A stretch of DNA of 64,000 nt from Paracidovorax wautersii. Lineage in GTDB: Bacteria; Pseudomonadota; Gammaproteobacteria; Burkholderiales; Burkholderiaceae_C. The position numbers were made by a program, and so were the translations under genes. Below the pieces are notes generated by a model. The model was not told the DNA's origin. It saw only the letters and a list, made by a program, of their open reading frames with translations, and did not search any database. Location: assembly GCA_009912175.1 (NCBI GenBank), contig WNDQ01000001.1:124001-188000 (forward strand), written 5' to 3'. This document shows positions 1 through 64,000 of this stretch, one piece after another; the first letter of the stretch is position 1; every line of letters starts with the position of its first letter.

Positions 1-688
1 AGCTCACCTGGTGCCACAGCCCCTCGACCACCGCCGCGCTGAAGGCCGTGTAGACCACCAGCAGGATGGAGCCCTGGTCCACGCCCTTGAGCAGCTTGGC
101 GCGCCGCTGGACCCAGCCGCCAATCCACGGGCGCAGCAGGTGGCCGACCACGAAGGGCGCGAACAGCTGCAGCAGGATGCGGCCGATCGCCTCCAGCCCG
201 CCCGTGGTGGCCGCCGTGCCCTGGGTGGCGATCAGCAGCCCGACCAGCACCGGCGTGATGAAGATGCCCAGCAGCGTCGAGGCCGACGCGCTGCACACCG
301 CCGCCGGAATGTTGCCGCGCGCCATCGACACCATGGCGATCGAGGACTGCACCGTGGACGGCAGCACACACAGGTAGAGCACGCCGATGTACAGGGCCGG
401 CCCCACCAGCAGCGTGATCACGGGCTTGAACGCCAGGCCCACCAGGGGGAACAGCACGAAGGTCGAGGTCAGCACCACCAGGTGCAGGCGCCAGTGCATG
501 ATGCCGGCCACGATGGCCTGGCGCGACAGCCGCGCGCCGTGCAGGAAGAACAGCACCGCGATCGCCAGCGTGGTCGCCAGCTTGAAGGCCGCGGCCACAC
601 TGCCGGCCGCCGGCAGCAGGCTGGCGACGATGACGGTGCCGACCATCATCAGCGTGAAGTTTTCGGGAAGGAAACGAGGTCTGGCCAT
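1..688 (-). CDS. Bile acid:sodium symporter family protein (partial, runs off window start)
   Basis: Reverse-strand translation from ATG at 688 gives MARPRFLPENFTLMMVGTVIVASLLPAAG...LYIGVLYLCVLPSTVQSSIAMVSMARGNIPAAVCSASASTLLGIFITPVLVG, typical of SBF-like (YfeH-type) transporters; no stop before window edge. Confidence 0.8.
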   Translation of the reverse strand, partial: MARPRFLPENFTLMMVGTVIVASLLPAAGSVAAAFKLATTLAIAVLFFLHGARLSRQAIVAGIMHWRLHLVVLTSTFVLFPLVGLAFKPVITLLVGPALYIGVLYLCVLPSTVQSSIAMVSMARGNIPAAVCSASASTLLGIFITPVLVGLLIATQGTAATTGGLEAIGRILLQLFAPFVVGHLLRPWIGGWVQRRAKLLKGVDQGSILLVVYTAFSAAVVEGLWHQVS

Positions 689-798
689 GGTGTTGTGAAG
701 AACAAAATCGGTTGCCGGGAAGGCGAAGGGCTCCGATTACACGCCAAGCTGATTAAAAATAGAAATTAATTGATCTGATAAATTCATAGAATTAACTC

Positions 799-1692
799 AT
801 GATCTCCAACCTCAACGTCAGCCTGCGCCAGCTGCGCGTGTTCCAGGCCGTGGCCGAGCTGCAGAACTTCAGCCGCGCGGGCGACCGCATCGGCCTGACG
901 CAGCCGGCCGTCAGCCGCAGCATCCACGAGCTGGAAGCGCAACTGGGTGTGGCGCTGGTCAACCGCAGCACGCGCCTGGTCGAGCTGACCGAGGCCGGCC
1001 GCGGCCTGGCGGCCGAGCTCGACCGCGTGCTCGACGAGCTGGAGGCGGTGCTGCTGAACACGCGCGACCAGGCGTCGAGCCGGCGCGGCACGGTGCGCGT
1101 GGGCAGCAGCCCGACGCTGTCGGCCAACCTCATGCCGCAGTGCATCGCGGCCTGCGCCCAGCGTTTCCCGGACATCGAGCTGCAACTGCTCGACCGCGTC
1201 CAGCAGGACGTGCTGGGCAGCGTGCGCGCGGGCGAGGTCGACTTCGCCGCCGTCATCGACCCGCCCGAGGCCGACGACCTCGCGCTCGAAGTCATCCAGC
1301 GCGACCCTTTTGTGCTGGTCTGCCCGGCCGGCCATGCGCTGGCCGCGCGGCGCGAGGTGCGCTGGAAGGACTTGCAGGACTGGCCGCTGGTGCTGCTGGA
1401 CCACGTCTCGGGCAGCCGGCGGTTGATCGACCAGTCGCTGGCGCGCCACGGCATCGCGCCGCGCGTGGCGCAGGAGCTGGGCCATCCCACCACCGTCTTT
1501 CGGATGGTGGCCGCCGGCATCGGCGTCAGCGTGCTGCCGGGCCTGGCCCTGCCCTCGGCCGACCTGCAGGCCCTGGCCGTGCGGCCGCTGGTGCCGCGCG
1601 TGGAGCGGCGCATCATGCTCGCACGCCGCCGCCACCGGGCGCTGGCCCCGCGCGCGGCTGCCGTGTGGCAGCTGGTGCGGGAGCTGGCCTGA
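799..1692 (+). CDS. LysR family transcriptional regulator
   Basis: 297 aa ORF with N-terminal LysR HTH (LRQLRVFQAVAELQNFSRAGDRIGLTQPAVSRSIHELEAQLGVALVNRSTR); divergent from the SBF transporter. Confidence 0.93.
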   Translation: MISNLNVSLRQLRVFQAVAELQNFSRAGDRIGLTQPAVSRSIHELEAQLGVALVNRSTRLVELTEAGRGLAAELDRVLDELEAVLLNTRDQASSRRGTVRVGSSPTLSANLMPQCIAACAQRFPDIELQLLDRVQQDVLGSVRAGEVDFAAVIDPPEADDLALEVIQRDPFVLVCPAGHALAARREVRWKDLQDWPLVLLDHVSGSRRLIDQSLARHGIAPRVAQELGHPTTVFRMVAAGIGVSVLPGLALPSADLQALAVRPLVPRVERRIMLARRRHRALAPRAAAVWQLVRELA

Positions 1693-3573
1693 TCAGATCT
1701 CGACCTTGCCGCCCAGCTCCACCACCGCGTTGGTCGGCAGGTGCAGGTAGTCGGCCGCGTGGCCGGCGTTGTGGTACATCTGCGCGAACAGCTTTTCGCG
1801 CCACGGCGCCATGCCGGTGCCCTCCGTGGGGATGACGATGTCGCGCGACAGGAAATAGCTGGTCGCCATGTCGTCGAGCTGGCAGCCACGCTGGCGCACC
1901 TGCTCCAGGTCGCGCGGCAGGTCGATGTCGTTCTTGAAGCCGTAGTGCACGGTGATTTCCCAGCAATGGCGGCCCAGCGGTTCGATCTCGACACGCCGGC
2001 TCATGGGCACCCAGGGCACCTCGTGCTGGCGCATGGTCACGAACAGGTTGGCGTCGTGCAGCACCTTGTTGTGCTTGAGGTTGTGCAGCAGCGCGTTGGG
2101 CACCAGGCCCGGCGTGGCCGTCAGGAACACGGCCGTGCCCTCGACCCGCGCCGGCGGGCTCACGAACACCGCGTCGAGAAAACTGCGCAGGTCGATCGCC
2201 TCCTTGCGCTGCGCCTCGGCCACCAGGTGCCGGCCCTGCTTCCAGGTCATCATCAGCACGAAGACCGAGCCGCCGATGAAGATCGGGAACCAGCCGCCGT
2301 CACCCAGCTTGAGCAGGTTGGAGGCAAAAAAGAAGGCGTCGACCACCAGGAAAAAGCCCGTGGCGGACACGCACAGCACCAGCGGGTACTTCCACGCGTA
2401 GCGGATCACGAAGAAGGTCAGGATGGTGGTGATCAGCATGTCCAGCGTCACCGCGATGCCGTAGGCGGCGGCCAGGCTGCTCGAATTGCGGAACATCAGC
2501 ACCGCCAGCACGATGGCCACGAACAGGCCCCAGTTGACGAAGGGAATGTAGATCTGCCCGGCCGTGCGCACGCTGGTGTGCTGCACCGTCAGGCGCGGCA
2601 GGTAGCCGAGCTGGATGACCTGGCGCGTGACGCTGAAAGCGCCGGTGATCAGCGCCTGCGACGCGATCACGGTGGCGGCCGTGGCCAGCAGCACCAGCGG
2701 CACCAGCGCCCACTCGGGCGCCATGCGGTAGAACGGGTTCTTGACCGCCTCGGGCATCTCCAGCAGCAGCGCGCCCTGCCCGAAGTAGTTGAGCGTGAGC
2801 GACGGCATGACCACCAGGTACCACGCCAGCCGGATCGGCCGGCGCCCGAAGTGGCCCAGGTCGGCGTACAGCGCCTCGGCGCCCGTCACCGTCAGCACCA
2901 TGGCGCCCAGCAGCACGAAGCTGGTGCCGGGGTTGTCGAGGATGAAACGCAGCGCATAGGCCGGGCTGATCGCGCGCAGGATTTCCGGGTGGCCCAGGAT
3001 CTGCCACACGCCCAGCGCGGCCAGCGCCAGGAACCACGTGAGCGTGACCGGCCCGAAATAGCGGCCGATGCCGGCCGTGCCGCGCTTTTGCACCGCGAAC
3101 AGCGCAAACAGCACCACCAGCGTGACCGGCAGGATGTAGGGGTGCAGCACGGGCGAGATGACCTCCAGGCCCTCGACCGCCGAGAGCACCGAGATCGCCG
3201 GCGTGATCACGCCATCGCCATAGAACAGCGAGGTGCCGAAGATGCCGATGACCAGCAGGACCTTGCGCAGACGGGGCTTGTCGGCCACCGCGCGCGAGGC
3301 CAGCGCCAGCATGGCGACCAGGCCGCCCTCGCCTTCGTTGTCGGCGCGCAGCACCAGCAGCACGTACTTGAACGAGACGATGATCGTCAGCGTCCAGAAG
3401 ATCATCGACAGGATGCCGTAGACGTTCTCGGGCGTGAACGGCACGTGGCCGTGGCCGAAGACCTCTTTGATGGCGTACAGCACGCTGGTGCCGATGTCGC
3501 CGTAGACGACGCCGATGGCACCCAGGATCAGGGCTGGCAGGGGTGTTTTTTTGTCAGACACAGACAAGCGCAA
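1693..3573 (-). CDS. kup: Low-affinity potassium transport system protein Kup
   Basis: 626 aa; [26 protein letters not shown] and [21 protein letters not shown] signatures of KUP/HAK transporters. Confidence 0.95.
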
Positions 3574-3664
3574 CCCGGCATGTGGCCATGCGCGGGTTTC
3601 ATTGCTTCGGAAGCGCCATTGTGCCTGCGCCGGGCGCGGCCAGGCGGCGGCCCGGGCGCGGCGC

Positions 3665-6097
3665 TCAGAAGCTGTGGCGCAGCGTCAGCGTCGCGTTGCG
3701 CGGCGCGCCCGGCAGGTTCAGGTTGGGGCTGGTGCCGTGGCCCGAGACGATGTAGCGCCGGTCCAGCAGGTTGCGCAGGTTGAGCTGCAGCGTGGTGGCG
3801 CGGCCCAGGCGGCGCTGCACCATGGCGTCGAACACCACGTAGGACGGCAGCGTGACGGTGTTGCCCGGGTTGGCGAAACGATCGCCCACATAGCTGGCGC
3901 CGCCGCCCACCGTCCAGTCCCCGCCCACGGCCTGCGTCAGCCACAGCGACAAGGAATGGCGCGGCGTGAGCGTGGCGCGTTTGCCCTGGACCGGCTGGCC
4001 CGCGTCGGTCGCGGTCGATTGTGTGATGCGGGTGTCCAGGAAGGCGTAGCTCAGCCAGGCCTGCGTGCCGGGCCGCAGTTCGCCCGTGGCCGACAGCTCC
4101 AGCCCGCGCGTGCGCTGCGTGCCGACCGGGATGAGCTGGGTCGGCGCGGCCGGGTCGGTGGTCTTGATGTCGGTGCGCTCGAGCTGGAACAGCGAGGCCG
4201 TGGTCGACAGCGCGCCGTCCAGCCAGTCGAGCTTGGCGCCCACTTCGTAGTTGGTGGTGCGCTCGGGCTTGAGCGCGGCGTTGGCGGCCGTCAGCGCAAA
4301 CATCTCGGCCGAGGGCTGGTAGGAGCGGCTGACCGAGGCGTAGTAGGACTGCGTGCGGCTGGGCTGCCACACCACGCCGGCACGCGGGCTCCAGGTCGCG
4401 TCGTTGCGCGAGAAGTCGCTCTTCCCGGGCATGCGGTTGTCGGTGCGCTGACCGAAGCGGTCGTAGCGCAGGCCGGCCAGCACCTTCCACTGGGGCGACA
4501 GCGTGACCTGGTCCTGTACGTAGAGCCCACGCGTGAGGTAGCGGTTGAGCGCGCTGCCCGTCAGGGGGCCGCCGCCGTCCAGCGGCACCACGGGCAGCAC
4601 CGGGTTCCAGACGCTGACCGTGGCGACCGTGCCATCCGAGTAGGACAACGCGTCCTTGTTCTGCTGGCCCAGCTCGACCCCGTAGAGGATTTCATGCTGC
4701 AGGCCGCCGGTGCGCAGCGTCTGCACCAGCTCGGTCTGGTTGAAAACGCCATGCTCGAAACGGTCCACACCCGAGCGCGTGAGCGCCACCGTGCCGGCCG
4801 CGTCGTTGGTCGTGCCGGCCGGCAGCGTGTTCTGGCGGTCGAGCGTGTAGCGGTAGTAGCGCAGCGCGTTGCGCAGGCGCAGGCTGTCGGAAAAGCGGTG
4901 GTTGAAGGTGGCCGTGAGCGAGGACACGCGCGAGGTGGAGGTGTCGGCATCACGCGCGTTGGCCGAGCCGTAGTAGGTGCTGGGGTCCACGTTCACCGGC
5001 CGCCCGCGCGTGGCCGGCACGCCGAAGTCGGTCACACGTTCGTCGTGCAGCCAGTCGGCCTGCAGCGTGAGCGAGGTGGCCGCGCTGGGCTGCCAGCGCA
5101 CCGAGGGCGACACGGTCTGGCGCTTGAGAAACTGCTGGCTGCGGTAGCTGTTGCCGTCCTCGACCGCGCCGGTCATGCGCCAGGACCACTGCTCGCTGGC
5201 CACGCGCCCGACGTCGAACTCGCCGCGCTTGGCCGCCCAGCTGCCCACGCTCAGCGCCACGTCGGTCACGTCCAGCCCCGGCTGCTTGGTCACGCGGTTG
5301 ACCAGCCCGCCCGAGGAGCCGCGCCCGTAGAGCACGGCCGCCGGGCCCTTGATCACTTCCACACGCTCGATGTTGGAGAGGTCGCGGAAGTACATGGCGT
5401 CGTCGCGGAAACCGTCGACGAACTGGTCGCCGATGCTGGTGAAGCCCCGGATGCTGACCTGGTCGCGCTGGCCGTCGCCGTGGTTCAGGCCCACGCCCGC
5501 GACGTTGCGCAGCACGTCCTGCATCGACGTCGCGCCCTGGTCGCGGATCACCTGCTGCGGCACCACGTCCATGGTCTGCGGCACGTCGCGCAGGGCGGTG
5601 GCCGTCTTGGTGGCGCCCGACGAACGCACGGTGTTGTAGGCCGTGTCGTCGCCGCCGGCCGCCGCCGTCACACGCACTTCGCCCAGCGTCGCGCCCGCCG
5701 GGCCCGGAGCCGCCGGTGCCGCGGCCGCGCGCGGCCCCAGCGTGTAGCCGGCCGCGCCGCGGCGCACGGCCAGCGGCGTGCCGGCCAGCAGGCGCTCGAA
5801 GCCCTGCTCGACCGTGTAGCGCCCGCGCAGGCCCGGCGTGGCCAGCCCCTGCGTCTGGGCGGGCGTGAAGGACAGCGTCACGCCCGCCTGCCCCGCCAGG
5901 GCCGACAGCGCGGGCCCGAGCGGGCCGGGTGCAATGTCGTAGTCACGCGCGGTGGCGGCCAGGCCGGCCTCGGGCGGGGTCTGCGCTTGCGCCCCCAGGC
6001 TCACGCCGCCCAGGGCAAAGCAGGCCGCCAGGGCCAGGGGATGGACGGCCGCCAAACGCGCCAAACGCGCGCGGGCCGGTGGGGTCGGTGTCGTCAT
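3665..6097 (-). CDS. TonB-dependent siderophore receptor with STN (signalling) domain
   Basis: Plug and barrel sequence ([35 protein letters not shown], terminal LTLRHSF) and N-terminal STN-like segment [25 protein letters not shown]; start reassigned to [10 protein letters not shown] at 6097. Confidence 0.93.
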
Positions 6098-6232
6098 GAA
6101 AAAAATCTTGGCTGGACTCGTTCGCAGACAGGGCTGCGGCTGCGTGGAACGCCCGCGCCGGTCGGGCGTCTCGTCGTTCTCCAGACCCATGCCGCATGAG
6201 GCGGCCTTCAAGGGACACCCGAATTTGAAAAT

Positions 6233-7216
6233 TTATGTAACCGGCGCGCGCGCCACCACCGTGACCCAGTAACGCGTGCGCCGCACCACCTCGATGGGCA
6301 GCGCCGCCTGCAGCGCGGCCAGCACGGCGTCGGTGTCGGCCAGCTGGAACGCGCCGGAGATGCGCAGGCCCGCGACCGCCGGATCGCAGCGCAGCAGGCC
6401 GGGCCGGTAGCGCGCCAGCTCGGCCAGGAAGTCACCCAGCCGCTGGTCGTCCGCGTACAGCACGCCCTGCGCCCACGCCGGCGCGCCTGCGGCGGCCCAG
6501 CCCGCCGCCAGCGGCTGCGCGGCCTCGATCACGCCGGCGGAGAAACGCACACGCTGCCCGGCTTCCAGCACACGCTGCGCGCCGCTGCCCGCGGTGGTGA
6601 TCTGCACCCGGTGCGCCAGCACGGCCAGTTCGGTCCAGCCGTCGTCGTGCACCCGCACGACAAAACGGGTGCCCAGCGCCAGCAGGCGCCCCTGCGCCGT
6701 GTGCACCTCGAAGGGCCGCGCGGGCGATTGCCGGTCGGCCGCGGTGCGCACGTCGATCTCGCCGCGGCGCAGGTGCAGGCGGCGGGCCTGGGCCGTGAAG
6801 GCCACGTCCAGCGCCGTGGCGGTGTTGAGCAGTACGCGGCTGCCGTCGGCCAGCGCCACCTCGCGCCGCTCGCCCACGGCGGTGCGGTAGTCGGCGCCCC
6901 AGCCGGCCTCGCCCGCCTGGCGCCAGGCCAGCCAGGACACGGGCGCGGCCAGCCCCAGCACGGCCATCGCCTTGACGGCCGCGCGCCGCCGTGCGGGCGC
7001 GGGACGGGTCAGCACCGGCACGCCCAGCGCGGGCGGCACGGCGCCGAACTGGCGGCGCAGGCGCTCGGCCTTCTGCCAGGCCTGTTCGTGCGCGGGGCTG
7101 GCGGCGCGCCAGCGGCGGCAGGCTTCGGCGTCGGCCGCGCTGGCCTGGCCCGCGTGCATCCGCACCAGCCACTGCGCGGCTTCGCGGATGACGGCGGCGT
7201 CGAGCGCGGAGGACAC
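6233..7216 (-). CDS. FecR family anti-sigma / transmembrane sensor protein
   Basis: AAQWLVRMHAGQASAADAEACRRWRAASPAHEQAWQKAERLRRQFG plus FecR domain (YRTAVGERREVALADGSRVLLNTATALDV); GTG start at 7216 is an estimate. Confidence 0.88.
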   Translation of the reverse strand: MSSALDAAVIREAAQWLVRMHAGQASAADAEACRRWRAASPAHEQAWQKAERLRRQFGAVPPALGVPVLTRPAPARRRAAVKAMAVLGLAAPVSWLAWRQAGEAGWGADYRTAVGERREVALADGSRVLLNTATALDVAFTAQARRLHLRRGEIDVRTAADRQSPARPFEVHTAQGRLLALGTRFVVRVHDDGWTELAVLAHRVQITTAGSGAQRVLEAGQRVRFSAGVIEAAQPLAAGWAAAGAPAWAQGVLYADDQRLGDFLAELARYRPGLLRCDPAVAGLRISGAFQLADTDAVLAALQAALPIEVVRRTRYWVTVVARAPVT

Positions 7217-7227
7217 GGGCCCGGCGC

Positions 7228-7743
7228 TCAATCGATCAGGCTCAGGCACAGCTCGAAGCCTTGCGCCATGTCGCGCTTGACGGTGCGTTCGCTCACGCCC
7301 ACACGCGCGGCGATGGCCGCGTAGTCCAGGCCCTCCAGTTGCGAGAGCACGAACACCTCGCGCGTTCGCGGCGCCAGCCGGCCCAGCAGGTCGTCGAGCT
7401 GGCGCAGGGCCTGCAGCGCGGCCAGTTCCTCCTCGGGCGGCATCGCCAGCGGCTGCGGCAGCGCGGCCAGGGTCTCCAGCCAGGCCCGCTCCAGGCTGAG
7501 CCGGCGCCAGTGGTCGTTGAGCAGCCCGCGCGCCACGGTCGTGAGATAAGCGCGCGGCTGCTGCACACGAGCCACGGCCTCGGGCTTGGCCAGCAGCCGC
7601 ACAAAGGTGTCGTGCGCCAGGTCGGCCGCCCCGTCCGCGCAGCCCAGGCGCCGCCACAGCCAATGCTGCAGCCAGCCATGGTTGGCGTGGTAGAGACGCT
7701 CGACGGAGTCGGCAGGCGGTGGCAGGACACAGGACGACGGCAC
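7228..7743 (-). CDS. ECF RNA polymerase sigma factor (FecI-like)
   Basis: VERLYHANHGWLQHWLWRRLGCADGAADLAHDTFVRLLAKPEA...LAPRTREVFVLSQLEGLDYAAIAARVGVSERTVKRDMAQGFELCL; GTG start at 7743 with upstream gaggtc is an estimate. Confidence 0.9.
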   Translation of the reverse strand: MPSSCVLPPPADSVERLYHANHGWLQHWLWRRLGCADGAADLAHDTFVRLLAKPEAVARVQQPRAYLTTVARGLLNDHWRRLSLERAWLETLAALPQPLAMPPEEELAALQALRQLDDLLGRLAPRTREVFVLSQLEGLDYAAIAARVGVSERTVKRDMAQGFELCLSLID

Positions 7744-7792
7744 GGCGACCTCGCGGCAAGAACAAACCGGCCAGCGGCCGGACAAGACCGCA

Positions 7793-7811
7793 AATGATAC
7801 CAATTCACAAT
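7793..7811 (-). promoter_or_regulatory. Candidate Fur box upstream of the FecI-like sigma factor
   Basis: tgataccaattcaca resembles the 7-1-7 Fur consensus tgataatNattatca (about 10/14 positions) about 50 bp upstream of the sigma start. Confidence 0.35.
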
Positions 7812-8121
7812 CAAAAACCATCCTGGCCAGGCCGGTGGCTTTGCTACACTTGCCGCCACTATGTTCATGCACCGCATCGTTCAAAAAGGTCGCAGCGACC
7901 GGGGAGCCTGGCCCTGTCGCCGGCCAACGAATGCGCGTTTCCATTGCTGATCGCCGCCGTCCCTTTTCAGCCGCTTCACGCCTGAAGCCGCACGGGGCGC
8001 TGCGCGCACCCGCCGCCTGAGCGCCGGGCGCCCCGCCCGATCAGCCCCGCTTTCTTGTCCCATTGCCCGCCATGAACCGGTGCCGCCACGGCACCGCCCG
8101 AGCTGCTAGGAGGCTCGCCGC

Positions 8122-9633
8122 ATGATGACCGAACTCGAATTCAAAAGCCTGGCCCTGCAGGGCTACAACCGCATCCCGCTGATCGACGACGCCTTCGCCG
8201 ATCTGGAGACGCCGCTCTCGCTCTACCTCAAGCTCGCGCACGCCAAGGACGGCGGCGCCTACAGCTTCCTGCTCGAATCCGTGGTGGGTGGCGAGCGCTT
8301 CGGCCGCTACAGCTTCATCGGCCTGCCCGCGCGCACCCTGCTGCGCGCCAGCGGCTTCGGCGCCGATGCCCGCACCGAGGTGGTGACCGACGGCCAGGTG
8401 GTCGAGACGGCCGTGGGCAATCCGCTGGACTTCATCGCCGCCTACCAGCAGCGCTTCAAGGTCGCGCTGCGCCCCGGCCTGCCGCGTTTTTGCGGCGGCC
8501 TGGCGGGCTACTTCGGCTACGACACGGTGCGCTACATCGAGAAAAAACTCGAAGCCACCTGCCCGCCCGACACGCTGGGCTGTCCCGACATCCTGCTGCT
8601 GCAGTGCGAGGAACTGGCCGTCATCGACAACCTGTCGGGCAAGCTGTACTTCATCGTCTACGCCGACCCGGGCAAACCGGACGCCTACGCCCAGGCCAAG
8701 CGCCGCCTGCGTGATCTGAAGGAGCAGCTCAAGTACTCGGTGGCCGCGCCCACCATCCGCCCGAGCCAGAGCCACGCGGTCGAGCGCGAGTTCGCCAAGG
8801 CCGACTACATCGCCGCCGTCGAGCGCGCCAAGGAGCTGATCGCCGCCGGCGACTTCATGCAGGTCCAGGTCGGCCAGCGCCTGAAGAAGCGCTACACCGA
8901 GTCGCCCCTGTCGCTCTACCGCGCGCTGCGTTCGCTCAACCCCAGCCCCTACATGTACTACTACCACTTCGGCGACTTCCAGGTAGTGGGGGCCTCGCCC
9001 GAGATCCTGGTGCGGCAGGAGTCGACCACCTTCAACGGCCAGGCCGAGCAGCAGATCACCATCCGCCCGCTGGCCGGCACGCGCCCGCGCGGCAACACGC
9101 CCGAGGCCGACAAGGCCGCCGAGGCCGAGCTGCTGGCCGACCCCAAGGAACGCGCCGAGCACGTCATGCTGATCGACCTGGCGCGCAACGACATCGGCCG
9201 CATCGCCAAGACCGGCAGCGTGCAGGTGACCGAGGCCTTCGTGGTCGAGCGCTACAGCCACGTGATGCACATCGTCAGCAACGTCGAAGGCAACCTCAAC
9301 GACGGCATGGGCCCGGTCGACGTGCTCAAGGCCACCTTCCCGGCCGGCACGCTCACGGGCGCGCCCAAGGTGCACGCGATGGAGCTGATCGACCAGCTCG
9401 AACCCACCAAGCGCGGCCTGTACGGCGGCGCCTGCGGCTACATCAGCTACGCGGGCGACATGGACGTGGCCATCGCCATCCGCACCGGCATCGTCAAGGA
9501 CCAGACGCTGTATGTGCAGGCCGCCGCCGGCGTCGTGGCCGACTCGGTGCCCGAGCTCGAATGGAAAGAGACCGAGGCCAAGGCGCGCGCCATGCTGCGC
9601 GCGGCCGAACTGGTCGAAGAAGGCCTGCAATAA
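8122..9633 (+). CDS. trpE: Anthranilate synthase component I
   Basis: 503 aa; chorismate-binding motifs (GDFMQVQVGQRLKK, IRPLAGTRPRG, KATFPAGTLTGAPKVHAMELID); strong RBS taggagg. Confidence 0.96.
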   Translation: MMTELEFKSLALQGYNRIPLIDDAFADLETPLSLYLKLAHAKDGGAYSFLLESVVGGERFGRYSFIGLPARTLLRASGFGADARTEVVTDGQVVETAVGNPLDFIAAYQQRFKVALRPGLPRFCGGLAGYFGYDTVRYIEKKLEATCPPDTLGCPDILLLQCEELAVIDNLSGKLYFIVYADPGKPDAYAQAKRRLRDLKEQLKYSVAAPTIRPSQSHAVEREFAKADYIAAVERAKELIAAGDFMQVQVGQRLKKRYTESPLSLYRALRSLNPSPYMYYYHFGDFQVVGASPEILVRQESTTFNGQAEQQITIRPLAGTRPRGNTPEADKAAEAELLADPKERAEHVMLIDLARNDIGRIAKTGSVQVTEAFVVERYSHVMHIVSNVEGNLNDGMGPVDVLKATFPAGTLTGAPKVHAMELIDQLEPTKRGLYGGACGYISYAGDMDVAIAIRTGIVKDQTLYVQAAAGVVADSVPELEWKETEAKARAMLRAAELVEEGLQ

Positions 9634-9815
9634 CGCCGCCAGACGCGCCCGGCAAGGTGGCACGCGGGGCGCAACATGCTGTTACGGGATCACTGTCACC
9701 GGCATGAGGGTCAGCCTCTACACTCAAGGCTGAGTCCGGGTGCCGCAAGGCATGCCGGCACTCCCCTTCTTGAAACCCGGGCGGCCCCACCCGCTCGCAC
9801 GTCCGCTCATTTGCC

Positions 9816-11363
9816 ATGAAGAAATCCGCCGTCCTCACCCTCAGCGCCGTCGCCGCAGCCGCCCTGGCCTACGCGGGCGGCACCTGGTGGGCCGGCGAGC
9901 GCGCGCAGGCCATCTACGAACAGCAGGTCGCGCAACTGCAGCAGCGTTACCCGGGCCTGGCCGTGCTCGACCACCAGTACCAGCGCGGCTTCTGGCACTC
10001 CAGCTCGACCCTGGTGCTGCAATACGGCCGGCCCGACAGTACGGCGGGCGACACGACGGACAACGCCGCGGACCCGGCAGGCACGGCGCAGGAATCCGAG
10101 CCCGAGACCGGCGACCCCGCGCAGGCCGACGCCCACGCCAACCCGGACACCGAAGGCGAGGAGCAGGAAGACCCGCAAGCCGCCAGCGCGGATGACGGCG
10201 ACGAAGAGGAAGTGGCGACGCCGCTGTATTTCACGGTCGTGCTCAACGACCGCATCACGCACGGCCCGATCACCAGCCTGCGCTCGGTGGGTGCGGCCAG
10301 CGTCAACTCCACGCTCACGCTCGACGCGCGTTCCACGCCCGAGATCGCCGCCACGCTGGCCGGCAAGACCCTGGCCACGGCCAGAACCGACGTGGATTTT
10401 TCGGGCGACTTCAGCAGCGCCTTCCAGGGGCCCGAGCTGAGCTGGAACACCCCCGCGGGCGATGCCATACACTGGCTCGGCCTGCAGGGCACGCTGGCCA
10501 GCACGGGCGGCGCCGACAAGCTCAGCTACGAGCTCACCGCGCCCGGCCTGCAGGTGGACAACGCCGACGACGGCATGCACGTGGGCTTTTCGGGCCTGAG
10601 CCTGCGCGGCATCGACAAGGCCATGAACGCGCTGTGGGCGCTGTCGGGCCGCGACGAAGGCCAGATCGGCACGATCAGCATCAAGGCCGACGAAACCGCC
10701 GACGACGCCAAACCCTTCGAGCTGGCGCTGCAGAACGTGCAGTTCCAGCAGACCAACAAGACCTCGGGCGACCTGCTCGACGGCATGCTGCAGGTCACGG
10801 GCACCGGCACGGCCGGCGGCCTGCCCATCAATGGTTTTGAGCTGCGCACCTCGCTCACGCGGCTGCACGCGCCCACCTACCTGCGCATGGCCGAGCAGGT
10901 CGCGGGCCTGAGCTCGGACGACGCCGAGGGCGCGGCCGCCGTCATGCGCAGCCACCTGTCCGCGCTGCTGGCCTACAACCCCGAATACGCGCTCGACAAG
11001 TTCTCGCTGGACATCGACGGCGAGCATGGCGAAGCCTCCTACCGCCTGAGCATGCCCGGCGTCACGCCCGAAGAGCAGGAAGTGCCGCTGTCGCTGCTGG
11101 CCGTCAGCCGGCTCCAGCTCGAAGCCAGCGCCAACCTGCCCGTGAGCTGGCTCGAATGGATCGCGCGCGAATCGGCGCTGGACGACGGCGGCAACCTCAC
11201 ACCCGCGGGCGCCAAGGTGCTGCTCGACGAGCTCGTGCACCAGCGCCTGGTGCTGCGCGACGGCCCGCACCGCATCAAGACCCAGGTGCATTACGAAAAA
11301 GGCCGCCTGGAAGTCAACGGCAAGCCGTTGCGCGGCGGGCTGGGCGCTTTGGGCAATCTCTAG
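9816..11363 (+). CDS. DUF945 (YdgA-like) family protein with acidic low-complexity insert
   Basis: 515 aa; N-terminal membrane anchor and YEQQVAQLQQRYPGLAVLDHQYQRGFWHSSSTLVLQ typical of DUF945. Confidence 0.75.
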   Translation: MKKSAVLTLSAVAAAALAYAGGTWWAGERAQAIYEQQVAQLQQRYPGLAVLDHQYQRGFWHSSSTLVLQYGRPDSTAGDTTDNAADPAGTAQESEPETGDPAQADAHANPDTEGEEQEDPQAASADDGDEEEVATPLYFTVVLNDRITHGPITSLRSVGAASVNSTLTLDARSTPEIAATLAGKTLATARTDVDFSGDFSSAFQGPELSWNTPAGDAIHWLGLQGTLASTGGADKLSYELTAPGLQVDNADDGMHVGFSGLSLRGIDKAMNALWALSGRDEGQIGTISIKADETADDAKPFELALQNVQFQQTNKTSGDLLDGMLQVTGTGTAGGLPINGFELRTSLTRLHAPTYLRMAEQVAGLSSDDAEGAAAVMRSHLSALLAYNPEYALDKFSLDIDGEHGEASYRLSMPGVTPEEQEVPLSLLAVSRLQLEASANLPVSWLEWIARESALDDGGNLTPAGAKVLLDELVHQRLVLRDGPHRIKTQVHYEKGRLEVNGKPLRGGLGALGNL

Positions 11364-11501
11364 ATCGCCAGCACGCCCTGGCGGCCCGCGTCGGCACGAT
11401 CCGAATATTCATCCTCAGAAATATCACTTCGACCTCGAACACGGCTTTCGACAATCGGCTGTTCGCCTTTTCCCAGACCCTGGGCTGCCACCAGTTATCC
11501 G

Positions 11502-12508
11502 ATGACGCACATTTTCAGGCTGGAGAACGTCTCCAAGGCCTTCATCCGCTCTGGCCAGACGTTGCCAGCCCTGCGCGACGTCAACCTCGAGATTCCTCCG
11601 GATCCTTTTTCGGCATCGTCGGCACCTCGGGCGCGGGCAAGAGCACGCTGCTGCGGCTGCTGAACCTGCTGGAAACACCCAGCGCCGGCTCGATCTGGTT
11701 CGAGGGCCAGCCGATCCACGGCTTGTCGGGCGCTGCGCTGCGCGCCTACCGAAACAAGGTCTCGACGATCTTTCAGCACTTCAACCTGTTTCACGGCAAG
11801 ACCGTGCTGGAGAACATCGAGTTTCCCCTGGCCGTGCGCGGCGAGCCGCGCGCCGCCCGCCGCCAGAAAACCCAGGAGCTCATTGACCTCGTCGGCCTGC
11901 GCGGCCAGGAAAACGCCTATCCGTCGCAGCTCTCGGGCGGGCAGAAGCAGCGGGTCGGCATCGCGCGGGCGCTGGTCTCGAACGCGCAGGTGCTGCTGTG
12001 CGACGAGGCCACCAGCGCGCTCGACTCGGAGACCACGACCGTCATCCTCGATCTGCTGCTGTCGCTCAAGCGCCAGCTCAATCTGACCATCATCCTCATC
12101 ACGCACGCGTGGGACGTGGTGCGCTACGCGGCCGACTCGGTGACCCTGATCCAGGGCGGCCGCATCGTCGAGACCGGCAGCGTGCGCGAGTTGCTGCACG
12201 ACGCAGACTCCTACCTCGGCCGCCAGCTGCTGCCCGCGCCCGACCTGGGACGCGGCCCCGAACACGGCTGGATCCGCTACGACCTGCTGCTGGCCGACGT
12301 GCGCCAGCAAAGCACGATCTTTGCCGACGCCGCCAAACGCCTGGACGTCGCCAGCGCCGTGGTCTCCGGCGGCGTCGAGCGCCTGGGCGGCATCGAAGCC
12401 GCACGTTTCAAGGTCGACTTCGACCTGCGCGGCAAGGCACCCGGCGCGCTCGAAGCGCTGTCCTCCATCCTGCGCGAAAAGAGCATCGTGCTCGGCAAGG
12501 CGGCCTGA
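11502..12508 (+). pseudogene. metN: Methionine ABC transporter ATP-binding protein MetN, split by a -1 frameshift near 11598-11600
   Basis: Frame A: MTHIFRLENVSKAFIRSGQTLPALRDVNLEIPP; frame B continues GSFFGIVGTSGAGKSTLLRLLN...LSGGQKQRVGIARAL...LLCDEATSALD plus C-terminal NIL-type domain. One missing base in attcctcc|ggatcc reconciles the frames. Confidence 0.85.
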
Positions 12509-13176
12509 TGAACACACGCGACTGGACCCAATACATCCCCGACTTCTGGGAAGCGCTCGGCCAGACCCTCTACATGACCGCCTTCTCGGGTGTGCTGGTC
12601 ATCAGCTTCGGCATCGCCATCGGCCTGGCGCTGTATCTGACGGCGCCCAACTCATGGAGCCCACGCCCCGTGGTCTACCACGTGCTCAACACGATCGTGA
12701 ACATCGGGCGCTCGATCCCGTTCATCATCATGATCGTCATCCTCATTCCCGCGACGCGGCTGATCGTCGGCACGCCGCTGGGCCCGGCCGCGGCGCTGGT
12801 CCCGCTGACGGTGGGGTTCACGCCCTTCTTCTCGCGCCTGATCGAGTCCAACCTGCGCGAACTCGACCAGGGCCGGATCGAGGCGGCCCGCGTCATCGGC
12901 GTGACGACACCGCAGTTCATCTTTCGCATCCTGCTGCCCGAATCCCTGTCCGGCATCATCGGCTCGGCCACCATCATCCTGGTCGGCCTGGTCGAGGGCA
13001 CCGCCGTGGCCGGCGCCATCGGCGCGGGCGGCGTGGGCGACTTCGCGCTCACCTATGGCTACCAGCGCTGGTTCACCGAATTGATCGTGGTCGCCGTCAT
13101 CGCCATGGTGCTCATCGTGCAGGCCATCCAGATCACCGGCGACACCTGGGTGCGCCTGCGCAAACACAAACGCTAG
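12508..13176 (+). CDS. metI: Methionine ABC transporter permease MetI
   Basis: ATG overlaps metN stop (tgatg); IGRSIPFIIMIVILIPATRLIVGTPLGPAAALVPLTVGFTPFFSRLIESNLREL and GAIGAGGVGDFALTYGYQRW. Confidence 0.95.
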   Translation: MNTRDWTQYIPDFWEALGQTLYMTAFSGVLVISFGIAIGLALYLTAPNSWSPRPVVYHVLNTIVNIGRSIPFIIMIVILIPATRLIVGTPLGPAAALVPLTVGFTPFFSRLIESNLRELDQGRIEAARVIGVTTPQFIFRILLPESLSGIIGSATIILVGLVEGTAVAGAIGAGGVGDFALTYGYQRWFTELIVVAVIAMVLIVQAIQITGDTWVRLRKHKR

Positions 13177-13216
13177 GCCACTGCGCCTGCGCCTTCGTCC
13201 GATTTCTTTTGTCTGC

Positions 13217-14128
13217 ATGGAAAGACGCCTCATGTCGCTCAACGCCCCCATCGCCCCCACAGCCCGACGCAAGACCCTGCACACGATCCTGACCCTGTGC
13301 GTCGCCGCGCTCACCAGCGGCTTTGCCGGCACCGCCACAGCGGCCGACACCCGCGTGCCCAGCGAGCCGCTGCGGGTCTACGTGACCCCGACACCGCAAG
13401 GCGACATCCTGCGCTACGTGCAGAAGCTCGCCGATGCGGACAAGAGCGGCCTCAAGCTCAAGGTCATCGAAAGCAACCAGGGGCTGGACGTCAACCAGTT
13501 GCTGCTCAAGGGCGACATCGACGCCAACCTGTTCCAGCACCAGCCCTATTTCGTTTCGTGGATCGCCGCCCACCCCGAAGGCAAGGACAAGCTGGTCAAC
13601 GCCGCCACCCTGCTGGTCAACGTGTTCGGCCTGTATTCCTCCAAGTACAAGTCGATCAAGGACATCCCGGACGGCGCCTCCTTCCTGGTGCCCAACGAGC
13701 AGACCAACCTGCCGCGCGCCCTGTTCATCCTGCAAAACGCGGGGCTGCTCACGCTCAACTACCCGAAGTCCGACGGCTCCGCCGCCGCGCGGGCCATCGA
13801 CGAGAAAACCATCGCGGCCAACCCCCGCAACTTCAAGTTCATCCCGACCGAAACACGTTTGCGCGCCAAGGCCCTGCCGGATGTGCAAGCGTCGTTCATC
13901 AACGGCGACATCGCGCTCACGCACGACATCGACCCACGCTCGGCGCTCGCGCTGGAAGACAAGGCCGGCAATCCCTACGCCAACGTGCTGACGACGCGCA
14001 GCGACCTGGTGCAAGACCCGCGCGTGCAGGCCCTTGTGAACTACCTCACCGGCGAGTCGGTGGCCCGGTTCATCAACGACAACTACAAGGGCTTCGTGGC
14101 ACCGGTCCAGCAGCGGCTGATTCCTTGA
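13217..14128 (+). CDS. metQ: MetQ/NlpA family ABC transporter substrate-binding protein
   Basis: Signal peptide then VESNQGLDVNQLL-like KVIESNQGLDVNQLLLKGDIDANLFQHQPYF; third gene of metNIQ order. Confidence 0.88.
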   Translation: MERRLMSLNAPIAPTARRKTLHTILTLCVAALTSGFAGTATAADTRVPSEPLRVYVTPTPQGDILRYVQKLADADKSGLKLKVIESNQGLDVNQLLLKGDIDANLFQHQPYFVSWIAAHPEGKDKLVNAATLLVNVFGLYSSKYKSIKDIPDGASFLVPNEQTNLPRALFILQNAGLLTLNYPKSDGSAAARAIDEKTIAANPRNFKFIPTETRLRAKALPDVQASFINGDIALTHDIDPRSALALEDKAGNPYANVLTTRSDLVQDPRVQALVNYLTGESVARFINDNYKGFVAPVQQRLIP

Positions 14129-14256
14129 ACGGGCCGTGCACACCCGTGAAAAGACTTTGAACAGGTTCTTAAGCCCAACCTAAGTCCGGCACGTCCAGAA
14201 TAGGCCGCCGGTCTGCGGTTCGCAGGCGCCGGCGCATCGGCAACAACGAACTTTGG

Positions 14257-16050
14257 GTGGACATGGACTGGCATACCGAAATCGGCCACAGCGCACTGTG
14301 GTTGCTGCAGGCTTATCTGATCACGTGCGCGGGCTCCGCCGCCATGGTGGCGCTGGCGGTGCGTGGCACGCGCTGGGGGCATCAGTTCTGGCGGCTGGGC
14401 GCGGGTTATCTGGATCCGCGGCGCGACTGGCGCCCGCTGGTGTCGCTGGCGCTGCTGCTGTTCTTTGCGCTGTTCGCGGTGCGGCTGTCGGTGCTGTTTT
14501 CCTTCTGGTACAACGGCTTTTACAGCGCGCTGCAGGCACTGGACGTCAAGGCCTTCTGGTTCCTGATCGGCATCTTCGCCGTGCTGGCGGCGGTGCACGT
14601 GGGCAGCACGCTGCTCAACGCATACATCGGCCAGGCCTTCGACATCCGCTGGCGTGTGTGGCTCAACGAGCGTCTGACCAGCGACTGGCTGGCCGGCCAG
14701 GCCTATTACCGCGAGCAGTTCCTCGAAGGCAACGCGGCCATGGACAACCCGGACCAGCGGATCGAGCGCGACATCGCGGCCTTCACCACGGGCTCGCGCA
14801 CGCTGGCCATCGGCGCGGTCGGCTCCGTGGTTTCGCTGGTCGCCTTCACGGGCATTCTGTGGTCGCTGTCGGCGCCGCTGGCCGTCGCGGGCATCGAGGT
14901 GCCGCGCGCCATGGTGTTCCTGGTCTACCTCTACGTGATCGTGGCCACCGTGTTTGCCTTCTGGATCGGGCGGCCGCTGATCCGGCTGAACTTCCTGTCC
15001 GAAAAACTCAGCGCCAACTTCCGCTACGCGCTCATGCGGCTGCGCGAGTACGCCGAGAACATCGCCTTCTACCGGGGCGCGGCCATCGAGCGCCGCCAGC
15101 TCGACGGCCGCTTCGGCGCGGTCATCGCCAATGCCTGGGCGCTGGTGTTCCGGGGCCTGAAATTCGACGGCTACAACCTGGGCGTGAGCCAGGTCGCCGT
15201 GGTCTTTCCCTTCATCCTGCAGGCGCCGCGTTTCTTCAGCGGCGCGATCAAGCTGGGTGACGTGATGCAGACCTCGCAGGCCTTCGGCCAGGTGCAGGAT
15301 GCGCTGTCGTTCTTCCGCACGTCCTACGACACGTTTGCACAGTACCGCGCGGTGCTGGACCGCCTGACCGGCTTTCTCGATGCCACGCGGGACGCGCGCG
15401 CGCTGCCGACGATCGCCACCGAGCCGCTGGCCGATGCCCTGCAGATCACCGCGCTGCAGGCCCGCCGCCCCGACGGCCAGCCGCTGGTGCAAGACCTGTC
15501 GCTGGCACTGCAACCGGGCCAGGCGCTGCTCATCAAAGGCCCCTCGGGCTGCGGCAAAACGACCTTGCTGCGCGCGCTGGCCGGCCTGTGGCCGCATGCC
15601 GAAGGCACGGTGCGGCACCCCGAGGGCGCGCAGACGCTGTTCCTGTCGCAGCGCCCCTACCTGCCGCTGGGCAGCCTGCGCGCGGCGTTGGCCTACCCGG
15701 GCGAGCCCGCGCCCGGCGACGACGCGCGCATCCACGCCGTGCTGGCGCGCGTCAGCCTGGGCCACCTGGCCGAGCGGCTGGACCTGGCCACCGACTGGTC
15801 GCGCATCCTGTCGATCGGCGAACAGCAACGGCTGGCCTTTGCCCGCGTGCTGTTCAACCAGCCGCGCCTGGTCTTCCTCGACGAGGCCACATCAGCCACC
15901 GACGAGGGCCTGGAGCACCAGCTCTACACGCTGCTGCGCGGTGAGCTGCCGCAGGCCATGCTGGTGAGCATCGGCCACCGCAGCACGCTCGACGCCTTCC
16001 ACGACCGCCAGCTCGTGCTCGACGGGCAAGGCGGCTGGGCGCTGCGTTGA
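14257..16050 (+). CDS. SbmA/BacA-like (YddA-type) ABC transporter, fused TM and ATPase
   Basis: NPDQRIERDIAAFTTGSRTLAIGAVGSVVSLVAFTGILW and Walker A KGPSGCGKTTLLRALAGLWPHAEG. Confidence 0.92.
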   Translation: MDMDWHTEIGHSALWLLQAYLITCAGSAAMVALAVRGTRWGHQFWRLGAGYLDPRRDWRPLVSLALLLFFALFAVRLSVLFSFWYNGFYSALQALDVKAFWFLIGIFAVLAAVHVGSTLLNAYIGQAFDIRWRVWLNERLTSDWLAGQAYYREQFLEGNAAMDNPDQRIERDIAAFTTGSRTLAIGAVGSVVSLVAFTGILWSLSAPLAVAGIEVPRAMVFLVYLYVIVATVFAFWIGRPLIRLNFLSEKLSANFRYALMRLREYAENIAFYRGAAIERRQLDGRFGAVIANAWALVFRGLKFDGYNLGVSQVAVVFPFILQAPRFFSGAIKLGDVMQTSQAFGQVQDALSFFRTSYDTFAQYRAVLDRLTGFLDATRDARALPTIATEPLADALQITALQARRPDGQPLVQDLSLALQPGQALLIKGPSGCGKTTLLRALAGLWPHAEGTVRHPEGAQTLFLSQRPYLPLGSLRAALAYPGEPAPGDDARIHAVLARVSLGHLAERLDLATDWSRILSIGEQQRLAFARVLFNQPRLVFLDEATSATDEGLEHQLYTLLRGELPQAMLVSIGHRSTLDAFHDRQLVLDGQGGWALR

Positions 16051-16069
16051 GAGCCTGTTCGCGGCCTGA

Positions 16070-17080
16070 TCAATCAGGCCGGATGTTCATTTCCCGGATG
16101 ACGGTGCCGTACTTGTCGAGCTCCTGGCGCGTGAAGACGGCCAGTTGCTCGGCACTGCCGTGCGCGGGCGTGATGGCGAACTGCTGCAGTCGCTCGTTCA
16201 CATCGGGCATCTGCATGACCTTGGCCAGCGCGTCGCCCAGCTTGCGCAGCACGGGCGCCGGCGTCTTGGCGCGCGTGTAGAGCGCGTACCAGGCATCGAC
16301 CTGGAAGTTCTTGTAGCCCGCCTCGGCAAAGGTCGGCACGTCGGGCAGCTCGGCCAGGCGCGTGGGCGCGGCCACCGCCAGCGCGCGCGCCTTGCCGCCA
16401 CGGGTCAGCGGCAAGGCGCTGGTGCTGGTGTCGAAGATCACGTCCAGCCGGCCGGCGATCAGGTCGAGCGTGTGGGCGTTGCCGCCCTTGTAGGGCACGT
16501 GCGTCATCTCGACCCCGGCCGCGCGGCCGAACAAAGCGCCGGCCAGGTGCAGCGGCGAGCCATTGCCGGCCGAGCCATACATCACCTGGCCCGGCGTCTT
16601 GCGCGCCTGCTCGACCACGGCGGCCAGGCTGGTGTAGCGCGAGTCGGTGCCGACGGTGGCGATGATGGGCGCCTTGCCGATCAGCCCCAGCGGCGCAAAG
16701 TCGGCCACCGGGTCGTAGCCCGCGACCTTGTAGCCCAGCAAGTTGGGCGTGACCGCGTGGCTGGCCAGCGAACCCAGCACCAGCGTGTAGCCGTCGGACG
16801 GCGCCCGGGCCGCCATGGCGGTGCCAATGGCCGTACCCGCGCCGGGGCGGTTGTCGACCACCACGGCCTGGCCCAGCACCTCGGCCATCTTCTGGCCGAT
16901 CAGCCGCCCGACCGCGTCGTTGGCGCCGCCGGCCGGGTACGGCACGATCAGCGTGAGGTTGCGCGAGGGGAAATCGTCCTGGGCCTGGGCGGCGGGCGCC
17001 AGCGTTCCCAGCAGGGCCAGGGCCGCGGCGGCCAGGCAGCCGCGCCGGCGCAGGGCGCCCCCGGTGAAGGGCAATGTCAT
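16070..17080 (-). CDS. Tripartite tricarboxylate transporter (Bug/TctC) family substrate-binding protein
   Basis: NLTLIVPYPAGGANDAVGRLIGQKMAEVLGQAVVVDNRPGAGTAIGT; start reassigned to MTLPFTGGAL. Confidence 0.93.
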   Translation of the reverse strand: MTLPFTGGALRRRGCLAAAALALLGTLAPAAQAQDDFPSRNLTLIVPYPAGGANDAVGRLIGQKMAEVLGQAVVVDNRPGAGTAIGTAMAARAPSDGYTLVLGSLASHAVTPNLLGYKVAGYDPVADFAPLGLIGKAPIIATVGTDSRYTSLAAVVEQARKTPGQVMYGSAGNGSPLHLAGALFGRAAGVEMTHVPYKGGNAHTLDLIAGRLDVIFDTSTSALPLTRGGKARALAVAAPTRLAELPDVPTFAEAGYKNFQVDAWYALYTRAKTPAPVLRKLGDALAKVMQMPDVNERLQQFAITPAHGSAEQLAVFTRQELDKYGTVIREMNIRPD

Positions 17081-17239
17081 GGTGTCTGTCTCCGGTGAGT
17101 CGTAGTAGGCTTGCGCTGGCGCGGACCGATGCCACAATCTTTCACAAACAACCAAATTCTTTCACCATGCCTTTGATCAAGCCAGACATTTGTCCGATAA
17201 ACCGGTGAAAACCCCTACCAATTTCTCTCAAAAACGCGC

Positions 17240-18055
17240 ATGAACAAGCCCACCCGAAGCGTCCAGCCCACGGCGCTGCTGCCCGCGCAGCGGCGCGACC
17301 GCATCGTGGCCTTCTTGCAGCGGCACGGCGCGGTGACGCTGCAGCAGCTCGCGCAGGCGCTGGAGGTGTCGCTGTCGACCTTGCGGCGCGACCTCGACGG
17401 CCTGGAGGCCGAGGGCATCCTGTCGCGCACCCATGGCGGCGCGCTGCTGCGCCAGCCGCAGTACAGCACTTTCGAGCCCGACCCGAGCGCGGCATCAGCC
17501 CTTTCGCCTCAAGAAAAACGCGCCATCGGCGTGGCCGCGGCGGCCGGCCTGCGGCCCGGGCAGAGCGTGATCTTCGACAGCGGCAGCACCGTGCTGGAGG
17601 CCGCGCGCGCGGCGGTCGAGCGCAACCTGCCGCTGGTGGCCGTCACCAACGACCTGGCCATCGCCCAGGTGCTGGGCACGAGCGCCGCCATCCGCGTGCA
17701 CGTGCTGGGCGGCCAGTTGCGGCCCGGCAGCCATACGCTCACGGGCCCCGGCATGATCGAGCAGGCGCACGCGCTGCGCGCCGACGTGGTGCTGCTGGGC
17801 GCGCATGCGGTGACCGACGGTGTGCTGTCGGAGACCGACGCCGACGTGGCCGCCGTCAAACGCGCTTTTGTGGCGGCAGCGGCCGAGCGGCGGCTGCTGG
17901 TGGATGCCAGCAAGTTCCGCCCGCGCGCCTTCATGCAGGTGTGCGAGATCACGGCCTTCGACGAGGTGATCTCGGACCAGGGCCTGCCCCCCGGCCAGGC
18001 CGAGGCACTGCGCGAGCTGGACCTCGCGCTCACGCTGGTGCACGCGGGCGGCTGA
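17240..18055 (+). CDS. DeoR/GlpR family transcriptional regulator
   Basis: RRDRIVAFLQRHGAVTLQQLAQALEVSLSTLRRDLDGLEAEGILSRTHGGAL and DeoR sensor domain. Confidence 0.93.
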   Translation: MNKPTRSVQPTALLPAQRRDRIVAFLQRHGAVTLQQLAQALEVSLSTLRRDLDGLEAEGILSRTHGGALLRQPQYSTFEPDPSAASALSPQEKRAIGVAAAAGLRPGQSVIFDSGSTVLEAARAAVERNLPLVAVTNDLAIAQVLGTSAAIRVHVLGGQLRPGSHTLTGPGMIEQAHALRADVVLLGAHAVTDGVLSETDADVAAVKRAFVAAAAERRLLVDASKFRPRAFMQVCEITAFDEVISDQGLPPGQAEALRELDLALTLVHAGG

Positions 18056-18067
18056 CCCCAGAGCCTG

Positions 18068-19012
18068 TCAGGCCGCGAGCTTTTCCAACGCGTCGATGAA
18101 CATGGCGGGCACGTCGAAACCCGTCTGGTCGGTGATTTCCTGGAAGCAGGTCGGGCTGGTCACGTTGATTTCGGTCAGGCTCTCGCCGATCACGTCCAGG
18201 CCGACCAGCAGCAGGCCGCGCGCGGCCAGCGTGGGGCCCAGGGCCTCGGCGATCGCGCGGTCGCGGCTGGTCAGCGTCTGTGCCACACCCTTGCCGCCGG
18301 CGGCCAGGTTGCCGCGCACTTCGCCGCCCTGCGGAATGCGCGCCAGGCTGAACGGCGCGGGCACGCCGTTGATGAGCAGGATACGTTTGTCGCCCTGCAC
18401 GATCTCGGGCACGTAGCGCTGCACCATGATGGTCTGCGTGCCGTCGCGGTTGAGCGTCTCGATGATGCTGCCCAGGTTCAGGCCGTCGGCCTTGACGCGG
18501 AAGATGCCCATGCCGCCCATGCCGTCCAGCGGCTTGAGGATGATGTCGCCGTGCTCGGCCTGGAAGGCGCGCACCGCCTCGGGCCGGCGCGTGACCAGCG
18601 TGGGGCTGGTGAACTGCGGAAACTCCAGCAGCGCGAGCTTTTCGGGGTGGTCGCGCAGCGCGGCCGGCTTGTTGAAGACCTTGGCGCCTTCACGCTCGGC
18701 CTGGCCCAGCAGGTGGGTGGCGTAGAAGAACTCGGTGTCGAAAGGCGGGTCCTTGCGCATGACCACGGCGTCGAACTCGCGCAGCGCCACTTCGCGTGTG
18801 CCGTCCACGCGGAACCAGGCCTCGGGCTCGCCGGTGAGCGTGATGTCCTGCACACGCGCCGTCACCAGACCGCCACTGCGCCAGCCCAGGTCGATCTGCT
18901 CGCAGGCCGACACGCGATGGCCGCGCCGCTGCGCCTCGCGCATCATGGCGAACGTGGTGTCCTTGTAGATCTTGAAGGACGCCAGCGGGTCCGCGACAAA
19001 CAGAAGATTCAT
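18068..19012 (-). CDS. gshB: Glutathione synthase
   Basis: MNLLFVADPLASFKIYKDTTFAMMREAQRRGH...MRKDPPFDTEF...ILKPLDGMGGMGIFRV...INVTSPTCFQEI. Confidence 0.96.
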   Translation of the reverse strand: MNLLFVADPLASFKIYKDTTFAMMREAQRRGHRVSACEQIDLGWRSGGLVTARVQDITLTGEPEAWFRVDGTREVALREFDAVVMRKDPPFDTEFFYATHLLGQAEREGAKVFNKPAALRDHPEKLALLEFPQFTSPTLVTRRPEAVRAFQAEHGDIILKPLDGMGGMGIFRVKADGLNLGSIIETLNRDGTQTIMVQRYVPEIVQGDKRILLINGVPAPFSLARIPQGGEVRGNLAAGGKGVAQTLTSRDRAIAEALGPTLAARGLLLVGLDVIGESLTEINVTSPTCFQEITDQTGFDVPAMFIDALEKLAA

Positions 19013-19076
19013 GATGAGCCTCTTTGGAAATCCGTCGTACAGGCCGTGATCGTAAGCACGTTCTGATGTCTTGTTT

Positions 19077-20225
19077 TCAGGCGCGGCGCGCCAGCGCCCC
19101 CGCCACCACGCCCCAGAAGGCCGAGCCGATGCCGGCCAGCGTCACGCCGCTGAGCGTGACCAGAAAGGTGATGAGCGCAGCCTCGCGGTGCGACTCCTCG
19201 CGCAGCGCCACCACCAGCGCGCTGCCGATGGTGCCCAGCAGCGCCAGGCCCGCAATGGCGGCCACCAGCTCGGGCGGAAAGGCGGCGATCAGCCCCGTCG
19301 CCACGCCGGCGAACAGGCCCAGCAGCACGTAGAGCGCGCCGCACACCACGGCCGCGGTGTAACGTTTGTCCGGGTCTTCGTGCGCCTCGCGCCCCATGCA
19401 GATGGCGGCGGTGATCGCGCTCAGCGACAAGGAATAGCCGCCGAACGGCGCCAGGGCCAGCGTGCCCAACCCCGTCAGCGACACCAGGCGCGAGACCGGC
19501 ATGGCGTAGCCCGCCGCGCGGATCGCCGCCACGCCGGGCAGGTTCTGCGATGCCATGGTCACCACGAACAGCGGCAGCGCCAGGCTGATGGCGGCCGCGA
19601 GCGACCACTGCGGCGCGATCCACACCGGCTGCGCGAACGCCAGCGGCAAGGGCGCGGGCGCCATGCGGCCGCTGGCCCAGGCGTAGGCCACGGCCACGCC
19701 CAGCGTCACCGGCACGGCGTAGCGCGCGAACCAGCGGCGCCCGGCCAGGTAGGTCAGCAGCATGAGCAGCACCAGCGGCCAGGCCGTCTGCGCGGCGGTG
19801 AAGGCCTGCAGGCCGAAACGTGTGAGCACACCCGCCAGCAGGCCGGCGGCCAGCGCCAGCGGAATGCGGTCCATGATGCGCGCGAACCAGCCCGTCACGC
19901 CGAACAGCAGCACCAGCGCCGCGCACAGCATGAAGGCGCCCACGGCCTCGCCCATCGAAAAACCCGAGCCGGCCACGGCCAGCATGGCCGCGCCCGGCGT
20001 GCTCCAGGCCACCATGACGGGCTTGCGCAGCACCAGCGAGGGCAGCGCCGTGCACAGGCCGCAGCCCACGCCCAGCGCCCACACCCACGAGGTGATGGCC
20101 GCATGGTCGGCCCCGAAGGCCTGCGCGGCCTGGAACACGATCACGATCGAGCTGGTCACCCCCACCAGCACCGCGACAAAACCGGCGCTGGCGGCGGACA
20201 GGCTCAGGTCCTTGAAAAAAAACAT
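19077..20225 (-). CDS. benE: Benzoate/H(+) symporter BenE family transporter
   Basis: MFFFKDLSLSAASAGFVAVLVGVTSSIVIVFQAAQAFGADHAAITSWVWALGVGCGL; MVAWSTPGAAML. Confidence 0.92.
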   Translation of the reverse strand: MFFFKDLSLSAASAGFVAVLVGVTSSIVIVFQAAQAFGADHAAITSWVWALGVGCGLCTALPSLVLRKPVMVAWSTPGAAMLAVAGSGFSMGEAVGAFMLCAALVLLFGVTGWFARIMDRIPLALAAGLLAGVLTRFGLQAFTAAQTAWPLVLLMLLTYLAGRRWFARYAVPVTLGVAVAYAWASGRMAPAPLPLAFAQPVWIAPQWSLAAAISLALPLFVVTMASQNLPGVAAIRAAGYAMPVSRLVSLTGLGTLALAPFGGYSLSLSAITAAICMGREAHEDPDKRYTAAVVCGALYVLLGLFAGVATGLIAAFPPELVAAIAGLALLGTIGSALVVALREESHREAALITFLVTLSGVTLAGIGSAFWGVVAGALARRA

Positions 20226-20271
20226 GGGCGCGATTGTGGCACCCGGCCCAAATCTGCGCAGGACCGGGGTT

Positions 20272-21111
20272 TCACCCGCGCAACAAGGCCTTGCGGAAGG
20301 ACAGCACGTGCGTCTCGACCGCGCGTTCGGCCGCGCCGCTGTCGTTGGCCGCCAGCGCCTCGACGATGGCGGCGTGTTCCCGGCTGACTTCCTCCAGATG
20401 GCCTTCGCTGGCCAAAGAGATCGCCCAGAAGCGCTGCGAACGCGCATGCAGCACACGCAGGATCTCGGTCAGCACGGGGTTGCCGGAGACGGCGGCGATC
20501 TGCTCGTGGAACAGGCGGTCGCAATTCATGATGTGCGGCATGCTGCGTGTGGCCACGGCGGCGTCGAAGTCGTGCGCGGCGCGGCGCACGTCGGCAATCT
20601 GCTCGGCCGTGATGGCCGGGGCCACCAGGCGCGCGCACAGCAGCTCGTTGGCCAGGCGCACGTCGATCAGCGCCAGCGCGTCGTCGATGGACAGCGGCGC
20701 CACCACCACGCCCTTGCGCGGAATGATCTGCACCAGTCCCTCGGTCGCCAGCCGGTGCAGCGCATGGTTGACGGGCGTGCGGCCCACACCCAGGTCGCTC
20801 ACCAGCGTTGCGGTGTTCAGGTAGTCGCCAGGGCGGTAGGCCAGCGTGGTCAGCCGGTCCTTGAGCAGCGAATACGCCCGCTCGTTTTGCGACAGGTCGG
20901 CCAGGGGGTCGGCGGACGGAGACGGCAGGGGACTGAACGCAGTGGACACAGGACTTTTCAACTCGGCAAAAAAACGGCCCAGCTCGTGGGAAAACGACGG
21001 TGCCCGGGCAGGCGCCGCGCTCGATTGTGGCAGCGGCTCGCCCGGTGCCGCCGCCCCGATGGGCCGGCCCGGACCATCGCACCCCCGTGATACTACTCTT
21101 GTCTCTGGCAT
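20272..21111 (-). CDS. GntR family transcriptional regulator (FCD domain)
   Basis: AYSLLKDRLTTLAYRPGDYLNTATLVSDLGVGRTPVNHALHRLATEGLVQIIPRKGVVVAPLS; FCD-like C-terminus; true start may be internal. Confidence 0.9.
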   Translation of the reverse strand: MPETRVVSRGCDGPGRPIGAAAPGEPLPQSSAAPARAPSFSHELGRFFAELKSPVSTAFSPLPSPSADPLADLSQNERAYSLLKDRLTTLAYRPGDYLNTATLVSDLGVGRTPVNHALHRLATEGLVQIIPRKGVVVAPLSIDDALALIDVRLANELLCARLVAPAITAEQIADVRRAAHDFDAAVATRSMPHIMNCDRLFHEQIAAVSGNPVLTEILRVLHARSQRFWAISLASEGHLEEVSREHAAIVEALAANDSGAAERAVETHVLSFRKALLRG

Positions 21112-21137
21112 GAAATTCGCTTGGAATCCTTTGCGAA

Positions 21138-21159
21138 GACTTGTGAAATTTTACAAGTC
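21138..21159. promoter_or_regulatory. Candidate GntR-family operator (inverted repeat)
   Basis: gacttgtgaaattttacaagtc: 7-bp perfect arms GACTTGT-N8-ACAAGTC between the GntR gene and the divergent TRAP operon. Confidence 0.5.
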
Positions 21160-21272
21160 TTTTACTTGATGATCAGTGGTGCATGGCGCACCGGCGCGGT
21201 GCGCAGGCACCGGTCGTCCGGGTTCTGCCGGCACCACCGACGGCCATTTTTTCAAAGAGGAGCGTTTCTTCC

Positions 21273-22325
21273 ATGTTCACCCGCCTTCCCCGCATCGCCC
21301 TGGCGCTGGCCGCCGCATCCCTGGCCAGCGCCGCCCTGGCGCAGGACCTGCCCCGCACCCAGCTCAAGATCGTCGGCGGCCTGAGCAACCTCAGCGCCTA
21401 TGCCGATTACGAGCAGCCGTTCTGGAGCAAGACCATCCCCGAGCGCTCCCAGGGCGCCGTCACAGCCGAGATCAAGGGCTTCAACGAACTGGGCCTGAAA
21501 GGCCCCGAGCTGTTGCGCCTGATGCAGCGCGGCACGGTCGAGTTCGGCACCGCCACGCTGTCCTACTTCGCCAGCGACAACCCGATCAACGAGGCCATCG
21601 ACCTGCCCGGCCTGGCGCCCGACGTGGCCACGGCGCGCAAGGTCACCCAGGCCTACACGCCCACCTATGCGCAATTCTTTGCCGACAAGACCAACGTCAA
21701 GCTGCTGGGCATCTCGACCTACCCGGCGCAGGTGCTGTTCTGCAACGCGCCGGTGACGGGCCTGGCCAGCGTCAAGGGTCTGAAGGTGCGCACCAGCAGC
21801 CGCACCCAGGCCGAATTCGTCGAGGCCCTGGGCGGCACCAGCGTGACCATGGCCTTTGGCGAGGTCGTGCCCGCCCTGCAGAACAAGGTGGTCGACTGCG
21901 CCATCACCGGCTCGCTGTCGGGCTACCAGGCCAAGTGGTACGAGGTCTCGACCCACCTGTACGCGCTGCCGATCAACTGGAACCAGCAGATCCACGCCGT
22001 CAACCAGAAGAGCTGGGACAAGCTCGACCCCAAGGTCCAGGCCTTCCTGCAGGACAACGTGAACCAGCTGGTGGCCGCCATCTGGCAGGCCGCCGCCACG
22101 CAGACCCAGCAGGGCTATGACTGCAACACGGGCGCGGCCGCCTGCACGCAGCCGGTCAAGGGCAAGATGGTGCTGATTCAGCCGACCGACGCCGACCGCG
22201 CGCTGCTCAAGAAGGTGTTGAACGACGCCATCCTGCCCAAGTGGGCCCAGCGCACGCAGGCCGAGTATGTCGACGCCTTCAACCAGAGCGTGGGCGCGGC
22301 CCTGGGTGTGATCGCTCGCAAGTGA
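21273..22325 (+). CDS. TRAP transporter substrate-binding protein (DctP-like)
   Basis: Signal peptide MFTRLPRIALALAAASLASAALAQ; followed by DctQ and DctM; DctP-like middle (KVRTSSRTQAEFVEALGGTSVTMAFGEVVPALQNKVVDCAITG). Confidence 0.88.
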   Translation: MFTRLPRIALALAAASLASAALAQDLPRTQLKIVGGLSNLSAYADYEQPFWSKTIPERSQGAVTAEIKGFNELGLKGPELLRLMQRGTVEFGTATLSYFASDNPINEAIDLPGLAPDVATARKVTQAYTPTYAQFFADKTNVKLLGISTYPAQVLFCNAPVTGLASVKGLKVRTSSRTQAEFVEALGGTSVTMAFGEVVPALQNKVVDCAITGSLSGYQAKWYEVSTHLYALPINWNQQIHAVNQKSWDKLDPKVQAFLQDNVNQLVAAIWQAAATQTQQGYDCNTGAAACTQPVKGKMVLIQPTDADRALLKKVLNDAILPKWAQRTQAEYVDAFNQSVGAALGVIARK

Positions 22326-22330
22326 CCGCC

Positions 22331-22963
22331 ATGCACACCGCTTCCCTTTCCTCGCCACTGGCCGCCTTGCTGCGCCTGGCCGAGCGGCTGTCGCGCTACG
22401 CCGTCTGGGCCGGCGGCGCGCTGACGATTGCCAGCGTCGTGCTGATCGGCGTCGACGTCGTCGCGCGCAAGCTCTTCAGCGTCACCGCGGGCGGCGCCGA
22501 CGAGTTGTCCTCCTATGCCTTCGCCATCAGCACCTCGTGGGCGCTAGCCTTTGCCACGCTCTCGCGCGCCCATGTGCGTGTCGACGTCGTCTACCAGTAC
22601 CTGCCCGTGCGCGTGGCCGCCATCGTCGACTGGCTCGCGCTGGTCGGCCTGGGCGTCTTCATGGTGTGCCTGACCTGGTACGCCTACGACGTGGTCGCCA
22701 TGTCCTGGCTGCAGGACTCCACCGCCAACTCCACCCTGGCCACGCCGCTGTGGATTCCGCAAGGGCTGTGGCTGGCCGGGCTGCTGTGGATGTGCGTGGT
22801 GCTGCTGCTGATGCTGCTGCGCGCCTCGTTCGCGCTGGTCACGGGCGACCTCGCGGCGGTGCAGGCCCTGTGCGGCGTGCGCTCCAACGTCGAGGAAGCC
22901 GAAGAAGAAGCGGCCGCCGGGCAACGCCTGGTGGCCTCCGAACAAGCCCCATCCGGCCGATAG
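22331..22963 (+). CDS. TRAP transporter small permease (DctQ)
   Basis: ISTSWALAFATLSRAHVRVDVVYQYLPVR in a four-TM protein located between DctP and DctM. Confidence 0.9.
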   Translation: MHTASLSSPLAALLRLAERLSRYAVWAGGALTIASVVLIGVDVVARKLFSVTAGGADELSSYAFAISTSWALAFATLSRAHVRVDVVYQYLPVRVAAIVDWLALVGLGVFMVCLTWYAYDVVAMSWLQDSTANSTLATPLWIPQGLWLAGLLWMCVVLLLMLLRASFALVTGDLAAVQALCGVRSNVEEAEEEAAAGQRLVASEQAPSGR

Positions 22964-22973
22964 CGCCCACACC

Positions 22974-24257
22974 ATGATCGCAACTGCCTTGATCCTTCTG
23001 CTGGCGCTCATCGGCATCAGCATTCCCGTGGGCGCCGCGCTGGGCCTGCTCGGCCTGGTGCTGGACCCGCTGTATTCCATGCTGCCGCTGTCCAGCGCCA
23101 TGGGCGAGATCGCCTGGAGCACCAACAACGAGTTCCTGCTGGTCGCCATTCCGCTGTTCATCCTGCTGGGCGAGGTGCTGCTGCGCGCCGGCTTTGCCGA
23201 GCGCATGTACAGCGCCATGAGCCTGTGGCTGTCGTGGCTGCCGGGCGGGCTGATGCACGCCAACATCGGCGCCTCTACGCTGTTCTCGGCCACGTCGGGC
23301 TCCAGCGTGGCGACCGCCGCCACGGTCGCCACCGTGGCCGTGCCGCAGGTCCACAAGTACGGCTACAAGGAATCGCTGTTCCTGGGCAGCATCGCCGCCG
23401 GCGGCACGCTGGGCATTCTGATTCCGCCGTCGATCAACCTGGTGATCTACGGGGTGCTCACCAACACCTCGGTGCCCAAGCTCTACCTGGCCGGCGTGAT
23501 CCCGGGCCTGCTGATGGCGCTGGCCTTCATGCTGACCATTCTGGTGGCCTGTCTGCTCAAGCCCAGCTGGGGCGGCAAGAAGATCCACGGCACCTGGAGC
23601 GAACGCCTGGCCAGCCTGGTCCACCTGATCCCGCCCATGCTGATCTTCGGCCTGGTCGTGGGCTCGATCTACGCGGGCCTGGCCACGCCCACCGAGGCGG
23701 CCGCCCTGGGCGTGCTGGGCGCCTTCGCGCTGGCCGCGTGGTATGGGCGCCTGAGCTGGGCCATGCTGCGCGAGGTGGTGGAAAACGCCATGAAGTCGAC
23801 CGCCATGATCATGCTCATCATCCTGGGCGCGAGCTTCCTGAACTTCGTGATGTCGGCCACCGGCCTGACCGACTCGTTCACCGGCGCCATCCGCAACCTG
23901 GGCCTGTCGCCGGGCTGGATGCTGCTGATCGTGATCGTGTTCTACCTGGTGCTGGGCTGCTTCATGGAGACGCTGTCGATGATGATCACGACCATCCACA
24001 TCGTCGCGCCCATCATGATCGCGCTGGGCTACGACCCCGTGTGGCTGGGCATCCTGATCATCATCCTGGTCGAGGCCGCGCTCATCACCCCGCCCGTGGG
24101 CCTGAACCTGTTCGTCGTGCACAGCGTGCGCAAGAGCGGTTCCATGAACGCCGTCATCGTCGGCGCCCTGCCCTTTGTGCTGGCCATGTTCTGCATGATC
24201 GCCGTGCTGGTGGCCGTGCCGTCCATCGCGCTGTGGCTGCCGTCCGCATTCGGCTGA
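22974..24257 (+). CDS. TRAP transporter large permease (DctM)
   Basis: FLLVAIPLFILLGEVLLRAGFAERMY...GGTLGILIPPSINLVIYGVLTNTSV; ITPPVGLNLFVVHSV. Confidence 0.95.
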   Translation: MIATALILLLALIGISIPVGAALGLLGLVLDPLYSMLPLSSAMGEIAWSTNNEFLLVAIPLFILLGEVLLRAGFAERMYSAMSLWLSWLPGGLMHANIGASTLFSATSGSSVATAATVATVAVPQVHKYGYKESLFLGSIAAGGTLGILIPPSINLVIYGVLTNTSVPKLYLAGVIPGLLMALAFMLTILVACLLKPSWGGKKIHGTWSERLASLVHLIPPMLIFGLVVGSIYAGLATPTEAAALGVLGAFALAAWYGRLSWAMLREVVENAMKSTAMIMLIILGASFLNFVMSATGLTDSFTGAIRNLGLSPGWMLLIVIVFYLVLGCFMETLSMMITTIHIVAPIMIALGYDPVWLGILIIILVEAALITPPVGLNLFVVHSVRKSGSMNAVIVGALPFVLAMFCMIAVLVAVPSIALWLPSAFG

Positions 24258-24335
24258 TTCCCCGCCCTTTCCTCCAAGGCGCCAGCCATGTCTTGCACAA
24301 GGCTGCTGGCGGCCCCCTCTTTTTCCGACCTCACC

Positions 24336-25019
24336 ATGCTTGCCACTTTCACCCTCGACACCGACCACGGCGCCCCCACCCTGTCCATCGACTTCGATCA
24401 ACTCGTCATCGCCGGCTGGGCCGGCCGTGACCGGGACGCCATCGAACACCACATCGAAGAACTGGCCGCCCTGGGCGTGCCGCGCCCCAGCAGCGTGCCG
24501 CTGTACTACCGCGTGGCCGACAACCAGCTCACGCAGCAGCCGCGCATCCAGGCCGTCGGGCCGGGCTCGTCAGGCGAAGTCGAAGTCTTCGCCTTCACCC
24601 ACGCGGGCGAGCTCTTCATCAGCCTGGCATCCGACCACACCGACCGGCCGCTCGAATCCCACAGCGTGGCGCTGTCCAAACAGCTCTGCGCCAAACCCAT
24701 CGGCACCACGGCCTGGCGCCATGCCGACGTGGCCGCCTACTGGGACGAGCTGGTCCTGCGCGCCTGGATCGTCGAAGACGGCAAGCCCGTGCTCTACCAG
24801 GAAGGCACGGCCGCCGCGCTGCGCACACCACTGGAGCTGATCGCCGGCTACACGGGCGGCGCGCCGCTGCCCGAGGGCACGGGCATGACCTGCGGCACCG
24901 TGGGCGCCATCGGCGGCATCCGCGCCGCGCAGGACTTCGAGATGGAGCTGTTCGATCCGCGCCGCCAGCGCAGCCTGCGCCACCGCTACCGCTGCGAGTG
25001 GCTGCCCGAAGTCGCCTGA
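24336..25019 (+). CDS. DUF2848 family protein
   Basis: LVIAGWAGRDRDAIEHHIEELAALGVPRPSSVPLYYRVADNQLTQ...SDHTDRPLESHSVALSKQLCAKPIGTTAWRHADVAAYWDEL. Confidence 0.85.
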   Translation: MLATFTLDTDHGAPTLSIDFDQLVIAGWAGRDRDAIEHHIEELAALGVPRPSSVPLYYRVADNQLTQQPRIQAVGPGSSGEVEVFAFTHAGELFISLASDHTDRPLESHSVALSKQLCAKPIGTTAWRHADVAAYWDELVLRAWIVEDGKPVLYQEGTAAALRTPLELIAGYTGGAPLPEGTGMTCGTVGAIGGIRAAQDFEMELFDPRRQRSLRHRYRCEWLPEVA

Positions 25020-25096
25020 ACTCTGAACCCCGAGCCGCGCCACAATGCGGCCTGGCCCGCACGCCGTCCCTTCGTGCCCTCTTTTCCCGTTCTGCC

Positions 25097-26407
25097 ATGA
25101 CCGCACCTTCCCCGTTGACCGCCACCCAACGCCTGGAACAGGCGCTCGCCGCCATCGCCGCGTCGGGCGACGAGGGCCCACGCATCTTCACGCACGTGGA
25201 CGCCACACGCGCCCGCAGCGAAGCCCGCGCCGCCGACGAACGCGCCGCGCAAGGCCTGTCGCTGGGCCCGCTCGATGGCCGCATCGTCTCGGTCAAGGAC
25301 CTGCTCGACGTGGCCGGCCAAGTGACCACGGCCGGCTCACGGCTGCTGCAAACAGCCGCGCCTGCGCAGCAGGACGCCGAGGTCGTGCAGCGCCTGCGCC
25401 GCGCGGGCGCGGTCGTCATCGGCAAGACCAACATGACGGAGTTCGCCTTCTCGGGCGTGGGCATCAACCCGCACTACGGCACGCCGGGCAACGCGCATGA
25501 CGCCGAACGTATTCCAGGCGGCTCGTCGTCGGGCGCGGGCGTGAGCGTGGCGCGCGGCATGGCCGAGATCGCCATCGGTTCGGACACGGGCGGCTCGATC
25601 CGTATTCCCTCGGCTCTCAACGGGCTGGTGGGCTTCAAGCCCACGCAGGCACGCGTGCCGCTGGCGGGTGCCTTTCCGCTGTCGTTCACGCTCGACACGC
25701 TGGGCCCTCTGGCCACCAGCGTGGCCGATGCCGCCGCCGCCGACAGCGTGCTGGCCGGCATCGCGCACGCGCCGCTGCCGGCACGCTCGGTGCAGGGCCT
25801 GCGCCTGGGCATCCCGCGCGGCCTGCTGTTCACCGAGACCGAAGACGCCGTGCTGCAGGCCTTCGAGCAGGCCGCTGCCGCGCTGCGTGCCGCCGGCGCG
25901 CGCGTGAGCGACGAATCGCTCGACGCCTGGCTGGGCGCGCCCTTCACGCTGCAGGAAAAAGGCACGCTGGTCGCGGCCGAAGCGGCCTTCATCCACGAGC
26001 GCCACGTGGCCGAGCAGGCCGACGCGTTCGACCCCATCGTGCTCGGTCGCATCCGCCGTGGCCAGGGCGTGCCGGCCTCGCACTACGTGGCCGTGCAGCA
26101 GGCGCGCCGCGCCCTGCTGCCGCAGCTGGACCACGCCCTGGCCGACGTCGACGCACTGATCCTGCCCACCGTGCCCTTCGTGGCGCCGCGCATTGCCGAG
26201 ATACAGGACGAAGCGGCCTTCCTGCGCGTCAACGCGCTGGTCCTGCGCAACCCCTCGGTCTTCAACTTGTATGACCTGCCCGCGCTGTCGCTGCCGCTGC
26301 CACGCGCCGGCCAGTTGCCCGTCGGCCTGATGGTGGTGGGCCGCCGCCACGCCGACCGCGAACTGCTGGCCGTGGGCGCGGCGCTGGAGGCCTTGTTCGC
26401 GCGCTGA
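25097..26407 (+). CDS. Amidase (amidase-signature family)
   Basis: VIGKTNMTEFAFSGVGINPHYGTPGNAHDAERIPGGSSSGAGVSVARGMAEIAIGSDTGGSIRIPSALNGLVGFKPTQ: Ser-cisSer-Lys amidase signature. Confidence 0.95.
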   Translation: MTAPSPLTATQRLEQALAAIAASGDEGPRIFTHVDATRARSEARAADERAAQGLSLGPLDGRIVSVKDLLDVAGQVTTAGSRLLQTAAPAQQDAEVVQRLRRAGAVVIGKTNMTEFAFSGVGINPHYGTPGNAHDAERIPGGSSSGAGVSVARGMAEIAIGSDTGGSIRIPSALNGLVGFKPTQARVPLAGAFPLSFTLDTLGPLATSVADAAAADSVLAGIAHAPLPARSVQGLRLGIPRGLLFTETEDAVLQAFEQAAAALRAAGARVSDESLDAWLGAPFTLQEKGTLVAAEAAFIHERHVAEQADAFDPIVLGRIRRGQGVPASHYVAVQQARRALLPQLDHALADVDALILPTVPFVAPRIAEIQDEAAFLRVNALVLRNPSVFNLYDLPALSLPLPRAGQLPVGLMVVGRRHADRELLAVGAALEALFAR

Positions 26408-26428
26408 CCCGCGCGCGCGTCCCGGTCG

Positions 26429-28429
26429 TTACCGCGTCGCCGCCGGGCCGATGAAGGACTTGGTGCTGTAGAGCGTGTGGTCCAGGCGCTGGATCGCGGG
26501 CACGCCGCCCGTGCCCGTGGCCAGACCATCGATGTAGGCCTGGAACACGTCGGCGTCGAGCACGCCCACGTCCAGGCGGCGCGCGGCGGGCACCTGGGCC
26601 AGCGTGGTGTAGCCGTCACCGCCCGTGGCGTTGAAGCTCAGCACGGCCAGGCGGTAGGTCTTGGCCTCGTCGAGCGCCACCCAGGTCTGGCTGGCCGGCT
26701 CGAAGACCTCGAAGTGGCTGGCGCGCGCGCCCTTGGCCTGGGAGGCATCCACGTCGAAACGCAGGCCCCCGGTGTAGGGATAGGGGCCGGTCGTGCCGCC
26801 CGTCTTGAAGACGGCGTCCAGGCCGTCCTCGACCATACCCCGGGCTTCGGCGCCGGTGATGCTCATCATCCACAGCATGTTGGCAAACGGCAGCACTTCG
26901 ATCACATTGGCCGCGGTGACCTGGCCCTTGAGCGGCACACGCACACCGCCGCCGCTTTGCAGGCTGATGTCGGCCCCGCCATAGCTCGTGTTCGCCACCG
27001 CCAGGTAGGCCTGGGCGACCAGTTGCTGGACGTCGCCGCCACGCACGCTGACGCTGCCTTCGGCGTTGCAGTCCGCACTGGAGCGGCTGTAGTCGACCGA
27101 ACCCACACCGCCCGGCACGCGGCGCGCACACAGCTCCAACGGGGCATGGGCCACGACCTTGGCGCGGTAGTCCGCCACCTGCGCCGTGTAGGGCGCCAGC
27201 ACCTCGACGGCCCGTGCGTTCTCGGCCGTGACACGCAGGAAGCCGCTGGCGGCCACGTCGGCCTCGATGGCCACGCGGTCGGCGGTCGACACCGCCTTGC
27301 CGCCGATCTGGAAGTTGTCGCCGATCAGCACATGCGGCGTGCCGGCGCACTGCGTCACGCGCCCCTCGGCGTCGAAGCGGACCTTGAGCTCGCCGACCAC
27401 GTGCGCGTACTCCCAGGCCTGGGCAATGCAGACCGTCTCGCCGTCCTTGTTGCGCAGCGCCTGGGCGTAGCCGCCGCCCGGCGTGCCCACGCCATAGGTG
27501 GCCAGCGTATCCGGACCCAGCAAGGTGTGCGAGTCGCCGCCGATCACCACGTCGACGCCCGACAGCTTGGCCAGCACCTGCTTGTCGTACTCGTAGCCGA
27601 TGTGGCTTTGCAGCACGATCTTGTTGATGCCTTGCGCACGCAGCGCGTCGATGGCGCGCTGCGCGGCGACCGTCTCGTCCTCGAACGTGGTGTCCGGGTC
27701 GGGGCTGGACGACTCCTTGGTCTTGCCCGCAATGGTCAGCCCGACCAGGCCGATCTTCTGGCCGCCCCGCTCGATCACGGTGGCGGGCTGGACATAGCCC
27801 GGCGCACGGCTGCTGTTGAGCGCCGAGTTCGCGCCGAACTGCACGTTGGCGCTGAGCACCGGTGTCTGGCAGGCGCCGGCGTGCAGGCGGTCGATCCATT
27901 GCTTGAGTTCGGTGTCGCCCTTGTCGAATTCGTGGTTGCCCAGCGTGAACGCATCGAAGCAGACGGTGTTCATGAGCGCCGCATCGGCCTCGCCGATCGC
28001 GCCCGCGCGGCTGTAGTACAGCGTGCCGCTGAGCGCGTCGCCCGCGTGGATCTTGATCACGTTGCTCGATGACGCGGCCAGGTCCTCGAAGGCCTGGGTC
28101 ACGCGCGCAAAACCGGCCGCGTCCACCGACACCGCCACACGCTCGCCCGCGGCGTTGCGCAACTGCAGCGTCTTGCTCTTGGCGTCCAGGTTGGAGTGAT
28201 GGTCGTTGATGTGCAGCAGCGTCAGCTCCAGCGCTTGTGCGGCGGGTGGCGTGGTCGGCGTGCCGCCGCCGTTGTTGTTGTCGTCATCGCCTCCGCAGGC
28301 GGCCAGCGCAGCACCTGCCAGCAAGGCCAGCGCTCAAGTGCAAACCTGGTGGGCCTGGCGAGCCACGCCCGCACGCAGCCCCACGGGACCGCGCGGGGTG
28401 CGCGGCTGCTCGAAATGTCGTTCCGTCAT
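26429..28429 (-). pseudogene. Bifunctional 5'-nucleotidase / UshA-like metallophosphatase lipoprotein; body intact (26429-28324), N-terminus interrupted by in-frame TGA at 28334-28336
   Basis: LELTLLHINDHHSNLD...TLGNHEFDKGD...GGDSHTLLG and C-terminal 5'-nucleotidase domain; lipobox ALALLAGAALAACGG lacks an in-frame start with charged n-region because TGA separates it from ATG at 28429. Confidence 0.7.
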
Positions 28430-28580
28430 GAACCGTCCTCGTCGATCAAAAACCTGAAGATCGTGTAAACGGTTCGTGACGCCGCCGTGAAAGGTCGCGA
28501 TCCAGACGCAATCCAGACACAAACGCTCGGCCACTCGCACACCACGCCACCGTCACAAAGCCTTCCTAGACTCCGGCGCG

Positions 28581-31097
28581 TTGCAACCCTTAGAGCCTGT
28601 GCCTGTGTCCTTCCGCCCACCTTCCCGCATCGCCTTCGCCGCCTGGCTTGCCACCGTCGTGGTCACGCCGGCCCACGCCGAGCTGTTCTTCAGCGAGTAC
28701 GTCGAAGGCTCCAGCAACAACAAGGCGCTGGAGATCTTCAATCCGGACGCGGCCGGCATCGACCTCTCGGCCTACACCGTCGAGCAGTACAACAACGGCA
28801 ACACGTCGCCGAGCGCCCGTTTTCCGCTGGCGGGCACGCTCGCGGCCGGCGGCGTCTATGTCGTCGCACACCCGACGCTGGCCACGCAACTGGCCAGCGG
28901 CCTCGTCCAGCAGCAAGCCTCGCTCGGCTTCAACGGCAATGACGCCGTCGTGCTCAAGAAGGACGGCGCAGTGGTCGACCGCATCGGCCAGGTCGGCTTC
29001 GACCCCGGCACCGAGTGGCGCAGCAACGGCGTGTCCACACTCAACCAGACGCTGCGCCGCAAGGCCGAGATCGCCACGGGCGACACCGCCGCCGACACGG
29101 CGTTCGATCCGTCCGTTGGCTGGCTGGCCTTTGCGCAGGACGACTTCAGCGGCCTGGGCCTGCCCGGCCAACAGACGGCGACGCCTGGTGGCGGCGATCC
29201 CGGCGGTGGGGCTGGCGTGACCTGCGGCGGCGCCCACACCGTCATCGCCGACATCCAGGGCAGCGCGGCCGAATCGCCACTCAAGGGCCAGACCGTCAAC
29301 GTCGAAGCCGTCGTCAGCGCCAGCTACCTGGGCAGCGGCGGATTCACGGGCTTTTTTATCCAGCAGGCCGACGACGAACGCGCCAATCGCGCCCACACGT
29401 CCGATGGTGTCTTCGTCTACGCGCCCGGCCTGGCCGCAACAGCGGTCAGCGCCGGCCAGCGCATTCACCTGCGCGGCACGGTGGAAGAATTCGGCGGCCA
29501 GACGCAGCTGCGCCTGAGCGGCGCCAGCAACCTGGCAGTCTGCCGCACGGGCCAGACCGTGACGCCCGTCACGCTCAACCTGCCGCTGCCCGACGGCGCG
29601 AGCTTTGCCGACTACGAAGGCATGTACGTGCGCTTCAGCCAGGACCTGCGCGTCAACGAGGTCTACGAACTGGCACGCTACGGCAGCATCGTGCTCGCGC
29701 CCACGCTGCTGCAGACACCCACGCAGACCGCAGCCCCGGGTGCAGCGGCCGTGGCGGTGGCCGCCAGCAACGCGCGCTCGCGCATCATCCTGGACGACGG
29801 CAAAGGCGCGCAGAACCCCGATCCGGTGATCTACCCCCCAGGCGGCCTGAGCGCGGCCAACACCCTGCGGCGCGGCTACACCGTGCATGGCGGCGTCGAA
29901 GGCGTGCTGAACATGCGCTACAGCGCCTGGCGCATCCAGCCGCTGCCCGGTGCGGCCGTGCCGACATTCGACGCCACCGGCAACCCGCGCCCCGACGCCC
30001 CGCCACGCGCGGCCGGCAGCGACCTGCGCGTGGCCTCGTTCAACGTGCTAAACTACTTCAACGGCAACGGCCAGGGTGCGGGCTTCGACGACCCAACCAA
30101 CCGCGGCGCCGCCACGCAGGACGAATTCGAGCGCCAGCGCGCCAAGATCGTCGCCGCGCTCGAAGGGCTGGACGCCGACGTGGTCGGCCTCATGGAAATC
30201 GAGAACGACGGCTACGGCAGCAACAGCGCCGTCCAGGACCTGGTGCGCCAGCTCGGCAGCCACTGGGCCTTCGTCTCGCCCGGCACGGCGCAGCTGGGCG
30301 GCGACGCCATCGCCGTGGCGCTGATCTACCGCCAGGACCGGGTCGAGCCCGTCGGCCAGGCCGCCACGCTGGCCATCGACGACAAGAACCGCCAGCCGCT
30401 GGCCCAGACCTTCCGCGCACTCGGTGGCGGCCGGGCCGTGACGGTTGCCGTCAACCACCTCAAGTCCAAGAGCTGCGGCGACGCCACGGGCAGCAATGCC
30501 GACCAGGGCGACGGCCAGGGCTGCTGGAGCCCCACACGCGTGCAGGCCGCCAGCCGCATTGCCGACTGGCTGCGCGGCGCGCCCACGGGCGTGGCCGACG
30601 CCGGCGTGCTGATCGTGGGCGACCTCAACGCCTATGCGCAGGAAGACCCCATCACCACGCTGGCCGCCCACGGCTACGCCAACATGCTGGCGCGGCATGC
30701 GGGCGCGCAAGCCTACAGCTACGTCTTCAGCGGCGAGTCCGGCAACCTCGACCACGCGCTGGCCGACGCCACCGCCAGCGCCACCGTGGTGAACACGCAA
30801 GCCTGGCACATCAACGCCGACGAACCGCTGGGCCTGCAGTACACCCGGCAGTACAAGAGCGACGCCCAGCAGGCCAGCTTCTACGCGCCCGACGCCTATC
30901 GTTCGTCGGACCACGACCCCGTGGTCGTCGATCTGGCTCTGGCCGAAACCAGCGGCGGCGGTGATGGTGACGGCGGCGGCACAACACCACCCGCCAGCGG
31001 TGACGGGGGTGGCAGCATCGGCCTGCTGGCGGCCCTGCTCGCGGCTTGCGGCGTCGGCATGGCCTGCGCACGCCGTGCGCGGGCGGCCCGTCGATAA
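28581..31097 (+). CDS. ExeM/NucH-type extracellular endonuclease (lamin-tail plus endonuclease/exonuclease/phosphatase domains) with C-terminal GlyGly-CTERM-like tail
   Basis: LFFSEYVEGSSNNKALEIFNPDA; DLRVASFNVLNYFNG; VGLMEIENDGYGSNSA; NHLKSKSCGDA; SSDHDPVVVDL; tail GDGGGSIGLLAALLAACGVGMACARRARAARR. Start codon uncertain (TTG 28581 or GTG 28605). Confidence 0.9.
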   Translation: MQPLEPVPVSFRPPSRIAFAAWLATVVVTPAHAELFFSEYVEGSSNNKALEIFNPDAAGIDLSAYTVEQYNNGNTSPSARFPLAGTLAAGGVYVVAHPTLATQLASGLVQQQASLGFNGNDAVVLKKDGAVVDRIGQVGFDPGTEWRSNGVSTLNQTLRRKAEIATGDTAADTAFDPSVGWLAFAQDDFSGLGLPGQQTATPGGGDPGGGAGVTCGGAHTVIADIQGSAAESPLKGQTVNVEAVVSASYLGSGGFTGFFIQQADDERANRAHTSDGVFVYAPGLAATAVSAGQRIHLRGTVEEFGGQTQLRLSGASNLAVCRTGQTVTPVTLNLPLPDGASFADYEGMYVRFSQDLRVNEVYELARYGSIVLAPTLLQTPTQTAAPGAAAVAVAASNARSRIILDDGKGAQNPDPVIYPPGGLSAANTLRRGYTVHGGVEGVLNMRYSAWRIQPLPGAAVPTFDATGNPRPDAPPRAAGSDLRVASFNVLNYFNGNGQGAGFDDPTNRGAATQDEFERQRAKIVAALEGLDADVVGLMEIENDGYGSNSAVQDLVRQLGSHWAFVSPGTAQLGGDAIAVALIYRQDRVEPVGQAATLAIDDKNRQPLAQTFRALGGGRAVTVAVNHLKSKSCGDATGSNADQGDGQGCWSPTRVQAASRIADWLRGAPTGVADAGVLIVGDLNAYAQEDPITTLAAHGYANMLARHAGAQAYSYVFSGESGNLDHALADATASATVVNTQAWHINADEPLGLQYTRQYKSDAQQASFYAPDAYRSSDHDPVVVDLALAETSGGGDGDGGGTTPPASGDGGGSIGLLAALLAACGVGMACARRARAARR

Positions 31098-31133
31098 AAA
31101 ATGGCCCCTCGGCCCATCGCGATGCGATGACCC

Positions 31134-31157
31134 GATCCCCCGGGGGGGATGTTTTTA
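31134..31157 (+). terminator. Probable intrinsic terminator of the nuclease gene
   Basis: gatcccccgggggggatgttttta: GC-rich palindrome followed by T-run just downstream of the stop. Confidence 0.5.
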
Positions 31158-31177
31158 TCTTGGGGCGGCCCAGCAAT

Positions 31178-31209
31178 AAAAAATCATCCGTGCCGGCCAG
31201 CGCCGGCAC
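31178..31209 (-). terminator. Probable intrinsic terminator of the SpmAB-like gene
   Basis: Minus strand gtgccggc-gctg-gccggcac followed by ggatga then tttttt. Confidence 0.55.
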
Positions 31210-31212
31210 GGT

Positions 31213-32424
31213 TCAAGCAAAGAACCAGTAACACACCGCGATCGAGGCCACGACCCCGGCCAGATCGGCCAGCAGCGCGCAGCCCACCGCGTGCCGCGCG
31301 CGCTGGATGCCAACCGCGCCGAAGTACACCGCCAGCACGTAGAACGTCGTCTCGGTGCTGCCCTGCATGGTCGCGGCCACCGGGGCCGCAAAGCTGTCGA
31401 CACCGTGCGTCTGCATGGTCTCGATCAGCAGCGCCCGCGCGGCGCTACCCGAAAACGGCTTGGTCAGCGCCACCGGCAACGCATCGACAAAACGGCCATC
31501 CAGGCCCAACGCCTGCACCAGCCAGCGCAGGCCATCGAGCGCCACGTCCAGCGCCCCCGATGCCCGCAGAACACCCACGGCGCACAACATGGCCACCAGG
31601 TAGGGCAGCAGGTTCTTCGCCACCTCAAAACCGTCCTTGGCCCCTTCGATGAAGGTCTCGTAGACCGGCACCCGCCGCAGCGCGTCCCACAGCAGGAACA
31701 GCACCAGATTGCCCAGCAGCGACGACAAGGACGCCAGGGCCACGGACGACAAGCCGGCCAGCACGGCCATGAAGCCACCCAGCAGCACGGCACCGCCGCC
31801 CAGCCAGGCCAGCACCACCGGGTCCCACAGCCGCAGGCGCTGCATCCAGGCCACGCTCAGCAAGCCCACCAGCGTCGAGGCCGTGGTCGCCAGCAAAATC
31901 GGCAGGAAGACGAGTGTGGGATCGGGCGCGCCCTGCTGCGCGCGGTACATGAAGATCGAGACCGGCAGCAGCGTCAGCGACGAGGCATTGAGCACCAGGA
32001 ATAAGATCTGCGCATTGCTCGCGGTCGTCGGCGATGGATTGAGTTCCTGCAAGGCCCGCATGGCCTTCAAGCCGATCGGCGTCGCCGCGTTGTCCAGCCC
32101 CAAGCCATTGGCCGCGAAGTTCAGCGTGATCAGCCCCAGCGCCGGGTGCCCTGCCGGCACCTCGGGCATCAGCCGGCGAAACAGAGGGCCCAGCAAGCGC
32201 GCCAGCAAATCGACCGCCCCCGCCTTTTCCGCAATCTTGAGCACGCCCAGCCAGAGCGTGAGCGTGCCGAACAGCAGCACCATCACCTCCACCGCCAATC
32301 GCGCCATCGCAAACAGACTGGCCACCATCGCCGCGAACACCTCGGCGTCGCCCCCCACCAGCCAGCGCAGCAAACCCGTCACCGCCGCCGTCACAAAAAA
32401 CGCAAGCCACAAGCCGTTGAGCAT
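31213..32424 (-). CDS. Nucleoside-recognition (SpmA-SpmB fusion-like) membrane protein
   Basis: MLNGLWLAFFVTAAVTGLLRWL...LNFAANGLGLDNAATPIGLKAMRALQELNPSPTTASNAQILFLVLNASSLTLLPV typical of SpmA/B Gate-domain proteins. Confidence 0.9.
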   Translation of the reverse strand: MLNGLWLAFFVTAAVTGLLRWLVGGDAEVFAAMVASLFAMARLAVEVMVLLFGTLTLWLGVLKIAEKAGAVDLLARLLGPLFRRLMPEVPAGHPALGLITLNFAANGLGLDNAATPIGLKAMRALQELNPSPTTASNAQILFLVLNASSLTLLPVSIFMYRAQQGAPDPTLVFLPILLATTASTLVGLLSVAWMQRLRLWDPVVLAWLGGGAVLLGGFMAVLAGLSSVALASLSSLLGNLVLFLLWDALRRVPVYETFIEGAKDGFEVAKNLLPYLVAMLCAVGVLRASGALDVALDGLRWLVQALGLDGRFVDALPVALTKPFSGSAARALLIETMQTHGVDSFAAPVAATMQGSTETTFYVLAVYFGAVGIQRARHAVGCALLADLAGVVASIAVCYWFFA

Positions 32425-32611
32425 CGAGGTCCTTCTAAGAGCGTGTTTACGTTCCACCGTCCAGCACGTCTCATGAACGAGTCGGCACCACCCAGTCTGC
32501 ACCGCACAGAGCCGAACGTCGGCCTCATCGCAACGTGGCTGCGGCCTTTTCAAACAGGCAGGGCAGCCTCACTCAATCCAAGCGCAAACTGGTCCACATT
32601 GGCCCGCACCC

Positions 32612-32650
32612 ACGAAAAAAGCCGCTTGCCTTTCGACAAGCGGCTTTCGC
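32612..32650 (-). terminator. Intrinsic terminator of the porin gene
   Basis: Minus strand aaagccgcttgtcgaaaggcaagcggcttttttcg: 11-bp perfect stem followed by T-run. Confidence 0.88.
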
Positions 32651-32689
32651 AAGTTTTAAATCCAGGCAGGCACAAGGCCTGCGTCGGAT

Positions 32690-33709
32690 TTAGAACCAGT
32701 GGTCGAAACCAGCAGTGACTTGCGAAGCGGTGTCCTTGCCACCGGTGAACACGTCGTTCTTCGCCTTCAGGTAGCTGGCGCCAGCGTACACATTGCTGCG
32801 CTTGGACAGCTTGTAGTCGGCACCGATGCCCAGGCCTTGGATCTTGCCGGAGGAAGGACCACCTGCGGTGAAGCCCGAACCGTACAGACCGCGGCTGGCG
32901 CGACCAGCTTCTTGCTGGTAGTTGTAAGCGATGCGCAGCGTCGTCGCGCCGAACGGAACCTTCGCGCCAATGGTGGCGGTGTTCTTCTTGTCCTTGTTCT
33001 GGTCGTATTCCCAGGCGCCGAGCAGGGCGACGGGACCGAAGTCATAGGAACCGCCCAGTTGATACAGACCCTTGGTGCCAGCAGCACCGTTCTTGCCAGC
33101 CGTCAGGCCAACACCGACCGGACCATTGGCATAGTCCAGGCCCAGGGAGTAAGGAGCCTTTTGCGTCGTGCCGGCCGGGGTGGTCCAGTCGCCGCTCTGA
33201 GCTTCCTTGGTGGCGATCTGGCCGGTCACCTTGAAGCCGCTGAAGTTCGGCGAGATGTAGGTCGCTGCGTTTTGGTTACGCGCGCCATTGGAGGTCAGCG
33301 CCGAAGCGGCGTTGTTCCACGCGCCGCCGAACGCGCCGCCGTAGTTGCCCACGAAGGTGTCGTTCAGGGTGTATTGCTTACCGAAGCGAACTTCACCGAA
33401 GCCACCAGCCAACGACAGGAAGGATTGGCGATTGCCCAGGCCAGTCGAGGAGCCAGTGCCGGAGTCAACGTTGTAGCCCGTTTCAACAACGAAACCAGCC
33501 TTCAGACCGTTGCCCAGATCTTCAACGCCACGGAAACCGATGCGCGAACCAACCAGACCACCGGAGTTCTGCCTGTACTTGGCACCCGAACCGCTCACGT
33601 TGTCCCAGGTGTAGTTCACGTCGGCGCTGCCGTACAGCGTGACAGAAGACTGAGCCATCGCGGCGCCGGAAGCGGCCAGCACGGCCAGGGCGATCAGAGA
33701 CTTTTTCAT
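32690..33709 (-). CDS. Gram-negative porin (beta-proteobacterial OmpC-like)
   Basis: Signal peptide MKKSLIALAVLAASGAAMAQSSVTLYGSADVNYTW and C-terminal TAGFDHWF, ending in aromatic Phe. Confidence 0.95.
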   Translation of the reverse strand: MKKSLIALAVLAASGAAMAQSSVTLYGSADVNYTWDNVSGSGAKYRQNSGGLVGSRIGFRGVEDLGNGLKAGFVVETGYNVDSGTGSSTGLGNRQSFLSLAGGFGEVRFGKQYTLNDTFVGNYGGAFGGAWNNAASALTSNGARNQNAATYISPNFSGFKVTGQIATKEAQSGDWTTPAGTTQKAPYSLGLDYANGPVGVGLTAGKNGAAGTKGLYQLGGSYDFGPVALLGAWEYDQNKDKKNTATIGAKVPFGATTLRIAYNYQQEAGRASRGLYGSGFTAGGPSSGKIQGLGIGADYKLSKRSNVYAGASYLKAKNDVFTGGKDTASQVTAGFDHWF

Positions 33710-34036
33710 TACGTAATTCTCCAAGGTTAAACATGGGGCGCCGGTGCCTGTGTGTCTGGGTTGCCGACTTGGAAGCACTCCCTGAAACACCGGTGCCCCG
33801 GGCCAACCTCCTTTTCGGAAGTTAATGCTATTGCAACAGACCCGCCGCCCTTTAGCCAAGCTTTTTGGACGTGGGCCGCTGGTTTTGTTGTCACGCTGCA
33901 ACAGCCGAAGTCGGCCCTGTTTGCGCGCCACGAGAAAGCGCCGCTGCGGCTTGTCAGCCTTGGCCTACAAACCTTATGTGACAACAGGTTGACGAGCAAA
34001 CCTCATGTGAGATCGCCCCGGCGCAAAACGATTTCG

Positions 34037-34498
34037 TCAGGCTGGGACCAACTCGAAGCTGGTGGTGATCTCGGCCGTCTTGCCCAGCATGATGGTGGCC
34101 GAGCAGTACTTCTCGTGGCTCATGTGGATGGCGCGTTCCACGGCTGTTTCGGGAATGTCCTTACCCGTGACGACGAAGTGCAGGTTGATGCGCGTGAACA
34201 CCTTGGGGTCGACCTCGGCCCGCTCGGCCTGGATCTGCACGGTGCAGCCCTGCACGGCGTGGCGGCCGCGCTTGAGGATGAGCACGACGTCATAGGCCGT
34301 GCAGCCACCCGCGCCGGCCAGCAGCAGTTCCATGGGGCGCGCCGCCAGGTTGCGCCCGCCGTTTTCCGGCCGGGCCGCATCGGGCGCGCCGTCCATGGCG
34401 ATGACGTGGCCACTGCCCGTCTCGGCCACAAAACCCATGCCGGAACGCGTGCCGGACGCGCCGGTCCAGCTCACCGAGCATTCCATCGTATTGCTCAT
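34037..34498 (-). CDS. OsmC family protein
   Basis: MSNTMECSVSWTGASGTRSGMGFVAETGSGHVIAMDG...RPMELLLAGAGGCTAYDVVLILKR...AIHMSHEKYCSATIMLGKTAEI. Confidence 0.92.
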   Translation of the reverse strand: MSNTMECSVSWTGASGTRSGMGFVAETGSGHVIAMDGAPDAARPENGGRNLAARPMELLLAGAGGCTAYDVVLILKRGRHAVQGCTVQIQAERAEVDPKVFTRINLHFVVTGKDIPETAVERAIHMSHEKYCSATIMLGKTAEITTSFELVPA

Positions 34499-34665
34499 AT
34501 CGAAGCTTTCTCTATTAATAACAACCACGGAAAAAAGACAGCGAGGCCCGAAGGACGGTCCATCCAGACGCCTCGGCGCATGCCATGGCTGCATTGTGAC
34601 GGTCCCGCATCCCGCGGCGACCTGATGCGACGAAGCAACATTGCGGTCTTTGTGGCCTGCGTATG

Positions 34666-34694
34666 TTGCGTTGCAAAAAACAGGGGTTTATACT
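34666..34694 (+). promoter_or_regulatory. Strong sigma-70-type promoter for the candidate sRNA
   Basis: TTGCGT (34666-34671) - 17 bp - TATACT (34689-34694). Confidence 0.7.
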
Positions 34695-34700
34695 AGGGCC

Positions 34701-34813
34701 AACGCGTTCCCGATTTTTCAGTATCTTGTGAAATCGGCTCGAATGCCCCAGTTGTCTCCTCCACCCTCCAATGGTGGATTTAAACCCGACTCTCACGAGT
34801 CGGGGTTTTTTTT
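34701..34813 (+). ncRNA. Candidate stand-alone small regulatory RNA (about 113 nt), unnamed
   Basis: Consensus promoter immediately upstream; hairpin ccgattt..aaatcgg, exposed tctcctcc, hairpin ccacc..ggtgg, terminator acccgactc-tcac-gagtcggggt followed by T8; no plausible ORF inside. Confidence 0.65.
34784..34813 (+). terminator. Intrinsic terminator with 8-T tract
   Basis: acccgactc tcac gagtcgggg tttttttt. Confidence 0.88.
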
Positions 34814-35049
34814 CGCCCACGCGGGGCCAGCGCTGGTGGATCGGTCTTTCGTTGCGCCGTGCCTGGGCAGGCAGGCCACTCTGGCCTGGGGATGCCCACG
34901 GCGCCAAGCCGTATGATGCGGGCGGCTCGCGTGCCGGCGCTTCTGCGGCTCTGCGCTTTCGTCCGGCGGCCGGGCCTCTCTTCCTGTTTGTCAACCGCAG
35001 CTTGACGGCAATGCCAGGACCGTTCGACGGCAAGGCAAGGCCGAGCCCT

Positions 35050-36600
35050 ATGAGCAAGACCCACCTGACCCCCGCTGACTATCTCAAGAAAATCCTGACG
35101 GCGCGCGTCTACGACGTGGCCCACGAAAGCCCGCTGGAGATGGCCAGCCAACTGAGCCAACGGCTGGGCAACCAGGTTCTGCTCAAGCGCGAGGACCAGC
35201 AGCCGGTCTTCAGTTTCAAGCTGCGCGGGGCCTACAACAAGATGGCGCACCTGACGCCGGCCCAGCTCAAGAAGGGCGTGATCTGCGCCTCGGCCGGCAA
35301 CCATGCCCAGGGCGTGGCGCTGGGCGCGCGCAAGCTGGGCACACGCGCCGTGGTCGTCATGCCGACCACCACGCCGCAGGTCAAGATCGACGCGGTCAAG
35401 GGTTTTGGCGGCGAGGTCGTGCTGGCCGGCGACAGCTATTCCGACGCGTATGACCACGCCATCAAGCTGCAGGCCAAGCAGGGGCTGACCTTCATCCACC
35501 CCTTCGACGACCCGGACGTGATCGCGGGCCAGGGCACCATTGCCATGGAAATCCTGCGCCAGCACCAGGGGCCGCTGGACGCGGTGTTCGTGGCCATCGG
35601 CGGCGGCGGACTGATTTCGGGCGTGGCCAACTACATCAAGGCGCTGCGCCCCGAGATCAAGGTGATCGGCGTGCAGATGAGCGACTCGGACGCCATGGTG
35701 CGCTCGGTCGAAGGTGGCCGGCGCGTCACGCTGCCGGAGGTGGGGCTGTTTTCGGATGGCACCGCCGTCAAGCTGGTGGGCGAGGAGACCTTCCGCGTCA
35801 GCCGCGAGCTGGTCGATGACTATGTGATCGTCGACACCGACGCGGTGTGCGCGGCCATCAAGGACATCTTCACCGACACACGCAGCATCGTCGAACCTTC
35901 GGGCGCGCTGGCCGTGGCGGCCATCAAGCAGTACGCCGCGCAGCACAAGCTCAAGGGCCAGACCTTCGCGGCCATTCTGTGCGGGGCCAACATGAACTTC
36001 GACCGGCTGCGTTTCGTGGCCGAGCGCGCCATGGTGGGCGAGGAGCGCGAGGCGCTTTTCGCCGTCACCATTCCTGAAGAGCGCGGCAGCTTTCGCCGTT
36101 TTTGCGAAGCCATCGAACAACTGCCAGGCGGCCCGCGCAACGTGACCGAATTCAACTACCGCATCAGCAGCCAGCAGGCCGCGCACGTCTTCGTCGGCCT
36201 GAGCACCAGCGGCAAGGGCGAGAACGAGAAGGTCGCCAAGATCCTCAACAAGCAGGGTTTCCAGGCGCTGGACCTGACGCACGACGAGCTCGCCAAGGAG
36301 CATGTGCGCCACATGGTGGGCGGCCATTCGGCCCTGGCCGGCAACGAGCGCCTGCTCAACTTCACCTTCCCCGAGCGGCCGGGCGCGCTGATGAAGTTCC
36401 TGTCGTCCATGAAACCCAGCTGGAACATCAGCCTGTTCCACTACCGCAACCAGGGCGCCGACTACGGCCGCGCGCTGATCGGCATGCAAGTGCCCAAGGG
36501 CGACGCGCGTGCGTTCAAGCAGTTCCTGGCTGAACTCGGCTACCCGTTCAAGGAAGAGACCGACAACCCGGTCTACCGGCTGTTCCTGCGACAGGAATAG
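35050..36600 (+). CDS. ilvA: Threonine ammonia-lyase, biosynthetic
   Basis: LLKREDQQPVFSFKLRGAYNKM PLP-binding motif; two C-terminal ACT-like regulatory regions. Confidence 0.96.
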   Translation: MSKTHLTPADYLKKILTARVYDVAHESPLEMASQLSQRLGNQVLLKREDQQPVFSFKLRGAYNKMAHLTPAQLKKGVICASAGNHAQGVALGARKLGTRAVVVMPTTTPQVKIDAVKGFGGEVVLAGDSYSDAYDHAIKLQAKQGLTFIHPFDDPDVIAGQGTIAMEILRQHQGPLDAVFVAIGGGGLISGVANYIKALRPEIKVIGVQMSDSDAMVRSVEGGRRVTLPEVGLFSDGTAVKLVGEETFRVSRELVDDYVIVDTDAVCAAIKDIFTDTRSIVEPSGALAVAAIKQYAAQHKLKGQTFAAILCGANMNFDRLRFVAERAMVGEEREALFAVTIPEERGSFRRFCEAIEQLPGGPRNVTEFNYRISSQQAAHVFVGLSTSGKGENEKVAKILNKQGFQALDLTHDELAKEHVRHMVGGHSALAGNERLLNFTFPERPGALMKFLSSMKPSWNISLFHYRNQGADYGRALIGMQVPKGDARAFKQFLAELGYPFKEETDNPVYRLFLRQE

Positions 36601-36711
36601 GAACGCCCCCGAAGCGCCTGCGGTGCCACCGCGCCCTCGAGGGCGACAGCCCTGGTCGGGCAAAGCCCGCCCCCGCTGTCACTTGCAAAGCAAAGCCACG
36701 AAGACCGGTGA

Positions 36712-38178
36712 TCAGCGCTTGGCTGCTGTGCTTTCCTCCCACCCACCGCCCAAGGCCAGGAACAGCGTGATCTGGTCGTCGGCCAGTTCGGCGTCGGAGG
36801 CGGCCACGGCGGCGTCGGCAGTGGCCAGGCTGCGCTCGGCGTCCAGCGCGTCCAGGTAGCCGGTGCGCCCGCCCTGGTAGAGCTGGCGGGCCTGCTCGGC
36901 GACCTGCGCCGCGTCGTCGCGCGCGGCCTGCAGTGCATTGCGCCGGTCCAGCGCCCGGGCGTAGGCGGACAGGGCCGTCTCGGTTTCACGCAGGGCACCC
37001 AGCACCGTGCCGTCAAAACGCGCCAGCGCCGCCCGCGTGCCGGCTTCGGCCTGGGCGATGCGGGCCTGCGCGACACCTGTGTTGGGCACGGTCCACGAGA
37101 TCAGCGGCCCCAGGCTCCACGAGAACGTATCGCCGCGCCCGAAACCAGTCGCGGGCCCCACCGAGGCGGCCGACAGGCCCAGCGTGATCTTGGGGTAGAG
37201 GTCGCCCGTCGCCACGCCGATGCGGGCCGTGGCCGCTGCCAGCATGCGCTCGACCTGGCGGATGTCGGGCCGGCGGCGCAGCAGTTGCGCGCCGTCGCCC
37301 ACCGGGATCACCGAGGCCAGGCGCGGCGGCTCGGCGCAGTCGGTAATGTCCTGGGGAAAGGCCTGCGGCAGCGCGCCCGTGAGCGTCGCCAAGCGGTAGA
37401 GCGCGCTCTGGCGCTGCGCCAGCAGCGGCGGCACACTGGCCTGCAACTGGTTGAGCTGGCTGCTGGCGCGCGAGACGTCGATGCGCCCGGCGCGGCCGGC
37501 CTGTTCAAGCTGGCGGTTCACGTCCAGCGCGCGCTGCTGCAGCCCGATCGACTGCCGCGCCGAAACCAGTTCCAGGTTGGCCGAGCACACCTGCGCGTAG
37601 GCGCGCGCCGTCTGCGCCGCGACGTTCACGCGTGCCAGGTCGACGGCGGCCTGCGCTGCCTCGCTGTTGGCCTCGGCCGCTTCGATGCCGCGCCGGATCT
37701 GGCCGAACAGGTCGACCTGATAGGACAGACCAACGCCCGCGCTGTAGTGATAGGCGTTGGGCGGCACATAACCCGGCTGCAGCTCCGAGAGCCCCGAGAC
37801 ATGACCATAGGACGGCCCGCCATTGACGGTGATCGATGGGCGCTGGCCGCCCATGGCTTCGTCGACGCTGGCCTGCGCGCTTTCCAGATTGGCCAGGGCC
37901 ACACGCAAGTCGGTGTTGTGGACCAGGGCCTGCGCGACCAGGCGGTCGAGCCGCGCGTCCTGGTACAGGCGCCACCAGTGGTCGGGCAAAGGCGCGCTGC
38001 TGTAGCGGGGCGACTGCGCCTGCGCGAACGGCTGGGCCGCGTCGGGCTGGCTGGCGACGGCCTCGGCGGGCTGCCGGTAGTCGGGGCCGACGGGATGGCT
38101 CGCACAGGCGGCCAGCAGCGCCGCCGCGCTCAACGCCATCGCCCCGCACGCGAGCCGAAAAACAAGACGATCAGACAT
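36712..38178 (-). CDS. Efflux transporter outer membrane subunit (NodT/OprM-like lipoprotein)
   Basis: LLAACASHPVGPDYRQP lipobox; outer membrane factor repeats (VNVAAQTARAYAQVCSANLELVSARQSI); RRRPDIRQVERMLAAATARIGVATGDLYPKI. Confidence 0.94.
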   Translation of the reverse strand: MSDRLVFRLACGAMALSAAALLAACASHPVGPDYRQPAEAVASQPDAAQPFAQAQSPRYSSAPLPDHWWRLYQDARLDRLVAQALVHNTDLRVALANLESAQASVDEAMGGQRPSITVNGGPSYGHVSGLSELQPGYVPPNAYHYSAGVGLSYQVDLFGQIRRGIEAAEANSEAAQAAVDLARVNVAAQTARAYAQVCSANLELVSARQSIGLQQRALDVNRQLEQAGRAGRIDVSRASSQLNQLQASVPPLLAQRQSALYRLATLTGALPQAFPQDITDCAEPPRLASVIPVGDGAQLLRRRPDIRQVERMLAAATARIGVATGDLYPKITLGLSAASVGPATGFGRGDTFSWSLGPLISWTVPNTGVAQARIAQAEAGTRAALARFDGTVLGALRETETALSAYARALDRRNALQAARDDAAQVAEQARQLYQGGRTGYLDALDAERSLATADAAVAASDAELADDQITLFLALGGGWEESTAAKR

Positions 38179-38181
38179 GCC

Positions 38182-39138
38182 TCAACCCGCCTTTCCGGCA
38201 AACGGCTGTGCGCCCGATGCCGCCGGGGTTGCAGCCGGTGCGCGGCCGCCCTCCACCACCTCGACCGTCACGGTCTGGCCCGCCACCAGCCGCATCCCCT
38301 CCTGCGCATCGAGCTGGACCCGCACACGCTGGGCCAGCCGAACCCAGTTGAAAGTCGGGTTGACGCTGGGCAGCAGGTTGGCGCTGGTGGAGCGGTCGTG
38401 GTCGGCAATGCCTGCCGCCACGCTCTGCACCGTGCCCGACAGCGGCTGCGACGCGCCCATGGGCGTGACCCGCACGCGGTCGCCGAGGTGGATGCGCGGC
38501 AGCTTGGTTTCCTCGAAATAGCCTTCGACATAGATCGAGCCCCCGTCGACCAGCGCCAGCACCGGGCGGCCCGCCGTGGCATAGGCGCCCTGCCGCAGGT
38601 CCAGGTTGGTGACCACGCCATCGGTCGGGGCCTGGACCTGGGCGCGCTGCAGATTCAGATGCGCCGTGTCCAGCGCCACCTCGGCCTGGGCAACGGCGGC
38701 GCGGGCCTGCTCGACGCGCGAGCGGGTCTGCTCCTGCACTTCGCGCGAGACCAGGGCGCTCAGGCCCTGGTTGCGGGCGTTCTCGCGTTGCGCCTGGGTC
38801 AGCACGGCCTGTTGCGCGGCCAGCTGTGCACGCGCCTGGCGCTCGGCCAGTTCGTAGCGTGCGCGGTCGACCTCGAACAGCACATCGCCCGCGTGCACGA
38901 ACTGGTTGTCCTGCACCCGCACGGCCGTGACCAGGCCCGAGACGTCGGGCGCAAGCTGCACGACGTTGGCACGCACACGGCCGTCGCGTGTCCACGGCGC
39001 CAGCTCGTAGTGATCCCACAGCTGCCACACGGCCCAGCCGGCCAGCGCCACGGCCACCAGCGTGACCAGGGGCCGCAGCACCTGGCCGATCCAGGCCGCG
39101 CGCCCGGGACTTGTTGTTGATTTGGAAGGTGTCGTCAT
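38182..39138 (-). CDS. HlyD family membrane fusion protein (AaeA/EmrA-like)
   Basis: YELAPWTRDGRVRANVVQLAPDVSGLVTAVRVQDNQFVHAGDVLFEVD. Confidence 0.94.
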   Translation of the reverse strand: MTTPSKSTTSPGRAAWIGQVLRPLVTLVAVALAGWAVWQLWDHYELAPWTRDGRVRANVVQLAPDVSGLVTAVRVQDNQFVHAGDVLFEVDRARYELAERQARAQLAAQQAVLTQAQRENARNQGLSALVSREVQEQTRSRVEQARAAVAQAEVALDTAHLNLQRAQVQAPTDGVVTNLDLRQGAYATAGRPVLALVDGGSIYVEGYFEETKLPRIHLGDRVRVTPMGASQPLSGTVQSVAAGIADHDRSTSANLLPSVNPTFNWVRLAQRVRVQLDAQEGMRLVAGQTVTVEVVEGGRAPAATPAASGAQPFAGKAG

Positions 39139-39165
39139 GATCGTTCTTCTTTCGTCGTTCTTCGT

Positions 39166-39375
39166 TCAACCCTGCAACCAGCCGCCCAGGCGCGAAAGCC
39201 CATAGAGCAGCACGGCGTAGAGCGCCAGGTCGAACAAGGGCGGATGCCAGACCCAGCGGTAAAAACCGATGGCGGCCAGCACGCGCCGCACGCCCCAGGC
39301 GACACCCAGGGCCAGCAGCGCCAGCAGCATCAGCCACGGCAGGTACATGCCCACAAGACTGGTTTCACCGGTCAT
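39166..39375 (-). CDS. DUF1656 (AaeX-like) small membrane protein
   Basis: 69 aa two-TM protein between MFP and FUSC genes; WHPPLFDLALYAVLLYGLSRL. Confidence 0.85.
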   Translation of the reverse strand: MTGETSLVGMYLPWLMLLALLALGVAWGVRRVLAAIGFYRWVWHPPLFDLALYAVLLYGLSRLGGWLQG

Positions 39376-41495
39376 CGCTCGCCTCTTCTTTTTCTGTGCC
39401 AGGGGTGGATGTGCCCGCTACCAAGGCCGCGGGCGCTTGCGGAAACAGGTTGCGGCGCAGGCCCACCAGCGCCGCCACGGCACGGTCTGCCACCGCGTCG
39501 CGCCCGGCGGGCTGAAACGCCGCGACCAAGGCCGCGTCGATGCCCGCCAGCGCCTGGGACGGCGGCGCCACGGCCTGACCGCCTGCGCGGGCGCGGAAAA
39601 AAGCCGAAATTGGCGCCAGCAGCGCCGGGATCGACTGCGCCACGGCGGCCGACAAATCCACGTGCAGTTGCCGCAGCGTCGCCAGATCGGCGCCCACACG
39701 CAGGTCACGCAAGGCATCGTTGGCCACCACGCCGTCGAGCGTGCCGCCGGCTTGCGCGATGCGCGGCGCCAGCAGGCCGATGCGGTCAAGCATGCGCACG
39801 GCATAGCCCGCGTCCGGCGCCGCGCCGCGCGCCGCGTCGGCCATGTCGCCCAGCTCGCGCCAGGTGGCGCGCTGGATGCGCCGCGCGCTCCATTGCGCGC
39901 CGACCGAGCGCAGCAGCCGCGTCACGCGCGAGGCGATCAGCGCGCCCATGATCTGGGCGGCCGTGAAGTTGACGAAGCTCGCCAGATCGGCGCTGGCCGT
40001 GTCGTGCATGGCCAGGGTGCCCGCCACGCCAAAGAAGAACGGCATGGCCTGCCCGAAGCTCGCCGGCCGCGCGATGAAGCAGCCCAGGACCAGGAACAGC
40101 GGGGCGCAGATCGCCACCAGCATGCCGAAGTCCTGCACCAGCGGCAGCAGCACCAGCACGTACAGCGCCGAGACCGGCACCGACCACAGCGTCCATTTGA
40201 TGAAGCCGTGGATGGCCGGCACCGGATCGTCCAGCGCGGCAAAGAAGCTGCAGAAGACGGCGGCCATCATGGCGGCCACGTAGCCGTAGGTCCAGCCCGT
40301 GAGAATCCAGAAGGCGCAGCACACCGCGATGGCGATGGCCGCGGCCGCCGCCGACAGCAAGGCCATGCCGCGGTTGCGGTGCAGGACCCGGTTGCCCAGG
40401 CTGGCCTGGCGGCGCAGCGGCGCGGCCGCGCCGCGCAGGCCGGCATCGATGTCGCGCCGCAGGCTGGCGCAGGCCTGCCACTCGGCGGTCAGCTCGGCCA
40501 GACGCTGGACCAGGCTGATGCGCAGGGCCTGCTGCCAGCGCTGCTGAGCCGCGTCCACGGCGGCGCCGGCTGGCGCGGCCGCGAACCGTTGGAAGGCCGC
40601 GTCCAGGTCCGCGTCCGGCGCGGCCTGCGGGTCCGATGCCTGGCGTTGCAGCCATTGCGCCACCTGCCCCAGCAGCGCCACCACGTCATGCGGCAGCCGC
40701 CCCTGGTCGTCGGCCAGCGCCCGCAGCCGGTCGTCGACGGCCGACAGGTGCGGCGTGAGAGCCGCCACGCGGTCCTGCATGGCGCGGATGGCGCCCGCCG
40801 TCCAGCGCAGATGCGTGGTGTCGAAAGGCACGTGGGTGGACAGCAGGCGCAACTGGGTGATGTCGCCGGCCAGGCGGCGGCGGTCGCCCGTGAGCTTGGC
40901 GTCCGAGCCGGCCCCGGCCTGGCGCTCGGGGTCGAGCAGGTCACCCAACCAGCGGCGCGCATCGGCCAGCGCGCGGTCGATCAGTCCCAGCACGCTGCCC
41001 GTCAGCCCTTTGGGCCAGAACACGCTGTGGATGACGGTCGCGCACAGAATGCCCAGGCCGATCTCTTCAACGCGTGAAACGGCCGTATCGAAGATGGCCT
41101 GCGGCGCATCGACGCTGGGAAATCCCACGAAAGCCGCCGTGTAGCCTGCCAGCATGAAGAGGTAGGCGCGCGGCGTGCGGTCGAGCAGCGACACGTACAG
41201 GCAAAACGCCACCCAGCCCGACATGGCCAACGACAGCAGCAAGGGCGCGTTGGCCAGCGCCGGCACCAGCAGCAAGGCCGCCGTGCTGCCGATCAAGGTG
41301 CCGCAGAAACGGTAGACGCCCTTGGAGCGCATGGCCCCGGCCAGCGGGTGGGCGACGATGTAGGTCGTCATCACGGCCCAGAACGGGCGCGGCAGCCATG
41401 CTGGCGATGTACATCGCCAGCATGGCTGCCGCGAAGGTCTTGGCCGAGAACAGCAGTTCCGCGCCGGAAACACGCGGCAGGCGAAAGGCAGGCAT
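39365..41495 (-). pseudogene. FUSC family (AaeB-like) efflux protein with a frameshift at about 41420-41425
   Basis: Frame A from ATG 41495: MPAFRLPRVSGAELLFSAKTFAAAMLAMYIASMA; frame B resumes LPRPFWAVMTTYIVAHPLAGAMRSKGVYRFCGTLIGS to the stop. Frames meet inside a perfect palindrome. Confidence 0.85.
41388..41433. repeat. Perfect 46-bp palindrome (cgcggcagccatgctggcgatgt/acatcgccagcatggctgccgcg)
   Basis: Checked base by base: arms of 23 nt, centre between 41410 and 41411; breaks at 41387/41434. Confidence 0.97.
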
Positions 41496-41498
41496 TGC

Positions 41499-42020
41499 TC
41501 AGTCCTCCTGCCCTTTCACGGGCATGAGGGGCATGGTCGTTCCCAAGCGCGGCATCAGCACGCCGAACACCCGCAGGCAGGCGGCGATGTCCTCGTCGGC
41601 AATGCCCGCATAGAGCGTGCCGCGCAGCCCATGCAGGACGGCCTCGATGTCGGCGCGGGCCTGGACGCCCTCGGGCGTGAGGTGCAACGTCTTGGCGCGG
41701 CGGTCGAGCGGGTCTTCGCGCCGCAGCACCAGCCCGGCCTCGACCAAGCGATCGAGCGTGCGCACCAGCGACGGGCCCTCGATGCTGATGGCCTCGGCCA
41801 GCGCGCCCTGGCGCACGCCGTCACCCAGCCGGCCAATGAACACCAGCGGCCAGGCCATGGCGTGCGACAGACCATGGGCGGCCACCGCCTTGTCGGCCGC
41901 GGCGCGGTAGCCGCGCTGCAGCACGCCCAACGACATGCTCAGCGCCATGAGCGCCGCGTTGCGGTCGAACGTGTCCGTGGGCCCGTTCGGTTCGCTGGAG
42001 GAAATAAGGTCTGCGGTCAT
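41499..42020 (-). CDS. MarR family transcriptional regulator
   Basis: GVRQGALAEAISIEGPSLVRTLDRLVEAGLVLRREDPLDRRAKTLHLTPEG. Confidence 0.93.
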   Translation of the reverse strand: MTADLISSSEPNGPTDTFDRNAALMALSMSLGVLQRGYRAAADKAVAAHGLSHAMAWPLVFIGRLGDGVRQGALAEAISIEGPSLVRTLDRLVEAGLVLRREDPLDRRAKTLHLTPEGVQARADIEAVLHGLRGTLYAGIADEDIAACLRVFGVLMPRLGTTMPLMPVKGQED

Positions 42021-42069
42021 GGAAAGACGCCATTCCTGCGAACCACAGCCCCTGTCGGGGCTGGATCCT

Positions 42070-42090
42070 GGGAATGGCTTTTTGATAGTT
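42070..42090. promoter_or_regulatory. Candidate MarR operator
   Basis: gatagttagcttgctatc imperfect palindrome (gatag...ctatc, inner tagcttgcta) upstream of the marR-efflux operon. Confidence 0.35.
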
Positions 42091-42230
42091 AGCTTGCTAT
42101 CTATTGTAGCGGCAAATGCACGGCCTTGCAGGACGGGAATAAAACCGGGATCAGAACCGCCTGAATGGCGCGTTCTTCGCTATCAAAAATAGTAGGGGAT
42201 CGTGTGTGCAATCGCCGCAGGCGAAAGTGT

Positions 42231-42545
42231 GAAGTACGCCGATAAGCCGGATTCTGTGCACGGCGGTTGCCCGCCGCGTGACCGCCATTAATCTGGGCCG
42301 GGTGTCGCCACACCGGCTCGATGCTACCTACCCGTGGACTCAGCGGGCCGCCTCGATGTCCACCTATTTGGTATTGCTGCGCGTAGAGATTGCCCGTTTC
42401 ACCCGAACTGAATCGGCTCGTCTCTGTTGCTCTGATCCTCACCTCACGGTGGAGAGGTGTTACCTCCTACGCTGCCCTGTGCAGTCCGGACGTTCCTCCA
42501 GTGCCGTGTTTCCACGCTTGCACCAGCGGCGGTCTGGCGTACTTC
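42231..42545 (-). ncRNA. rnpB: RNase P RNA, bacterial class A
   Basis: Minus strand starts gaagtacgccagaccgccgctgg, contains ggaggaacgtccggactgcacagggcag and gtaggaggtaacacc, ends cagaatccggcttatcggcgtacttc; 5' and 3' ends pair as P1. Confidence 0.95.
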
Positions 42546-42638
42546 ACGGCGGCGATTATCGTCGATCGCCACGTGCGGCTGACGGTCACATGCGCAGGCA
42601 ACGCCGTCCTACAACGCGGGCATGCCTGCTGCGCCAAG

Positions 42639-43937
42639 ATGATGGACCAGGACAGTTTCATGGATACCGACGAAGCACCATCCCCGCGCCCAGGCTTGCG
42701 CGAACGTTGGCGCCGCAAAAGCGCCCCGTCGCGCTGGACCGCCGGCAATGCCTTCGAGCTGCTGGAAAACGGCGAAGCCTACTTTCCCGCCGTCAACGCG
42801 GCCCTTGCCCGCGCGCGGCGCGAAGTGGTGATCGAGACTTTCATCCTGTTCGAGGACAAGGTTGGCCTGGCGCTGCATGCGCAACCGCTGGCCGCCGCGC
42901 AGCGCGGCGTGGACGTGCACCTGCTGGTCGACGGCTACGGCTCGTTCGAACTGTCCCCGGACTTCATCGGCAGCCTGATCGCCGCGGGCGTGCAGTTGCG
43001 CGTGTTCGACCCGGGCCAGAAGGTAATGGGCCAGCGCCTGAACGTGCTGCGCCGCATGCACCGCAAGATCGTGGTGGTCGATGGCGAACTGGCCTTCATC
43101 GGCGGCATCAACTTCAGCGCCGACCACCTGGCCGACTGGGGGCCGTTGGCCAAACAGGACTACGCCACGGCGGTGCGCGGCCCCCTGGTGCGGCAGATCC
43201 GCGACTTCGTGTTCCGCGCCATCGACAGCCGGCCCCGGCCCGACAACCACGACCTGGGCGAGCACACCGAGCGGGGCGACATGCATGCCCTGTTCGTCAC
43301 CCGCGACAATCACCGCCATGCCACCGACATCGAGCGCCACTACCAGATCGCGCTGCGCGCCGCGCGCCAGCGCGTGGTCATCGCCAATGCCTATTTTTTC
43401 CCGGGCTACCGCTTCATCCGCAGCCTGCGCCGCGCGGCGCTGCGCGGCGTCGACGTGCGGCTGATCCTGCAGGGTGAGCCGGACATGCCCATCGTCAAGA
43501 CCGCCGCCCGCCTGCTCTACGACCATCTGCTGCGCGCCGGCGTGAAGATCTACGAATACAGCGAACGCCCGCTGCACGGCAAGGTGGCGCTGGTGGACGA
43601 CGCGTGGGCGACCATCGGCTCGAGCAACCTCGACCCGCTGAGCCTGTCGCTCAACCTGGAGGCCAACGTGGTGGTGCGCGACCGCGCCTTCAACCAGACC
43701 CTGCATGAACGACTCGATCATCTGATGCGGCATGGCTGCCAGCCCGTGCAGGCACCGCCCGAGCCGCGCTGGAACGGCCTGCGGCTGGTGCGCAGCTACT
43801 GCGTCTTCCACGTGCTGCGCTGGTTTCCGACCTGGGCCGGCTGGCTGCCGCGCCACCGCCCCACCATCACCCTGGCCCAGGCCGAGGCGGCGCGCAAGGC
43901 GAGCGACCGCGACACGCCAGCCTCGGCGTCGACCTGA
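42639..43937 (+). CDS. clsB: Cardiolipin synthase ClsB-like (phospholipase D family)
   Basis: Two HKD motifs HRKIVVVDGELAFIGGINFS and HGKVALVDDAWATIGSSNLD; start reassigned to 42639 downstream of rnpB. Confidence 0.94.
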   Translation: MMDQDSFMDTDEAPSPRPGLRERWRRKSAPSRWTAGNAFELLENGEAYFPAVNAALARARREVVIETFILFEDKVGLALHAQPLAAAQRGVDVHLLVDGYGSFELSPDFIGSLIAAGVQLRVFDPGQKVMGQRLNVLRRMHRKIVVVDGELAFIGGINFSADHLADWGPLAKQDYATAVRGPLVRQIRDFVFRAIDSRPRPDNHDLGEHTERGDMHALFVTRDNHRHATDIERHYQIALRAARQRVVIANAYFFPGYRFIRSLRRAALRGVDVRLILQGEPDMPIVKTAARLLYDHLLRAGVKIYEYSERPLHGKVALVDDAWATIGSSNLDPLSLSLNLEANVVVRDRAFNQTLHERLDHLMRHGCQPVQAPPEPRWNGLRLVRSYCVFHVLRWFPTWAGWLPRHRPTITLAQAEAARKASDRDTPASAST

Positions 43938-43945
43938 GCGTCGCC

Positions 43946-45010
43946 ATGGCTTCTTCCGACATGGGAACCCTCAAGAACCGCGCGGTGCCCCGCTCCGACC
44001 CCCACCCCGATCCGCCAGTCCGCCTCGTCGACCGGGCCCCACCCGGGCGCCTGGCACGCCTGCGCGCAAGACCGTGGTGGTCCTGGCTGACGCGCGGTCT
44101 GGCCGCCGTTTTTCTCACGCTGGTGGCCGTGCTGCTGCTGCGGCTGGCGCGCGGCATCGACTGGCTGGCGGTGTGGCAGGCCTTCAGGGCGCTGCCGCTG
44201 CCGGCAGTGGCGGCCGCGGCCGGCCTGTGCGCGGCCAGCCATCTGGTCTACAGCACCTTCGATTTGTTCGGCCGCCGCTACAGCGGCCATCGGCTGTCGG
44301 TGGCGCAGACGCTGGGCATCACACTGGTCAGCTATCCCTTCACGCTCAACCTGGGCTCCATCGTCGGCGGTGCGTCGGCACGCTACCGGCTGTATTCGCT
44401 GCGCGGCGTGCGCCTCGGCCAGATCGGTCAGATCGGTCAGATCGTCGGCCTGAGTATCGTGACCAACTGGCTGGGCTATTTTGCGCTGGCCGGCGGTCTG
44501 GTCTGGCTGTGGCAGCCCAGCCTGCCGGACCGCTGGCAGCTCGGCCATGCGGGCCTGCAGGCGATGGGCGTCCTGCTGGCCGCGCTGGTGGTGGGCTACG
44601 TCGCGCTGTGCGTCTGGCGGCGCGGGCGCCCGCTCATGCTGCGCGGCCATGCCTTCCCCTTGCCCGGCTGGCGCGCGGCACTGCTGCAGACGGCGCTGTC
44701 GGCGCTCAACTGGTCGCTCATGGGCACGGCCGTGTGGGTGCTCACGCAGCAGCAAGTGCCTTTTGCCGCCGGGCTGGCCACCGTGATGCTGGGCGCCGTG
44801 GTGGGGCTGGTGTCGCGCGTGCCCGCCGGGCTGGGCGTGATCGAGGTCGTCGGCACGGCCATCCTGGCCGTCAGCCTGCCGCGCGCCGAGGCGCTGGCCG
44901 CCGTGCTCGCCTACCGCACGCTGTATTTTTTTGCGCCGCTGGTGCTGGCCGCGGTGGCCTTCGGCGTGCTGGAACTGCGTCAACGTCAGCGTCAGCGGCG
45001 CAAGGCCTGA
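43946..45010 (+). CDS. YbhN/LPG-synthase-TM (UPF0104) family membrane protein
   Basis: TLVSYPFTLNLGSIVGGASARYRLYSLRGVRLGQIGQI...SRVPAGLGVIEVVGTAIL; follows clsB as in the E. coli ybhO-ybhN order. Confidence 0.9.
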   Translation: MASSDMGTLKNRAVPRSDPHPDPPVRLVDRAPPGRLARLRARPWWSWLTRGLAAVFLTLVAVLLLRLARGIDWLAVWQAFRALPLPAVAAAAGLCAASHLVYSTFDLFGRRYSGHRLSVAQTLGITLVSYPFTLNLGSIVGGASARYRLYSLRGVRLGQIGQIGQIVGLSIVTNWLGYFALAGGLVWLWQPSLPDRWQLGHAGLQAMGVLLAALVVGYVALCVWRRGRPLMLRGHAFPLPGWRAALLQTALSALNWSLMGTAVWVLTQQQVPFAAGLATVMLGAVVGLVSRVPAGLGVIEVVGTAILAVSLPRAEALAAVLAYRTLYFFAPLVLAAVAFGVLELRQRQRQRRKA

Positions 45011-45019
45011 GAACCTGTT

Positions 45020-45652
45020 TCAGTCCTCGTCGAAACCCCGCACGTGCTCGGCCTTGAACACCGGCAGCGCCAGCTTGTAGCGGATCGCCAGCAGCCGCAT
45101 GACGAAACCGATCGTCACCGCCACCAGCATCGCCGTGTCGTGATCCAGGCCCCCGCGCTGCAGGCCGACGTAGGCCACGCCCGTGACCAGCGAGACCGAG
45201 GCATACAGGTCGCGCCGCAGCACCAGCGGCACCTGGTTGCACAGCACGTCGCGCAGCAGGCCGCCGAAGATGCCCGTGATCAAACCCATCAGCACCACGA
45301 TGACCACGTGCACGCCCAGCGAGGCGGCAACGTCGCAACCGATGACGGTGAAGGCCACCAGCCCCATGGCGTCGAGCACCAGAAAGGCCGACTTGAGCCG
45401 GTAGGCCTGCCGCGCCAGCGCCGCCGTGACGATGGCCGCGCCGATGGTGTAGGCCAGGTATTCGGGGTGGGCGACCCACCCCACCGGGTAGTGGCCCAGC
45501 AGCATGTCGCGCACCGAGCCCCCGCCCAGCGCGGTGACGGTGCCGATGAAGGCGATGCCGAACAGGTCCATGTTGCGGCGCATGCCCATGATGGCGCCCG
45601 AAGCCGCTTCGGCGGTGATGGCGATGAGGTAGACGATGCCCAGCAGTCCCAT
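45020..45652 (-). CDS. Trimeric intracellular cation channel / UPF0126 (YadS-like) family protein
   Basis: AITAEAASGAIMGMRRNMDLFGIAFIGTVTALGGGSVRDMLLGHYPVGWVAHPEYL. Confidence 0.94.
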   Translation of the reverse strand: MGLLGIVYLIAITAEAASGAIMGMRRNMDLFGIAFIGTVTALGGGSVRDMLLGHYPVGWVAHPEYLAYTIGAAIVTAALARQAYRLKSAFLVLDAMGLVAFTVIGCDVAASLGVHVVIVVLMGLITGIFGGLLRDVLCNQVPLVLRRDLYASVSLVTGVAYVGLQRGGLDHDTAMLVAVTIGFVMRLLAIRYKLALPVFKAEHVRGFDED

Positions 45653-45781
45653 GGTCTTTCTTGCTTCTCGTGATGGCGGCCCGAGGTCGGCCCGGGCGTG
45701 ATGCTAACGCCATGCCAGGACCGGGCACCGCGCCGCCTCCTTTAAAATTTGCGCCCCTTGCTTGATCAATACGAGCCCCCG

Positions 45782-47469
45782 ATGATCCGAATCGCCGAAC
45801 TCAAACTCCCCCTGGACCACCCCGCAGACGACCTCGCGCTGCAGGCCGCGCGCACGCTGGACGTGCCGCGCGAACAACTGGCCCACGTGCACGTGCACGT
45901 GCACAAGCGCAGCTTCGACGCGCGCAAGGCCGACCTGCTGTGCGTCTACATCGTGGACGTGACGCTGGCCGACCCCGCCGCCGAAGCCGCCCTGCTGGCG
46001 CGCCACGCCGGCCACCCGTACATCCGCCCCTCGCCCGACATGACCTATTACCCGGTTGGCTCCGCGCCGGCCACGCAGGCGAGCCGGCCGGTGGTCGTGG
46101 GCTTTGGTCCCTGCGGCATCTTCGCGGCGCTGCTGCTGGCGCAGATGGGCTTTCGGCCCATCGTGCTCGAACGCGGCAAGACCGTGCGCCAGCGCACCCG
46201 GGACACCTGGGGCCTGTGGCGCAAGAGCACGCTCAACCCTGAATCGAACGTGCAGTTCGGCGAAGGCGGCGACGGCACGTTTTCGGACGGCAAGCTTTAC
46301 AGCCAGATCAAGGACCCGCGCCACCTGGGCCGCAAGGTGATGGAGGAGTTCGTCAAGGCCGGCGCGCCCGAAGAAATCCTCTACATCGCCCACCCGCACA
46401 TCGGCACCTTCAAGCTGGTCAAGGTGGTCGAGAACATCCGCGCGCAGATCGTGGCGCTGGGCGGCGAGATCCGCTTCGAGCAGCGCGTGACCGACCTGCT
46501 GCTCGAGCCCGAAGCCGACGGCGGCCAGCGCCTGCGCGGCCTGGTGGTGCTGGACCAGGCCACCGGGCAGACGCACGAATTGCGCACCGACAGTGCCATC
46601 CTGGCGCTGGGCCACAGCTCGCGCGACACCTTCCAGATGCTGCACCGGCGCGGCGTGTATGTCGAAGCCAAGCCCTTTTCCGTGGCTTTCGGGTCGAGCA
46701 CCCGCAGGGGCTGATCGACCGCGCGCGCTGGGGCCGGCATGCCGGCCACCCGCTGCTGGGCGCGGCCGACTACAAGCTCGTGCACCACGCCAGCAATGGC
46801 CGGGCCGTCTACAGCTTCTGCATGTGCCCGGGCGGCACCGTGGTGGCGGCCACCAGCGAGCCCGGCCGTGTGGTCACCAACGGCATGAGCCAGTACTCGC
46901 GCAACGAACGCAATGCCAACGCGGGCATCGTCGTCGGCATCGACCCGGCCGACTACCACACCGACTACGGCCTGCTCGAAGACGTGCCGCCCCAAGCCAG
47001 CGGCCAGCCGCACCCGCTGGCCGGCCTGGAACTGCAGCGCCGGCTCGAAACCCGCGCTTTCGAGCTGGGCGGCGGCGACTACCACGCGCCGGGGCAACTC
47101 GTGGGCGACTTCGTGGCCGGCCGGCCCTCGACCGATTTCGGCAGCGTCACGCCGTCGTACAAGCCCGGCGTGCGCCTGGGCAGCCTGCATGGCGCGCTGC
47201 CGGCCTACGCGATCGAGGCCATGCGCGAAGCCTTCCCGGCCTTCGGCAAGAAGATCAAGGGTTTTGACATGCCCGACGCCGTGCTCACCGGCGTGGAAAC
47301 ACGCACCTCGTCGCCCATCCGCATCACGCGCGGCGACGACTGCCAGAGCCTGAATGTGCGCGGCCTGTTCCCGGCCGGCGAAGGCGCGGGCTATGCCGGC
47401 GGCATCCTGTCGGCGGGCGTGGACGGCATCAAGGTCGCCGAGGCCGTGGCGCGCGACCAGATCGGCTGA
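45782..47469 (+). pseudogene. NAD(P)/FAD-dependent oxidoreductase, split by a 1-nt deletion at about 46684
   Basis: Frame A: VVVGFGPCGIFAALLLAQMGFRPIVLERGKTVRQRTRDTWGLW...GVYVEAKPFSV; frame B: GFRVEHPQGLIDRARWGRHAGHPLLGAADYKLVHHASNGRAVYSFCMCPGGTVVAATSEPGRVVTNGMS. Confidence 0.88.
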
Positions 47470-47539
47470 TGGACGGGGAGACGGGCTGCGCCATTGCGCG
47501 CTAGCATGGCTGCTTCGACCACTGCAGCAGCCACGCGCC

Positions 47540-48175
47540 ATGACCCAGGCCCCCGACTTCCATTTCTACGAACCGCGCCTGGGCCACGGCCTGCCGCACG
47601 ACCCGTTCAACGCCATCGTCGGCCCGCGCCCCATCGGCTGGATCGGCTCGCTCAGCGCTGAAGGCCGGCCCAACCTCGCGCCCTACAGCTTCTTCAACGG
47701 CTTCAACTACACGCCGCCCATCGTGGGCTTTGCCAGCGTCGGCTGGAAGGACAGCGTGCGCAACATCGAAGCCACGCGCGAGTTCACCTGGAACCTGGCC
47801 ACACGCGAACTGGCCGAGGCCATGAACACCAGCTCGGCCGCCGTCTCGCCCGAGGTCAACGAATTCACGCTCGCCGGCCTGCAGCCCGCCCGCTCGCAAT
47901 TGATCGCGGCGCCGCGCGTGGCGGCCAGCCCGGTGTCCTTCGAATGCCGGCTCACGCAGCTGATTCAACTGCAGTCGTCGCACGGCGAGCCCGTCGAGAC
48001 CTGGCTGGTCCTGGGCGAAGTCGTCGGCGTGCACATCCGCGCCGATGCGCTGGACCAGGGCATCTACGACCCCGCCGCCACCCACACCATCCTGCGCGCG
48101 GGCGGTCCGGCCGACTACTTCGAAGTCACGGCCGCCACGCGTTTCCAGATGCGCCGGCCCCGGGTCGAGAACTGA
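47540..48175 (+). CDS. Flavin reductase family protein
   Basis: NAIVGPRPIGWIGSLSAEGRPNLAPYSFFNGFNYTPPIVGFAS. Confidence 0.94.
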   Translation: MTQAPDFHFYEPRLGHGLPHDPFNAIVGPRPIGWIGSLSAEGRPNLAPYSFFNGFNYTPPIVGFASVGWKDSVRNIEATREFTWNLATRELAEAMNTSSAAVSPEVNEFTLAGLQPARSQLIAAPRVAASPVSFECRLTQLIQLQSSHGEPVETWLVLGEVVGVHIRADALDQGIYDPAATHTILRAGGPADYFEVTAATRFQMRRPRVEN

Positions 48176-48367
48176 GCCCCCGGCGACTTCGAACCGGTTC
48201 TTACTACAAAAGCATTCAAAGCCCCGCCTTCTGACCCGCTCCTGCCGCCAAAACCTCTGAAACGCCCAATCCCTGGCCTATCATCGCTCCCAAACAGGGA
48301 GTCTTGATTTCGAACGGATTGACGATTTTGATGGGGACCGCCGCCACGCCGCGGCCAGGGAGCGAAC

Positions 48368-51300
48368 TTGAGCCTCAGCCACCTTCTGGCCCACGTCCAC
48401 GACGCGGCCGCCAACCTGCCACAGACCGATCCGCAGGCCACGGCGCCCTGCGTGCTGTTTCTCTCGGCCAGCGACGGCCGCAGCCGCGCCCGCACCATCT
48501 CCGCCCGCGCGCCCACCTTTGCCCAGGCCTGGCAGCAGGCCGCGCAAAACCTGCAGCGCGTCTTGCGGCAGGACAAAATCATTCCGCAATGGCTGCGTGT
48601 CGACCGTGTTGATCAAACCCAGGCGGTCGACTGGGGCACATTGCGCGCTGCGCTGGGCAAAACCAAACGCAATTACTTTCCTTACGGCATTGCACTAGAC
48701 GCCGAATTCCGCATGGCCATGCTGGAGCCAGAATTGGGTGCCCACGCCTTGCTCTACGACAGCGCGCAAGACGAGTGCACTCCCAATGCGACCAATCTCA
48801 AAACCTATGGTCAGTGGCGTTTTCGACAGCCATTGAGCTGGCCCGTATCTGACACGGTGCCTGCCTGGCTGTTCACCACGCAAGCGCTCTTCAGTGATGG
48901 GCACAGCTTGCATCTCATCGAACAAACCGGTCCCTACCGCGGCTATCGGAAAGTCCCGGACTGGAACGCCAACGCCGTCCAGGCCCTGGTCGTCACCGGC
49001 ACCGACTATCTGGCGCGCCAGGTCAAAACCTCGGGTGAGTACCACTACGGCTGGTTCCCCTGCTTTGACCGGCCCATTCCCACCTACAACGCCCTGCGCC
49101 ACGCCAGCTCGACCTACGCTCTGCTCGAAGGCTGGGAGTTGACACAGGAGCCCCGGCACCGGCAGGCCATCGAGCGCGCCTTGCGCGATCTCACGCGTCG
49201 GCTGATCCAGCCCGCCACGCTGCCCGACGGCAGCACGGCCGCCTTCCTGGTCGACACAGGCGACGAGATCAAGCTCGGCGGCAACGCCGTGTGCATTCTT
49301 GCGCTGGTGAAATACACCGAGTTGACCGGCGACCAACAATACCTGCCCCTGCTCGAACAACTGGCCCTGGGCATCGTGCACATGCAGCAGCCCGACGGCA
49401 GCTTTGTGCACGTGCTGCATCACCCGGGGCTGGGCCTCAAGGAACAGCAGCGCGCCATCTACTACGACGGCGAGGCCGCCTTCGGGCTGATGCGGCTCTA
49501 TGGGCTCACGCGCGACGCGCGCTGGCTGGCCTGTGTCGAGCGCGCCTTCGAACACTTCATCGCCGCCAAGCACTGGAAGGCCCACGACCACTGGCTGAGC
49601 TACTGCGTCAACGAACTGACGCTGTACCGGCCCGACGAGCGCTACTACCAGTTCGGGCTGGACAACGTCCGCGATCACCTGGACTTCGTGCTTGAGCGCA
49701 TCACCACCTTCCCGACGCTGCTTGAACTCATGATGGCTGCGCGCCAGATGATCGAGCGCCTGCAGGCAGACCCCGAGCACAGCCACCTGCTGGACGATTT
49801 CGATCGGGTCAAGTTCCACCAGGCACTCGAGCACCGGGCCCGCTACCTGCTCAACGGCCACTTCTGGCCCGAGCTGGCGATGTTCTTCAAGAACCCCGCG
49901 CGTATCCGCGGCGGTTTCTTCATCCGCCACCACGCCTTCCGTGTGCGCATCGACGATGTGGAGCACTACCTGTCGGGATATGTGGCGTATTGGAAGTATC
50001 TGACACGCAGCACCAAGCCCAACACACCAGTTCCTAACGTAACCGACGCGAAGCCAGTGGTAACCGCCAGCCACCGCGATACAAAACCACGCGCGCGTGC
50101 CGTGATTGCCTGGGGTGGCGACATCAACCTGGGACGCCGTCAACATTACATGACCCCCAAGCCGGGCCAGCCCCATGCGCTGGCCGGTATACCCGCCCTG
50201 CATGCAGCCGACCTCGCCATCGCCAACCTTGAGTGCGTGGTGGCGACCTCCGGAGAGACCGGTGTGGACAAGGGAGAGCAAGGGCCCTTCTATTACCGAG
50301 CCCGGCCGCAGATGCTGCGCGTCCTGCTCGACGCGGGTATCGGGATGGTGAGTGTGGCCAATAACCACGCTGGCGACTACGGACCGGCCGCGCTGGCCGA
50401 ACAGCGCCAGTGGTTGGATGCGGTGGGTGTGGGTCATGCTGGCTCGGGTGACTGCCTGGACGACGCTTTCCGTCCAGCATTGCACCGGGTGGGCGATCTG
50501 GTGGTGGCCCTATTTGCCATCGACACCACCCAAACACAGTTCGCGGCCACCCCTACGCGAGGAGGTATCGCACACCTCGACATCCGTCAGTCCCAACTCT
50601 GGCATGACCGGATGGCCCCTCTCATCGCCGAAGCACGGCAACGTGCCCACCTGGTGCTGGTGGCCGTCCACGCAGGCAAAAACTGGGCTGAAACGCCCAC
50701 CCGCGACGAGATCGCCGCCGCCCACGCGTTGATCGACGCCGGTGCCGACGCCGTGCTAGGTACATCGGCCCATGTAATACAAGGTATCGAGGTTTACAGG
50801 GAGCGCCCGATCATTCATGACGCGGGCAATCTTCTGTTCGACAGCCAGATCAAATACAGCGGCAGCGGCATGTTCCACCTGCATGTCAGTGCACACGGTG
50901 TCGAACAGGTCGATTTCATTCCTATCCATGTCGGTGTGGGCCACAGCGTGCAATTGCAGGACCAGCATGCCCGGGCGGCCGCGGATAGCTACATGCGTCA
51001 ATGCGCGGCACTGGGCGCCGAACTGAAGGCCACGCCCACAGGCGCGTCGCTCATGCTCTCGCCCCCCGAGCGGCCTGCCCCGGTCCAGGCATGGGCTGGC
51101 CCGCCCCCTCTTTTGCGGCCCGAAGTGCTTGATGCGCCGCCACCGATACAACCCCACTGGACGGTGGTACAGGTCCCGACGGATGCGGCTTTCCAGCCCA
51201 TCGAGCTCGGCCCTCTGCGCCTGCTGGGCATGCGGGTACGACCGGCCGCCAGCATCACCCAGCGGCAGATGATCTGGGTTGAAAGCTTCTGGTGCTGCAC

Positions 51301-51637
51301 ACAACCAGTCGCCGACGACCTGCGGCTCGACATCCGTGCTCAATACGAAAACAGCGCGGCCGCGCCGGCATGGGGAGATGGCATGGACCATGAACCGTGC
51401 GACTGGATGTTGCCGACCTCGCGCTGGCAGCCCGGGGTGATCTATCGGGACGAATTCGGTCTGCGGCCGCCAGCGCTCAAGCATCTGCGCAACGGACGCC
51501 TTCAATGGACTGTCGGTGTCATCGCCGCAGACCGCCGCTACGGTCCCGCGTTGCCCCCGCTGCCATTGATCGAAGTCGCCCTACCTGAACGAACAACGCC
51601 GCAGCCCCTTCCTCATCCACTCAAGACGTCCGCATGA
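48368..51637 (+). CDS. Fusion protein: N-terminal alpha/alpha-toroid (epimerase or glycoside-hydrolase-like) domain plus C-terminal CapA-type (PGA_cap) metallophosphatase
   Basis: 1089 aa; [10 protein letters not shown]-like [34 protein letters not shown]...[15 protein letters not shown]; CapA signatures [83 protein letters not shown]. Confidence 0.8.
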   Translation: [1089 protein letters not shown]

Positions 51638-52389
51638 CCGTCCATTCACTTCCCTGGAAGCCGGCCCGGGCACGTGTACTGCGCCGACTGGCCGTCATGG
51701 CCACCTTGGTTTGCGGTCTGAGCGCACCAATCGCCCAAGCCCAGCCGGCCCCCTCCCTGCCCGCCTTCGATCTGAACGTCGTCGTGCTTACGCCGCAGGA
51801 GCAAGCCCGGGACCAGACCAGCCTGGGGGCGATGCGACAGCAAATCGAATGGCTCAACCGCGATTTCGTGACGCAGGATGACCGCCATCTGGTCACGTTC
51901 CGACTCAAGTCCATACAGGACTATGCCTCGATCAAGGACTCGCACTGCGAGCTCGTTTCCTTGGCTCAAAAAGCCTACGACGGCGATGCATGGAACCAAG
52001 CCTTCAATGCCTGCAACGACCCCACCGTGCGCGATCCCAAAGCCATCAACGTCTACATCTACGACAGCTACAGCCCACGGCTCGGCTATGCCGATGCCAA
52101 TTCCCACGGACGCTACAACAAGGCCCGACCCTATATCTTTGTTGACTGGGACCGTCTGCGAACACGCGACCAGAGCCCCTTCGAACATGAGCTGGGCCAT
52201 GCCTTCGGCCTCGGCCATGTCTGTGCCGTCGGCGCCGAACGCGGGAGCGACACCAACATCATGGCCAGTGCAGAGTGCGGTAAGGGCAGCGGTGGCCGCC
52301 GCAATATCGGATTCAACCCAGAACAGGCCGACACCATTCTTCGCAGTGCCATACGCATCGCGCGAATGCTCGCGCAGCCGCCACGTTAA
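51634..52389 (+). CDS. Secreted metzincin-like zinc metalloprotease, otherwise uncharacterised
   Basis: Signal peptide ending APIAQAQ; HELGHAFGLGH (HExxHxxGxxH) and downstream DTNIMAS Met-turn-like segment; start overlaps previous stop region. Confidence 0.75.
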   Translation: MTVHSLPWKPARARVLRRLAVMATLVCGLSAPIAQAQPAPSLPAFDLNVVVLTPQEQARDQTSLGAMRQQIEWLNRDFVTQDDRHLVTFRLKSIQDYASIKDSHCELVSLAQKAYDGDAWNQAFNACNDPTVRDPKAINVYIYDSYSPRLGYADANSHGRYNKARPYIFVDWDRLRTRDQSPFEHELGHAFGLGHVCAVGAERGSDTNIMASAECGKGSGGRRNIGFNPEQADTILRSAIRIARMLAQPPR

Positions 52390-52459
52390 GTCGCACACCG
52401 GCTTCCAAACAACACCTCGGCCCCGGCCCTGATCCAAGCCAGCGGGAGCCATCGCAAGG

Positions 52460-54253
52460 ATGACCATGGAGCAATTGATCACCCGCCTTCGAACACTGTC
52501 GCAACAGGTGACCGATGATGACGATCTCATCCGTCGACTGCTGGAGGAGGGTCTGCCCGAAATCGCATGCGTGGTAGCCCGCAACCGCCTGGAACACGAA
52601 ACACCTTCCGACCCGCAGCACTGGCAGGCTTACCATGCGCTGTTGCTACAGTGTGGCAACACTGCGGCCGCGGAGCGCCTGCGCGAAGCCGTGTCTCCCG
52701 AACAATTCACCGAACGCACCGGACTGGGTTTCTGGAGTGAGTCGATCCGTGCGGCGCAAAACCATGCCGATCGCCTCGCACACACGCTGGACCGCTTGCT
52801 CGCGATCGATCCCTTCCGCTTGGCTGTGCGTGTGTCGACCGTACGGCGTCGCCACCCTCAGCACTACGAGGCTCTGGCCGGTGTGCTGCAAGCCCGCGCC
52901 GCTCGCCTACCTGCGCCGGCGGGCCATGCAGCCATCGCCCTGAAGTTGGCACTGCAGGAGATCGACCCTCATGACGAGAGCCATGACGAGGCACTGCTCG
53001 ACCTGTTCCAGCGCGCGGCCATCGGTGACGTGACAGCGCTGCTACGCAGCGCCTTCTCCCGAAACGTCCTGTTGTTTCAACGGTGGGTGCAGCGACTCAA
53101 CCAGACACCGGAACGGCTGGTATCTATCAGTCCACGAGGCATCTACCGCCTGCTCGCCGTTGCCTACATCCACCTCGACGATGACGCTTACCGTTCCCTG
53201 GCCGAACACATCGTGCACCTGCACGACGCCCAGCCTCCCGGCCAGCTCGATACACCGCTGACCGCCACAGTCGCTATCGCCCAGCGTTTTCTTGCCCGGC
53301 GCCAGACACCAGCGCCTGCTGGCCCATTTCCGATTGGCACGCGAGGCGACCGCCCCCTGCGTATCGCTATCGCGGTTTCCGGGCAATTGCGAGCGTATCG
53401 CGAGGTGTTTCCAAGCTGGCGCCACCTGGGACTGGATGGACACCAAGTCGACTATTACGTCCACACCTGGAAAAGCATCGGCTGGCGCTTTCCCAACGCC
53501 ATTACCGGCAATGCAGTCGACCGCGTGTTTGGGCATGCACCATTTGTGCAGGCCTACATCAAGGCTGGTCTGCTCTACGGTATCGAGGCCATGCGCAAGG
53601 CGTACCCCACCTTCCTGGGATCACTCGAACGCAGCGCAGCCGATGTGACCGTGGCCGATGTCCAGGCCGTCTACGGTTCTGACGCACGCGTGTACATCGA
53701 GGCAGAAGATCCCACGCGCTTTCCCGATGACCCCAAAAACCAGCACAAGATGTTCTACAAGATCGACCAAGCCCAGCGCATGGTCGAAGAATCGGGCGTC
53801 TCCTATGACCTTGTGATCCGCCTGCGCGGTGACCGCTCATTTCGTCCGCCGAGAACACCGCCCGACTACCAGGCAATGTGGCACCAGAGCCAGGCCGATC
53901 AGGTCCTGTTCGGAGAACCAGCTCGCATCGCCAACGAGCTTTATGTGGACGACCAGTTCGCCATCGGCACGCCCGAGGTGATGCGAGCCTACGCCAGCAC
54001 GGCACAGTTGCAACAGCAGGCCGTCCAGGAGCGCTGGCATGGCTTCACTCCTCAGCTTGCGCCACACCTCACCTTGGCCTACGCCCTGTTTTTCCAGGGC
54101 ATCCGTGTGCGCGAGGCGCTGGGTGTGCGCCCCGGCCCCATCCGGGGCCAGCACCTCATGAGCCGACAGGAGATTCACGAGGCGCTGCTGCACGACATGC
54201 CTGGCGGCCCCCGCAGCGAGATGGACCGGCTTTTCCTGGAGGCCGTTGCATGA
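52460..54253 (+). CDS. Putative glycosyltransferase-like protein, SGQLR type, copy 1
   Basis: 597 aa; helical N-terminal domain; RIAIAVSGQLRAYREVFPSW, VDYYVHTWKSIG, YDLVIRLRGD, ELYVDDQFAIGTPE. Confidence 0.65.
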   Translation: MTMEQLITRLRTLSQQVTDDDDLIRRLLEEGLPEIACVVARNRLEHETPSDPQHWQAYHALLLQCGNTAAAERLREAVSPEQFTERTGLGFWSESIRAAQNHADRLAHTLDRLLAIDPFRLAVRVSTVRRRHPQHYEALAGVLQARAARLPAPAGHAAIALKLALQEIDPHDESHDEALLDLFQRAAIGDVTALLRSAFSRNVLLFQRWVQRLNQTPERLVSISPRGIYRLLAVAYIHLDDDAYRSLAEHIVHLHDAQPPGQLDTPLTATVAIAQRFLARRQTPAPAGPFPIGTRGDRPLRIAIAVSGQLRAYREVFPSWRHLGLDGHQVDYYVHTWKSIGWRFPNAITGNAVDRVFGHAPFVQAYIKAGLLYGIEAMRKAYPTFLGSLERSAADVTVADVQAVYGSDARVYIEAEDPTRFPDDPKNQHKMFYKIDQAQRMVEESGVSYDLVIRLRGDRSFRPPRTPPDYQAMWHQSQADQVLFGEPARIANELYVDDQFAIGTPEVMRAYASTAQLQQQAVQERWHGFTPQLAPHLTLAYALFFQGIRVREALGVRPGPIRGQHLMSRQEIHEALLHDMPGGPRSEMDRLFLEAVA

Positions 54254-56055
54254 CCGTGGTCCGGCCAGCCAACCCCGCTTTGGACCTGGACACCCTGCAA
54301 GCGTTGCTCGCGCATTGCGTGGATGCACACGGGCGGCTCGATGTGGCCCGATTGCTGCAGCAGGGCCTGCCCGAAATCGCCCTGCTGGTGACCCGCCAGT
54401 CCATGGCCCGGCAACAGCCCCCCAACCCACCCGACTGGCTGGCCCATTACCGCCTGCTGCAGCAGGTCACCGATCATGGTGCGGCGCTCCGGCTGTGGGC
54501 TGATATGGACGTCGAGGCCACCCAGAAGGCCACGGGCCTGGACTACTGGAACGAGGCCGTCTGGACCGCCGCGCTGCACACCGAGCGGCTCACCCAGCTC
54601 GTGCAGGAACTCATGGACCGCGACAGCTGGCGGTTCGCGGTGCGGCTCGCGCAGTTCCGCAACGGCAACGGCGGGCTTTTTTTTCCGCTGGCCAACGTCA
54701 TCGCCGACGCGCTCCAGCGCAAGCCCCTGCCGCCCAATGGCCTGAGTGCGCTGGCCTGGAACCTGGTGCTGCAGCGCTGCGATCCGGCCGTGCCGACCTG
54801 GTTCGAACCGATGCAGCGCATGCTGGAGCGGCGCAAGCTGGTCGACATCAGCAGCCTCTTGCGCACGTCCCTGCCCGCCAATGCGCCGCTGTTCCGCCAG
54901 TTCGCGCTGCGCATGCTGGCGCAGGACCCGGCCGTCCATCCGCTCGGCCCACGCGCCACCTTCCATTTCCTGGTGCTGTCCTACGCCCTGCTGGAGCCCC
55001 AGGTCTACCGCGCGGTCTGTGCACGCGTGCTGACATGGGCCGGCGCCGTCCCGACGATCGACCGCCAGACGCCCGAGGGCGCCAGTGTTCTGGTGGCACG
55101 CAACCACCTGCAGCGCTATCGCCTGGCGCAATCGCAATCGGCCCAACCGTCGCCCGGCCGCCTGCGCATTGCGCTGTGTGTCTCGGGCCAGTTGCGCGGC
55201 TATCAGGACGCCTTCAAGACCTGGGAACACCTGCAATTGCAGGACCACGACGTGCACATCCACGTGCACACCTGGCGCAGCGTAGGGCTGTCGGTTCCAG
55301 TGGCGTCTTCGCGCAAGGGCGTGGACCGCGCGTTCACCCACCCCCCGTTCGTGCGCGCCTTCATCCGGGCGGGCCAGCGGTACGGCGATGAGGCCCTGAA
55401 CCGGGCCTATCCGAAGTTCATGGCCGCGCTGGCCTGGGGCGCCACCGTCACGCCCGACGACCTGCGCGCCGTCTATGGCCCCGACACGCACGTCGGCATC
55501 GAGGAGGACGACCTGCCCGAGTTCGCAGGCGACACCACGCACCAGCACAAGATGTTCCACAAGATCCTCATGGCCCACCGGCTGGCGGCGCAATCACCCC
55601 AGCCCTACGACCTGATGATCCGCATCCGCCCCGATCTGTCGCTGCTGCCGCCCGAACAGCCCATCGACTGGCACGCGATCTACAGGGCATGCGTTGACAA
55701 CCAGACGATCTACACCGGGCCTCTGCATCTGGTCAACAACCTGTTCGTCGACGACCGGATCGCCATCGGCTCGCCCGCGTCCATGCTGCGCTATGCCGAA
55801 ACCCGCCGCGCCCAGAAACAGGCCGACGAGGAGCGCTGGTACGGCTTTCCGCGCGGCCTGCAATGGCACCGGTCGCTCGCCTATTCCTTGTTCTTCCAGG
55901 GGCTGCAGGCCGTCGATCTGCCGGGCATCCTGCCCGGCCCGCTGGTTGGCGCGCGCACCTGGGACCGCGACCAGATCCGCGAGGCCCTGGCGGCCGACCT
56001 GCCCCACGGCCCGGTCACCGACATGGACCGGCTGCTGACCCAGGCCCTGCAATGA
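54250..56055 (+). CDS. Putative glycosyltransferase-like protein, SGQLR type, copy 2 (tandem paralog)
   Basis: 601 aa; ATGA overlap with copy 1; RIALCVSGQLRGYQDAFKTW, VHIHVHTWRSVG, YDLMIRIRPDLSL, NLFVDDRIAIGSPA. Confidence 0.65.
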   Translation: MTVVRPANPALDLDTLQALLAHCVDAHGRLDVARLLQQGLPEIALLVTRQSMARQQPPNPPDWLAHYRLLQQVTDHGAALRLWADMDVEATQKATGLDYWNEAVWTAALHTERLTQLVQELMDRDSWRFAVRLAQFRNGNGGLFFPLANVIADALQRKPLPPNGLSALAWNLVLQRCDPAVPTWFEPMQRMLERRKLVDISSLLRTSLPANAPLFRQFALRMLAQDPAVHPLGPRATFHFLVLSYALLEPQVYRAVCARVLTWAGAVPTIDRQTPEGASVLVARNHLQRYRLAQSQSAQPSPGRLRIALCVSGQLRGYQDAFKTWEHLQLQDHDVHIHVHTWRSVGLSVPVASSRKGVDRAFTHPPFVRAFIRAGQRYGDEALNRAYPKFMAALAWGATVTPDDLRAVYGPDTHVGIEEDDLPEFAGDTTHQHKMFHKILMAHRLAAQSPQPYDLMIRIRPDLSLLPPEQPIDWHAIYRACVDNQTIYTGPLHLVNNLFVDDRIAIGSPASMLRYAETRRAQKQADEERWYGFPRGLQWHRSLAYSLFFQGLQAVDLPGILPGPLVGARTWDRDQIREALAADLPHGPVTDMDRLLTQALQ

Positions 56056-56086
56056 CCCCATTCCCCTTCAACGAGAGCACCTTCCT

Positions 56087-56461
56087 ATGAAACGCCTGAT
56101 CGTCGATCTCGACCACACCCTGTGCGTCGCCCGCGACCGGGACTACGCCAACGCCGAGCCCCGCGCGGACGTCATCGCGCAACTGCGCACCTACCACGCC
56201 CAGGGTTTCGAGATCGCCATCCACACCAGCCGCAACGTGCGCACCTACGCGGGCAACGTGGGCAAGATCAATGCGCACACGCTGCCCGTCATCCTCGACT
56301 GGCTGGCGCGCCACGACGTGCCCTACGACGAGATCCACGTCGGCAAGCCCTGGTGCGGCGACGACGGTTTCTACATCGACGACCGGGCCGTGCGCCCCTC
56401 GGAATTCGTGCGCCACAGCTACGAGGAAATCGTGCAACTTCTGGAGCGAGAACAATCATGA
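56087..56461 (+). CDS. HAD-like phosphatase (capsule-biosynthesis type)
   Basis: 124 aa; MKRLIVDLDHTLCVA (DxDxT), ...HTSRNVRTYAGN..., WCGDDGFYIDDRAV. Confidence 0.8.
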   Translation: MKRLIVDLDHTLCVARDRDYANAEPRADVIAQLRTYHAQGFEIAIHTSRNVRTYAGNVGKINAHTLPVILDWLARHDVPYDEIHVGKPWCGDDGFYIDDRAVRPSEFVRHSYEEIVQLLEREQS

Positions 56462-58674
56462 TCCTCCTGACCTCCGCCGCCTACGTCGACCCGGAACTGC
56501 AATCCGAGTTCGGGCGCCTGCCGCCCGCCTTTCTGCCCGTCGGAAACCAGCGGCTGTTTCAGCGGCAAGCCGACATGCTGCGCACCACCTTCCCCGGCGA
56601 GCCCATCTACCTGTCCCTGCCCGAGAGCTACACGATCGCGCGGCGCGACGCCGACACGCTGGCGCGGCTGGACGTCCAGGTGGTCAAGGTCCCCGACGGC
56701 CTGAGCCTGGCGGCCTCGGTGCTGTACGCCATCAACCGCATCGGCGACTACAGCGCGGGCGTGCGCATCCTGCACGGCGACACGCTGGTCTCGGGCTTCG
56801 ACACCGCCTGGGACTGCGTGGCCATGGCCCAGTCCTCGGACGACTACAACTGGTATGTCGAGAGCCACAGCGGGGTCGTTCCCAGCATCTGGTGCGGCTA
56901 CTTCGCCTTCGGCTCCATCGACCTGCTCACCAAGTGCCTCGCCGGCGCGCACAACGCCTTTGAAAAAGCCGTGAACGACTACGACGCCGCGCAAGCGCTG
57001 CTGCGCATCCGGCCCAGCCATTGGCTGGACTTCGGCCACGTCAACACCTTCTACCGCTCGCGCGCGCGCATGACCACGCAGCGCGTCTTCAACGACTTGC
57101 GCATCCAGAACCACCGTGTCCACAAGACAGGCACACCACCCGCCAAGATCCAGGCCGAAGCGCTCTGGTTCGACGCGCTGCCGCCCACCTTGCGTATCTA
57201 TGTTCCCCAACTGCTGGCGCGCAACATCGAAGACGGCAAGGCCAGCTACGAGCTGGAATACCTGTGCCTGGCGCCGCTCAACGAGCTGTATGTGCACGGG
57301 CTGAATTCACCGGGCTTCTGGCACCGCCTGTTCCGGCATCTGGCGGACTGGTTCCAGGCCAGCCAGCAGGCCATGGACTGGCGCCAGGTGGACATCGAGT
57401 CGGTGCGGGCCGACGTCAACGGCATGCTGGCCGACAAGACGCGCGAGCGGCTGGGCCAGTACCTGGCATCCGTGGGCCTGAACGATGCCGGCCCGACCTC
57501 ACTCAACGGTGCACCCCTGCCGCCCCTGGCCACCATCGTCGAGCGCTGCCTGGCCGAGGCCGCGAAAGTGCCGGTGGTGCTGGGCGTGCTGCACGGCGAC
57601 CTGTGCTTCAGCAACATCCTGTTCGACACGCGCGCCGACCAGATCAAGCTGATCGACCCGCGCGGCCTGAACTACAAGGGCGAACAGCGTCTGTACGGCG
57701 ACCTGCGCTACGACCTGGCCAAGCTCACGCACTCGGTGATCGGGCTCTACGACTACCTGATCGCCGACGCGTTCTCCATCGACGACGGCGCGGGCCTGGA
57801 CTTTGCGCTGCAGATCCATGCCGACGACAACGTCGAGGTCATCGGCACGCACTTCCTGGACCAGCGCATGCTGGACGGCATCACGCCCCGCCAGATCCTG
57901 CCCATCACCGTCCTGCTGTTTCTGTCGATGCTCCCGCTGCACAGCGACGCCCCCCGGCGCCAGCGCGCCATGCTGGCCAATGCGCTGCGCCTCTACCGCC
58001 TGCCGCTGCATGGCCAGACGGTTTTTCATCAGATGCTGAACTCGTTCGCGCACTACTTCGAGGACGACCTGTTCCTCTTCATCGTCCGCCAGGACCATGC
58101 CGCGCGCGACTTCGTCGCCGACGAGGCGACGGCGCTGGGCATCGCGCGTTTCGAGATCGTGGAGATCGCAGGCGACACCCTCGGCCAGGCCGACACGGTC
58201 GCGCGCGGCCTGCACCTGCACGAAGGCGCGGTCGACGAGCCGCTCTACATCTTCAACATCGACACGCTCCGCCCACGCTTTCGCAAGTCGGACAAGGCCA
58301 TCGGCAGCCAGGGCTATCTGGAGGTCTTCGAGGCCGAGGGCGAGCACTGGTCCTTTGTCGAGCCCGGACCCGGCCACACGGTCCTGCGCACGACGGAGAA
58401 GGAACGCATCTCCAACCTCTGCAGCGACGGCCTGTACCAGTTCGCATCGCGCGTCGTGTTCGAGCAGGCGTTCGAGCACCAGGTGACGAACCACCTGCTC
58501 ACGCGCAACGAGTACTACATCGCGCCCGCCTACAACGCGTTGATCGCGCGCGGCGACCGCATCCTGTACGAAAAGATCGACCGCAACGACGTGCTGTTCT
58601 GCGGCACGCCTGACGAATACAACGCGCTGCTGGCCATGCCCGTGGACGAATTCGCCCGGCGCGTGGCTGCCTGA
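56458..58674 (+). CDS. Three-module protein: nucleotidyltransferase-like / APH-ChoK-type kinase-like / second nucleotidyltransferase-like
   Basis: N-terminal FLPVGNQRLFQRQADML and LHGDTLVSG; central HGDLCFSNILFDTRADQIKLIDPRG kinase-fold signature; C-terminal LFIVRQDHAARDFV...IFNIDTLRP. Confidence 0.65.
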   Translation: MILLTSAAYVDPELQSEFGRLPPAFLPVGNQRLFQRQADMLRTTFPGEPIYLSLPESYTIARRDADTLARLDVQVVKVPDGLSLAASVLYAINRIGDYSAGVRILHGDTLVSGFDTAWDCVAMAQSSDDYNWYVESHSGVVPSIWCGYFAFGSIDLLTKCLAGAHNAFEKAVNDYDAAQALLRIRPSHWLDFGHVNTFYRSRARMTTQRVFNDLRIQNHRVHKTGTPPAKIQAEALWFDALPPTLRIYVPQLLARNIEDGKASYELEYLCLAPLNELYVHGLNSPGFWHRLFRHLADWFQASQQAMDWRQVDIESVRADVNGMLADKTRERLGQYLASVGLNDAGPTSLNGAPLPPLATIVERCLAEAAKVPVVLGVLHGDLCFSNILFDTRADQIKLIDPRGLNYKGEQRLYGDLRYDLAKLTHSVIGLYDYLIADAFSIDDGAGLDFALQIHADDNVEVIGTHFLDQRMLDGITPRQILPITVLLFLSMLPLHSDAPRRQRAMLANALRLYRLPLHGQTVFHQMLNSFAHYFEDDLFLFIVRQDHAARDFVADEATALGIARFEIVEIAGDTLGQADTVARGLHLHEGAVDEPLYIFNIDTLRPRFRKSDKAIGSQGYLEVFEAEGEHWSFVEPGPGHTVLRTTEKERISNLCSDGLYQFASRVVFEQAFEHQVTNHLLTRNEYYIAPAYNALIARGDRILYEKIDRNDVLFCGTPDEYNALLAMPVDEFARRVAA

Positions 58675-58680
58675 GTCCGG

Positions 58681-59100
58681 TCAGGACACGGCGGGCGGCT
58701 TCGGGATAGGCCGGGGCCGGCCCTGCTCGTCGATGGCGACGTAGGTCAGTTGAGCCTCGGTCACCTTGATGACGCGGCCCTGGTCGTGCATGCGCTCGGC
58801 GAAGACCTCGATACGCACGGTGATGGAGGTGCGGCCGATGCGTTCGACATGGCCGTAGAAGGACAGCAGGTCGCCCACGCGCACGGGTTGCTTGAAGACG
58901 AACTCGTTAACCGCAACGGTGGCAAAACGCCCACCGGTGTAGCGCGCCGGAATGACCGAGCCGGCCAGATCGACCTGGGCCATGACCCAGCCGCCAAAGA
59001 TGTCCCCATTGGCGTTGCAGTCGCCCGGCATGGGGATGACCTTGAGCACCAGCTCCTTGTCGGTGGGCAGTTCGGTGAGCATGTCGTGGGTGTAGACCAT
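58681..59100 (-). CDS. Acyl-CoA thioesterase (YciA-like hotdog fold)
   Basis: IPMPGDCNANGDIFGGWVMAQVDLAGSVIPARYTGGRFATVAVNEFVFKQPVRVGDLLSFYGHVERIGRTSI. Confidence 0.94.
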   Translation of the reverse strand: MVYTHDMLTELPTDKELVLKVIPMPGDCNANGDIFGGWVMAQVDLAGSVIPARYTGGRFATVAVNEFVFKQPVRVGDLLSFYGHVERIGRTSITVRIEVFAERMHDQGRVIKVTEAQLTYVAIDEQGRPRPIPKPPAVS

Positions 59101-59336
59101 CGGGAGTCGAGCCGTTGTCGTGGGGGGTTCAAGTTGCCTGGGGCGCTGTGCGCGGCCACTTCAGCGGGCGGGCCGGCGGCCGCTTGTCTCGACTCCACGG
59201 GGTCCGGTTCTGTCCATCTCGAGGTGGTCCGGGTCGTTGCTGGGGCGCCAGTATAAGACGGTCGATTACTGGGCGGTCGACCCTCAGGCAAACCATGATG
59301 CGCAGCGGGCACAGGGCGATTACGATGCACAATAAC

Positions 59337-59348
59337 GAACGGTCGTTC
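59337..59348. promoter_or_regulatory. Candidate TetR-type operator
   Basis: gaacg-gt-cgttc inverted repeat 16 bp upstream of the ACBP start, in the intergenic region with the divergent thioesterase. Confidence 0.4.
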
Positions 59349-59363
59349 TTTTTTATCAATACC

Positions 59364-59618
59364 ATGTCCGATCTCCAAACCCAATTCGAAGCCGCTGTCG
59401 CCCAGTCCACGTTACTGCCGGAAAAACCCGACAACCCGACGTTGCTCAAGATCTACGCGCTCTACAAGCATGCGACCGAGGGCGACAACAAGGCGACCAA
59501 GCCCAGCCTGGGCGACATCGTGGCGCGTGCCAAGTGGGACGCGTGGACGGTGCAGAAGGGCAAGTCGGTGGAGCAGGCGCAGCAGGCTTATATCGATCTG
59601 ATCGAATCGCTGCGCTGA
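59364..59618 (+). CDS. Acyl-CoA-binding protein (ACBP)
   Basis: 84 aa MSDLQTQFEAAVAQSTLLPEKPDNPTLLKIYALYKHATEGDNKATKPSLGDIVARAKWDAWTVQKGKS: ACBP core. Confidence 0.95.
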   Translation: MSDLQTQFEAAVAQSTLLPEKPDNPTLLKIYALYKHATEGDNKATKPSLGDIVARAKWDAWTVQKGKSVEQAQQAYIDLIESLR

Positions 59619-59672
59619 GTTGGTTGGACGCGGTTGCGCACCGCTGGCCGGCTTCTGCGGGAGGCGAGTCAA

Positions 59673-59765
59673 AGCGGGCCGGAACTGCCTCTGCTCATGT
59701 CCTCCTGCACCGGCCTGCGGCCGGCGCATTCCCCCCTGACTTCGCTGAGGCAGTTCCGGCCCGCT
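59673..59765. repeat. Long interrupted inverted repeat (19-bp perfect arms) with nested hairpin
   Basis: agcgggccggaactgcctc ... gaggcagttccggcccgct, enclosing ccggcctgcggccgg; lies between convergent ACBP and oxidoreductase genes. Confidence 0.9.
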
Positions 59766-59801
59766 TCGCCTCGCCGCGAGCGCCGCAACGTCTGTTTGCC
59801 G

Positions 59802-61913
59802 TCAGGTGCCTGAATCGCCGTCCGGCTCGACCTCGACCAGGCAGTCGTAAAACACCGGCGCACGCCCGATGTCGGTCAAGCGCTGGCTGGTCAGTTCATT
59901 GACGTTGCGGCCGTCCAGGCCGAACTTGCGCCACCAGATGCCCATGCCGTTGACCACGCCGGGGCGCGCGCGTGTGCTGACCTCGGCCTTGCAGCGGTAG
60001 CTGCCGCGGTCGTTGAAGATGCGCACGACCGTGCCGTCGGCGATGCCGCGCGGCGCGGCGTCGTCGGGGTGGATTTCCAGCAGCGGCTCGCCCTCGATGC
60101 GGCGCAGGCTTTGCACGTTGACGAAGGTCGAGTTGAGAAAGTTGCGCGCCGGCGGCGAGATCATGGCCAGCGGATAGGCGGACGAACTGCCCGCCACTTC
60201 GTAGTTGGGCAGGTGATCGGGCAGGCCGTCGATTCCTTGCGCCGCCAGGCGGGCGCTGTGGAATTCGCAGCGGCCCGAGGGCGTGGGGAAACCGCCTTCG
60301 GCGAAGGGCGCGTCGGGCACGGGCAGGGAGACAAAACCATCGCGCAGCAGGGCGTCGAAGTTGACCGTCGGGCCGAGTGCCTGGCGGCACAGGGCTTCGT
60401 CGCTGTCGGCAAAACACGCGTCGTCGAAACCCAGGCGCGCGGCCAGCTGCCGGAAGACGTCGGTGTTGGGCCGCGCCTGGCCGACGGGCGCGATGGCGGG
60501 CCGGTTGAGCAGCACGTCGGTGTGGCCGTAGCTGTTGTGGATGTCCCAGTGTTCGAGCTGCGTGGTGGCGGGCAGCACGTAGTCGGCGTAGTCGGCCGTG
60601 TCGGTGCGGAACTGTTCGAGCACGACGGTGAACAGGTCTTCGCGCGCAAAGCCCTGCGCGACCTGGGCCGATTGCGGCGCCACGGCGACCGGGTTGCTGT
60701 TGTAGACAACCAGGGCCTGCACGCGCGGACCGAAGGCGGGGCTGGCTGCGGCCAGCAAGTGTTCGCCGATGGTGGACATGTTGAGCGTGCGTGGGCGGCG
60801 CTCGCCCAGCAGGTCGGGCCGCCGCAGTGTGGCCGCCTGCACGGGCGCGGTGCTGGAGGACGACAGCAGCAGGCCGCCAGCGCGGTGGCGCCAGGCGCCG
60901 ACCAGCGCGGGCAGGCAGGCCACGGCGCGCACGGCGTTGCCGCCGCCGCGCACGCGCTGCATGCCGTAGTTCAGGCGGATGGCGGCGGGCTTGGTGTGGG
61001 CGTAGTCGTGCGCCAGTTGCCGGATCTGCTCGACAGGCACGCCGCAGACCTCGGCCGCGCGCTCGGGCGGCCATTGCAGGGCGCGTTCACGCAAGGCGTC
61101 CCAGCCCAGCGTGTGGCGCGCGAGGTAGTCGTGGTCGAGGCCGGCCTGCGCGTCGGCCTGCTTCCAGGCGGCGTCGTGCACGATCAGCTCGTGCATCAGC
61201 GCCAGCGCCAGCGCGCCGTCGGTTCCGGGGCGCAGGGCGATGTGTTCGTGGCACTTGTCGGCGGTCTCGCTGCGGCGCGGGTCGATGCAGACCAGCCGCG
61301 CGCCGGCGCGCTTGGCCTGCTGCGCGTAACGCCAGAAATGCAGGTTGCTGCCCACCGAGTTGCTGCCCCAGATCAGGATCAGGCGCGACTCGGCGAAGAA
61401 CTCGACCTTCATGCCGACCTTGCCACCCAGCGTGTGGACCAGCGCCTCGGTGCCGGCCGAGGCGCAGATGGTGCGGTCCAGCAGCGACGCGCCCAGGCGG
61501 TGGAAAAAGCGCGCGGCCATGGCCTCGCCCTGCACCAGGCCCATGGTGCCGGCGTAGCTGTAGGGCAGGATGGCCTGCGGGTCGTGTGCGGCAATGGTTT
61601 TCAAACGCTGCGCGATGTCGTCCAGCGCCTCGTCCCAGCCCACGGGCTCGAACTGCCCGCTGCCCTTGGGGCCCACGCGGCGCAGCGGCGTGAGCACGCG
61701 CTCGGGGTGGTAGCTGCGTTCGGTGTATTTGGAGACCTTGGCGCACAAGGCGCCGTCGGTGTGGCGGTGCGCGGGGTTGCCCGCGACCTTGATGGCCACG
61801 CCCGCGCGCACCGTGGTGACCAGCGAGCAAGTGTCAGGGCAGTCATGCGGGCAGGCGCCCAGCACGACGGTATCGTCGGCATCGGAAAGAACGGGAGTAG
61901 TGGCTGCGGCCAT
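59802..61913 (-). CDS. Molybdopterin-dependent oxidoreductase family protein
   Basis: VVLGACPHDCPDTCSLVTTVRAGVAIKVAGNPAHRHTDGALCAKVSKY (CxxxC [4Fe-4S] motif) ... GMQRVRGGGNAVRAVACLPALVGAW; start reassigned to MAAATTPVLSD. Confidence 0.93.
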   Translation of the reverse strand: MAAATTPVLSDADDTVVLGACPHDCPDTCSLVTTVRAGVAIKVAGNPAHRHTDGALCAKVSKYTERSYHPERVLTPLRRVGPKGSGQFEPVGWDEALDDIAQRLKTIAAHDPQAILPYSYAGTMGLVQGEAMAARFFHRLGASLLDRTICASAGTEALVHTLGGKVGMKVEFFAESRLILIWGSNSVGSNLHFWRYAQQAKRAGARLVCIDPRRSETADKCHEHIALRPGTDGALALALMHELIVHDAAWKQADAQAGLDHDYLARHTLGWDALRERALQWPPERAAEVCGVPVEQIRQLAHDYAHTKPAAIRLNYGMQRVRGGGNAVRAVACLPALVGAWRHRAGGLLLSSSSTAPVQAATLRRPDLLGERRPRTLNMSTIGEHLLAAASPAFGPRVQALVVYNSNPVAVAPQSAQVAQGFAREDLFTVVLEQFRTDTADYADYVLPATTQLEHWDIHNSYGHTDVLLNRPAIAPVGQARPNTDVFRQLAARLGFDDACFADSDEALCRQALGPTVNFDALLRDGFVSLPVPDAPFAEGGFPTPSGRCEFHSARLAAQGIDGLPDHLPNYEVAGSSSAYPLAMISPPARNFLNSTFVNVQSLRRIEGEPLLEIHPDDAAPRGIADGTVVRIFNDRGSYRCKAEVSTRARPGVVNGMGIWWRKFGLDGRNVNELTSQRLTDIGRAPVFYDCLVEVEPDGDSGT

Positions 61914-62121
61914 GGGCGTTGTCGTGGGCAATCGTGGGAGGCGGATCGGCGATCCGTCGATCGCGTCATGCCGGCATTTTCGGCCAGATGGCGCATTGGC
62001 GCTGGACTTGCGGGCATCACGCAGCGGACTACACTGGCACGATTCGGATGAGCCTCTGGCTTGATCCTTGCAGCACGTCCGCTCCTTTGTGGCGCGCGAC
62101 GTGCGCCTTCCGGTTTTCATC

Positions 62122-63333
62122 ATGAATCTGATCCAAGACATCGTCGCCCAGGCCGCGGCCCTGACGGCCATCCGGCGCGACATCCACGCCCACCCTGAAC
62201 TCTGTTTCGAGGAGCACCGCACGGCCGATCTGGTCGCCCGCAAACTGGCCGAATGGGGCGTCGACGAGGTCCACCGCGGCGTGGGCCGCACCGGCGTGGT
62301 CGGCCTGCTGCACGGGCGCGACGGCGGCGCCAGCGGCCGGCGCATCGGCCTGCGCGCCGACATGGACGCGCTGCCCATGCAAGAGATCAACACCTTCGCC
62401 CACGCCAGCCAGACGCCCGGCAAGATGCACGCCTGCGGCCACGACGGCCACACCACCATGCTGCTGGCCACCGCGCAGCACCTGGCCCGGCACCGCGACT
62501 TCGACGGCACCGTGGTGCTGCTGTTCCAGCCGGCCGAGGAACTGGGCGGCGGCGCCCAGGTGATGATCGATGACGGCCTGTTCCAGCGTTTTCCGGTCGA
62601 GGCCGTGTTCGGCATGCACAACTGGCCCGGCATGGCCGTCGGCCAGATTGCGCTCAGCCCCGGCCCCATCATGGCCTCGACCAACGAGTTCAAGATCACC
62701 ATCCACGGCCGCGGCTGCCACGGCGCCATGCCACACCTGGGCGTCGACCCGGTGCCGATCGCCTGCCAGCTGGTGCTGGCCCTGCAGACCATCGTCAGCC
62801 GCAACACCAAGCCGATCGACGCGGCCGTGCTGTCGGTCACCATGATCTACGCGGGCGAGGCCACCAACGTGGCGCCCGACCATTGCGAGATCCAGGGCAC
62901 GGTGCGCACCTTCCGCACCGACGTGCTCGACCTGATCGAGGCGCGCATGAAAGAGGTGGCCGAGCACACCTGCGCGGCCCACCAGGCCCGCTGCGACTTC
63001 CGCTTCACGCGCAACTACCCCGCCACCGTCAACGAGCCCACGGCCACCGCCTTCGCGCGCCAGGCGCTGGCTGACGTGGTGGGCCCGGCCAACCTGATCG
63101 CGCAAGAGCCCACCATGGGCGCCGAGGATTTTTCGTACATGCTGCAGGCGCGGCCCGGCGCCTATTTCTTCATCGGCAACGGGGACGGCCTGCACCGCGA
63201 GGGCGGCCACGGCGAGGGCCCCTGCGTGCTGCACAACACCAGCTACGACTTCAACGACGAGCTGCTGCCGCTGGGCGCCAGCGCCTTCGCGCAGCTCGTG
63301 CGGCGCTGGCTGGCCCAGCCGGCGCAGGCCTGA
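62122..63333 (+). CDS. M20 family amidohydrolase/peptidase (hippurate hydrolase-like)
   Basis: AIRRDIHAHPELCFEEHRTADLVARKLAEWG; GLRADMDALPMQE; HACGHDGHTTMLLATAQ; MGAEDFSYMLQARPGAYFFIGNGD. Confidence 0.95.
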   Translation: MNLIQDIVAQAAALTAIRRDIHAHPELCFEEHRTADLVARKLAEWGVDEVHRGVGRTGVVGLLHGRDGGASGRRIGLRADMDALPMQEINTFAHASQTPGKMHACGHDGHTTMLLATAQHLARHRDFDGTVVLLFQPAEELGGGAQVMIDDGLFQRFPVEAVFGMHNWPGMAVGQIALSPGPIMASTNEFKITIHGRGCHGAMPHLGVDPVPIACQLVLALQTIVSRNTKPIDAAVLSVTMIYAGEATNVAPDHCEIQGTVRTFRTDVLDLIEARMKEVAEHTCAAHQARCDFRFTRNYPATVNEPTATAFARQALADVVGPANLIAQEPTMGAEDFSYMLQARPGAYFFIGNGDGLHREGGHGEGPCVLHNTSYDFNDELLPLGASAFAQLVRRWLAQPAQA

Positions 63334-63427
63334 CGCAGGGGACGGGCGCCGCGCGCTCGCCTTTTGATGGGCGCGCGGCCAAAGCCCTGTATCCTTGCCG
63401 GATCACACGCGCCGGATCCGTCGACTC

Positions 63428-64000
63428 ATGGAAACCAAGTGGCTTGAGGACTTCGTCAGCCTCGCCGAAACCCATAGCTTCTCCCGCTCAGCCCAACTGC
63501 GCCACGTCACGCAACCCGCCTTCTCGCGGCGCATCCAGTCGCTCGAAGCCTGGGCCGGGACCGATCTGGTCGACCGCTCGTCCTACCCCACCCGGCTCAC
63601 GCCCGCGGGCCAGACGCTCTACAACCAGGCGCTGGAGCTGCTGCACGACCTGCAGGCCACGCGCTCTATGCTGCGCGCGCACCGGCAGGCGGCCGACGAC
63701 GTCATCACCTTCGCCATGCCGCATTCGCTGACGTTTGCGTTCTTTCCGGCCTGGATGTCGGCGCTGCGCGAACAGTTCAAGCCCATCAAGACCCGGCTGA
63801 TCGCGCTCAACGTGCTCGACGCCGTCACCCAGCTGGCCGAAGGCGGCTGCGACATCCTGGCGGCCTTCCACCACCCGTCGCGCCCCCTGCAACTCGACCC
63901 GGTGCGCTACGAGATGATCCAGCTCGGCACCGAGACGCTGTCGGCCTATTCCCTCGCCGACGCCGCGCTCAAGCCCGTGCACCGGCTCGACGGCCGCACC
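63428..64000 (+). CDS. LysR family transcriptional regulator (partial, runs off window end)
   Basis: METKWLEDFVSLAETHSFSRSAQLRHVTQPAFSRRIQSLEAWAGTDLVDRSSYPTRLTPAG. Confidence 0.93.
   Translation, partial: METKWLEDFVSLAETHSFSRSAQLRHVTQPAFSRRIQSLEAWAGTDLVDRSSYPTRLTPAGQTLYNQALELLHDLQATRSMLRAHRQAADDVITFAMPHSLTFAFFPAWMSALREQFKPIKTRLIALNVLDAVTQLAEGGCDILAAFHHPSRPLQLDPVRYEMIQLGTETLSAYSLADAALKPVHRLDGRT

Follow-up and report, generated by a model that had tools for sequence, protein, structure and literature searches.

A GtfC-family–CapA fusion and an SGQLR transferase module in one Paracidovorax wautersii gene cluster: a candidate system for decorating surface adhesin repeats

Six genes at positions 48368-58674 of the window (the whole 64,000-nucleotide stretch of Paracidovorax wautersii DNA analysed here) form a cassette that we read, at about even odds, as a variant of the GtfC-type systems, one that covalently decorates Asp-X dipeptide repeats in surface adhesins. 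The set is built from two sub-modules, a CapA-plus-metzincin form like that of an A. baumannii bap-like locus and an SGQLR module like that of Variovorax. Each of these is conserved on its own, and the lack of co-conservation that would have refuted the original prediction was not observed, although the exact six-gene set was met only in the window. A repeat protein is a likelier target of the decoration than a capsule.

Layout of the six-gene cluster

The six open reading frames are all on the forward strand, and both the coordinates and the tight junctions given in the original prediction are confirmed. There are ATGA-type overlaps at three junctions (51634/51637, 54250/54253 and 56458/56461), the g2/g3 and g4/g5 spacings are about 70 and 31 nt, and the next downstream gene (58681-59100) is convergent to the cluster. 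The features are as follows.

48368..50062, +: g1N, domain of g1 (residues 1-565) placed in the GtfC family by homology, (alpha/alpha)6-barrel-like in a low-confidence model
50105..50842, +: CapA/PGA_cap metallophosphatase-like domain of g1 (residues 580-825), PF09587, E=7.6e-57
50843..51634, +: C-terminal tail of g1 (residues 826-1089), with homologous tails elsewhere
51634..52389, +: g2, metzincin-like zinc metalloprotease, secreted, with HExxHxxGxxH and a NIMAS Met-turn
52460..54253, +: g3, predicted SGQLR GT-A-fold transferase with a helical N-terminal region (AF2 and Foldseek)
54250..56055, +: g4, paralog of g3 (38% sequence identity)
56087..56461, +: g5, HAD phosphatase of the EcbF-BcbF family (TIGR01689, 198 bits, cut-off 162)
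56458..57993, +: g6, N-terminal part (NK), degenerate NTase-like domain and APH-type kinase (APH/TCAD9 and NTP_transf matches)
57994..58674, +: g6, C-terminal NTase whose N-terminal P-loop (GxSxRF...PKY) is gone, by alignment with relatives

The motifs on which the original prediction drew were all located: HELGHAFGLGH in g2 (52186-52218), SGQLR at residue 307 of g3 and residue 312 of g4 together with HTW and RLRGD/RIRPD, the HAD motif DLDHT at residue 7 of g5, and the kinase HGD at residue 379 of g6.

The GtfC family and its repeat adhesins

GtfC of S. aureus, a 538-aa protein that CAZy did not predict to be a glycosyltransferase, is encoded immediately downstream of pls, and experiments have shown that the dipeptide repeats of the Pls adhesin are not fully glycosylated without it (PMC5230774). 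A 538-aa homologue from S. haemolyticus is 38% identical to g1N over 482 aa, and the published GtfC primers lie in the correct orientation inside it, GtfC-F matching perfectly and GtfC-R with three mismatches. Judged by this homology and primer match, g1N is a member of the GtfC family, for which there is no Pfam model and which occurs in both Firmicutes and Proteobacteria. The TTG start of g1 is in accord with the N-termini of homologues, a standalone Variovorax protein is 65% identical to g1N, and an alignment of 12 divergent members has 66 invariant columns, all of which are retained in the window. Profile A3 scores g1N at E=2e-262, the window itself being one of its 12 rows. The g1N profile had no significant match among PDB sequences, and a search of viral contigs with g1N gave none. 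The low-confidence AF2 model (4 sequences, pLDDT 60.7), which is weak and serves as a fold hint only, resembles cellobiose 2-epimerase and GH76.

There are several features that tie this family to repeat adhesins. First, g1N is often the neighbour of surface proteins that carry extended (Asp-Ala/Ser/Gly)n repeats; adhesins with (DA)n, (DS)n or (DG)n lie beside it in Agrobacterium, Klebsiella, Nitratireductor, Staphylococcus, Listeria, Enterococcus and Sulfitobacter, and also in sampled genomes. Second, among 399 genomes of the phylum, in part related to one another, (Asp-X)15 runs are present in 8 of 14 with g1N versus 20 of 385 others, with only two of those 20 of the Asp-small-residue type (p ~9e-12); each of the six Variovorax records that carry g1N or the cassette has (DA)n. 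Third, g1N is fused or adjacent to exchangeable partners, namely a Mur ligase, an ATP-grasp protein, a GT4, CapA or an SGQLR/HAD/kinase/NTase module (fusions were found with Mur ligase, GT4, ATP-grasp and CapA-Mur). Both GT4 fusions accompany nearly pure (DS)n, and ligase partners mostly accompany Asp-Ala repeats. In Variovorax the flank and g1N are each 95% identical between loci, and in the stretch between them a Mur ligase stands in place of the SGQLR module. Against the link speak the CapA-type loci of other genomes (L083, L084 and L127), which have no adjoining long Asp-X repeats, although such repeats occur elsewhere in the same genomes; the A. baumannii run is of 16 residues only.

Two characterised systems provide points of comparison. 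As with GtfC/GtfD of Pls (PMC5230774), to whose GtfC g1N is homologous, the g1N family is the constant partner beside Asp/Ser/Ala-repeat adhesins. In contrast, the g1N of the window is fused to CapA, has neither a GtfD-like GT4 nor an adjoining repeat adhesin, and is accompanied instead by two predicted GT-A enzymes and a donor-making module. SdgA and SdgB likewise modify the dipeptide-repeat (SD) region of an adhesin and are an analogue of the possible mode of action, but are glycosyltransferases of another kind and act without g1N (PMC3794999, PMC8561734).

The CapA domain that the original prediction recognised is secure (PGA_cap, 193 bits versus a cut-off of 27), and its nearest named relatives are the lasso-peptide epimerase MslH (NF038314) and PDB entry 8gq9 (E=2.5e-16), a poly-gamma-glutamate synthesis protein. 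The original prediction took the domain to point to poly-gamma-glutamate or a capsule, which our results do not support, and a poly-gamma-glutamate-like polymer made by CapA with a novel polymerase might also be imagined from the fusions of g1N, CapA and Mur ligase met in other genomes (L083, L084 and L087), in which the g1 tail recurs. We consider this very improbable, as CapA is fused here to a domain of the GtfC family tied to Asp-X-repeat adhesins, the linked SGQLR module is sugar-nucleotide-like, and no CapB/CapC-type ligase is present among the six cluster genes.

The Pfam matches of g2 are all under cut-off, and it is the motif, the Met-turn and the signal-like N-terminus that identify it as a metzincin. 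The only PLSDB relatives that it has, at 36% identity, belong to the A. baumannii locus of adhesin, GtfC and CapA, where a large T1SS adhesin, g1N and CapA lie in order with a g2-type metzincin. A secreted zinc metalloprotease is a recurrent companion of g1N, which bears out the dedicated protease originally proposed. The A. baumannii locus (CP040041) thus shares g1N, CapA and the metzincin with the window, but its genes are separate, the metzincin is convergent, the large adhesin adjoins, and there is no SGQLR/HAD/kinase/NTase module.

The SGQLR module and the deletion in g6

The two SGQLR paralogs, originally described as glycosyltransferase-like, are confidently predicted to have a GT-A fold. 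The AF2 model of g3 residues 301-597 (43 sequences) has a pLDDT of 94.9 and a pTM of 0.90, and its best Foldseek matches are GT6 and LgtC (E ~1e-4, probability 1.00, TM 0.34-0.43). The SGQLR profile had no significant match to PDB sequences, a search of phages with g4 gave none, and a first scan of genome contigs for the g3/g4 pair found none. With a broader SGQLR alignment as query of the genome contigs, 45 loci were recovered; g3 was not found in 200 other genomes of the same family.

The closest arrangement is in Variovorax (L004/L007, L008, L010 and L011), with the order SGQLR, metalloprotease, HAD, NK, NTase and g1N. Identity to the window is 64-66% for g1N, 69% for HAD, about 60% for NK and NTase, and 35-37% over most of the protein for SGQLR. 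The Variovorax cassette differs in that g1N is without CapA, the NTase is separate and intact, there is a single SGQLR gene, the metalloprotease is another with no detected similarity to g2, and there is an additional aspartyl-hydroxylase-like gene. The last was considered as a shared partner and rejected, being found only in Variovorax.

Most SGQLR loci belong to polysaccharide or other clusters and have no g1N, which was not found in any non-Variovorax SGQLR locus. The module occurs with TagD/TagF-like genes and an ABC exporter in Phaeobacter, with Wzy/Wza-type genes in Thiomicrorhabdus, with a Wza-type gene in P. putida, and also in Tropicibacter. This recurrence in capsule and EPS clusters, together with the predicted GT-A fold, agrees with the non-canonical surface-polymer decoration first suggested, and permits an alternative in which the HAD, kinase and NTase make a nucleotide-activated substituent, which the SGQLR proteins pass on to a polysaccharide that g1N-CapA also modifies. 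The EcbF/BcbF capsule-locus HAD family, whose curated cut-off g5 passes, and the epimerase- or GH76-like fold hinted at for g1N would fit it. We nonetheless regard it as unlikely, since g1N is GtfC-family, adhesin-linked and missing from those other SGQLR loci, and since the six cluster genes, which are not a canonical capsule locus, include no Wzx/Wzy, polymerase, flippase or ABC exporter.

The original prediction treated the NTase-kinase-NTase arrangement of g6 as a designed enzyme, whereas the alignments show that the fusion is a deletion scar and not an ancestral architecture. The C-terminus matches PDB 4evw (E=4.5e-50), and in 19 of 19 aligned relatives this NTase is an independent ORF with an intact P-loop. 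Alignment with these 19 relatives and the DNA of four Variovorax loci places the loss of about 90 nt, in frame and including the P-loop, at 57993/57994. The APH/TCAD9 and NTP_transf matches of the NK part are below cut-off; in Variovorax NK is a separate gene of about 520 aa, where APH is above its cut-off. The canonical GxGxR...PK loop is absent from the N-domain in the 14 rows inspected of 20 aligned, and the 20-row consensus has no such motif. There is no second NTase copy in the window's genome, and the lesion may have put the SGQLR branch out of action.

Exact Asp-X runs of six or more codons ((GAYNNN)6-type) are absent from the assembly, and a looser search gave isolated 3-mismatch matches only. 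The same genome has no Glu-X repeats, and its best score for an LssB-family T1SS, 363 bits, stays under the cut-off of 693. The assembly is of 102 contigs, and loss of a repeat gene from it is possible; short-read assemblies can drop repeat genes. With the NTase P-loop lost and no Asp-X repeat protein found, this is probably an acquired cassette, now orphaned, in decay, or turned to another surface protein.

In its strongest form the island would be decayed and non-functional, its adhesin and exporter never gained or since lost. The in-frame deletion would be a visible step of decay, and the missing adhesin and T1SS, the restriction of g3 among the family's genomes, and a G+C of 0.62-0.65 across most of the left part of the island (flanks up to 0.71) are consistent with it. 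We think this quite unlikely, given that all six ORFs are open, the overlapping junctions are unbroken, no invariant g1N residue is lost, and the adhesin may simply have escaped assembly.

Proposed role and wider meaning

In the adhesin-decorating scheme that we favor, g1N would be the constant, adhesin-facing component and the partner enzymes would determine the attached group. In the window these partners would be the fused CapA domain, with a metzincin as in A. baumannii, and the HAD phosphatase, kinase and C-terminal NTase, which may produce a nucleotide-activated donor for the two SGQLR transferases; the exported metalloprotease would have the surface-displayed adhesin as its target. The substrate, the donor, the order of steps and the role of the protease are what we infer from these associations.

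Whatever the fate of this copy, a previously unannotated SGQLR GT-A family now has a predicted fold and a genomic context, and GtfC, one tested protein, becomes a cross-phylum family linked to a defined substrate class, the (Asp-Ala/Ser/Gly)n adhesin repeats. Paracoccus BapA is an example of such an adhesin, and its gel anomaly leaves post-translational modification possible (PMC5588039).

The GtfC-type cassettes beside giant adhesins are a little-described family. We tentatively suggest that they are a widespread modular means of coating Asp-dipeptide adhesin repeats, with exchangeable chemistries and a dedicated secreted metalloprotease, of which the window would be an undescribed CapA-plus-SGQLR form. 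If so, GT4 would bring sugars, a Mur ligase or ATP-grasp protein would bring amide-linked amino acids, the CapA domain would add reactions of its own type, and SGQLR proteins would place nucleotide-activated groups. The exchange of partners, in which GT4 accompanies Ser-Asp and ligases mostly accompany Asp-Ala, leads to specific chemical predictions, and a question about giant biofilm adhesins thereby becomes directly testable.

The six genes and their island

The cluster consists of six genes on the forward strand of the window:

48368–51634, +, g1: putative GtfC-family N-terminal domain (g1N, residues 1–565) and CapA
51634–52389, +, g2: metzincin
52460–56055, +, g3 and g4: SGQLR paralogs
56087–56461, +, g5: HAD phosphatase
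56458–58674, +, g6: nucleotidyltransferase (NTase)-like domain, kinase and C-terminal NTase

The six open reading frames of the original prediction, with their overlaps and motifs, are all confirmed in the window sequence. Domain searches show that g1 has a 565-residue N-terminal region without an assigned domain, followed by PGA_cap (7.6e-57) and a tail. The g2 product is metzincin-like (HELGHAFGLGH and a Met-turn; Pfam scores under the cut-offs), g5 is a TIGR01689 EcbF-BcbF capsule phosphatase scoring over the cut-off, and g3 and g4 match no Pfam or NCBIfam family. G+C content is lower in the island's left part (0.62–0.65) than in the flanks (up to 0.71). Neither g3 (201 genomes of the family searched) nor the SGQLR profile (350 genomes of the order) was found in any other genome, which suggests that the island was horizontally acquired.

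g1N, its partners and Asp-X repeats

Homologues of g1N are present in 54 plasmid records and, as a standalone protein with 65% identity, in Variovorax. Surface proteins adjoin the plasmid homologues: pls in S. haemolyticus, an LPXTG protein in Listeria, a pAdhesive_17 protein in Enterococcus, BapA/LapF with a T1SS in Agrobacterium, repeat proteins with a T1SS in Klebsiella and Nitratireductor, and a BapA-prefix protein in Sulfitobacter. Their repeats are long (Asp-Ala)n or (Asp-Ser)n, or (Asp-Gly)n at sampled-genome locus L094, in runs of 50–632 residues. At L094 (5784–10735) an autotransporter with (Gly-Asp)n repeats lies directly upstream of a lone GtfC-family gene, and the association is therefore not restricted to T1SS or LPXTG proteins. 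In Sulfitobacter pDSM110093_a, condensation-domain proteins and a type I PKS flank the pair formed by a GtfC-Mur ligase fusion and the BapA-prefix (DA)n protein.

S. aureus GtfC is a 538 aa protein, not classed by CAZy as a glycosyltransferase, whose gene is directly 3′ of pls; GtfC and GtfD are both needed for the SD-repeat region of Pls to be fully glycosylated (PMC5230774). All three staphylococcal g1N homologues examined are exactly 538 aa, and one matches the published GtfC-F primer perfectly and GtfC-R with three mismatches in the expected orientation. These matches of length and primers, rather than of the SACOL0051 sequence, place g1N in the GtfC family at the sequence level. A weak structure model hints at likeness to sugar epimerases and GH76.

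Among 399 genomes of the phylum (one draw), 14 contain g1N, and an (Asp-X)15 run is present in 8 of these versus 20 of the 385 without it (Fisher p = 5e-7 for any repeat and 9e-12 for small-residue repeats, with kinship uncorrected and the two-category count picked after repeat types were known). Repeats in the latter 20 are mostly poly-D, D-H, D-R, D-K and D-T, with D-A/T or D-G in only two. Such Asp-X runs are numerous in each of the six Variovorax genomes or records searched.

The partners of g1N, fused or adjacent, are varied.

Partners of g1N
Mur ligase: Agrobacterium, Sulfitobacter, Nitratireductor, Staphylococcus, several genomes
GT4: Klebsiella, L082
ATP-grasp (YheC/D-RimK/TTL kind): L086, L088, L090
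CapA: A. baumannii
CapA and Mur ligase, single chain of 1611–1626 aa: L083, L084, L127

Both GT4 fusions accompany almost pure Asp-Ser repeats, and Mur ligases mostly Asp-Ala, with L089 (Asp-Ser) an exception. The ATP-grasp partners share one chain with the GtfC-family domain, suggesting amino-acid ligation to repeat proteins. Two Variovorax records are 95% identical in both flank and g1N, and have either an SGQLR/HAD/kinase/NTase module or a Mur ligase between. An HExxH...E metalloprotease accompanies the cassette at 12 loci, its place being taken by a metzincin in the window and in A. baumannii. Variovorax cassettes also have an upstream aspartyl/asparaginyl beta-hydroxylase-like gene (L004:13915–14661, L008–L011, L063), whose product might act on the Asp residues of (DA)n repeats by hydroxylating them.

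The SGQLR module and g6

A tblastn search of plasmids and a species-wide contig scan yielded 48 SGQLR-related loci. HAD, NTase-like/kinase and NTase genes recurrently adjoin the SGQLR gene (Variovorax, Phaeobacter, Paenibacillus, Methylovulum, a Verrucomicrobiales MAG, Thiomicrorhabdus and Pseudomonas putida). Several loci are in polysaccharide clusters: Phaeobacter pP78_d (tagD, a TagF-like gene, glf and an ABC exporter), Tropicibacter, Thiomicrorhabdus (Wzy_C and Poly_export) and P. putida (Poly_export). The locus in Paenibacillus is an exception, with a pectate lyase and DctP/DctM transporters as the neighbours scanned. No D[ASG]8+ run is present at the 40 loci L013–L052. In Acetobacteraceae MAGs (L016:877–10885, L017, L023:7151–12949) SGQLR domains lie in very long ORFs of 1040–1933 aa, either tandem genes or domains possibly repeated in a single chain.

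An AlphaFold2 model from 43 sequences is confident (pLDDT 94.9, pTM 0.90), and its top PDB matches are GT-A enzymes of GT6 and LgtC (E ~1e-4, TM ~0.4). The alignment has 11 invariant columns, including SGQ-R, the RxRxD residues and one later Asp. The SGQLR proteins probably transfer a group that the linked enzymes activate.

Domain searches bear out the predicted NTase-like domains on either side of an APH-like kinase in g6, but the triple fusion itself reads as a deletion product. The C-terminal NTase is an independent ORF in 19 of 19 aligned relatives, with a VIPMxGxSxRFxxAGYxxPKY-like start; window g6 lacks this segment and the preceding stop (~90 nt missing relative to four Variovorax loci), which leaves the kinase gene fused to what is left of the NTase. 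The genome has no second NTase copy, and synthesis of the donor is probably compromised, though the gap may be an assembly error. In the family rows inspected, the NTase-like domain at the N-terminus has no canonical loop.

The A. baumannii counterpart and the substrate

In A. baumannii (CP040041.1, 312675–334976; L121, L060) a GtfC-family gene and a CapA gene come after a bap-like large T1SS adhesin, and a metzincin gene related to g2 lies in convergent orientation; the literature searched holds no description of this linkage.

The best reading of the window cluster is a GtfC-type cassette that decorates a surface adhesin. The genome assembly contains no Asp-X repeats of at least six, and no LssB T1SS over the cut-off. 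Either the cassette is orphaned, with which the g6 scar is consistent, or the repeat gene is missing through assembly, or CapA-type systems act on another surface protein. The last option may hold, since long repeats are likewise absent next to CapA-type loci elsewhere, and in A. baumannii the run measures just 16 residues. The window cluster unites two known sub-sets, sharing g1N, CapA and the metzincin with A. baumannii, and g1N plus the SGQLR/HAD/kinase/NTase set with Variovorax.
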